From NCBI GenBank assembly GCA_019113175.1, contig DXHY01000058.1:1-34248 (forward strand): 34,248 nucleotides of DNA. The letters are read 5' to 3'. Made by a program: the position numbers and the translations under genes. The notes below the pieces were generated by a model, which worked only from the letters and a program-made list of their open reading frames with translations, made no database searches and was not told where the DNA came from. Source of the stretch: Candidatus Eisenbergiella stercoravium. GTDB taxonomy: Bacteria; Bacillota; Clostridia; Lachnospirales; Lachnospiraceae. Shown in pieces: positions 1 through 34,248 of this stretch (position 1 is its first letter; each line of letters opens with the position of its first letter).

Positions 1-63
1 CCCCTGCCACGGTCATCCCGGCCGCCGCGCAGCGAGGGCCTTTTGCCCGAGCGTCCGCGGCCC

Positions 64-513
64 TCACTCCCCGTCATATCTCTTCCATATATAATTCTTT
101 TTCTCCACCTCGAATATTTCCACAAACAGCACCCCATCCACATAACGCCATCTCTCAATGAATGTGGGCGTAACAGCAAACAGTCTTTCATTTTCCAGGT
201 GTGAATAACGCCGGAAAGAACTTTGAAAATATTTTTCATACGCCAGGCAGAAATCCGGATTCCAGGCAGGCCGCCCCACTTCCCTGCACTCTCCTTCTAT
301 CTGGATATTATCCGCGCAGAGCGCCACATGCGGATTCTGCCTGATCTGCTCATATTTTCTGAAGGTTCTGTCTGTCTGGAAAAAGAGCTTTTCGTCCAGC
401 ACAACGATACTCATCATTCTGGATGTTACAATATCATGCAGAGACGTGGAAAGAACCATTGTTCTGTTTTTTCCCAGTTCCTTCCACATCTCCCGATATG
501 CTTCGTCAAACAT
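64..513 (-). CDS. Pyridoxamine 5'-phosphate oxidase-like (PNPOx) flavin-binding family protein
   Basis: This 149-residue protein has the short split-barrel look of PNPOx-like FMN-binding proteins. It has an N-terminal helix, then a strand pair containing NRTMVLSTS, a central LFFQTDRTFRKYEQIRQNP stretch typical of the cofactor-binding loop, and the following HVALCADNIQIEG strand. Family members bind FMN, F420 or haem, and the substrate cannot be told from sequence. I place the start at 513 (MFDEAYREM) because GGAGG lies at 519-523, five bases upstream. A longer reading from 525 would use an ATG overlapping that ribosome site. The gene is the last in the window on this side, and its leader is filled by a hairpin array (524-670). 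Family assignment is fairly confident; function is not. Confidence 0.8.
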   Translation of the reverse strand: MFDEAYREMWKELGKNRTMVLSTSLHDIVTSRMMSIVVLDEKLFFQTDRTFRKYEQIRQNPHVALCADNIQIEGECREVGRPAWNPDFCLAYEKYFQSSFRRYSHLENERLFAVTPTFIERWRYVDGVLFVEIFEVEKKNYIWKRYDGE

Positions 514-523
514 TTTTACCTCC

Positions 524-670
524 ATGCCGAAGCGGTATGCTGAGGCCGCGAGGAGAAATCACGCAGGTGATTTCTCCTCTGCGATCACAGCAGTTTTGTG
601 CTTCGACGCAAAACTGCCACAAAGCTGGCTTTGTTTTGAAACAATAAGTCATCGGGCTTATTTTTCAATC
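524..670 (-). repeat. Class I hairpin array, copy a (leader of PNPOx-like gene)
   Basis: Read on the minus strand toward the gene, four hairpins follow one another: stem at 643-648/657-662 with a CGAT in its loop; 619-625/628-634 (acaaagc/gctttgt); 590-598/609-617 (gcagttttg/caaaactgc) with a loop containing gtcgaag; and 550-562/567-579, a 13-bp perfect stem with a 4-base loop. The array ends in gcttcggcatggagg, which runs straight into the ribosome site. Loop and linker sequence (for example ctgtgatcgcag) is shared with the copies at 18795-18910 and 33777-33909, while the stems differ. It fills about 150 bases of the 359-base gap between the PNPOx-like gene and the divergent DUF5722 gene. 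Confidence 0.75.
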
Positions 671-727
671 TTCTCTCCTGATATCAATTTTTTCTGTACA
701 TTATGCAGATATTTATATACTTACCGT

Positions 728-756
728 TTGCATATTCCCGGCCGAAGATATATCCT
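728..756 (+). promoter_or_regulatory. Possible sigma-A promoter for the DUF5722 gene
   Basis: TTGCAT at 728-733 and TATCCT at 751-756 are separated by 17 bases, each matching the consensus hexamer at four of six positions. The leader would be about 110 bases. The rest of 671-872 is AT-rich and shows no other clear signal beyond a small hairpin region around 815-845. This is a weak call. Confidence 0.3.
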
Positions 757-872
757 ATTCTTATAACCATTTCATTCAGCGTATCCGGTGATGTATTAAA
801 GAAACAGCCTCCCTCCGGGGCGGGAAATACATTCCGCCGGAATACGCGTCATTTCAAAAAGGGGGAAAATAC

Positions 873-2426
873 ATGAAAAAACACAGATCCTTTTTGACCC
901 TTGCGTGCGCCGCGGCTGTGGCCATCCTCTTCCTTTTCGCGGGAACGGATGCGAAAGCCGCCGGCTCAGCGACTCTGAACTCCGCCCTGATTCAGGGGAA
1001 CCAGGTGGTTGTCAGCGGAACCTCTTCCGTCGCTTCCGAAGACGGCATTCTGCATCTCTATGCGCAGAATCCGTACGAATCCGGCACGCAGGGCGTTGAA
1101 GTCGCCCAGGCTCCGAACGGAACCGCTTCCTTTACCTTTTCTCTGAACAAGAACAGTGCAAACAGCAATCTGTTTAAAAAGTTCACAGTTATAGCCATCC
1201 AGAACGGGGTTCCCACAGCAGTTTCCAACTCTGTTTACATCACCAATCCGGAAGCGTGCGCCACGCATACCGCAGCAAGGCGTGACGGCGGAATTAAGGG
1301 AATTCTTCCCGCGTCTCAGCTTTTAAACGCCAATAACCTGACCGATCTCGGCGTCCATCAGGCCACCTACAACCTGCTTCTCGGCCGGATTACCACAGGA
1401 GGCGGCATCGATTATCAGTATAACGGAAAAACCTGGCATTTTAACGCGCAGGTCGTTTCCGAGTACGATACCGTTGCCCGCCGTCTGAATGATCAGGGCA
1501 TCCAGGTCACCTTTATTGTACTGAATGATCTGGGCGCAGATCCCACTCTGATTCATCCTCTGGCCAGAGACGGCGCGGCCGCCAACTATTATGCTCTGAA
1601 CGCCGCCGATCAGGCAGGTGTGGAAAAGCTCGCTGCAGTCGCTTCCTTCCTGGGTCAGCGTTATTCCAACACAGGGCACGGCACCGTCGATAACTGGATC
1701 ATCGGAAATGAGGTCAATGCCAGACAGCCCTGGAACTATATGCAGTCTACTGGCGTGAATCAGTACGCTGCCGCATATGCGGACGCGTTCCGCCTCATGT
1801 ACAACGGGCTGAAATCCGAAAATGCCAACGCACAGGTTTACGTTGCCACCGACCAGCAGTGGGCCGTCGGATCCAACCCTTCGCAATACTATGGCTCCCG
1901 TCCGTTCCTCATCGCTTTCAACGATTATATACGGGCGGAGGGAAACATCGACTGGAGGCTGTCCAGTCATCCGTATAATGTTCCTCTTTATGATCCGAAT
2001 AACTGGACGCCCACAGGGTATGCCACTCACAGCCAGAATTCCAGGTATGTGACAATGCAGAACATCGATGTAATCACCGATTTCCTGTCCCAGCCCGAGC
2101 TGCTTTCTCCTTCGGGAAATGTACGGTCGCTGAAGCTTTCAGAGGTGGGTTATACTTCCTCGGCCGGAGAAGAGCAGCAGGCCATCGCCGTCACCTATGC
2201 TTATCTCCAGGCAGCCGGCAACCGTTATGTGGACGGCCTGATCATTTCCCGTGAAATGGATGAAGCGGCGGAAATCGCACAGGGAATGGCCGTCGGCCTC
2301 CTGAACGGAAGCGCGCAGCCCAAAATGGCTTATGATTTCTATAAGCATGCCGGAGACCCTGACTATCTCGCTCAGGCTTCCGCCATGGCAGGAGTTGATC
2401 TTACCAGCCGTATTACGGTCCGCTGA
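873..2426 (+). CDS. Secreted DUF5722 protein, probable glycoside hydrolase
   Basis: The 517-residue product starts with a clear signal peptide (MKKHRS, then a hydrophobic core, likely cut after AKA at residues 27-29). Residues 35-125 look like a beta-rich domain. Residues 135-500 resemble DUF5722, a TIM-barrel-like domain. A GNE motif (WIIGNEVN, E280) and a later strand-end glutamate (LSEVGY, E424) are spaced like the acid/base and nucleophile of clan GH-A retaining glycosidases; this catalytic reading is an inference. The start follows GGGGG with a short spacer, consistent with a strong ribosome site. It stands alone, with a terminator right after it and no sugar transporter beside it. No anchor or sortase signal is visible, so it is probably released or loosely wall-bound. 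The substrate is unknown. Confidence 0.82.
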   Translation: MKKHRSFLTLACAAAVAILFLFAGTDAKAAGSATLNSALIQGNQVVVSGTSSVASEDGILHLYAQNPYESGTQGVEVAQAPNGTASFTFSLNKNSANSNLFKKFTVIAIQNGVPTAVSNSVYITNPEACATHTAARRDGGIKGILPASQLLNANNLTDLGVHQATYNLLLGRITTGGGIDYQYNGKTWHFNAQVVSEYDTVARRLNDQGIQVTFIVLNDLGADPTLIHPLARDGAAANYYALNAADQAGVEKLAAVASFLGQRYSNTGHGTVDNWIIGNEVNARQPWNYMQSTGVNQYAAAYADAFRLMYNGLKSENANAQVYVATDQQWAVGSNPSQYYGSRPFLIAFNDYIRAEGNIDWRLSSHPYNVPLYDPNNWTPTGYATHSQNSRYVTMQNIDVITDFLSQPELLSPSGNVRSLKLSEVGYTSSAGEEQQAIAVTYAYLQAAGNRYVDGLIISREMDEAAEIAQGMAVGLLNGSAQPKMAYDFYKHAGDPDYLAQASAMAGVDLTSRITVR

Positions 2427-2470
2427 AGACGGATTCCAAATGAACCTGATGTAACGATATAAGAAAAAAC

Positions 2471-2493
2471 GGGCATGGCCACAGGCCATGCCC
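2471..2493. terminator. Bidirectional rho-independent terminator
   Basis: A perfect 10-bp stem gggcatggcc/ggccatgccc (2471-2480 and 2484-2493) with a 3-base loop is flanked by an A-run on the left and a T-run at 2498-2502. It can serve both convergent genes, the DUF5722 gene from the left and the DUF6465 gene from the right. Confidence 0.85.
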
Positions 2494-2515
2494 TCCGTTT
2501 TTGCACTCTTATGTT

Positions 2516-3052
2516 TCAGATATTGAAGCTTCCGGTAACGTCTCCGTTGACCACATAGTAAACGCTACTCTCTTCCGGCTTCACATACAGTTCAACACTC
2601 TTGAAATCAGCCTCATCCCTTCCGAGGTCATATTTCCAGACATCCTTCGCGATCTTAACCAGATCTTCGGTAGAATAGGACTTACCGGCGAACTGAACCG
2701 TCACATTTCCCTTCACCTCTGCGGCCTTCCTTGTGGTTCTCTTTGCAGGAGCTTTGGCGGGCTTTGCTTCAACGGCAGCCTTTTCCGCAGGAGCGGTCTC
2801 AACAGGCGCAGCCACTGCTGCAGGTGTTTCTGCCTTTGCAGGCGCAGCCTTTGCGGCAGTCTTTCTCGTCGTTGTCTTCTTTATGGTTTCCTTCTTAGCT
2901 GTCTCTTTCTTCGCAGCGGTCTTCTTCGGCGCAGCAGCCTTCTTTACAGCCGGTGCCTTAACCTCTTCCGCTTTCTCAGATACCTTTGCGCCGGTCTTTG
3001 CCGCTTCTTCTTTTGCGGTTACCTTTTCTTCCGATTTCTTCATTTCTGTCAT
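2516..3052 (-). CDS. Ala/Lys-rich DUF6465 family protein
   Basis: This 178-residue protein has two parts. The first roughly 120 residues are low-complexity Ala, Lys, Glu, Thr and Pro with repeats such as KKTAAKKETAKKE, reminiscent of histone H1-like or nucleoid-associated tails. The last 55 residues form a compact domain (VTVQFAGKSYSTEDLVKIAK and onward) matching DUF6465 of Clostridia. The function of the family is not established; DNA or RNA binding through the basic tail is a plausible guess. The start is at 3052, because AAGGAGGAG lies eight bases upstream of this ATG, whereas the longer frame to 3124 has no ribosome site. Its stop is shared with a bidirectional terminator. The Lys-rich tail is also prone to slippage, so length may vary between strains. 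Confidence 0.75.
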   Translation of the reverse strand: MTEMKKSEEKVTAKEEAAKTGAKVSEKAEEVKAPAVKKAAAPKKTAAKKETAKKETIKKTTTRKTAAKAAPAKAETPAAVAAPVETAPAEKAAVEAKPAKAPAKRTTRKAAEVKGNVTVQFAGKSYSTEDLVKIAKDVWKYDLGRDEADFKSVELYVKPEESSVYYVVNGDVTGSFNI

Positions 3053-3228
3053 AACTTTTCTCCTCCTTGGGAAACTGAAACTGCTTTCCTCTGATCCAGG
3101 TATGTGATCATCTTCCAAGCGCAACTGAGCAGTAATATACCTGAATTATGAGGCCAGTTTACTGCAAAACCGGCAACTTGTCAACTTATCGGCCCGCTTT
3201 TTGCCGGGAAACAGGCCATTTCCGGCTT

Positions 3229-4629
3229 CTACATCCTTTTTTTGAACGGCAGCTCTACAGTAAAGCAGCTCCCCTTTCCCGGCTCACTTTCCAGCAGGAT
3301 GCTCCCGTTGTAGTATTCCACGATATGCTTGACGATGGAAAGTCCGAGGCCGGTACCTCCCATTTTCTTGCTTCTGCCCTTATCCACACGGTAAAACCTT
3401 TCAAAAATCCGTTCCTGATCCTCTTTGCTGATACCGCAGCCGTCATCCCTGACCCGGATATGGAGCCTGCCGTTTTCCGACCAGACCTCCACCCAGACGT
3501 TTCCCCCCGGATGGTTATATTTTATTCCGTTGCTGACCAGATTCATGATCAGTTCTCTCATCTGCTTTGCGCTGGCTTCTATGGATACAGGGCTGCATTC
3601 CTTATGAAGCATTACCTGATAATCCGCCGCAATGGGCTCCAGCGACTCAAAAACATCAGTCAGAAGAGGGCCGATCCGGACGGTGGAGAAGGTAACCTCC
3701 GCCTCTTTTGCTTCCAGTCTCGAAATCATGAGAATATCATTGATAAGATTCGTCATGTTGTCCGTTTCCCTGAGGATACGGGCATAGAAATCCTTTTTTG
3801 TCGCCTCGTCCTGAATGAAACCCTGATCAAGAAGCTCCGCATAGCCCCGCACCGAGGTGATCGGCGTTTTTAACTCATGGGAAGCATTGCTGAAAAACTC
3901 CTGCCTGATCTTTCTTTCCTTTTCCAGCTGCTCCACATGCGCCTGAATCTCCCCCGCCATTTTCACCGTGGTTTCCGCAATCACATTCAGTTCCTTATAT
4001 TTATACTGCTTAAAGGAAAACTCAGTCCGCGCGCCGTGAACCTTCCCCATCTCCGCTGAAATTTCCTTCAGAGGAGTGGTAATGGTACTGGCAAAACGGC
4101 TTGCGAGAATCACACTCACCACAAAGGCAATTCCGGTTCCGAGAAGCAGCACCGGAAAAATGCTGATCATATAGTCCAGAATGTTCGTATAGGGAATCGC
4201 CATACGCACCACATAGCTGCCGTTGGAGGAGCGGGCCGCCACATACAGCATGCTTTCTCCCACAGATTCCGAGCTTCTCGTATCGCTGCCCGTTCCCGTT
4301 TCAAACGCTTCTCTCACTTCATCCCGTTCCAGATGATTTTCCATGGAATCCACCTGATCCACTTCGCTGTCCGCAGCTACCGTCCCATCAGAGGAAATCA
4401 CCGTGATCCGGGAAGAAGCATCCATCGCTTCCGCATGCAGCTTTTCCACCTGTTCCTGCAGATTTCCGCTGTAATCCAGCGCATAATCCACCGCATGAAT
4501 GGTATTGAGCATGGCGGACATGTCATGCTGCAGCATGTTCTTTCCTATGAAATAATAAGAAAAGGCGCTGCTAACCACCAGGGCCAGCAGCAGAATCACC
4601 ATAAATCTGAGCAGAACCGCCCGTTTCAT
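3229..4629 (-). CDS. PhoR-like sensor histidine kinase
   Basis: This 466-residue membrane kinase has TM1 at about 4-28, an extracytoplasmic loop of about 125 residues, TM2 at about 154-178, a HAMP-like linker, and a HisKA domain with the phosphorylatable H251 in SNASHELKTPITS. The ATPase domain carries the N box (MNLVSNGIKYN, about 362-372), G1 (DDGCGIS, about 395-401) and G2 (GGTGLGLSI, about 424-432). It should autophosphorylate and pass phosphate to the regulator encoded directly upstream. The two genes are separated by one base and the kinase ribosome site GGAGG lies inside the regulator gene, so translation is probably coupled. The start at 4629 fits this site; a longer frame reaching 4752 would overlap the regulator heavily. 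PhoR is the best match by architecture, but the signal is not proven. Confidence 0.9.
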   Translation of the reverse strand: MKRAVLLRFMVILLLALVVSSAFSYYFIGKNMLQHDMSAMLNTIHAVDYALDYSGNLQEQVEKLHAEAMDASSRITVISSDGTVAADSEVDQVDSMENHLERDEVREAFETGTGSDTRSSESVGESMLYVAARSSNGSYVVRMAIPYTNILDYMISIFPVLLLGTGIAFVVSVILASRFASTITTPLKEISAEMGKVHGARTEFSFKQYKYKELNVIAETTVKMAGEIQAHVEQLEKERKIRQEFFSNASHELKTPITSVRGYAELLDQGFIQDEATKKDFYARILRETDNMTNLINDILMISRLEAKEAEVTFSTVRIGPLLTDVFESLEPIAADYQVMLHKECSPVSIEASAKQMRELIMNLVSNGIKYNHPGGNVWVEVWSENGRLHIRVRDDGCGISKEDQERIFERFYRVDKGRSKKMGGTGLGLSIVKHIVEYYNGSILLESEPGKGSCFTVELPFKKRM

Positions 4630-4630
4630 A

Positions 4631-5344
4631 TCAACCTCCGTTTTCCGTTTCCTGAGGGAGTACGAAGCGGTAGCCCACACTTCGTACCGTTTTGATGTAT
4701 TTGCTTCCCTCTTCCCCCAGCTTCTGCCGCAGCGTCCGGATATGGATATCAAGCGTGCGCGTCTCGATGTCAGCCGAGTAGTCCCACAGCTTGTTCAGCA
4801 GCTCGTCACGCTCCACCACCCTGGACCGGTTGTCCACCAGATACATTAGAAGCTCGTATTCCTTATAGGTCAGCACCACCGGAGCGCCGTTCATGCTCAC
4901 TTCTCTGGCATCCGTGTTCACCGTAAGACCGCCCAGGCTCACAATCCCTTCCGTTTTCATATTCTGCCTTTCCGTGGTACGCCTCAGGAGCGAACGTATC
5001 CTGGCCGCCAGCTCAAGCACGCCGAACGGTTTCGTCATATAGTCGTCCGCTCCTCCGTCCAGTCCTACCACCTTATCGTACTCCTTGTCCTTCGCCGTCA
5101 GCACGATGATCGGAATATTCTTCAGATTATCGCTCCGCTCACGGATGATCCCGATTGCTGACAGTCCGTCCATGCCGGGCAGCATCAGATCAAACACCGC
5201 CAGATCCGGCTTTTCCTTATCCAGCGCCTCCAGCGCCTCCTCCGCTGTTTCAAAAGACGAAACCTGATAGCCATAGCCTTCCATGGCAATCTTTACCAGA
5301 TTACGGATATTTTCATCATCTTCAATCACAAATATTTTCTGCAT
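4631..5344 (-). CDS. PhoB/PhoP-like response regulator (OmpR family)
   Basis: This 237-residue regulator has a receiver domain with acidic pocket D9/D10, phospho-acceptor D52 (FDLMLPGMDG) and K105 (MTKPF), then a winged-helix DNA-binding domain from about 135 to 235 (LTYKEYELLMYL, ETRTLDIHIRTLRQKL, VGYRF). It sits just before its cognate kinase and is presumably the DNA-binding output of the pair. The start at 5344 (MQKIFVIEDD) follows GGAG with normal spacing; upstream in-frame ATGs lack a site. Two TTTACA repeats with an 11-base period lie about 130 bases upstream, resembling a PHO box and hinting at autoregulation by a phosphate-responsive system. No pst or phn genes are nearby, but a PiT transporter lies 11 kb away. 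Confidence 0.9.
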   Translation of the reverse strand: MQKIFVIEDDENIRNLVKIAMEGYGYQVSSFETAEEALEALDKEKPDLAVFDLMLPGMDGLSAIGIIRERSDNLKNIPIIVLTAKDKEYDKVVGLDGGADDYMTKPFGVLELAARIRSLLRRTTERQNMKTEGIVSLGGLTVNTDAREVSMNGAPVVLTYKEYELLMYLVDNRSRVVERDELLNKLWDYSADIETRTLDIHIRTLRQKLGEEGSKYIKTVRSVGYRFVLPQETENGG

Positions 5345-5473
5345 ACACTTTTCTCCATTTTCAGGCCGCCGGAAAATCTCCGCCGGAATCTCAAACCCCA
5401 CAGATGCTTTCATCCCGTGTTCTTTCCATCCTTCTCATTGTAACAGCCCCGCCGCCGGATTGCACCCGAATTG

Positions 5474-5490
5474 TGTAAAATGTTTGTAAA
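5474..5490 (-). promoter_or_regulatory. PHO-box-like tandem repeat upstream of the two-component operon
   Basis: On the minus strand two identical TTTACA hexamers (5485-5490 and 5474-5479) are separated by exactly five bases. Bacillus-type PhoP binds direct TT(A/C/T)ACA repeats with this period. Only two copies are evident, so this is a candidate rather than a full box. Confidence 0.45.
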
Positions 5491-5590
5491 ATCAGCCATG
5501 CGGGAAGGGAGTACCACCTTCCGTATTTGCCCTTCAAAATATCTGTTTTCATAATCCCCAAAACCTTACAACTCAGAATTGGTCAATTAA

Positions 5591-6007
5591 TTAAAACCAT
5601 TTACAAGGTATCATCAAAAAATCATCCTCTGAGTTCTTCTTAAACCCGATCGTTTCATAAAATTCTTTGGCACAATCTGTTTGTACAAGCCATTCTGAGC
5701 CTGGACACATATTGATACACCTTTGTACGAGTTCTGTTCCAATTCCGCGCTTTTGATATTCCGGTAAAACCGCTAAATCATAAATGACAGAGCGAAAATA
5801 CAAATCACTTAAAACTCTTACACAACCAACCAAATGATTATCCTCCCACGCAGAAAAAACAAATGTTGAAGTAAGAAAAGCACAATTAAAGTTGTCTCTC
5901 ATTACTTGTGTTGTATTTTCTTCTTTTGCCCAGCCAACAGCAAGAAACAATTTGTACAATTCATCACATGGTAAATTCTTTTGGTCTTTATATTCTATCT
6001 TCATCAT
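5591..6007 (-). CDS. GNAT family N-acetyltransferase
   Basis: This 138-residue single-domain GNAT protein shows a hydrophobic strand (VIYDLAVLPEYQ, about 75-85) followed by the acetyl-CoA-binding loop QKRGIGT (about 85-91), and a C-terminal FYETIGFKKN typical of the fold's last helix and strand. The substrate is unknown. AGGAGG lies six bases before the ATG at 6007; the adjacent ATG at 6004 is an alternative. The gene is markedly AT-rich compared with its neighbours: two 60-base lines that I counted are 40% and 37% G+C, against clearly higher values on both sides. With its isolated position between a two-component operon and uppP, this suggests recent acquisition. Confidence 0.85.
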   Translation of the reverse strand: MMKIEYKDQKNLPCDELYKLFLAVGWAKEENTTQVMRDNFNCAFLTSTFVFSAWEDNHLVGCVRVLSDLYFRSVIYDLAVLPEYQKRGIGTELVQRCINMCPGSEWLVQTDCAKEFYETIGFKKNSEDDFLMIPCKWF

Positions 6008-6097
6008 ACATAACCTCCTCAATACTGATTTATCAATTTTTACGATAATAGCATAAAAAGTCAAATTCACACAAGATGTTGGAATATTCCCAACAAG

Positions 6098-6127
6098 AAG
6101 GGGCTATCTATTTCCCGATAGCCCCTT
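6098..6127. terminator. Strong hairpin between the acetyltransferase gene and uppP
   Basis: A perfect 11-bp stem aaggggctatc/gatagcccctt (6098-6108 and 6117-6127) encloses an eight-base loop. T-rich sequence follows on the plus strand, and less so on the minus strand. It insulates the acetyltransferase gene from transcription arriving from uppP. Confidence 0.6.
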
Positions 6128-6194
6128 TAGCTTTTAATACTTTAATCTAATATTGAAAATTTAATTATCTAATCATCTAAATAAATGACATTGC

Positions 6195-6227
6195 CCGCTT
6201 CCTTCCGCATATTTTCGGAGGAAGCGG
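6195..6227 (-). terminator. Possible terminator of the uppP operon
   Basis: Left arm 6195-6207 and right arm 6216-6227 pair with one bulged base over 12 pairs, eleven bases beyond the uppP stop. The run of T that normally follows is poor on the minus strand, so this could act together with the hairpin at 6098-6127. Confidence 0.4.
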
Positions 6228-6238
6228 ACCTGTGCCCG

Positions 6239-7072
6239 TTACGCAATCACATAGAAATAAAGGAGCACCAGAATTCCAAGCACGATACGGTACCAGCCGA
6301 ACACCTCGAAATCATGCTTTCTGATATATCCCATCAGGAAGGAAATAACCAGCATGGAAACCACGAAGGCGGAAACCATTCCGACGACCAGCAGAAGGAC
6401 TTCCGATCCGGTAAAGGCAAATCCGGCCTTCACCAGCTTCAGGAGGCTCGCGCCGAACATGACCGGAATCGCCAGGAAAAAGGTGAATTCCGCAGATACG
6501 GTCCGGCTGACGCCAATGAGCAGCGCTCCCACGATGGTTGCGCCGGAACGCGAGGTTCCGGGGAAAATGGCGGCGATGAGCTGGAACAGCCCGATCAGCA
6601 GCGCATCCCGGTAGGTGAGAGCGCCGATGCTCTTCACCCTGGGCCTTTTTCCCCGGTTCCAGTTCTCAATTATGATAAACGCGATACCAAACAGGATCAG
6701 CATAACAGCAACCACAGTAGCATTGTACAGATAAGGGCTGATCAGATCATCCAGCAGAATCCCGTAGATCATGGCGGGCACACAGGCCACAATTACCTTG
6801 AACCACATCTGGAAGATATCCTTCCGGATCACTCCTTTTTTTCTTCCCTTCGCGGAAAAATCAAAGGGAAAAATCTTATTCCAGAACAGGATCACCACAG
6901 CGAAAATGGCGCCGAGCTGAATCACCACCAGAAAAACATCCCAGAATTCAGGGGAAACGTCAAGGGTAACAAATTCATCCAGAAGGATCATGTGCCCCGT
7001 ACTGCTGATGGGCAGCCATTCCGTAATTCCTTCCACGATTCCGAACAGAATTGCCTTTAAAATTTCAATCAT
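6239..7072 (-). CDS. uppP: Undecaprenyl-diphosphate phosphatase UppP (BacA)
   Basis: This 277-residue polytopic membrane enzyme removes a phosphate from undecaprenyl diphosphate to recycle the lipid carrier for peptidoglycan and other wall polymers; extra copies confer bacitracin tolerance. Both family signatures are present: EGITEWLPISSTGH at about 14-27 and PGTSRSGATI at about 171-180, together with about eight hydrophobic segments. I chose the start at 7072 because GGAG sits six bases upstream; the ATG at 7084 overlaps that site and would add META. It is the last gene of the minus-strand run of envelope genes and follows the patatin gene by 47 bases, so it is likely cotranscribed with at least that gene. 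Confidence 0.95.
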   Translation of the reverse strand: MIEILKAILFGIVEGITEWLPISSTGHMILLDEFVTLDVSPEFWDVFLVVIQLGAIFAVVILFWNKIFPFDFSAKGRKKGVIRKDIFQMWFKVIVACVPAMIYGILLDDLISPYLYNATVVAVMLILFGIAFIIIENWNRGKRPRVKSIGALTYRDALLIGLFQLIAAIFPGTSRSGATIVGALLIGVSRTVSAEFTFFLAIPVMFGASLLKLVKAGFAFTGSEVLLLVVGMVSAFVVSMLVISFLMGYIRKHDFEVFGWYRIVLGILVLLYFYVIA

Positions 7073-7119
7073 TGCAGTCTCCATCTTTTTTATTCCGGCT
7101 GCCGCTCCCGGCCGCCTTT

Positions 7120-7968
7120 TCAGCTTTCCAGGTAAGCCAGCAGCCGCTCATAGTTCTGCTCCGCTTCCCTGTACCCCTCTTCATAAAGCAGGCGGAGCTT
7201 TTCCTTATCCTTCTCCACTCTGCCTACGCCGCTCGCCTTCTGCGGGCGGATTACAAACGCCTGACCGTTTTTTTCCTGCTCTGCAAGATAATCCAGCATC
7301 CGGTTATATGCCGTGTGACGGCCTGCCATCAGTTCATATACCTTCGGATATTTCGCATATCTGAGGCGCACCAGCTCAAGGTGCTTCGAGGGCTTTCTCC
7401 GGTAGCCCACCTCCTTCGTCAGCACCACCACATTCTTCCGGTTCCCGTCCACAATGGAGTGCATGATCGGCACGCTGTCGGACAGACCACCGTCCAGGTA
7501 CAGCTTTCCGCCTATTTCCACATTCCGGGAAACCAGAGGCAGGGAAGCGGAAGCCCGCACTGCGATGATGTCCTTATGCATATCGCGCAGACGCAGATAT
7601 TCCGGCTGTCCGGTCTCAATGTTCGTCACGACGGCAAACGCTCTTCCCTGATAAGTGTTAAATGTATCATAATCATAGGGATTCAGCCGGTTCGGAATGT
7701 CGTCATAGCACATTTTCACACCGAAAAGATCTCCCGTTCTCAGCAGGCTCGACACGCTGCAGTAGTTTTTATCCTTCAGATAATCCACGCTGATATCATA
7801 TGCCCGTCCCCTCTGCTTTGACAGGTAGCTGCACAGATGGCAGGCTCCTGCGGATACCCCGTAGCAGCTTGAAAATTCAATCCCCTTATCCAGAAAAAAA
7901 TCGAGCACACCGGCAGTATAAATTCCCTTCATTCCGCCGCCTTCCAGTACCAGTCCCGCTTTATACAT
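7120..7968 (-). CDS. Patatin-like phospholipase family protein
   Basis: This 282-residue cytoplasmic serine hydrolase carries the full patatin catalytic set: oxyanion-hole GGGMKG at 10-15, nucleophile elbow GVSAG at 37-41 (S39), and the dyad aspartate in DGG (D159). No signal peptide is visible. Patatins are Ser-Asp acyl hydrolases acting on phospholipids or neutral lipids; the substrate here is unknown. The start at 7968 follows GGAAAGG. The longer frame reaching 8082 simply reads through a hairpin array (7977-8078) and is not protein-like. The gene is flanked by an aminotransferase and uppP on the same strand. Confidence 0.92.
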   Translation of the reverse strand: MYKAGLVLEGGGMKGIYTAGVLDFFLDKGIEFSSCYGVSAGACHLCSYLSKQRGRAYDISVDYLKDKNYCSVSSLLRTGDLFGVKMCYDDIPNRLNPYDYDTFNTYQGRAFAVVTNIETGQPEYLRLRDMHKDIIAVRASASLPLVSRNVEIGGKLYLDGGLSDSVPIMHSIVDGNRKNVVVLTKEVGYRRKPSKHLELVRLRYAKYPKVYELMAGRHTAYNRMLDYLAEQEKNGQAFVIRPQKASGVGRVEKDKEKLRLLYEEGYREAEQNYERLLAYLES

Positions 7969-7976
7969 GCCTTTCC

Positions 7977-8078
7977 TTTCCGCCGCCACAGGGCGGCATT
8001 TCATCATAAAGAAATTGGCTGCAAAGCCAATTTCCAGCACGAACCATTGGTTCGTGCGCGCCGCCACAGGGCGGCATC
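7977..8078 (-). repeat. Class II hairpin array, copy a (leader of patatin gene)
   Basis: Read toward the patatin gene, the order is hairpin A (gccgcc/ggcggc at 8060-8075), a variable hairpin B (gcacgaacc/ggttcgtgc, 8037-8057, 3-base loop), hairpin C (gaaattggct/agccaatttc, 8011-8034), then a second hairpin A (7982-7997), whose right arm runs into the ribosome site. The array fills essentially the whole gap between the aminotransferase stop and the patatin start. Compared with 19984-20188, stem C differs by a paired change (ggct/agcc instead of ggcc/ggcc), meaning the pairing is conserved. Confidence 0.8.
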
Positions 8079-9269
8079 TCATCTGCCATATTCCGTCCGC
8101 ACAAAGCGTTCCAGCGCTTCCAGAGAGCGAACCACCTTTTCCGTATCAATGCAGTAAGCCATCCGGAAATAGCCGGGGCAGCCGAAGGTATCGCCAGGCA
8201 CCAGAATCAGATCATAGGCGAGGGCCTTCCGGCAGAACGCATTGGCATCCTCCTCCAGAGCCTTCGGGAAAATATAAAAGGTTCCTCCTGGACGGACGCA
8301 GGTAAATCCCAGCTTCACCAGACAGTCATACAGAAGCTTCATATTGGTTTCATAGACAGACAGATCTGCCGTCTGATCAATGACCTCAGCTACGGCGAGC
8401 TGGATCAGAGAAGGCGGACAGTTATGCCCCGTACCTCTGGAAATCTGGCCGCACATGTTCACGATGGTTTCCGCCTCCCGGCAGGCAGGATTCACCGCCA
8501 CATAGCCGATGCGCTCTCCCGGAAGCGACAGGGATTTGGAAAAAGAATAGCAGGAAATCGTATTGTCATAATAACGGGAAACATAGGGCGCACTTTTTCC
8601 GTCAAACACAATCTCCCGGTAAGGCTCATCGGAAATCAGGAAAATATCGTGGCCGTATTCCTCCTGTTTCCGGTTCAGGATCTGCGCCAGCGTACGGATC
8701 GTTTCCTCCGAATAGACCACACCGGAGGGATTGTTCGGGGAATTGATCAGAACGGCCATCACCTGATCGTTCAGCATCTCCTCGAAGGCTTCAAAATGAA
8801 TCTGAAAGCTTTCCGTATCGGCAGGCACCACCTTCAGAACGGCTCCCGCCCCTTCCACATAGGGCCGGTATTCCGGAAAAAAGGGCGCAAAGGTAAGGAT
8901 CTCATCGCCCGGCTTCGTAACGGCACGGAATGCATGCGCCAGCGCTCCGGCTGCCCCGGATGCCATAAATATATGCTCCGGCCCGTAATTCATTCCAAAT
9001 CTCCGGTTCAGGGATGCGGCAACCGCTTCACGCACCGACTGAATTCCCAGGCTGGGGCTGTAGCCGTGAATCTCCATGGGGTCCTTTTCCTGAAGCAGGC
9101 GGATACAGCAGTCTGTGAATTCCTTCGGTACGGGAACCGACGGATTTCCCAGGCTGTAATCAAACACATTTTCATAGCCGATCTCGGTTCCTCTTTTCGT
9201 CGCAAATTCGGACAGCGTCCGGATGACCGACTTGCCGCCGAGCATCGCCTTATATTTTTCTGATATCAT
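8079..9269 (-). CDS. Class I/II pyridoxal-phosphate aminotransferase
   Basis: This 396-residue fold-type I enzyme has the PLP-binding lysine K245 in YSFSKSLSLPGERIGY, the cofactor aspartate D214 in ISDEPYR, and the NSPNNPSG substrate-carboxylate motif at about 176-183. It belongs to the aspartate/aromatic aminotransferase branch and probably moves amino groups between an amino acid and 2-oxoglutarate; the exact donor is not readable. The start at 9269 (MISEKYK) is preceded by AGAAGG; the alternative at 9293 has no site. It follows cobS on the same strand with a 78-base gap holding a hairpin (9299-9306/9333-9340), so it may or may not share the upstream transcript. Confidence 0.92.
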   Translation of the reverse strand: MISEKYKAMLGGKSVIRTLSEFATKRGTEIGYENVFDYSLGNPSVPVPKEFTDCCIRLLQEKDPMEIHGYSPSLGIQSVREAVAASLNRRFGMNYGPEHIFMASGAAGALAHAFRAVTKPGDEILTFAPFFPEYRPYVEGAGAVLKVVPADTESFQIHFEAFEEMLNDQVMAVLINSPNNPSGVVYSEETIRTLAQILNRKQEEYGHDIFLISDEPYREIVFDGKSAPYVSRYYDNTISCYSFSKSLSLPGERIGYVAVNPACREAETIVNMCGQISRGTGHNCPPSLIQLAVAEVIDQTADLSVYETNMKLLYDCLVKLGFTCVRPGGTFYIFPKALEEDANAFCRKALAYDLILVPGDTFGCPGYFRMAYCIDTEKVVRSLEALERFVRTEYGR

Positions 9270-9298
9270 AATTGTACGCCTTCTTTCTTTCATATTCC

Positions 9299-9340
9299 GC
9301 GGGCTGAAGCCGGATGACCGTTTTCCAACCGACAGCCCGC
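9299..9340 (-). other. Long-loop hairpin between cobS and the aminotransferase gene
   Basis: An 8-bp perfect stem gcgggctg/cagcccgc closes a 26-base loop just after the cobS stop. There is no T-run, so attenuation or RNA stabilisation is as likely as termination. Confidence 0.35.
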
Positions 9341-9347
9341 AATTCCG

Positions 9348-10133
9348 TTAAAAGCTGGTAAAATCCGTAGGCATCCGGTATACCAGAAGCGCCATCAGCG
9401 GAACCAGTATCTCACAGACCTGTACGAAAAAGCTGGCGATGTCCTCGGTGATCCCGCCGAAATGCCTGAAGGCCACCCAGCAGTAATACAGGAACGCGAG
9501 CACTGCCCCGGCCAGACAGCCGATTCCCACCACAAAATTCATGCGGAGCATGAGAAATACGCACAGAACGGTATAAAGGGCAAGCACCACTGTCACGACA
9601 GCCTTGCCTCTTCCGTCCTCCGGCACATACAGGGAGCATTTGCTCTCCCTCGTATGAGGGAACCAGAGGATGGACAGACCATAAAGCGAACGGGAAAGAA
9701 TGAAACCGAATACCACCACCGGCCAGCCATCGATGGGCATCTCGCTCCAAAGACCCACGATAATCAAAAAGTAGCTGACGCAGGTGATGATCGCAAAATA
9801 GCCGCTGTGTGAATCCTGCAGGATGTCCAGTTTTCCTTTTCTCGGCTGGTGCGAGCTGATGGCATCCACCGTCCGGAAGAAACCGTCCATATGCGCGCCT
9901 CCGGAAAGCAGCAGCGGAATCATCACGCAGATCACTGAGCGAAGCAGCTCATAATCCAGCAGGTAGGGATGGATGATCCTCCATTCCGCGATCAGAAATG
10001 CCATGACCGCACCGACCCACGGCACAAAGCAGAGAAGATACCTCATATTTTCCTTTGTTTTTTCCGTCTGACGTGCCGGTACGATGGAATACATCGAAAA
10101 TGCCAGCCGGAAGCTGTTCCATATCCGCTTCAT
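9348..10133 (-). CDS. cobS: Adenosylcobinamide-GDP ribazoletransferase CobS
   Basis: This 261-residue polytopic membrane enzyme joins alpha-ribazole (or its phosphate) to adenosylcobinamide-GDP in the last steps of cobalamin synthesis. The family core is visible: GGAHMDG followed by VDAISSHQPRKGKLDILQDS, and several hydrophobic helices. In most relatives the core reads as HxDGxxDT; here it is HMDGFFRT, so the second aspartate appears to be replaced by arginine. The gene is alone: cobU, cobT, cobC and the usual cobinamide genes are not in this window. It follows the DUF3048 gene by 24 bases and is probably cotranscribed with it. The start at 10133 follows a GGGGTG site. Confidence 0.88.
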   Translation of the reverse strand: MKRIWNSFRLAFSMYSIVPARQTEKTKENMRYLLCFVPWVGAVMAFLIAEWRIIHPYLLDYELLRSVICVMIPLLLSGGAHMDGFFRTVDAISSHQPRKGKLDILQDSHSGYFAIITCVSYFLIIVGLWSEMPIDGWPVVVFGFILSRSLYGLSILWFPHTRESKCSLYVPEDGRGKAVVTVVLALYTVLCVFLMLRMNFVVGIGCLAGAVLAFLYYCWVAFRHFGGITEDIASFFVQVCEILVPLMALLVYRMPTDFTSF

Positions 10134-10157
10134 CTGTTCACCCCGTTTCTTTACCGC

Positions 10158-11363
10158 TTATTCGATGACCACATCGTCCGCATACTTCTCCCAGATCAGA
10201 CAGATCCAGGTCTTTCCCTGGTTCAGCGTGATCGGATTGCCTTCAGAATCCACATAATAGGCGGGATCGTTATCCGAGTAGCGGGACCAGGTTCCTTCCG
10301 TCATCTTTCCTCCGGTAAACACCTGAACCTTCATCCCGTTGTCCCCGTGCAGTTCGAAAGCCAGATAATCGTTATCGTCCCGCACCTCTCCATAACAGTA
10401 CTGGAAGATCACGTTATCATAGGCAAGCTGATCTCCGGTGCTCTCATCGATCTGAGGTCCGCCATACTGATAACGGTAATATTTTCCGTCCTCTTCGTTG
10501 TATTCAAATCTGGCTTCCACCAGACTGTAGCCGTTTGCCAGATTGTTTTCCTTTCCGCCGGGATAAAGCATAACGGCGTCCGCGGTTCCGGAATTTTTCG
10601 CCTTTTCTCCATCTGCCGCAAAGGAAAACTTCGCCTTATGGGTATCGTGATAGGTCAGACTGTAGCCGAACCGGTCAATGTCCTGCATCAGTCCTTTCAC
10701 ATCGATATAAACGTTGTTCGGCGCCTTTCTGTCGCTGGTTCGCAGGAAGGTGTTGGTCGCCGGATGATCAATTCCAGCAACGGCTCCGCTGATATTGTCC
10801 ACCCGGTCGCTGTTGAGCAGGGCTCCCACATAAGGCGTTGCCTGGCCGAAATGGGCATAAATTGCGTCATATTCCAGCGCGCAGTAAACAAAATAGTCAC
10901 GGCTGGAACGGATATAGCCAATCCGGTCCAGCTCATCATAATCCTCAAACAGCCCCATCAGACGCGTGATCCGTCCCTCCACGGGAGCTTCATACACGAT
11001 GGCAGCCCGCTCAATTCCGGTCTGCGGGCAGCCCTCCTCCAGATTATTGAACATCACGGCAAGCGGCCGTTCGTTCACTGCTTCCGGATCTCTCGGCTCG
11101 CCGGTCAGGAAGCTGTGCTCTCCGTCGTTTTCCACCAGCGCGGCATTTTCCTCGTTGGTCTGTTCTCCCGTCTCGTCCGCTTCCGCCTGTTCTTCCGGAG
11201 ATACGCTCTGATCCTCAACCGCCGCAATGCTCTGCGTTTCCTCATTCTCCTTCTGTCCACATCCCGCAAGAAGCGAAGCCGTCAGCGTCAGGACGCCGCA
11301 GACTGCAGCCGTCCTGCGCCAGAGGGAGGCCATTCCTTTCCTCTTCTTCTGTATCTTTACCAT
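10158..11363 (-). CDS. DUF3048 domain lipoprotein (YerB-like)
   Basis: This 401-residue product has a basic N-terminus, a hydrophobic stretch and the lipobox LLAGC, so it should be a membrane-anchored extracytoplasmic lipoprotein. An acidic Glu/Gln/Ala-rich linker follows, then the DUF3048 domain (RPLAVMFNNLEEGCPQTGIE, a typical opening) through to the C-terminus. The role of DUF3048/YerB is not established; its members are extracytoplasmic. Start 11363 (GTAAAG after ATG) follows AAGGAG with a nine-base spacer; an ATG at 11381 has no site. A promoter-like sequence lies just upstream (11402-11430), so it may be expressed independently of the flippase gene. Confidence 0.88.
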   Translation of the reverse strand: MVKIQKKRKGMASLWRRTAAVCGVLTLTASLLAGCGQKENEETQSIAAVEDQSVSPEEQAEADETGEQTNEENAALVENDGEHSFLTGEPRDPEAVNERPLAVMFNNLEEGCPQTGIERAAIVYEAPVEGRITRLMGLFEDYDELDRIGYIRSSRDYFVYCALEYDAIYAHFGQATPYVGALLNSDRVDNISGAVAGIDHPATNTFLRTSDRKAPNNVYIDVKGLMQDIDRFGYSLTYHDTHKAKFSFAADGEKAKNSGTADAVMLYPGGKENNLANGYSLVEARFEYNEEDGKYYRYQYGGPQIDESTGDQLAYDNVIFQYCYGEVRDDNDYLAFELHGDNGMKVQVFTGGKMTEGTWSRYSDNDPAYYVDSEGNPITLNQGKTWICLIWEKYADDVVIE

Positions 11364-11401
11364 AAAATCTTTCTCCTTCATTTTCTGCCAAAGCTTTCAA
11401 T

Positions 11402-11430
11402 ATTGTACTGCGCCGCTGCAGATTCGTCCA
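11402..11430 (-). promoter_or_regulatory. Possible promoter for the DUF3048-cobS genes
   Basis: On the minus strand TGGACG (11425-11430) and TACAAT (11402-11407) are 17 bases apart. The -10 box matches the consensus at five of six positions and the -35 at four. It lies in the 83-base gap after the flippase gene. Confidence 0.4.
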
Positions 11431-11446
11431 GACTTTTCACATTTTT

Positions 11447-13078
11447 TTAAGGAATCAGCCTGCATCTGCGGGCCAGATGCACGAAAAGCGCTCCCTTCGG
11501 AAGGGCTCTGAGATCCCGCTCTCCCACAGCGCCCATTTTGATCACCAGGACAAAATACAGGATCACGGCAATGAGAAGAGCCGCCGCCAGGCAGACCACA
11601 TTCACGGATATCAGTCGGTACAGGCCATGGTAGACGCCGAAGGCTGCGCCCCCCATGATCACCGATGCCCAGAAGGGAATACAGAAGGTCTTTACCACTT
11701 CCTGGCGGTACCCAAGCGCTCTTTTCACGGAAATTCCGTTTAAAATGCACATCAGGAAGGAATACAGCACGGTTGCGATGACCAGGGTGTAAAGCCCGAG
11801 ATCCGTAAACAGAAGCAGAAGAACCAGCGCCGCCGTCTGCACCACCAGAGCCGCCGCCGCATTGATCACAGGCAGATTCACCTTTCCGATTCCCTGAAGT
11901 ACGCCGTTCGAAATGGTGGAAATGGCATAGAACACCACGCTGATGCTCAGACCTGCCAGAAGTCTGGAAACCATATCCACCGACTCTCTCTGAGGATACA
12001 GAAGCAGCACCACAGGCTTTGCCAGCACCGCGAGCCCCACAGCGGAAGGAATGGACAGAAGCATGGTGGTGCGGAACGCGGCCGCGATCTTCCGGTTGGT
12101 TTCCCGGATGTCCTTCCTGGCAAAGCTTCCGGCCACGCCGGGAATCACCGCCGTGGACATGGCAGAGGCCAGAGCGATCGGAATATTGGAAATCTGCTTC
12201 GCCTTACCGGAGAACAGGCCGTACTGGGTATAGGCATCCGCCTCCGACATCCCCTTCACATATTCCATGACCCTCGTATAAATGGTGAGATTCAGGGAGC
12301 TGTTGCAGTTATAGATGAAGGTGCTCAGAATGATGGGCGTTACCATGGTGATGATGATGCGGTAGACCTCTCCCGTTTCCAGAAGCTCTCCGGTGCGGTC
12401 ACGCCGTTCCTGTTTTGCGAGCGTCCGACGGTTCAGCGCCAGGACGAACAGCATGAAAAGCAGGGCGATCAGGACCCCCGCTCCCGTACCGATAGCGCTT
12501 CCGGATGCGCCGTAAATGGCCAGCGTGGTATCGTCCCGTCCCGCCACCATACGCATCAGCAGAAAGGCCGCCAGAATGCTGACCACAGCGTTCAGAATCT
12601 GCTCAAGGATCTGGGAAAAGGAGGTCGGCACCATCGTGCCGTGGGCCTGAAAATAGCCCCGCAGAACGCCCAGAATGCCGGAAAAGAAAATGGTGGGCGC
12701 AAAAATTCTCAGCACAGGCACCGAGTTGCCTCCCACCAGAACGCCCGCGAAGATCAGCGTCAGAATGCTCGCAGTGCCGCCGACCACCACCACATACAGA
12801 AGCGCGCAGTGAAAAATTTTCCGCGCATTCCGGTACTGCCCCAGCGCAAGCCGGTGCGCGATCACCTTGGAGATCGCGGACGGGATGCTGTAGGAGGATA
12901 CCAGAAGGATGATGGTATAAATCTCATACGCCGAAGAATAGTAGCCGTTGCCCTCATCCCCGATCACATGGGCCAGCGGGCTCCGGTACAGTATTCCTAT
13001 GATTTTACAGATAATTCCGGCAGCCGCCAGGATGCCGGCCTGCATGATAAAGCTGCCCTGTTTTTCCTTATTTGACAT
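11447..13078 (-). CDS. SpoVB/MurJ-like polysaccharide flippase (MOP superfamily)
   Basis: This 543-residue protein has roughly 14 hydrophobic helices in the polysaccharide-exporter arrangement. The N-terminus (GILAAAGIICKIIGILYRSPLAHVIGDEGNGYY, residues about 14-47) is the characteristic opening of the SpoVB group, which flips undecaprenyl-linked oligosaccharides such as lipid II precursors or spore-cortex intermediates. Which lipid-linked sugar it moves cannot be read. The start at 13078 follows GGAG by six bases; ATG 13090 overlaps that site. It sits behind an MBOAT/DHHW pair and upstream of DUF3048 on the same strand, consistent with an envelope-polymer role. The pre-start sequence gcttcggaatggag closely resembles the end of the class I hairpin arrays, although no array is evident here. 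Confidence 0.9.
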   Translation of the reverse strand: MSNKEKQGSFIMQAGILAAAGIICKIIGILYRSPLAHVIGDEGNGYYSSAYEIYTIILLVSSYSIPSAISKVIAHRLALGQYRNARKIFHCALLYVVVVGGTASILTLIFAGVLVGGNSVPVLRIFAPTIFFSGILGVLRGYFQAHGTMVPTSFSQILEQILNAVVSILAAFLLMRMVAGRDDTTLAIYGASGSAIGTGAGVLIALLFMLFVLALNRRTLAKQERRDRTGELLETGEVYRIIITMVTPIILSTFIYNCNSSLNLTIYTRVMEYVKGMSEADAYTQYGLFSGKAKQISNIPIALASAMSTAVIPGVAGSFARKDIRETNRKIAAAFRTTMLLSIPSAVGLAVLAKPVVLLLYPQRESVDMVSRLLAGLSISVVFYAISTISNGVLQGIGKVNLPVINAAAALVVQTAALVLLLLFTDLGLYTLVIATVLYSFLMCILNGISVKRALGYRQEVVKTFCIPFWASVIMGGAAFGVYHGLYRLISVNVVCLAAALLIAVILYFVLVIKMGAVGERDLRALPKGALFVHLARRCRLIP

Positions 13079-13162
13079 AAAACTCTCCATTCCGAAGCAT
13101 TAACAGGAAAAGCCACTCCGGGCCCCTGCGGAAATGATTTCACCCTTTCCCGTTATGCCCGG

Positions 13163-14281
13163 TTACTCGGACAGGCGGAAGGTAAGAAGGATGTCCAGCC
13201 GCCTCTCCACCACCTCGTAAACAAAAATATCCGGCTGCTGCTCGTCTATCATGGCCTGCTCAAAGCAGCCGTTCCAGTGCGGCATATAGGTATAGGAAAA
13301 ATTGGATGCCAGCACAGGCGCCATACCGCCCGCAAAGCTGTCGCGCACCATGAACAGCCGCCTCTTGTCCGGCGCGTCGGACTGATAGATCAGCTCCGTC
13401 GCATCGATAGCCTGCAGCACAGTCATATTATTGGTCGGATAACCGGAAACCGTATAATTCACATCCGCCGGCCGGTTCTTTTCATAATAGCTTCTCAGAT
13501 TCATCATGCCCGCCAGATCATAGCCGGAGAAATCGTCCTGCGTGATGGTAAGCTCCTCCACCTCCGGAACCTGAATTCCAAGCTCCGCAAGCAGAGCCTT
13601 TGCGCCGATATAAGCGCCCAGGCTGTTCCAGTGGGTATCATAATGCCAGTACAGATCGTACGCGTCCTTATATTCCAGAAGCTCTTCTCTCGGATAGACC
13701 ACCCGGATTCCCGCGTCGCGCAGGCAGTTCACCACCTGCTGCGCCCGGGTCAGCTCACCGCGTTTGGTGATGTAATCCGGAAGCCTGTCGGAATAAATAT
13801 CTTCCTTATTGGAAGGGATCAGGACCACGAACTCGATTCCCCGCTTCTCCAGATATTCCTTTGAAGCCAGGCAGTTGTCCCGGATCAGATCCAGCTCCTC
13901 CTGCGTATATAAATTTGTCCCCTTATAATCCTCTATGCTCTCTTCATCCGTATAGAACAGCCAGTTATCCTTTCCCAGAACCACGCTGTCCGAGGCGGAA
14001 TCCCCGAAAAGCTCCACGCTCATAACACTGTTGAGCTCGATGAGCTGGCTCCGGAAGGGCACATGGTCATTATAAAAACTGTTAAACAGAGAAGGGAAGG
14101 CCTGCAGGCTGTCAGCCAGCCCCTTCAGGCCGTCAAAGGACAGCGAAGGCATTTCCGCGAGCTGCCTGTTCTCCGTATTTTCCGTATTCAGATAAGGACG
14201 GGCGAAAAAATATACCGCCCCAGGGCCAAGCAGCATGAGTGCGAAGCAGATCAGCCATGCCGCCGCTTTTCCTTTTGTCAT
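13163..14281 (-). CDS. DHHW/AlgJ-like SGNH-type protein for polymer O-acetylation
   Basis: This 372-residue protein has one N-terminal membrane anchor (residues about 8-27) and an extracytoplasmic domain. It carries the DTHW motif at 215-218 (YWHYDTHWNSLGA) that defines the DHHW/AlgJ/AlgX-type group, and an RDSFAG serine motif at 314-319. Such proteins take acetyl groups delivered by an MBOAT partner and transfer them to an exopolysaccharide or wall polymer outside the membrane. The MBOAT gene lies 58 bases upstream on the same strand, the usual pairing. The start at 14281 follows GGAGG. The polymer that is modified is unknown; no glycosyltransferase genes are in the window. Confidence 0.88.
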   Translation of the reverse strand: MTKGKAAAWLICFALMLLGPGAVYFFARPYLNTENTENRQLAEMPSLSFDGLKGLADSLQAFPSLFNSFYNDHVPFRSQLIELNSVMSVELFGDSASDSVVLGKDNWLFYTDEESIEDYKGTNLYTQEELDLIRDNCLASKEYLEKRGIEFVVLIPSNKEDIYSDRLPDYITKRGELTRAQQVVNCLRDAGIRVVYPREELLEYKDAYDLYWHYDTHWNSLGAYIGAKALLAELGIQVPEVEELTITQDDFSGYDLAGMMNLRSYYEKNRPADVNYTVSGYPTNNMTVLQAIDATELIYQSDAPDKRRLFMVRDSFAGGMAPVLASNFSYTYMPHWNGCFEQAMIDEQQPDIFVYEVVERRLDILLTFRLSE

Positions 14282-14339
14282 CCAGACCTCCGTTCTTCTG
14301 CTGTCAGAATTGTTCTTTCACCGCCGAAGCTCTCTCCCG

Positions 14340-15827
14340 TCAGAAGTTCATATACAGGAACGCGCTGTAGGTGCTGCTCACCATGGCCAGAATGCTGAGG
14401 GCAAGCAGAACCATGCAGAAAACCAGCTCAGCCGCGCCATACTGCAGGCAGACCGTTTCGGAACGATGCTTCCCGGAAAAACACTTCCCGGAAACGTGTT
14501 TCCATGCCTTCTGCACAATGCCGCAGCCGAGAACCGCACAGACAAAGACGAGAATGGTGCGGTGGCCTACAATCTCAGGCACCGCATAGCCGGATGCGGT
14601 GTACATCCAGGGCAGGAACATCCGTTTCAGATACTGAAGTGCGAGCGCCATATCCCCCGCCCGGAAAAACACCCAGCCAACACACACCACAAGACAGGCA
14701 TAAATATGCTTTATCACTCTGGTCCTGTCCAGGAGCTTTCCCAGGCCAAGGCGCTCAATAACCTGGAAAACTGCATGATACAGTCCCCAGCAGATGAAAT
14801 CCCAGCTCGCCCCATGCCAGAGCCCGGAGGCCATGAACACGATGAAAATATTAATATAGGTACGAACCTTTCCCTTTCTGCTTCCGCCAAGGGGGAAATA
14901 CAGATATTCCCGGAACCAGGACATGAGCGTCATGTGCCATCTTCGCCAGAAATCTGTAATGGACGAAGCCAGATAGGGATAATCAAAGTTTTCCGCCAGA
15001 TCAAACCCGAACATCTTTCCCAGCCCCACAGCCATGTCGGAATAGCCTGAAAAATCATAATAGAGCTGGAGCGAATAGAAAAGAGCCGCAATCCAGGCGA
15101 AGCTGCCGTTCACATTTCCGATCTCAAAGCCGTAAATCGTATCCACGCAGGCCCCAAGCACATCCGCGATGAGCACCTTCTTCGCGAGTCCATAGATGAA
15201 GCGCCGGATTCCTTCGCTCATTTTCTGCACGCTCTGCCTCCGGCCGGCCAGCTGAGGCGCGAAGTCCCGGTACTTTTCAATCGGCCCCTGAGTGATTTTC
15301 GGGAAAAACGAAAAATACAGAGCCATATTCAGAATGTTTTTCTCAGCAGGAATTTTTCCCTTATACAGATCCACCAGATAGGTGATCGCCTGAAAGGTAA
15401 AAAAGGAAACGCCAAGCGGGAGGGCGATCTGCCGCATTTCAACAAGCTGTCTGCCCAGCACCCGGTTCAGCGTATTCGCAAAAAAATTGAAATATTTATA
15501 ATAGCCAAGGATTCCCAGATTCAGCACAATTCCCGCGATCAGAAGAACCAGCCTGGCAGTCCTGGCCGAAAGAGCCGCCCCGCGGGCGCCCATGAGCCGT
15601 CCGATCAGATAATTTGCCGCAATGGAAACCAGCAGCAGCCACAGATAATCCGGCTGGCCCCAGGCATAGAAAAGCAGGCTTGCGACCAGAAGCAGAACGT
15701 TCTGAGGAATATTTTTTCTCAATACGCCGCCCCTGGGGCCCTTTCCTCCGGGAAGTCCCGCAATTTTGTCCAGTATGAAAACAATGGGCAGAAAAGCCCA
15801 GATAAAAATCATTGAGCTGAAAACCAT
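14340..15827 (-). CDS. MBOAT family O-acyltransferase (AlgI/DltB-like)
   Basis: This 495-residue multi-spanning protein carries the MBOAT core: DFWRRWHMTLMSWFREY (about 291-308), the FPLGGSRKG loop, and the catalytic histidine H338 in SGLWHGASW. MBOAT proteins move acyl groups, usually acetyl, from cytoplasmic donors across the membrane for O-acylation of polysaccharides. With the DHHW protein encoded next it should form a two-part O-acetylation system. The start at 15827 follows GGAG with six bases spacing. It is the first gene of the eight-gene minus-strand run. Upstream (15841-15900) there are two small hairpins (cgcg/cgcg and gttcg/cgaac) but no clear promoter. No cluster-specific regulator is seen. 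Confidence 0.94.
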   Translation of the reverse strand: MVFSSMIFIWAFLPIVFILDKIAGLPGGKGPRGGVLRKNIPQNVLLLVASLLFYAWGQPDYLWLLLVSIAANYLIGRLMGARGAALSARTARLVLLIAGIVLNLGILGYYKYFNFFANTLNRVLGRQLVEMRQIALPLGVSFFTFQAITYLVDLYKGKIPAEKNILNMALYFSFFPKITQGPIEKYRDFAPQLAGRRQSVQKMSEGIRRFIYGLAKKVLIADVLGACVDTIYGFEIGNVNGSFAWIAALFYSLQLYYDFSGYSDMAVGLGKMFGFDLAENFDYPYLASSITDFWRRWHMTLMSWFREYLYFPLGGSRKGKVRTYINIFIVFMASGLWHGASWDFICWGLYHAVFQVIERLGLGKLLDRTRVIKHIYACLVVCVGWVFFRAGDMALALQYLKRMFLPWMYTASGYAVPEIVGHRTILVFVCAVLGCGIVQKAWKHVSGKCFSGKHRSETVCLQYGAAELVFCMVLLALSILAMVSSTYSAFLYMNF

Positions 15828-16050
15828 CTTTTGCTCCCGTCTGCGCGTTATTGACGCGTATCTTTCTTATATTGAAGGCAGGTTCGCCGCCAGACGAACT
15901 CTATAATCCGAAAATCGAAGGGTTTTCCGGGAACCGGCCAGAGACAGCTTTTTCCGTTTCTCCGGGAAAAATTTTACTTTCACATCTGTCTTTCTTATTA
16001 TAAACGGTAACGCCGTTTTTTCAAACCCTTTTTATTTTTCAACTTCCCTA

Positions 16051-16079
16051 TTGACCGTTTTGTTTGAATCATGTATAGT
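16051..16079 (+). promoter_or_regulatory. Promoter of the PiT phosphate transporter gene
   Basis: TTGACC (16051-16056) and TATAGT (16074-16079) are separated by exactly 17 bases, each matching five of six consensus positions. It predicts a leader of about 90 bases. Confidence 0.75.
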
Positions 16080-16088
16080 TTAGGTGTA

Positions 16089-16162
16089 TTTTGTGTAAAA
16101 TTCAATTCTGTCACAGAGCGCTTATGTAACTTCATTGATTTCGTAGAATTTTCCACACAAAA
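16089..16162 (+). promoter_or_regulatory. Structured 5' leader of the PiT gene, closed by a long stem
   Basis: The sequence at 16089-16103 is complementary to 16146-16162 (ttttgtgtaaaattc with gaatttt-cc-acacaaaa), a 15-bp stem broken only by a two-base bulge. It encloses about 42 bases with a smaller hairpin (tctg/caga near 16107-16117). The ribosome site GAGGAG begins at 16163, directly after the stem. It resembles a cis-regulatory leader; it does not match a riboswitch class that I recognise. Confidence 0.5.
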
Positions 16163-16174
16163 GAGGAGTTAAAT

Positions 16175-17227
16175 ATGGATGTTTCATTTTCAGCCTTCCT
16201 TCAGGGAATGGCGTCAAATCCGGTCCTGCTGATCACTGTGGTACTTACACTGGGCGTCATTTTCGTAAATGGATGGACAGATGCCCCCAATGCAATTGCC
16301 ACCTGTGTCACCACGCGCTGCATGAATGTCCGTTCTGCCATCATCATGAGTGCTATCTTCAATTTTCTGGGCGTTTTCGTCATGACCCAGATCAACAGTT
16401 CAGTCGCTTCCACAATCAGTAATATGGTCGATTTCGGCGGTAATTCAGGAGATGCCCTGGTCGCCCTGTGCGCGGCGCTTTTTTCCATTGTCGTATACAG
16501 TGTAGGAGCCTCTTATTTCGGCATCCCTACCAGTGAAAGCCACAGCCTTATCGCCGGCCTGTCCGGCGCGGCAATCGCCATTCAGAGCGGTATCGGCGGC
16601 ATCAACATGAGCGAATGGGCAAAGGTCCTTTATGGACTGGTACTCAGCCTTGCTCTCGGCTGGGTTTCCGGCTGGGTCATCTGCAAGCTTGTAACCCTGA
16701 TCTGCCGGGAAATGGACCGACGCAAGACCAACCGCTTCTTCAAGGGTGCGCAGATCTTCGGCGCAGCAGCCATGAGCTTCATGCACGGTGCGCAGGACGG
16801 CCAGAAGTTCATCGGTGTTCTGTTTCTCGGCGTTGCCTTCAGCAACGGTCAGAGCAGCGTGGAAGGCGCTCTGATTCCCGTATGGCTGATGCTTCTGTGC
16901 AGTATTGTGATGGCTCTCGGAACCAGCGTCGGCGGAGAGAAGATCATCAAATCCGTGGGTATGGACATGGTAAAGCTGGAAAAATATCAGGGCTTTTCCG
17001 CAGACCTTTCCGCGGCGCTCTGTCTGCTGTATTCCAGCCTTTCCGGTATCCCGGTTTCCACAACCCATACCAAAACCAGCGCCATCATGGGCGTGGGAGC
17101 GGCAAAACGCCTTTCCTCCGTCAACTTCGGCGTGGTGAAGGACATGGTTCTCACCTGGATTTTCACCTTCCCGGGCTGCGGGCTGATCAGCTTCATTATG
17201 GCCAAACTGTTCATTGCGATCTTTTAA
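16175..17227 (+). CDS. pit: PiT family inorganic phosphate transporter
   Basis: This 350-residue membrane protein has the PiT signature in both halves: GWTDAPNAIAT at about 33-43 and the C-terminal repeat GIPVSTTHTKTSAIMGVG. About ten hydrophobic helices are seen. PiT carriers take up phosphate as a metal-phosphate with protons (or sodium) and are low-affinity compared with Pst. The ATG at 16175 follows GAGGAG, itself placed right after a leader stem. The DUF47 gene follows 105 bases later, separated by a hairpin array; these two genes are usually paired. Its own sigma-A-type promoter is present, so it is not part of the divergent MBOAT operon. Confidence 0.95.
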   Translation: MDVSFSAFLQGMASNPVLLITVVLTLGVIFVNGWTDAPNAIATCVTTRCMNVRSAIIMSAIFNFLGVFVMTQINSSVASTISNMVDFGGNSGDALVALCAALFSIVVYSVGASYFGIPTSESHSLIAGLSGAAIAIQSGIGGINMSEWAKVLYGLVLSLALGWVSGWVICKLVTLICREMDRRKTNRFFKGAQIFGAAAMSFMHGAQDGQKFIGVLFLGVAFSNGQSSVEGALIPVWLMLLCSIVMALGTSVGGEKIIKSVGMDMVKLEKYQGFSADLSAALCLLYSSLSGIPVSTTHTKTSAIMGVGAAKRLSSVNFGVVKDMVLTWIFTFPGCGLISFIMAKLFIAIF

Positions 17228-17238
17228 CTTGAAAAGGC

Positions 17239-17316
17239 GGAAGGCGGCCTTTGGCCGGCTTCCTGGAAGAATCACTTCGTGATTCTTCTCTAATTTAAAT
17301 GCCGCCTCTCGGCGGC
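17239..17316 (+). repeat. Class II hairpin array, copy b (between pit and DUF47 gene)
   Basis: Three consecutive hairpins: 17239-17249/17253-17263 (11 bp, one mismatch), 17266-17275/17279-17288 (gaagaatcac/gtgattcttc, perfect), and the shared hairpin A gccgcc/ggcggc at 17301-17306/17311-17316. The last arm runs into the ribosome site AGAGG of the DUF47 gene. Only hairpin A is shared in sequence with the other class II arrays; the two upstream stems are unique. Confidence 0.75.
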
Positions 17317-17332
17317 GGAGAAAGAGGAAGAT

Positions 17333-17956
17333 ATGGCGAAAAAACAAGACAGTATTTATTTCAACAGCTTTATCAAATGTGCGGATTTCTCCTGTCAGGC
17401 AGCGCATATGCTGGAGGAGACGATGGCGGATTTTGATGTGGAGAAAATGGCCGACCGTATGGAGGCAATCCACACTGTCGAGCATTCCGCCGACATGGAG
17501 AAGCATGAGCTTCTTAACACACTGATCAAAGCGTTCATCACTCCCATTGACCGGGAGGATATCATGATGCTGAGTCAGAACATCGATGACCTGACGGACA
17601 ATATTGAAGATGTTCTGATTCGAATCTATTATAATAATATCCGTGAAATTCGTCCTGATGCTCTGGAGCTGATGCGGATTGTATGCCGCTGCTGCGAGGC
17701 CGTCAAGGTAATGATGGAGGAATTTGCGGATTTCCGGCACTCCAAAAAGCTTCATGAACAGATCATCAAAATCAATTCCATGGAAGAGGAAGCCGATAAG
17801 GTCTACATTGACAGCATGCACAGGCTGCACACCAGCTGCACTGATCCGATGACGGTCATGACCTGGCGTGAGATCTACGCTTATCTGGAAAAATGCGCGG
17901 ATGCCTGCGAGCATGTGGCAGATATCGTGGAAAGCGTTGTAATGAAAAATTCCTGA
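17333..17956 (+). CDS. DUF47 (PhoU-like) accessory protein of the phosphate transporter
   Basis: This 207-residue helical, acidic protein matches DUF47, a PhoU-related family usually encoded next to PiT carriers and thought to control phosphate uptake. Key stretches are FIKCADFSCQAAHMLEETM near the start, EHSADMEKHELLNTLIKAFITPIDREDIMMLSQNIDDLTDNIEDV (about 48-90), and a C-terminal LEKCADACEHVADIVESVVMK. This last segment is the typical Ala/Asp/Glu-rich helix. No membrane segment is seen, so it is cytoplasmic. It follows pit on the same strand and precedes a strong terminator, and both may share one transcript. Confidence 0.92.
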   Translation: MAKKQDSIYFNSFIKCADFSCQAAHMLEETMADFDVEKMADRMEAIHTVEHSADMEKHELLNTLIKAFITPIDREDIMMLSQNIDDLTDNIEDVLIRIYYNNIREIRPDALELMRIVCRCCEAVKVMMEEFADFRHSKKLHEQIIKINSMEEEADKVYIDSMHRLHTSCTDPMTVMTWREIYAYLEKCADACEHVADIVESVVMKNS

Positions 17957-17975
17957 GTCATAAAAAACGTATACA

Positions 17976-18003
17976 GGCCATCCAATCCGCAGATTGGATG
18001 GCC
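17976..18003. terminator. Rho-independent terminator after the phosphate genes
   Basis: A perfect 12-bp stem ggccatccaatc/gattggatggcc (17976-17987 and 17992-18003) with a CGCA loop is followed by cgttttattt. It closes the pit-DUF47 transcript and lies 37 bases from the convergent tcdA stop. Confidence 0.9.
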
Positions 18004-18040
18004 CGTTTTATTTCAGTGTTCATTATACATCTATTACCGA

Positions 18041-18784
18041 TTAAACTTTGCACAGATCCCTTACAACCTCTCCCGCCAGGATCAGGCCTGCCGCTCCCGG
18101 CACAAACACCACGCTTCCTGGAACGGCGCGGCGGCCGGAAGCGGATGTCTGTGTTTTTTCTTCCGGCAGGGCAGCCTTCCCGCTGCCCGCTCCCGGCTTT
18201 ATGGCCTCCTCTCTGGAATACACCACCTTGAGCCGCTCCACCCCTCTGGCCTTCAGCTCCCGGCGCATCACGCGTGCGAGCGGACAGACGCTGGTCTGAT
18301 AAATGTCGGCGACCTCAAGCCGGGAAGCGTCCAGCTTGTTGCCCGCTCCCATGCTGCTGATGACAGGGACTCCAAAGCGGCGCGCGCGCAGAATCAGCTC
18401 CAGCTTGGCCGTTACCGTATCCACCGCATCCACCACATAATCCAGACCGCTGAAATCAAATTCCTCCGCGTTCTCCGGCAGGAAAAAGCATTCCCTCGTC
18501 TCCACCTCCGCATCCGGATTGATGGACAGAATCCGTTCCTTCATAACCTGCGTTTTATATCGTCCCACTGTATCCAGCGTGGCGATGATCTGACGGTTCA
18601 GATTAGACAGTGCGACCCGGTCGCTGTCCACCAGCAGAAAATGGCCCACGCCGCTTCTTGCCAGCGCTTCCACCGTATATCCTCCCACGCCGCCGATTCC
18701 GAATACCGCCACGCGGGCTCTTTCCAGACGTTCCACGCCTTCCTCACCCAGAAGAAGTGCCGTTCTTGCAAACTGTTCTTTCAT
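18041..18784 (-). CDS. tcdA: tRNA threonylcarbamoyladenosine dehydratase TcdA (HesA/MoeB/ThiF fold)
   Basis: This 247-residue E1-like ATP-dependent enzyme has the Rossmann glycine motif GIGGVG (29-34) and the downstream DSDRVALSNLNRQI and SSMGAGNKLDASRLEVADIYQT stretches typical of TcdA/CsdL. It cyclises the t6A modification at position 37 of ANN-decoding tRNAs. The C-terminus is slightly rich in Ala/Gly and ends VRDLCKV. GAGG lies six bases before the ATG at 18784. It is monocistronic here: a terminator follows it, and a class I hairpin array fills the gap to the araC-type gene upstream. Identity is confident from the fold and the conserved segments. Confidence 0.9.
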   Translation of the reverse strand: MKEQFARTALLLGEEGVERLERARVAVFGIGGVGGYTVEALARSGVGHFLLVDSDRVALSNLNRQIIATLDTVGRYKTQVMKERILSINPDAEVETRECFFLPENAEEFDFSGLDYVVDAVDTVTAKLELILRARRFGVPVISSMGAGNKLDASRLEVADIYQTSVCPLARVMRRELKARGVERLKVVYSREEAIKPGAGSGKAALPEEKTQTSASGRRAVPGSVVFVPGAAGLILAGEVVRDLCKV

Positions 18785-18794
18785 TCAAATCCTC

Positions 18795-18910
18795 ATTCCG
18801 GAGCGTAACGACGAGGCGATGCCTAAGGGCAATTTGTGACGCTCCGGCACATAATTGCAACAAAGCGAAGCTTTGCTGTAAAAAATAGGCCATCGGGCTT
18901 ATTTTTTACA
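18795..18910 (-). repeat. Class I hairpin array, copy b (leader of tcdA)
   Basis: Read toward tcdA: hairpin 1 at 18880-18891/18896-18907 (about 12 bp, one G.T pair, loop atcg/cgat), hairpin 2 at 18861-18866/18870-18875 (caaagc/gctttg), hairpin 3 at 18829-18858 (gcaatttgtg/cacataattgc, loop containing gctccg), then a less structured piece ending gctccggaatgagg at the ribosome site. Hairpin order and loops match copy a at 524-670; stem sequences differ. The T-rich arm of hairpin 1 also resembles a terminator for the upstream AraC-type gene. Confidence 0.75.
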
Positions 18911-18919
18911 TTATCTCCT

Positions 18920-19702
18920 TCATCCCGGCTTTCTCCGATATTTCGCCGGTGTTGTACCCGTAACCTGTTTGAACTGCCGATAGAAATGCACGGTTCCGGT
19001 ATATCCGCACAGTCCTGCCACCTGCTCCATTGTCAGATCGGTTGCTGTCAAAATATATTTGGCATAGTCCACCCTCATCCGGATCAGATCCTGCTGAAAG
19101 GGCACGCCGAAGCAGTCCGTATACAGGTGCTGAAAATAGGAGGGACTCACGCCAATTCTTCCTGCGCACTCTCTGATATCGTGCTTTTGAATGATGGAGT
19201 TCTTCAGCTCCATCCTGAGTGCCTGCAGCTTCTCCCGATAAGGATTCGGCGTTTTTTCCGGCATACCATCCTCAAAGGACGCGAACAGATGATTAAACAG
19301 CACAGTAAACAGAGCATCCACATTCTGCTGCGCATATCTGTCCGGCGCAAAGGAGGTTTCCCACAGAATCTGACGGATAAGAGCGGTACAGCTGCCCGGG
19401 TCCCGCACTGGAAAAGGCCGGTTCGCGATACGTCTCAGCTCCCACAGTCTGGAATCCTCCTGGGCTTCAAAATGGAGCCAGTCATCCTGATACTCTCCTT
19501 CCGGATTTCCATAAGAATAGGGCGTACCGGGTGCAAATATTACAACATGGCCCGGAAGAACCGTATAGCTTTTTCCGTCGATTTCAAATTCACCGCAGGA
19601 CCTGATCTGAAGGAGTACATAGTTTGGTAACCCCTTCGGCCGGGACATATGAAAGGTGCCGGGATGTGCGGCGCCGCATCCTCCCTGTATTGCTCTGTAC
19701 AT
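18920..19702 (-). CDS. AraC/XylS family transcriptional regulator
   Basis: This 260-residue protein has an N-terminal cupin-like ligand domain (residues about 20-110, with LQIRSCGEFEIDGKSY and a PGHVVIFAPGTPYSYG strand pair). The C-terminal double helix-turn-helix (about 160-260) contains IRECAGRIGVSPSYFQHLYTD and the signature YTGTVHFYRQFKQVTGTTPAKYRR. Such regulators usually activate divergent sugar genes when ligand binds. The divergent GH88 gene and the following DUF2264 gene are the obvious targets. GGAGG precedes the ATG at 19702 by six bases. A near-consensus promoter at 19866-19894 drives it, giving a leader of about 160 bases. Confidence 0.93.
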   Translation of the reverse strand: MYRAIQGGCGAAHPGTFHMSRPKGLPNYVLLQIRSCGEFEIDGKSYTVLPGHVVIFAPGTPYSYGNPEGEYQDDWLHFEAQEDSRLWELRRIANRPFPVRDPGSCTALIRQILWETSFAPDRYAQQNVDALFTVLFNHLFASFEDGMPEKTPNPYREKLQALRMELKNSIIQKHDIRECAGRIGVSPSYFQHLYTDCFGVPFQQDLIRMRVDYAKYILTATDLTMEQVAGLCGYTGTVHFYRQFKQVTGTTPAKYRRKPG

Positions 19703-19865
19703 CCTCTTCCTCCGCCGAATACACCCCTTCTCAGTCCGGAAATACTGACGCCTGTTTTTCTTAAGAAAGCTTCGTTGTCAGACGAACTATTAAATCAAAA
19801 GAGGCCAAAGGCCTGATTCCTGTGCCGTTTTCCATTCTGATAACAGGATCCGTTAGTTTTTCCAT

Positions 19866-19894
19866 ATTATAGGCTATTATTTTTTTTTAGTCAA
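19866..19894 (-). promoter_or_regulatory. Promoter of the AraC-type regulator gene
   Basis: On the minus strand TTGACT (19889-19894) and TATAAT (19866-19871) are separated by 17 bases, an almost ideal sigma-A promoter with an A-rich spacer. The opposite plus-strand promoter for the GH88 gene is not evident; a tattat sequence at 19895-19900 is a weak candidate for its -10 box. Confidence 0.8.
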
Positions 19895-19983
19895 TATTAT
19901 ACAATGAACGCGTGAAAAGAGATGCCGCTCTGTTTATTCGTCCAAATATACAGCGCTTTCATATGCGGCATGAAATGTTAGAA

Positions 19984-20188
19984 TACGATTTGAATGCCGC
20001 CTCACGGCGGCGGAAAGGCGGGAAAAGCAGAGCTTTTCCCTGGAAATTGGCCTTGCGGCCAATTTCTTTACGATTTGAGTGCCGCCTCACAGCGGCGGAA
20101 AGGCGGGAAAAGCAGAGCTTTTCCCTGGAAATTGGCCTTACGGCCAATTTCTTTACGATTTGAATGCCGCCTCACGGCGGCGGAAAGG
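19984..20188 (+). repeat. Class II hairpin array, copy c: 85-bp tandem repeat before the GH88 gene
   Basis: Two complete 85-bp units start at 19984 and 20069, followed by a partial third from 20154 that ends at the GH88 ribosome site. Each unit contains hairpin A (gccgcc/ggcggc), hairpin B (gggaaaa/ttttccc), and hairpin C (gaaattggcc/ggccaatttc). Units differ at only a few positions. It fills most of the leader region between the divergent AraC-type promoter and GH88. Confidence 0.9.
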
Positions 20189-20195
20189 GGTAGAA

Positions 20196-21332
20196 ATGGT
20201 TACTGTCAACATCAATGAAAAGGAATGGCTGGAAGGGGTTTATGAGAAAATCTGCGCGAAGATGCTGGCTACGGCGGAGCGGAATCAGCACAAAATCCCC
20301 TACACTGCGGAGGACGGTGTTTTTGATGATCAGGCAAAGACGAATCCCTGCTGGTGGACCAACGGATTCTGGGGCGGCATTCTGTGGCAGATGTATCACG
20401 CTACTAACGAGGAGCTGTATCGGAAAATGGCCGGGGAAGTGGAGGACACTCTGGATCTCTGTCTGATGGACCACAGGGGAATGGATCACGACAGCGGGTT
20501 CCGATGGCTTCCCACCTCCGTTGTCAACTACCGGCTGACCGGAAATGAGAAGTCCTATAACCGGGCACGACTGGCTGCAGACAACATGGCCGGCCGTTAT
20601 AATCCGGCGGGACAGTTTATCCGCGCATGGAATGACTGGGGAGATGGCCAGAAAACCGGCTGGGCGATTATAGACTGCATGATGAATCTGCCGCTCCTGT
20701 ACTGGGCCTATGACCAGATCAAGGATCCCCGTTATCTGAGGATCGCCACAGATCATGCGAATACGGCAATGAAATATTTCATTCGTCCGGACGGTTCCGC
20801 GAAGCATATTGTTGAATTTAATCCGGAGACCGGAGAATATGTCTGCTCCTATGGAGGACAGGGCTATGGCCACGGTTCCTCATGGACCAGAGGACAGAGC
20901 TGGGCTCTCTATGGCTTTACGCTGAGCTATATCCACACGAAAAATCCGGAATATCTGGCCTGCGCCAAGAGGGTTGCAAACTATTTCCTGGTGAATACAC
21001 CGGATTCCAATCTGGTTCCCGTGGACTTCCGTCAGCCGGCCGACTGTGCGCTTGAGGATTCCACTGCCGCCGCGATTGCTGCCTGCGGCCTTCTGGAAAT
21101 TGCAAAATACGTCGATGGAAGAGAGCAGAAAATCTATCATGACGCCGCCGTATCTCTTCTTTACACGCTGGATGCCAGCCGCTGTGACTGGGATGTGAGC
21201 CGGGATTCCATCGTTCAGAAATGTACTGCTGCCTTCCATGATGAAAAGCATGAGTTCCCCATCATTTATGGAGACTATTACTTCATCGAAGCCATCTGGA
21301 AGCTGACCGGACACGAGATTTTTATCTGGTAA
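20196..21332 (+). CDS. Glycoside hydrolase family 88, unsaturated glucuronyl hydrolase
   Basis: This 378-residue cytoplasmic alpha/alpha-barrel enzyme removes the unsaturated uronic acid left on oligosaccharides by polysaccharide lyases. The two catalytic-site aspartates of Bacillus UGL (D88 and D149, 61 residues apart) correspond to D99 (HDSGFRW) and D160 (AIIDCMMNLPLLYW) here, with identical spacing. WWTNGFWGG (about 53-61) and GHGSSWTRGQSWALYGF also match the family. No signal peptide. I chose the ATG at 20196, preceded by AAAGGGG; the longer frame from 20079 reads through the repeats. It is divergent from the AraC-type regulator and 118 bases before the DUF2264 gene. The exact substrate (glycosaminoglycan, plant or ulvan-type) is unknown. 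Confidence 0.94.
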   Translation: MVTVNINEKEWLEGVYEKICAKMLATAERNQHKIPYTAEDGVFDDQAKTNPCWWTNGFWGGILWQMYHATNEELYRKMAGEVEDTLDLCLMDHRGMDHDSGFRWLPTSVVNYRLTGNEKSYNRARLAADNMAGRYNPAGQFIRAWNDWGDGQKTGWAIIDCMMNLPLLYWAYDQIKDPRYLRIATDHANTAMKYFIRPDGSAKHIVEFNPETGEYVCSYGGQGYGHGSSWTRGQSWALYGFTLSYIHTKNPEYLACAKRVANYFLVNTPDSNLVPVDFRQPADCALEDSTAAAIAACGLLEIAKYVDGREQKIYHDAAVSLLYTLDASRCDWDVSRDSIVQKCTAAFHDEKHEFPIIYGDYYFIEAIWKLTGHEIFIW

Positions 21333-21337
21333 ACAAC

Positions 21338-21366
21338 TTTTCATGCCGGAAAGATACATCTATAAT
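21338..21366 (+). promoter_or_regulatory. Promoter of the DUF2264 gene
   Basis: TTTTCA (21338-21343) and TATAAT (21361-21366) are 17 bases apart. The -10 box is perfect and the -35 matches four of six. It would let the DUF2264 gene be expressed separately from GH88. Confidence 0.5.
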
Positions 21367-21370
21367 ATAT

Positions 21371-21435
21371 ACGCCAGTGGATGCCCCGTTCCTTCGGTGC
21401 ATCCCTGTTGGCGTGTAAGCCCTTTTCAACAGGGC
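21371..21435 (+). other. Two leader hairpins before the DUF2264 ribosome site
   Basis: The first, 21371-21414, is a two-tier stem (acgcca/tggcgt, then ggatgc/gcatcc). The second, 21419-21423/21431-21435, pairs gccct with agggc and ends directly at AGGAAGGAG. The arrangement resembles the hairpin arrays elsewhere in the window, but no sequence is shared with them. Confidence 0.5.
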
Positions 21436-21450
21436 AGGAAGGAGAATCAT

Positions 21451-23583
21451 ATGGCATTTAAGCCTCAGACACTTGATTTTGAAAAAAGTCCCTTTACCGG
21501 ACTGGTGCGGGAAAGCTGGATTGAAGCGGGGAAATACCTGCTGGACGGAATTTTTCAGAATATCGCCCGTTTCGAAGATCCCGTGGTGCTTCCCAGAAAG
21601 GAAACTGAGATCACCTATCCTCATAAAAACGCGTCCGGGGATGCGTTGGAAACAGAGAAAAAAGCGGAAATGTTCGAAGGGCTCGCCAGAAGCTTTTTTA
21701 TCGCGGCCCCTCTGATCCACGACGATCCGGAACTGACCATCCGCGGCTATTCCATGAAGGAATACTATAAAAGCCAGGTGCTCCGCACCTGTACGCCCGG
21801 GGATCCGGTATCCGCAGGAACCTACGAGCAGCTTCAGGAAATAAACGGACATCAGCCCTTCCGGGCCTATCAGCAGACGGTGGAAACCTGTGCTCTGGTC
21901 ATCTGCCTCTGGATCTGCCGCGAGGAAATCTGGGCCTCCTATACGAAGGAGGAAAAGGACACCATCGCCGCGTTTCTGACGGGCTTTGCCCATGCCAGCA
22001 CCGTACCGCAGAACTGGCGTCTTTTCAATATGCTGGATATGGCGTTTCTGCATATGGAGGGCTATCCGATCGAAGAGGACATCATGCTGGACCACGCTCA
22101 GGCGGTGCTGAATTTTTATGTGGGGGACGGCTGGTACCGGGACGGCCACTCCTTCGACTACTATTCCTGCTGGGCCTTCAACGTATACGCTCCCATCTGG
22201 AATCAGTGGTACGGCTATGAGAACGCGCCCGATATCGCCGCCCGTTTTGAGGAGCATTCCAACAAACTGATGGAAACCTATGCGGATTTCTTTGACAGAG
22301 ACGGCTTCACCAACATGTGGGGCAGAAGCAATATCTACCGGAACGCTGCCACCAGCGCCTTTGACGGAAACCTGTTTTTGAAAAATCCGGCGGTGGACCC
22401 CGGACTTGCCAGAAGAATCTCTTCCGGTTCGCTGATGCAGTTTTTATCCAGGGACGACGTGCTGTATAAGGGAGCCTTCACCCTTGGCTTCTACGGACAG
22501 TTCTCCCCGCTAGTGCAGGGCTATTCCTGCGCGGAATCCCCCTTCTGGATGGGAAAGGCCTTCCTGTGTCTGCATCTTCCCGCAGACCATCCCTTCTGGA
22601 CCGCGAAAGAGAACAACGGAACCTGGGAAAGCCTGAAGCCCGGCGAGGTAAAGGATACCGCCCTGAACGGTCCCGCTCTGTGCTTTACCAACCACGAAGC
22701 GAACGGGGAGACCATCCTTCGTACCGGAAAGGTGGTAAAGGCGCCGGATGATATCCATGGCATGTGGAATTATGGAAAGCTTTCCTTCAACACCAAATAT
22801 CCCTGGGAATCCACTCCCGTTCCTCAGGATGAAAGTCCTGTCCAAAAGGGCGAAGTGGAGGCTCAGCAGTACGTGCTGAAGGATGTGACCACCGGTACGC
22901 TTCAGAATCCCAACGTCATTTTCTGGAGCGGAGAAAAAGACAGCATTCTGTACCGCCGGGAATATTTTAACTTTCATCTGCAAACCGAAGAGCACTGGAT
23001 CCAGGCCATGAACCTTGCAGACTTCCCGGTTTCCTGCGGCATCATGCGGGTGGACCGTCACAAGCTGCACCGCAGGCCCGTGACCCTGACGCTGGGCTCC
23101 TACGGCTTCCCGGACAACGGCACGCAGATCATCCGCTGCGATGCAGAAAATGAGGTTTACGCTTCCCAGGTCTTCTACCTTTCAGGCGGCACACCCAAAA
23201 CTGCCAGGGCCATCATCCTGAAGGGAAAGGACTCTCAGGGCAAGGACAGGCAGATGGCCATGACGGTCTATGACGGCTGGGAGGCACTGGATCTGGTCAC
23301 CAGCCAGGGCACCAATCCGGATTCCGACCGGTCCATCGTTCTTTACGCCTCTTCCACCTTTAAAAAGCAGTATGGAGGCTATGAACCCTATGTGATGATC
23401 TCCCAGGTCATCACAAAGGAAAACGCGGAGGACTTCACCGATGAGGAGCTTTTCCCCATTCGTTCCATTTCCTACGAGGATATGAAGAAGACCGGCGCAT
23501 ACGGAACCGTCACCATCGAGCTGAAGGACGGGACGGTCCGCAAGGTGAATTTTGATGGAATAGAAGGACATATGACGCTGTAA
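21451..23583 (+). CDS. DUF2264 domain protein, likely GH154-type uronidase
   Basis: This 710-residue protein carries a DUF2264 domain over roughly residues 10-400 (FTGLVRESWIEAGKYLLDG near the start; NWRLFNMLDMAFLHMEG and DGWYRDGHSFDYYSCWAFN in the middle) and a beta-rich C-terminal part of about 300 residues. DUF2264 proteins overlap with the CAZy GH154 group, in which beta-glucuronidase activity is reported; that link is from memory. Cytoplasmic, as no signal peptide is seen. ATG 21451 follows AAGGAG; the frame reaching 21343 would cover the promoter. It follows GH88 and probably cleaves a uronate from related oligosaccharides, so the two would act in series. A bidirectional hairpin terminator follows. 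Confidence 0.82.
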   Translation: MAFKPQTLDFEKSPFTGLVRESWIEAGKYLLDGIFQNIARFEDPVVLPRKETEITYPHKNASGDALETEKKAEMFEGLARSFFIAAPLIHDDPELTIRGYSMKEYYKSQVLRTCTPGDPVSAGTYEQLQEINGHQPFRAYQQTVETCALVICLWICREEIWASYTKEEKDTIAAFLTGFAHASTVPQNWRLFNMLDMAFLHMEGYPIEEDIMLDHAQAVLNFYVGDGWYRDGHSFDYYSCWAFNVYAPIWNQWYGYENAPDIAARFEEHSNKLMETYADFFDRDGFTNMWGRSNIYRNAATSAFDGNLFLKNPAVDPGLARRISSGSLMQFLSRDDVLYKGAFTLGFYGQFSPLVQGYSCAESPFWMGKAFLCLHLPADHPFWTAKENNGTWESLKPGEVKDTALNGPALCFTNHEANGETILRTGKVVKAPDDIHGMWNYGKLSFNTKYPWESTPVPQDESPVQKGEVEAQQYVLKDVTTGTLQNPNVIFWSGEKDSILYRREYFNFHLQTEEHWIQAMNLADFPVSCGIMRVDRHKLHRRPVTLTLGSYGFPDNGTQIIRCDAENEVYASQVFYLSGGTPKTARAIILKGKDSQGKDRQMAMTVYDGWEALDLVTSQGTNPDSDRSIVLYASSTFKKQYGGYEPYVMISQVITKENAEDFTDEELFPIRSISYEDMKKTGAYGTVTIELKDGTVRKVNFDGIEGHMTL

Positions 23584-23594
23584 GGCGTTGACCG

Positions 23595-23618
23595 AAGGCG
23601 GCCTGGACAGGCCGCCTT
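23595..23618. terminator. Bidirectional hairpin terminator
   Basis: A perfect 10-bp stem aaggcggcct/aggccgcctt (23595-23604 and 23609-23618) with a GGAC loop sits between the converging DUF2264 and oleate hydratase genes. The downstream T content is modest. Confidence 0.65.
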
Positions 23619-23625
23619 TCCTCTC

Positions 23626-25590
23626 CTATTCTCTGCGCAGGATCCCGTGATCCTCCAGCAGTTTTTCCACTACCGTTCCATGCAGAAAATGGAGCAGAGG
23701 CTTTTTCAGGGCAGTAAGCGGCCCCGGAAGTTCGATATCCAGCGGAGATTTTCCATCCATCAGCTTCACGGAGGCATCCAGCAGATCACGGATATCATAC
23801 ACACTTCCCCACACCTCCGGCACGCCCCGATCCACGCCCAGCAGTCCGTATACCGCCTCCATGGCTGTCCGTACCGAATACTCGGTGGTAAAGACCGTAT
23901 CTCTGGGTGTCTGGGCAAACTGGCCGAGAAAAGCGAAGTTCACACAGCCGTCAGGAATCACATCCGGACGGTCTCCTTCCCTACGCGGCATGAAAAACGC
24001 GGTGATATATGGCATCATGGTGGGTACGCAGACCGCGCTGTTTTCGGCAAGCTCCGGAATCTGCTCCACCGGAACGCCGATATGATACAGCCATTCCTGC
24101 GTAATCTCCATTCCGGTGCAGTCCTTCATCGGCTTTTTCACGAAATCTCCGGGAACATCCGTAAACAGTCCATAGACCCAGACGCAGACCTGTTCCGGAT
24201 TCTGTTCCTTAAACTGTCCCTGGCGATTGATGGTCCAGCTTAAGAGCCAGGAAGAATCCTGACAGCTTACAATCCCTCCCGTCACTACTTTTCCGCTCCG
24301 GGGATCCCGTTTGCAGATATTGGTGATATAGGGAATAATTTTGTCGTCCAGCGTGGTTACAGTGGCGGATTCCCAGTTGGTTTTCGCAATATCGGAGCAG
24401 AATTTCTCCGGTCGTCCAAAGGCCGGGTCCTGCTTCGCGATATTCTTCCAGAGATTCCAGCAGCCGCTGGTTTTCACCTCCGCATCTCCGTTCGGGGCAT
24501 GATGCTGATCTCCGTAAATGGTCCCTTCCGTACAGCTTCCGTTGGTCACGAATACCAGGTCCTTCTCCGTCAGAAGAATCCCCTTTTCCACGCCGTTTTC
24601 CCGGCACTCGATGGCTGTTGCAATTTTTCTGCCGCCTCTGTGCTCAAAAAGTACGTTTGTCACCTCTGTGTTGAACCGGAAATCCACTCCCGCATTTTCC
24701 AGATATCTCTGCATGGGAAGAATCAGGGATTCGTACTGGTTGTACCGGGTGAATTTCAGCGCGCTGAAGTCCGGCAGGCCGCCGATGTGATGAAGGAATC
24801 TCTGAAAATACAGCTTCATTTCCAGTGCGCTGTGCCAGTTTTCAAAGGCAAACATGGTTCTCCAGTACAGCCAGAAAGTGGAGTCAAACACTTCATCGTC
24901 AAACACGTCCTCTATGGTCTTGTCATACAGCTCCTCGTCTCTGGTCATGAAAAGCTTCATGATTTCCATACAGCCCTTCCGGCTCAGACTGAATTTTCCA
25001 TCCGTATGCGCGTCCTGTCCCCGCTTTTGCGTGGCCCGGCAGAGAGAATAATTGGGGTCATGCTTATTCAGCCAGTAAAACTCATCCAGCACCGATGCGC
25101 CCGGAATCTCCAGAGAGGGAATGCTTCGAAACAGATCCCACAGACACTCGAAATGATCCTCCATCTCCCTTCCTCCCCGCATCACATATCCGCGGGTCGG
25201 GTCGTTGATTCCATCACAGGCTCCGCCCGCAATATCCATGGCTTCCAGAACATGAATGCGCTCTCCAGGCATCTGTCCGTCACGCACCAGAAAACAGGCC
25301 GCCGCAAGGGATGCCAGTCCGCTCCCCACAATATACGCGTTTTTCTCCTCCACGCCCTCCGGCTTTTCCGGCCGGGCAAAAGCTTCATAGTTACCGCTGC
25401 TGTAATAGATGCCCTTGCTGTTTCTGGCATTCTTTCCCAGTTCTGTGTTTCGCCAGGCGCTTTGGACAGAGGCAGCCTGCTGTGCTTTCTTCTGTGCATT
25501 TTCCCTTGACTTTTTTACCGCAAGCGCCGCTGCTCCTGCACCCGCAAAAAGCACCGATGCCGTGCCAAGCTTCGTTCCCTTTTTTGACAT
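23626..25590 (-). CDS. ohyA: Oleate hydratase (MCRA family, FAD-dependent)
   Basis: This 654-residue enzyme adds water to the cis-9 double bond of oleate and related unsaturated fatty acids, giving 10-hydroxy acids and so detoxifying them. The FAD motif GSGLASLAAA is at about 89-98, followed by GGREMEDHFECLWDLF and WRTMFAFENWHSALEMKLY, both strongly conserved in the family and including the active-site region. An unusual feature is the N-terminal 85 residues: a hydrophobic stretch (about 10-25, GTASVLFAGAGAAALAV) followed by a Lys/Gln/Ala-rich region, which could tether the enzyme to the membrane. ATG 25590 is preceded by AAAGGA; the 27 extra codons to 25671 lack a ribosome site. The TetR-type gene lies directly upstream on the same strand and probably regulates it. 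Confidence 0.95.
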   Translation of the reverse strand: MSKKGTKLGTASVLFAGAGAAALAVKKSRENAQKKAQQAASVQSAWRNTELGKNARNSKGIYYSSGNYEAFARPEKPEGVEEKNAYIVGSGLASLAAACFLVRDGQMPGERIHVLEAMDIAGGACDGINDPTRGYVMRGGREMEDHFECLWDLFRSIPSLEIPGASVLDEFYWLNKHDPNYSLCRATQKRGQDAHTDGKFSLSRKGCMEIMKLFMTRDEELYDKTIEDVFDDEVFDSTFWLYWRTMFAFENWHSALEMKLYFQRFLHHIGGLPDFSALKFTRYNQYESLILPMQRYLENAGVDFRFNTEVTNVLFEHRGGRKIATAIECRENGVEKGILLTEKDLVFVTNGSCTEGTIYGDQHHAPNGDAEVKTSGCWNLWKNIAKQDPAFGRPEKFCSDIAKTNWESATVTTLDDKIIPYITNICKRDPRSGKVVTGGIVSCQDSSWLLSWTINRQGQFKEQNPEQVCVWVYGLFTDVPGDFVKKPMKDCTGMEITQEWLYHIGVPVEQIPELAENSAVCVPTMMPYITAFFMPRREGDRPDVIPDGCVNFAFLGQFAQTPRDTVFTTEYSVRTAMEAVYGLLGVDRGVPEVWGSVYDIRDLLDASVKLMDGKSPLDIELPGPLTALKKPLLHFLHGTVVEKLLEDHGILRRE

Positions 25591-25702
25591 ATCAAACCAT
25601 CCTTTCCAGATATCATAAGCGGTTGTTTTGTTTCTATCCGTATCATAGGACGGCTCTGAACTCTTTTCCATTTACAAAAAGGGGGCGGTGATAAAAAACT
25701 TA

Positions 25703-26269
25703 TCATCCGCCCTCATCTGATAAAAAATTCCGTATGGAATTTGTGATATTCCCCTTCATCACTATACTGATCCTGTCCGTGATCTCCTGATAATCCTCCT
25801 TCATGCCCGTTCTGACCCAGTCCAGCATGACGCCCACGAAGCTGTATTTATAAAAATCGGCAATGAACTCCTTTTCTTCCTCAGAAAGACCGGTTCCGAC
25901 CGCCTTTTCCTCCACCACGCCACGGATCAGCGCACGCGTGAGCTGAAACAGATAATTTTCAATCTGTTCCCTGCTGACTGAACGATAGACGTTCAGAATA
26001 AAGGGCTTGTTTTCCAGCACCGCTTCAAAAATCTGTTCCAGTCCCTCCTGCCAGGTGTCGTAGGTCTTTTTCCCCTGGAGCGCTCTTTGTGCGTCCTCCA
26101 GACAGACCCACTCCACCAGATCATAGATGTCCTTAAAATGATAATAAAAGGCCATCCGGCTGATGCCGCAGTCCGCAGTCAGGTCACTGATGGTGATCTT
26201 ATCCAGCGGTTTCTGAAGAAGCAGCTTTTTCAGGGACGCTTCCAGGTCATATTTCGTTCTGTTCGGCAT
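25703..26269 (-). CDS. TetR/AcrR family transcriptional regulator
   Basis: This 188-residue regulator has an N-terminal helix-turn-helix (KITISDLTADCGISRMAFYYHFKD, about 24-47) and a C-terminal helical ligand domain resembling the DhaS-type TetR branch. It lies 112 bases ahead of ohyA on the same strand, so an operon that responds to fatty acids is plausible; direct evidence for the ligand is absent. ATG 26269 follows GGAGG perfectly. It starts 47 bases after the RCC1 lipoprotein gene, so it may also be read from that promoter. No operator could be picked out with confidence. Confidence 0.9.
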   Translation of the reverse strand: MPNRTKYDLEASLKKLLLQKPLDKITISDLTADCGISRMAFYYHFKDIYDLVEWVCLEDAQRALQGKKTYDTWQEGLEQIFEAVLENKPFILNVYRSVSREQIENYLFQLTRALIRGVVEEKAVGTGLSEEEKEFIADFYKYSFVGVMLDWVRTGMKEDYQEITDRISIVMKGNITNSIRNFLSDEGG

Positions 26270-26316
26270 AATTCCTCCAGTTTCCTTTTCCGCCATCTCC
26301 CGCACAGTCCGGAACG

Positions 26317-27387
26317 TTATTCCTCTCTGCCGTCATAGTCAAAGGGCAGAAACTCGGATGTGCATACCAGTGGGAAATCCGTCGCTTCATAATAAACGGG
26401 CAGAACTTTTTCCTCATCTCCCACGTTGGCTCCGCAGATCCAGTAAGAGCTGTCACTTCTTCGGATCACCGTATTCTCCATGGCCCGCGGGTATTCTCCA
26501 TTAAATTCCTCTATACTGTCACAATCCACATTTTCTTCCATTCTGCCCGTCCAGACCATTTCCACGCCATCGGCAGCCTTCAGCGGCTCAGAAATCAGCG
26601 CCGGCCCTTCCACGCCGCAGTTTCCGGAATAATTGTAGCCCCTGGTCCAGACGGTTCCATCCTTCAGAAGTGCGGCATGATTGAAAAAGCCTCCCGTGAT
26701 CCAGACCGCATTCTCCAGGACTTTTTCCGGTTCCTTTCGGAAATCGTATCCACCGCTTTCATACCACACCAGCCCCCATATCCACACAGAACCGTCCGAA
26801 GTCAGGCAGGCCACATCATACCTTCCGCAGCAGGCGTATATCACATCCGTGAACAGGAGCACCGGCTCCGTGAAAACAAATTCCTTACTGTTCGCAAGCA
26901 TCATTTCTGAAAAGGCTTCTCTTCCCAGCAGCGCTCCGGTGGCGGCCATTCCGCAGCCGTACAGCTCCCCGTCTTCCGTCAGCCAGATCACGAATCCGCT
27001 CTGGGAATCATCCACATGCACCACATTTTCTGCAATTTTCACCATTTTCGAATGGAACTCCACATCCTGCGTTCCCTGTCCGAGCTGGCCGTAATTATTA
27101 TTGCCGCAGCCCCAGAGAACGCCGTTCTCATCGATCCGGTACAAATTCGAGGGATCTCCGATATTGGTTGTATAATGATCCCGGACATCGATGGAAACAG
27201 AAAATGCTTCAGAAGCGGTTTCTGTTTCGGGCACCTCTTCGGTTTCTGCAGCTACAGTATTTTCCCCAGAGGCTGCTTCAGATGCGTTCTCTTCCTGCAG
27301 CGTGCCATCCTGCGCACTCCCGCTGTTTTCACAGGCTGTCAGAAGGAGCCCTGTTATTACCGCCATCAGTATCAGCCATTTTTTCAC
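26317..27387 (-). CDS. RCC1-repeat lipoprotein
   Basis: The 356-residue product has a lipoprotein signal ending LLTAC (C19) and an acidic, Ser/Thr/Glu-rich spacer (about 20-65). The remaining part contains RCC1-type beta-propeller blades, recognisable as GVLWGCGNNNYGQLGQG, DGELYGCGMAATGALLG, DGSVWIWGLVW and DGTVWTRGYNYSGNCG. In bacteria such propellers serve as extracytoplasmic binding domains; the partner is unknown. The start codon is GTG at 27387 with GGAGG seven bases upstream. The start lies inside the kinase gene: 59 bases overlap, in a different frame. Location after a sensor kinase suggests that it may modulate or be sensed by that system. Confidence 0.85.
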   Translation of the reverse strand: MKKWLILMAVITGLLLTACENSGSAQDGTLQEENASEAASGENTVAAETEEVPETETASEAFSVSIDVRDHYTTNIGDPSNLYRIDENGVLWGCGNNNYGQLGQGTQDVEFHSKMVKIAENVVHVDDSQSGFVIWLTEDGELYGCGMAATGALLGREAFSEMMLANSKEFVFTEPVLLFTDVIYACCGRYDVACLTSDGSVWIWGLVWYESGGYDFRKEPEKVLENAVWITGGFFNHAALLKDGTVWTRGYNYSGNCGVEGPALISEPLKAADGVEMVWTGRMEENVDCDSIEEFNGEYPRAMENTVIRRSDSSYWICGANVGDEEKVLPVYYEATDFPLVCTSEFLPFDYDGREE

Positions 27388-28726
27388 TCTTTCTCCTCCG
27401 ATTCGTCCCGCCGGGAGTTCCCAGCGCCTCTTTCATTTCCGTCTGCTGCAGATTCATGATTACAGTCAGACAAAATACCCTGTTCTTCTCATCAATCAGC
27501 ACCTCTCCGGAATAACGTTCCGCCGTCCTTTGTATCGATTTTAACCCATATCCATGCCTTTGGGAATCCTTTTTCGTGGACAAAAGCTCCCCGGCTTCGG
27601 AATGCTTCAGATCGTGCGCGTAGGGATTTTTTACGACCAGAATCAGGGCATCCTTTTTCACTCCCATACGAATCTCAATCCTCCTGTCCTCTTCCGGGCA
27701 GGCTCCGGCAGCCTCGATGGCGTTATCCAGAGCGTTTCCCAGCACAATGCCCAGATCACACTGATCAACGGGGAGCTTTTCCGGAATAAAAATCCGCAGG
27801 ACAAAGCGGATTCCGCATTCTCTGGCGGCGGCATACTTGAAATTGATCACCGCATCCACAACCGCATTCCCGCTCCGGGATATGGAATAGCCGTTGTCGT
27901 CAGATTTTATGATCCGGTTCAGACTCTCAACCGCATTTTCCCTCTCGCCCGATTCCACACACTCCCGGATTACCACAAGCTGATTCGCCAGGTCATGCCT
28001 TTCCCTGTGAAATTCCTCCGTGAAACGGCTCTGCTCGTTGATCTGATTGGCGATGAAATCCAGCTGGCGTATGTAGGCAGTCTGTTCATTCTCCTGCCGG
28101 AAAAGCTGGATGAGCTTCAGATAAATTTCGAAAACGAGGATGTTGATGAGAAGGAGAATGCCAAAGGAAATAAAAGAAAAAACAAAGTTGACTTCCTGGC
28201 TGATCATTTGGAATTGATTATACATAACAAAAATGCTGCCGGCCGGGATAAAAAGCAGAAGGATATTGTAGCGCAGGGCAATGTCACTTTTGCCGTTCTT
28301 TTTTATAATTATCCGAAGCAGAAAGACAAGGAAAACAACTATCATTTTAGATAGTGTTTCCCCTATGTCGTACCGGCTTCTTTCATCCATACTTAATCCG
28401 CTCATAAAGCTTATGACTATCATTTCCGCTCCGGCCCAGATCACATACAAAAAAGCAACAATCAGCAGTTTCTTGATGCCTGCTTTTTGATAACATATTG
28501 CTGAAACCATTGTCAAAGTAATGATAACTCCCAGAAGAAGCCTTCCGTTTCCGTACTGATCCCGAAATTCCACAACAGCCTGAAAAGCGATCAGAATTCC
28601 CCAGGAAATCCAGGAAAGCACCGTCCACTTCCTTTTTTCAAAAAATGTCCCAAGAACCCTGTATATGATCCAGACGGTCGAGATCAAAAGCATCAGGTTC
28701 AGAATGCTTTTTCCGACTTCATACAT
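27329..28726 (-). CDS. AgrC-like GHKL sensor histidine kinase
   Basis: This 465-residue protein has about six hydrophobic segments in residues 1-205, then a coiled region and a kinase core of the AgrC/VirS type. The phospho-histidine is H244 in HRERHDLANQ. The ATPase domain carries the N box LGNALDNAIEAA (about 329-340) and GYGLKSI. No HAMP or PAS domain is evident. It is preceded by a LytTR regulator with an eight-base overlap, a standard pair. Because no AgrB or AgrD gene is seen nearby, a peptide signal is not proven. The last about 20 codons overlap the RCC1 gene, an extension beyond the normal end of the kinase fold. GGGAGG precedes ATG 28726. Confidence 0.9.
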   Translation of the reverse strand: MYEVGKSILNLMLLISTVWIIYRVLGTFFEKRKWTVLSWISWGILIAFQAVVEFRDQYGNGRLLLGVIITLTMVSAICYQKAGIKKLLIVAFLYVIWAGAEMIVISFMSGLSMDERSRYDIGETLSKMIVVFLVFLLRIIIKKNGKSDIALRYNILLLFIPAGSIFVMYNQFQMISQEVNFVFSFISFGILLLINILVFEIYLKLIQLFRQENEQTAYIRQLDFIANQINEQSRFTEEFHRERHDLANQLVVIRECVESGERENAVESLNRIIKSDDNGYSISRSGNAVVDAVINFKYAAARECGIRFVLRIFIPEKLPVDQCDLGIVLGNALDNAIEAAGACPEEDRRIEIRMGVKKDALILVVKNPYAHDLKHSEAGELLSTKKDSQRHGYGLKSIQRTAERYSGEVLIDEKNRVFCLTVIMNLQQTEMKEALGTPGGTNRRRKSEKMADTDGGNNRAPSDSL

Positions 28727-29447
28727 CGATTTCCCCTCCCAGCAGCCTCCCGTACTCTCTGCCAAAATCCTTCCGCCTGTCTTCAGCGATCGGAAGAACC
28801 GTGTGGTTAACCAGTCTGACCTCTGATTTACTCCTGGACCGGATGAAATGATAGTTGACCAGATAGGACTGGTGGATTCTCAGGAAAGGCACCTTTCCTC
28901 CCTGCAGCTTTTCAGCCACATCTGACAGCTTTCCATTAAAGAAGGCGGTTTCCCCGTTCTTCATATGAATCCATATTTTCCTGCCGCGGCTCTCAAAATA
29001 CAGAATTTCCTTGCAGGGAAGCTTAAATTCCTCTCCCCGATAAGTATATACAAAATAATGGCTCTTTTCTCCCACCTTACGGACAGCCCTGAAAAAGGTC
29101 TGTACGAATTCTTCCTTCTCAAAAGGCTTTTTTACAAACTCAAATACATCCAGACGGAACAGCTCCATCAGGTACTGGTCATAACCGGATACAAAAATCA
29201 GAAGTACATTGTCGCCCAGCTTCCTGATCTGCTCTGCTGCCGAAATCCCGTTCCCATTCTGCATATGGATATCCAGATAAAGTAGATCATAGCAGGTCCC
29301 CCGACGCACTTCCTCCAACAGCGTATTTCCGCTGTAAAACACCTCTACGCCTGCCGGAATTCCTTCCGTCCGACAGGTTTCAAGGATGAACTCCTCCATC
29401 CGGGCCGCAATGACCGTTTCATCGTCGCATATTCCAATCTGAAGCAT
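28719..29447 (-). CDS. LytTR response regulator (AgrA-like)
   Basis: This 242-residue regulator has a receiver domain with D8/D9, phospho-acceptor D59 (LLYLDIHMQNG) and KKP at about 106-108, and a C-terminal LytTR DNA-binding domain (about 130-235: GEEFKLPCKEILYFESRGRKIWIHM, FLRIHQSYLVNYHFI). LytTR regulators bind direct repeats rather than the palindromes preferred by helix-turn-helix proteins. I chose ATG 29447, since GGAGG is five bases before it; ATG 29450 would be too close to that site. Its start overlaps the previous unknown membrane-protein gene by 29 bases, and its end overlaps the kinase gene by eight. Confidence 0.92.
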   Translation of the reverse strand: MLQIGICDDETVIAARMEEFILETCRTEGIPAGVEVFYSGNTLLEEVRRGTCYDLLYLDIHMQNGNGISAAEQIRKLGDNVLLIFVSGYDQYLMELFRLDVFEFVKKPFEKEEFVQTFFRAVRKVGEKSHYFVYTYRGEEFKLPCKEILYFESRGRKIWIHMKNGETAFFNGKLSDVAEKLQGGKVPFLRIHQSYLVNYHFIRSRSKSEVRLVNHTVLPIAEDRRKDFGREYGRLLGGEIDV

Positions 29448-29901
29448 CATTTCCTCCAAAATGCCGGACGAATTCTATCCGGTATCTGTCATCATCAAAG
29501 TAGATCGTCATTTCCCGACCGCCTCTGCCCGCAGGGAATACCGTCACTTTCATTCTTTTCCCATTTCTGCCTTCCGGCATATCAGCTTCCTCAAGAATCT
29601 TTCTCTTCATGGTTCTGTATTCGCTCTCCGGCAGAAGCATCGAGAGGCTGATTGCAAATTCAGGTGAAAAGGGTTCATACCTGAAATACCGCCAGGTCAC
29701 ATCCGAAGCGGACGCAGGGATGCCGCAGGGCAGAAAAGAGTGGATCTCATCCACATATTTTCGAAAATATTCATCCGGTATGGGGTTCTGCCTATGGAAG
29801 AAAAATCCCACGGCCACTGCCAGAAAAGGCAGCAGGGCAGCCGCACCGGCCGTCAGAATCACAGCTGAAATGATCCGCCGGGCAGTTCCCGCTTCCTCCA
29901 T
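29419..29901 (-). CDS. Unknown membrane-anchored protein upstream of the LytTR/AgrC pair
   Basis: I do not recognise this 160-residue protein. It has one hydrophobic segment (about 10-33, IISAVILTAGAAALLPFLAVAVGFF), followed by a soluble part of about 125 residues with LPCGIPASASDVTWRYFRYEP and a basic, Met/Arg-rich stretch. GGGAG lies about nine bases before the ATG. It overlaps the regulator gene by 29 bases and so is tightly coupled to it, suggesting a role in the same signalling path, for instance as an accessory sensor. In the same frame, upstream of its start, the frame continues open until a TGA at 29950-29952, beyond which another open stretch runs to 30108. Confidence 0.6.
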   Translation of the reverse strand: MEEAGTARRIISAVILTAGAAALLPFLAVAVGFFFHRQNPIPDEYFRKYVDEIHSFLPCGIPASASDVTWRYFRYEPFSPEFAISLSMLLPESEYRTMKRKILEEADMPEGRNGKRMKVTVFPAGRGGREMTIYFDDDRYRIEFVRHFGGNDASDWNMRR

Positions 29902-29949
29902 TCCCGTTTTCTCCCTTTTTTCTCCAAAAGCTTTTCCCTCCGCGCTCTC

Positions 29950-30096
29950 TCAGGCCGGTTCTGTTTCCGAAGCGTCGGACATTTCTGTCCCGGCAGACTG
30001 CCCGGTTTTCAGAACAGCCTGTTCCGGCATAGTCTGCTCCGGCGCTTCAGAAAATGCGGTCCCGGTTTCATTTTCTTCTTCCATAGAAGAATCCAT
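29950..30096 (-). CDS. Possible small acidic ORF in frame with the next gene
   Basis: About 48 codons from ATG 30096 to a TGA at 29950-29952 encode an acidic, Ser/Thr/Glu/Pro-rich peptide (starting MDSSMEEENETG). AAGGAG lies only three bases upstream of this ATG; ATG 30108 (four codons further) has no such site. A well-formed promoter lies just before it. The frame is the same as that of the 160-residue membrane protein, so it may be the disrupted N-terminus of that protein rather than a gene of its own. The peptide has no cysteine and does not look like an AgrD pheromone. Confidence 0.35.
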   Translation of the reverse strand: MDSSMEEENETGTAFSEAPEQTMPEQAVLKTGQSAGTEMSDASETEPA

Positions 30097-30120
30097 GAAC
30101 TCCTTCATGTAATCTGTTCT

Positions 30121-30129
30121 ATTATATCA
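30121..30129 (-). promoter_or_regulatory. Extended -10 promoter of the LytTR/AgrC operon
   Basis: On the minus strand the sequence TGATATAAT (30121-30129) is an extended -10 element (TGn followed by a perfect TATAAT). The -35 region is weak, as expected for this class. The predicted transcript start is close to 30114, only about 6 bases before ATG 30108. Confidence 0.6.
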
Positions 30130-30247
30130 GCTTTTTACAGAATCTACTTATCTGCTGTTAGGGAAACGGGATAATCTGTCATATTTGGTTCCATTCTCTA
30201 ATAACGAGTTCCTGTAACACTTGTAAAGCTTTTTCCCGTCTGCTCTA

Positions 30248-30762
30248 GTGACGCCAGCAGATGTTTTAAAAAAAGCTTCCTCATATAGCAGTCAGAACTG
30301 CCCCCTTATAAATCCATGGTTTATGGCCTGCTTAACAGCTGTCACACTTCGTACCAATGAGGATGCGGAACAATGGCATTATATCCGGACGCAGCAGGAT
30401 GTCGATGCGCTGACGGAGCTGTTCGTGGGCTTTCACGATCCCAGGCTGGACCGGCTGACCTATGAAGAGGAATGCGGAAAAGCGAAGCTGACAGCCCGCT
30501 TTGATAACTCAGGCTGGTTCGGCATTATCGAACTGCGCTTTGAAGGGCTTCTTGCCCTGAATCTGCGCCCTCCTCTGGAAAACTGCTCCAGAGAAATATT
30601 CTCCGCCACGCTTCTTTTCCGGAGGAATCTGTTTTCCGGGCGGATGACGAACTCACAGAGGAAAATCCTTCCGGCCAGTGCACCTGGATTAAGGCGCTGA
30701 ATCTGAAGTGGCGTCAGGTAAAACAGCCGGTCTACGCACCACCTTTTCCGGCGCTTCTTTAG
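30248..30762 (+). pseudogene. Frameshifted remnant of a conserved unknown protein
   Basis: The frame from GTG 30248 has a conserved-looking core WHYIRTQQDVDALTELFVGF, HDPRLDRLTYEE and SGWFGIIELRFEGLLALNL. It then loses similarity near 30620-30635 (tttt tract), and the expected ending ADDELTEENPSGQCTWIKAL and LKWRQV continues one base back, in another frame, to a TAG at 30760-30762. A single -1 frameshift therefore explains both parts. Its first 40 residues are not like the rest and the ribosome site is weak, so the true N-terminus may also be lost. I recognise the pattern of a family seen in Clostridia but do not know its function. Confidence 0.6.
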
Positions 30763-30766
30763 CCTG

Positions 30767-32350
30767 TCACCAATACGTATAAATGGAAAAACTTTCCTCT
30801 TCCTGTTCCCAACCATAGTTAAGCGGCAGATATTCTGTAGGGAATGCAATCTCCCACCGATTCTGAAACTGGAGAAACACATAGGCAATCCGGTTGTCGT
30901 CCAGAAGCAGCGCATATTCCCAGCAGTGATTATCCGCATAAATTGTCACCAGAGCCGGCCACCTAAATTTTTCTTCATCCAGCTGCAGATCTGGTCCTGT
31001 ATCCAAATAAACCTCCTGTATCCAGGAAAGACGCGCAAGTTCCTGTTCATAGGCATCATTATCATAGCTGCATTCCAGATATATCTGAGCGGAGGGGTCA
31101 AAAAGCGTATCCTGATAAAAATAAAAATACTCCTCCGCCTGCGCGCCCTCAGGAATGGTCTCAGGGAAAATGTACAGCCTGCTGTATCCCCGAAAGCCTT
31201 CAAACTCCCCATAGTCCCCGATATCCTCGGTATAGGTGCCCTCCCCCTCAAAGAACAGACGGATCAGGCTGATTCCCGGACCGAAAAATGCCAGGATGCA
31301 GGTCAGCCCCAAAAGCAGAAGGAGAAAAGGCGCGGCTGCGATCTTACTGATCCGGACCCGGCTGTCCGCCCGGAGAATCTCAGTGAGCCTGCGCTTCACA
31401 CCCTCTCTGTCCCCTGACCAGGAGTTGATGAATGGGTTCTGCCGCTTCCGCGCCTTATTCGCCCCTGTCATTTCCATAACCGCCAGAATACTTTCACAGT
31501 ATGCCTTCCGGTCTTCCGGACTTCTCTGCTCCGTCGCCGCCCTGTCACACAGATATTCCCGGGCCCTTTCGATTTTACCAAAAAACAGGGCCACCACCGG
31601 GTTAAACCAGTGAACGCTCTGCGCCAGAAGCAGAAGAAGTCTGTACCAGTTATCGAAACGGCGCGCATGAACAATTTCATGACGGAACACATCCTCCAGC
31701 GCCGCCGCATCTGTCAGGCCCTCCGGCACAATGATCATCTGGGAAAAATATCCGATTCCAAACGGAGAGGATATTCCCTCAAGCCGTTTTACCCGGATAT
31801 TTATTCCATAGCGCAGCTCATTTACGCAGCGCCGGTAAATCCCGTTTTCCGCCTCCGTCAACGGCTTTCCTCTCCGGGAAATGAGAAACCGCAGCCTGAA
31901 GTACCCGGCGAAGCGATAAACGATCAGAAAGAAGCAGACCGCAAACCAGATCCATGCCGCCGCAGAAAGGATATCCGCAGAAAATCCCGTGCTTTCTTCT
32001 GTCAGCGCTTTCGCCTGCCGCGTCAGCCATGCACCGGCTGATTCCCCCTGTCTCTGCCCGTCTTCCTGCGCTTCCAGCTTCTCCCTCTCCTTTTCTTCCA
32101 GATATTCCTCCCGCCGCTGTTCCAGAAGGGTTTTCGGCAGCTCCATCTGCATCCCTTCCGGAAATGTGATCGTATATGGAAGCGGAACCGGCAAAAAAAA
32201 CAGCAGCCTCAGCCCCACGAAAATTCCCACCGTCCAGGTAAGCGCGCTGATCCACCTCCGGTTCACCACACGGCAGACCAGACAGAACACTCCGATAAAA
32301 ACCGTTGTAAAAAAAGATACCGACAGCATATTCAGAAATAGAATTTTCAT
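30767..32350 (-). CDS. BlaR1/MecR1-like M56 peptidase with non-PBP sensor domain
   Basis: This 527-residue membrane protein has hydrophobic segments near 8-27, 36-57 and 128-148, and a zinc peptidase site HEIVH (224-228) with the third ligand region EREYLCD (about 265). The zinc peptidase cleaves its partner repressor BlaI on signal. A fourth hydrophobic segment (about 345-366) leads into a C-terminal extracytoplasmic domain of about 160 residues. In classic BlaR1 this is a penicillin-binding domain with SxxK, but here I see no SxxK or SxN-type motif; it is acidic and aromatic-rich, so the signal may not be a beta-lactam. ATG 32350 follows GGAGG. The gene sits 13 bases after blaI. Confidence 0.88.
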   Translation of the reverse strand: MKILFLNMLSVSFFTTVFIGVFCLVCRVVNRRWISALTWTVGIFVGLRLLFFLPVPLPYTITFPEGMQMELPKTLLEQRREEYLEEKEREKLEAQEDGQRQGESAGAWLTRQAKALTEESTGFSADILSAAAWIWFAVCFFLIVYRFAGYFRLRFLISRRGKPLTEAENGIYRRCVNELRYGINIRVKRLEGISSPFGIGYFSQMIIVPEGLTDAAALEDVFRHEIVHARRFDNWYRLLLLLAQSVHWFNPVVALFFGKIERAREYLCDRAATEQRSPEDRKAYCESILAVMEMTGANKARKRQNPFINSWSGDREGVKRRLTEILRADSRVRISKIAAAPFLLLLLGLTCILAFFGPGISLIRLFFEGEGTYTEDIGDYGEFEGFRGYSRLYIFPETIPEGAQAEEYFYFYQDTLFDPSAQIYLECSYDNDAYEQELARLSWIQEVYLDTGPDLQLDEEKFRWPALVTIYADNHCWEYALLLDDNRIAYVFLQFQNRWEIAFPTEYLPLNYGWEQEEESFSIYTYW

Positions 32351-32363
32351 TTTCCCCTCCCTG

Positions 32364-32744
32364 CTACTGTGACTTCTCCTCAAATTCTTCCACAAACCGC
32401 TTCAGTTCTCTGATGTCCTCCGCGCTCAGCCTGTTTTTGTCATACAGACAGTTCACAAATTTCCCCACGGAGCCTCCAAAAAATCTGCCGAGCAACGTTT
32501 CTCCCTCCTGCTCCATATAATCCTCCTTTTCCACGAGCGGACGGAGCATTTTGTATTTTCCCTCCTTCCGAAACGCCAGGAATCCCTTTTCCTCAAGGCG
32601 GTTCAGATAGCTGTGAAGCGCTCCCATGGTGATCTTCTTCTGTCCGTTCAGCGCTTCCCATACCTCATTAACGCTCATCTCTTCCCCGTTTTTCTCCCAC
32701 AGAATGAGCATCACTTCCAGTTCTGATTCCGGTAATTTTATCAT
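32364..32744 (-). CDS. blaI: BlaI/MecI/CopY family repressor
   Basis: This 126-residue winged-helix repressor has the family pattern ESELEVMLILWEKNGEEMSVNEVWEAL (about 6-32), then KITMGALHSYLNRLEEKGFL (about 37-56) in the recognition helix. A C-terminal dimerisation tail ends at KSQ. It normally represses its own operon and is destroyed by the adjacent membrane peptidase. The start is at 32744 (MIKLPESELE) behind GAGGGAG; an in-frame GTG at 32765 has no site. A palindrome overlaps its promoter (32795-32836), consistent with autorepression. No beta-lactamase gene is in the window. Confidence 0.92.
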   Translation of the reverse strand: MIKLPESELEVMLILWEKNGEEMSVNEVWEALNGQKKITMGALHSYLNRLEEKGFLAFRKEGKYKMLRPLVEKEDYMEQEGETLLGRFFGGSVGKFVNCLYDKNRLSAEDIRELKRFVEEFEEKSQ

Positions 32745-32794
32745 ATCTCCCTCATTTTCTGCCACCGATGGGCGGCCTTCCTATGTCTATATTT

Positions 32795-32836
32795 TATGCT
32801 TTTGCATATTATAAGTTTTTCTCATGACGCTGTCAA
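32795..32836 (-). promoter_or_regulatory. Consensus promoter with operator-like palindrome for blaI-blaR
   Basis: On the minus strand TTGACA (32831-32836) and TATAAT (32808-32813) are both perfect and 17 bases apart. Immediately downstream, overlapping the last base of the -10 box, is the palindrome tatgc-aaaa-gcata (32795-32808). Such a strong promoter with an abutting palindrome suits a tightly repressed BlaI operon. The rest of 32837-33236 shows no gene that I can support. Confidence 0.8.
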
Positions 32837-33776
32837 GAGCATACGGTATCCTGTGTCGTGCAGCGGTATTCTGTATTGTGCGGCACATCGTTCTATTTCC
32901 GGCACTGTCTTCAAGATTTTTTCCCATTATCTGTGTTTTTTCTTGCCTCAGCCGCCGGTTCGTATTAATGTAGATACACAGACAACAGCCGGAGTTCATG
33001 TTTCGTTTTTGCAGGAAAATCGATATGTTTCCCCTGTCAGCATAATGGAAGCTGAATTCTTCTGTTCCCATCTTTATGATTCATCTTTTTTCTATCATTT
33101 TCACCCGTTTCAGGTACATTTTTCAGACGAATGCTTTTTCATATATCCGTCTTTGTCGCTTTTTCCGCCTGTTGCGCTGTATCGGCCCCCCATTATAACG
33201 GCAGAAGATTCATATGGTTTTCCGGAAAGGAGTATCTTGGAAGACCGGAAAAGAAAAAAGGCCTCTGTTCCCGGCCCCACCACCACGAAAACCGCACCAG
33301 ACCGCGTTCAGCAGGCAGAGGACCTAGCCCTGAAAAATGCGGCCGCCTTCTTCGGCAACGCACTTCTGAAATATCCGGGGATTTCTCAGAGTGCCTCGGC
33401 TGTCATGCCCACAGAAATGATCCGCCTGGAGGTCCGGCACATGTATGAGGACTTTAATTTCCAGACTGCCGACGGCGCATGGCTGCATTTTGAATTTGAG
33501 AGCGAAACCCTTTCTCTGGCGGATCTGAAACGGTTCCGGGAGTATGAAGCGACCACCAGCCGTACCCATGAGGTAGCCGTTACCACCTGCGTCCTTTGCA
33601 GCGCCGGACAGAACAGCGTGAAAAATTCATTTCACGAGGGCATCAATACGTATCGGGTAAAACTGATCCGTCTGAAAAGGACATCGGACATGAGTGTCTG
33701 ACACGGATGCAGGCGCTGCTGTATGTTTTTGCGGGGAAGTTTTTAAACAAAGATGACTTGCAGAAAGTAAAGGAGG

Positions 33777-33909
33777 AAGGTTGAAAAACGCGCTCGATAG
33801 CGCATTTTTCAACCTGGATTTGTGCCGAAGCGTCACAAATTCTGTGATCGCAGCGCCGAATTGGAGATTCGGCGCGCGTGCTTCAGCGTAAAATGCTTCA
33901 ACAAAGAGG
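33777..33909 (+). repeat. Class I hairpin array, copy c, inserted in the rpn gene
   Basis: Removing exactly these 133 bases joins ...AAAGGAG to GTGATT... and restores a family-like frame KVKEVISMTILGEML. GAGG occurs at both ends (33773-33776 and 33906-33909), a possible 4-bp target duplication. Inside: hairpin 1 (33781-33812, 14-bp stem with one A/C mismatch, loop CGAT), hairpin 3 (33818-33824/33834-33840, atttgtg/cacaaat), hairpin 4 (33853-33861/33867-33875, gcgccgaat/attcggcgc). The linker ctgtgatcgcag is identical to that in copy a. Confidence 0.8.
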
Positions 33910-33917
33910 TGATTTCC

Positions 33918-34133
33918 ATGACGATTCTTGGCGAGATGCTGGTGAAAGACGGGCTCGATCAGGGCATTCGGGAGGGTTTGCAGCAGGGCATCCGACAGGG
34001 AATCAGACAGGGCGAGGAGAAGCTCGGACGTCTGATTCAGCTTCTGATTCAAAATTCCCGTTCTGATGAAATCAGCAGAGCGGTAACAGACAGGCAGTAT
34101 CAGGAAGCGCTGTATCAGGAATTCGGCCTGTAG
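33918..34133 (+). CDS. Small ORF, Rpn C-terminal segment
   Basis: This 71-residue frame begins MTILGEMLVKDGLDQGIREG, contains Gly/Gln/Arg repeats (GLQQGIRQGIRQGEEK), and ends ALYQEFGL, all as in the C-terminus of Rpn-type proteins. AGAGG stands eight bases upstream, so it could still be translated alone. In enterobacterial Rpn systems a short C-terminal product made from an internal start acts as an inhibitor of the full nuclease; by analogy this segment could be such a product, but that is inference. The hairpin array leaves it with a fresh leader. Confidence 0.5.
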   Translation: MTILGEMLVKDGLDQGIREGLQQGIRQGIRQGEEKLGRLIQLLIQNSRSDEISRAVTDRQYQEALYQEFGL

Positions 34134-34137
34134 GCCA

Positions 34138-34162
34138 GATAGGGGAAGTTCCTTCCCCTATC
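34138..34162 (+). terminator. Hairpin after the rpn remnant
   Basis: A perfect 10-bp stem gataggggaa/ttcccctatc (34138-34147 and 34153-34162) with a five-base loop starts four bases after the stop. No T-run follows, so termination is probable but not certain. The remaining sequence to the end shows a short hairpin (gggc/gccc near 34199) and no gene. Confidence 0.5.
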
Positions 34163-34248
34163 CGATCATGCGATGCGCACAGCTATCGGCCGTTTGCCGG
34201 GCTTATCGCCCAAAATCCTGCAACTCTCTGAGAACGTTTTCCTTCTTT

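What the first reader, a model, noticed from the sequence alone, without database searches (positions are those of the whole stretch)
33773..33909. A hairpin array has inserted into a nuclease gene at a Shine-Dalgarno-like site
Deleting 133 bases restores the frame KVKEVISMTILGEML in the rpn remnant, and GAGG flanks the insert on both sides. This is direct evidence that the array is mobile and lands next to an AGGAGG-like purine tract. If insertion is directed at ribosome sites, it explains why other copies sit immediately before start codons. The rpn family itself is linked to recombination, so the remnant may not be a random target.
Basis: partly seen in the sequence, partly recalled or inferred. 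Interest (0 to 1): 0.85.

Follow-up and report, generated by a model that had tools for sequence, protein, structure and literature searches.

The report
Hairpin element that invades ribosome sites
In some gut bacteria a small repeated stretch of DNA hairpins appears to have jumped many times into the short signal where ribosomes start reading a gene, ending up with a copy of that signal on each side, so the gene can probably still be read; here it sits inside a nuclease gene that has such a start signal in its middle.

Summary
Window 33777-33909 is a 133-base insertion in an rpn-type gene; relatives carry the uninterrupted site, G006:C169 exactly as predicted. The insert belongs to a large hairpin family (114 model hits in this genome) found in Eisenbergiella and patchily elsewhere. 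In 138 sampled copies, GGAGG lies within 14 bases before the first hairpin in 72, against 2-9 in windows further away; of 132 readable, 125 have GAGG or GGAG, ATG and an ORF after the array, against 23 of 128 control windows. Of 24 copies of this genome checked, 13 have an array-free counterpart. rpn is no odd target: rpn genes have an internal ribosome site for an intragenic antitoxin (PMC10327210, passages). Trees suggest repeated hits on that site: 2 changes in the window's rpn group, 6 in another. Best reading: a non-autonomous mobile element that lands at Shine-Dalgarno (SD) tracts and duplicates about GAGG plus 1-3 bases, leaving an SD before the gene. The enzyme is unknown; no Y1 transposase was found in this 95%-complete genome.

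The parts
33240..33769 (+). remnant of the rpn-type gene upstream of the array; also lacks about 169 bases compared with G006:C169
33770..33776 (+). left hinge AAGGAGG, the SD-like tract of the uninterrupted site
33777..33902 (+). inserted array (126 bases between the two hinges)
33779..33814 (+). hairpin H1, GGTTGAAAAACGCG..GCGCATTTTTCAACC; its inner part matches a terminator-like pattern
33818..33840 (+). hairpin H2, loop CCGAAGCGT (33825-33833)
   Evidence: for loop and family; direct reading for the stem (the lowest-energy fold pairs this stretch differently)
33853..33875 (+). hairpin H3, loop TGGAG
   Evidence: and direct reading
33894..33902 (+). strand just before the right hinge that pairs with the H2 loop in the family; in this copy 6 of 8 pairs remain (direct reading)
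   Evidence: for the family
33903..33909 (+). right hinge AAAGAGG, SD-like tract before the downstream start
33918..34133 (+). downstream ORF corresponding to the RpnS (intragenic antitoxin) part
   Evidence: Pfam no match at E<=0.01 for 33822-34130
519..670 (-). second copy of the family, before the gene read from 513 leftwards; left hinge AGGAG 679-675
18791..18911 (-). third copy, before ORF 18041-18784(-); array-free in G005 (L132)

Best explanation
The insert is one copy of a non-autonomous mobile element, usually about 100-165 bases, made of two constant hairpins, one or more variable hairpins and a 3' strand that pairs with the loop of hairpin 2. It inserts in one orientation into the SD tract in front of a start codon. 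A short stretch of target (GAGG and about 1-3 bases after it) ends up on both sides, so the upstream neighbour keeps its end and the downstream gene keeps an SD directly before its start. In rpn genes the target is the internal ribosome site of the intragenic antitoxin, so the insertion cuts the long nuclease protein but leaves the short antitoxin ORF with an SD. Shown by sequence: array-free and filled sites, SD-like tracts on both sides, orientation, paired structure. Inferred: that this is transposition, that an enzyme chooses SD tracts, that translation downstream really persists. Unknown: the enzyme. I think a trans-acting enzyme working on folded single-stranded DNA or on RNA is most likely, because the ends are not inverted repeats and the fold covaries.
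For: Array-free site exactly as predicted. Of 24 G000 copies checked, 13 have an array-free counterpart; in 11 of these the flanks meet within 5 bases of the projected joint, 9 of the 11 with GAGG or GGAG there; cleanest: TTCTTTAATGGAGGAAAAAGATG in G004 and G007 against TTCTTTAAATGGAGG-array-GGCATGGAGG-AAAAAGATG. GGAGG directly 5' of H1 in 72/138 against 2-9 in windows further off. GAGG or GGAG, ATG and ORF after the array in 125 of 132 against 23 of 128 upstream control windows. In 72 copies with GAGG on both sides the bases right of GAGG match the copy's own downstream bases more than other copies' (1.14 v 0.56, 0/1000; within genomes, 69 copies, 1/1000). Second rpn group: 8 filled (1 partial) and 30 empty in the tree, filled ones at the same internal site, 6 changes, at least 4 forced by starred branches. 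Window rpn group: 2 changes. Patchy spread: strong hits outside the genus only in G031 and G077 of another family among 116 genomes of the order. Loop-to-3' strand covariation: A-T 62, G-C 32, G-T 10, A-C 0 of 104 parsed.
Against: No transposase, autonomous copy or terminal inverted repeat was found. The left half of the repeat shows no excess identity once 15 copies with longer matches are set aside. Array-free sites before genes would hold an SD anyway, so the 9 of 11 is weak evidence for targeting; 2 of the 11 (L030, L033) have no clear SD, and 2 of 7 uninterrupted window-type rpn genes read GGGG instead of GAGG. Trees count changes, not gains; the second rpn alignment is short (242 columns) and the filled label there is only weakly clustered; gene conversion could mislead. 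The filled rpn copies of that group carry a recognisable sub-type, which could mean recombination between rpn copies rather than fresh insertion. In that sub-type the H2 loop no longer matches the 3' strand (direct reading).
Confidence: 0.78

Rival explanations
1. IS200/IS605- or REP-like element moved by a Y1 (HUH) transposase with GGAGG as target and as right cleavage site.
For: One orientation, hairpins near the ends, a short fixed motif 2-4 bases 5' of H1 in most copies, no inverted ends; REP hairpins carry a 5' tetranucleotide (PMC6006769, passages). Two of 19 Y1 loci show a weak likeness to the array's 3' end at a distance (L060 E 1e-4, L052 E 0.02).
Against: Y1_Tnp has 0 hits in G000, G002, G004, G005, G006, G007 and G011 (81-97% complete), all array carriers. 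Eleven of the 19 Y1 loci read by eye show no such ends. Y1 was not looked for in G031 or G077. Duplicated bases right of GAGG do not fit joining without duplication.
Confidence: 0.15
2. The arrays are old operon leaders, and the array-free sites arose by deletion between the two GAGG repeats.
For: Partial and solo remnants exist: L123, L128, L324, and the single copy in L112, so loss happens.
Against: In rpn the array-free state is an open reading frame shared by many paralogues and by G010; an ancestral array would require many exact losses. Patchy spread.
Confidence: 0.1
3. A cis-regulatory RNA (riboswitch-like leader) duplicated together with its genes.
For: Conserved pairing next to the SD with compensating changes, position directly before starts.
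Against: Downstream ORFs in the read-outs look unrelated to each other (by eye), no Rfam match at gathering scores, array-free orthologues.
Confidence: 0.07
4. Spread by recombination or template switching between existing arrays through the shared CGCTTCGGCATGGAGG end, without a dedicated enzyme.
For: 23 of 138 left flanks hold a 3'-end-like motif; 15 of 72 share 9 or more bases with their own 3' end.
Against: The other 57 of 72 share no more than chance left of GAGG; the uninterrupted rpn sites read have no such longer motif.
Confidence: 0.12

Closest known systems
BOX, RUP and SPRITE repeats of Streptococcus pneumoniae (PMC3049150, abstract and passages)
   Same: small, multi-copy, hairpin-forming, BOX with a variable number of inner modules; judged parasitic
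   Different: over-represented between convergent genes there; no SD targeting in the passages I read; here nearly all sampled copies precede starts
REP sequences and RAYT/TnpA-REP (PMC6006769, passages)
   Same: many intergenic hairpins with a short fixed motif at the 5' foot
   Different: motif there GT[AG]G and a Y1 enzyme in the genome; here GAGG and no Y1 gene found in G000
MITEs such as Correia, ERIC and RU elements (PMC2229807, abstract and passages)
   Same: under 200 bases, no protein, target duplication, transcribed structure
   Different: most have inverted ends and TA termini; here asymmetric ends and an SD hinge
TAACTGA repeats of Beggiatoaceae (PMC4679880, abstract and passages)
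   Same: repeats packed directly upstream of start codons
   Different: heptamer tandem repeats that overlap the site, with canonical SD rare; here folded arrays that carry the SD
Rpn genes with intragenic RpnS (PMC10327210, abstract and passages)
   Same: internal ribosome site and start inside rpn
   Different: no insertions at that site in the passages I read

Membership tests
MITE | terminal inverted repeats | tested here: not met
   ends GATTG... and ...CGCTTCGGCAT are not inverted copies (direct reading)
MITE | target site duplication | tested here: met
   GAGG plus 1-3 bases on both sides, own-copy match above shuffles; the left limit is not fixed
MITE | parent IS with the same ends in the host | tested here: inconclusive
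IS200/IS605 or REP/RAYT | Y1 HUH transposase in the genome | tested here: not met
   PF01797: 0 hits in G000 (95% complete), E. coli control positive
IS200/IS605 or REP/RAYT | short guide or target motif at the foot of a terminal hairpin | tested here: met
   the SD-like motif ends 2-4 bases before H1 in 89 of the 110 copies that have one; sequence differs from GT[AG]G
Group II intron or other Rfam family | match to an Rfam model at gathering score | tested here: not met
   0 matches in the window; weak TD-2 hits on both strands and one psbA-2 hit, below gathering
BOX element | boxA, boxB and boxC sequence modules | not tested
   no BOX sequences compared
Rpn gene with intragenic RpnS | in-frame internal SD and start codon, K-E..M geometry | tested here: met
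   KVKEVISM in G006 and KVKEAISM in G007; E. coli RpnA K240, E241, M244 (PMC10327210). Spacing differs by one residue
Rpn gene with intragenic RpnS | Rpn / PD-(D/E)XK family profile | tested here: inconclusive
   no Pfam hit for the two window fragments at E<=0.01; an intact relative was not scanned

The most novel reading that the evidence does not exclude
A class of bacterial mobile element whose target is the translation start signal itself. It recognises SD tracts, rebuilds the SD at its far end and so lives almost harmlessly in gene-dense operons. It acts as a portable 5' leader and splits genes-within-genes such as rpn into separate ORFs, moved by an enzyme not yet known. A second hairpin family in the same genome, often with SD-like tracts at both ends, suggests that the strategy arose more than once.
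Probability: 0.55. Interest if true: 0.87.

Novelty: new variant of a known kind. Interest (0 to 1): 0.76.

Why it matters
Selfish DNA in compact genomes needs safe landing sites; known ones include tRNA genes and terminators (recalled). Ribosome sites are among the most frequent shared signals in a bacterial genome, and an element that copies the signal it lands in would be a new solution. It would also explain why many genes of these gut bacteria have structured leaders, and it gives natural array/no-array pairs in which the effect of a leader on translation can be measured.

Tried and rejected
A conserved leader peptide: the array reads as an open frame after TTG in this copy (LKNALDSAFFN...), but the GTGTG sub-type has a stop directly after GTG (direct reading), so I do not take it as coding.

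A reverse transcriptase as mover: PF00078 hits occur in 13 of 15 genomes and do not track array number (G003 has 20 hits and no array hit; G031 has 15 array hits and no RT). Of seven fetched RT regions one, L380, showed an H1-like motif. Not pursued.

Phage or plasmid vehicle: no match in plasmids, no exact match of two H1 patterns in viral contigs. The one 'phage' record (MT838414.1, 70.7%) looks like a bacterial operon fragment from its ORFs.

TD-2 RNA: weak hits on both strands, below gathering; taken as hairpin likeness.

Literature: the listings showed no SD-targeted element. Listings were capped (for example 10 of 4,392 papers), and I saw titles and abstract starts; passages were read from five papers. 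Most subscription papers are not in that library.

Rows left out of counts. Copies touching a contig end were left out when sites were located, as were four named loci that repeat G005 copies. Of 142 copies collected, 138 were kept (full 40-base left flank, no N near the junction, flank not a near-duplicate). They are a sample of the best hits, not all hits. My first count of starts (126 of 138) used looser motifs, had no control, and for a few copies (L021, L032, L050, L071) took an inner motif instead of the true array end, as one search shows; I recounted with a control. There, of 138, 5 were too near a contig end and 1 held N; of 132, 126 had GAGG or GGAG, a start (125 with ATG) and an ORF. 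Of the 6 without, L236, L251 and L254 have GGGG then ATG, and L234, L295 and L029 are real exceptions. Control windows upstream: 52 of 128 with any start, 23 of 128 with ATG. One search left out L347, L333, L348, L335b and L323 of 43 rows; 5 of 126 without H2, 17 unparsed of 121. One search misplaced the joint of L314; one search gives the mended counts. A first tree failed for most rows through my pattern and is not used. Hit numbers include matches on both strands of a hairpin, and at most 150 candidates per genome were scored.

Full report
What is there. Window 33770-33909 holds AAGGAGG, a 126-base hairpin array and AAAGAGG, inside a damaged rpn-type gene. Folded as RNA, the stretch 33765-33925 gives -63.2 kcal/mol against a shuffled mean of -44.0 (z -5.2). 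A search of 41 genomes (own and relatives) with 33200-34248 found the flanks next to each other, without the array, in close relatives. Nine homologues had a readable left flank: seven uninterrupted, two interrupted, namely the window and G009:C96; two more showed only the right side. In two of the seven uninterrupted genes (G006:C46, G010:C13) the tract reads AAAGGGGG. The window gene also lacks about 169 bases further upstream compared with G006.

One event or two. The tree of nine rpn sequences, array columns left out, puts the window near G006:C169 (uninterrupted) and G009:C96 next to G007:C24 and C16 (uninterrupted). Holding the two interrupted genes together is rejected (p-AU 2.65e-63). 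So at least two changes are needed: two gains, or one gain with two or more losses. G010 and the paralogues are uninterrupted, which favours gains.

A second rpn group. Another copy (L032, G000:C55) also lay in an rpn-like gene (the label is from resemblance). Its upstream part matched many paralogues. I read the junctions at 42 fetched loci. Of 38 rows in the tree, 8 carry an array (one partial, L324) and 30 do not; five of 43 rows were left out. The seven complete arrays sit at the same internal site, GAGG before TGATCGCCATG or a close variant. The tree needs 6 changes, at least 4 forced by well supported branches. In the filled copies re-counted, the long frame stops 12-17 codons after the hinge (six loci; L308 equals L307 there); in the partial one it stays open. 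L314 already has a stop 11 codons before the hinge, so it was broken in another way too. The arrays in this group share a sub-type that ends in CGGAAAAGAGG or a near variant, so transfer between rpn copies is possible.

Why rpn. Zhong et al. (PMC10327210, abstract and passages) report that rpn genes encode a second, short protein, RpnS, from an internal ribosome site and start, and that it blocks the toxic long protein; changing K240, E241 and M244 of E. coli RpnA removes it. The uninterrupted relatives here have a similar motif, K-E-V-I-S-M or K-E-A-I-S-M, encoded by AAGGAGG(T/C)GATTTCCATG. So the apparent insertion into a gene is an insertion into a ribosome site like the others.

The family. 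A covariance model of the first two hairpins gives, at E<=0.01, 114 hits in G000, 135 in G005, 104 in G010, 147 in G002 and 86 in G006, fewer in G004, G007, G008, G009 and G011, one weak hit each in G001 and G012, none in G003 (both strands counted, 150 candidates scored per genome). An exact H1 match finds 29 stretches in named assemblies: four Candidatus Eisenbergiella species, an uncultured Eisenbergiella from chicken, an uncultured Lachnospiraceae and an uncultured Clostridia bacterium. Contig lengths tie several of these to G004-G008, so the window's genus is Eisenbergiella by inference. In 116 genomes of the order, 24 have some hit at E<=0.01, but besides G000 only G031 and G077, one genus of another family, have strong ones (best 1.7e-18 and 5.1e-17; the next best genome 3.2e-7). 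The ten further own-family genomes listed have none, though unlisted genomes may include more of that family. Outside that sample, G024 of the own family does hold a clear copy (L014). This patchiness fits horizontal spread.

Where copies sit. From 142 collected copies I kept 138. GGAGG lies in the 14 bases before H1 in 72 of 138, against 2-9 of 136-138 in nine windows further upstream; any of GAGG, GGAG or AGGA in 116 of 138 (sum of the table). After the array, of 132 readable copies 125 have GAGG or GGAG, an ATG 3-13 bases on and an ORF of at least 40 codons (or open to the end of the fetched stretch); control windows of the same width upstream give 23 of 128. Of the seven others, one has a non-ATG start, three have GGGG then ATG, and three are real exceptions. 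In a looser count the spacing was 5 in 91 of 126. Arrays that could be judged thus point the same way.

Filled and empty sites. I took 24 copies of this genome: 23 by joined flanks searched in six relatives and the window rpn. Thirteen have a relative in which both flanks align to within about 40 bases of the joint and the array is missing. In 11 of these the flanks meet within 5 bases of the projected joint; 9 of the 11 hold GAGG or GGAG there, L030 and L033 do not clearly. In the other two (L039, L042) a different spacer of about 20-26 bases stands there. Three more (L025, L026, L049) align only partly, and eight gave no pair. Since these sites precede genes, an SD is expected there in any case; the rpn sites are the stronger evidence. 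The cleanest pair is L041: G004 and G007 read TTTAATGGAGGAAAAAGATG, G000 reads TTTAAATGGAGG-AAGATTG...GGCATGGAGG-AAAAAGATG. The third window copy (18911-18791, minus strand) is empty in G005. Decay is visible too: L123 keeps only the 3' end and L128 has lost its middle.

What is duplicated. In 72 copies with GAGG on both sides, the bases after the left GAGG match the copy's own downstream bases over 1.14 positions on average against 0.56 in shuffles (0 of 1000 as high; 69 copies shuffled within genomes, 1 of 1000). To the left there is excess identity only in 15 copies with 9 or more identical bases; without them there is none. So the duplicated target is about GAGG plus 1-3 bases, and what precedes the right GAGG belongs to the element. 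The longer cases look like insertions next to an older array end.

The fold. The loop of hairpin 2 (CCGAAGCG) can pair with the strand just before the right SD (CGCTTCGG). At one variable position the 104 parsed copies show A-T 62, G-C 32, G-T 10 and A-C 0; at its neighbour A-T 99, G-T 3, G-C 1 and A-C 1. Relatedness inflates this. A distant copy in a human-gut record has CCGCAGGCG with CGCCTGCGG (direct reading). This window copy keeps six of eight pairs, and the rpn sub-type has lost the match.

How it may work. The ends are not inverted repeats, so a classic MITE is unlikely. Y1 transposases, which would fit hairpins and one-way insertion, were not found in this genome, in five other array-rich genomes (G002, G004, G005, G006, G007) or in G011 (assemblies 81-97% complete); they occur in G008, G009 and G010, which also carry arrays, and in G001, G003 and G012, which hardly do. 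Reverse transcriptases do not track the arrays. I commit to a trans-acting enzyme on a folded single strand or on RNA, with low certainty. H1 looks like a terminator in a consensus scan (3 such sites found in the stretch, 1.8 expected), so the array may also lower transcription into the next gene; that is untested.

Known or new. Small hairpin repeats are well known (BOX, REP, ERIC, Correia; passages), and repeats at start codons exist in Beggiatoaceae. Targeting of the SD with its regeneration did not appear in the listings, which were capped. I therefore call it a new variant of a known kind, with the mechanism open.

Noticed in passing
window 19984-20188 (+), 7975-8037 (-), 17289-17323 (+): A second hairpin family: GCCGCC..GGCGGC hairpin followed by GGAAAGG or GGAAAAGAGG, with inner hairpins; in several loci the hairpin-plus-SD-like unit stands at both ends, in the window as an 85-base tandem repeat, and a single unit also occurs.
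   Followed up: partly
L374 (G000:C88), L375 (G005:C29), L377 (G010:C69), L380 (G009:C154): A reverse transcriptase gene in an open frame of about 345-464 codons occurs in several array-bearing genomes of the genus; no link to the arrays shown.
   Followed up: partly
L324 (G008:C25): An rpn-like copy with a half-deleted array whose long reading frame stays open through the leftover hairpin.
   Followed up: no
L323 and L348: Two rpn-like copies of the second group look broken in other ways: an early stop, and a terminator-like hairpin right after the hinge.
   Followed up: no
MT838414.1 (L381): A record labelled Bacteriophage sp. holds what look like two cell-surface acetylation-type genes (label recalled) with a member of the array family between them; it may be bacterial DNA.
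   Followed up: partly
G000 contigs C13, C16, C19, C42, C68, C79, C81: Several contigs begin within or near an array, which suggests that near-identical recent copies break the assembly.
   Followed up: no
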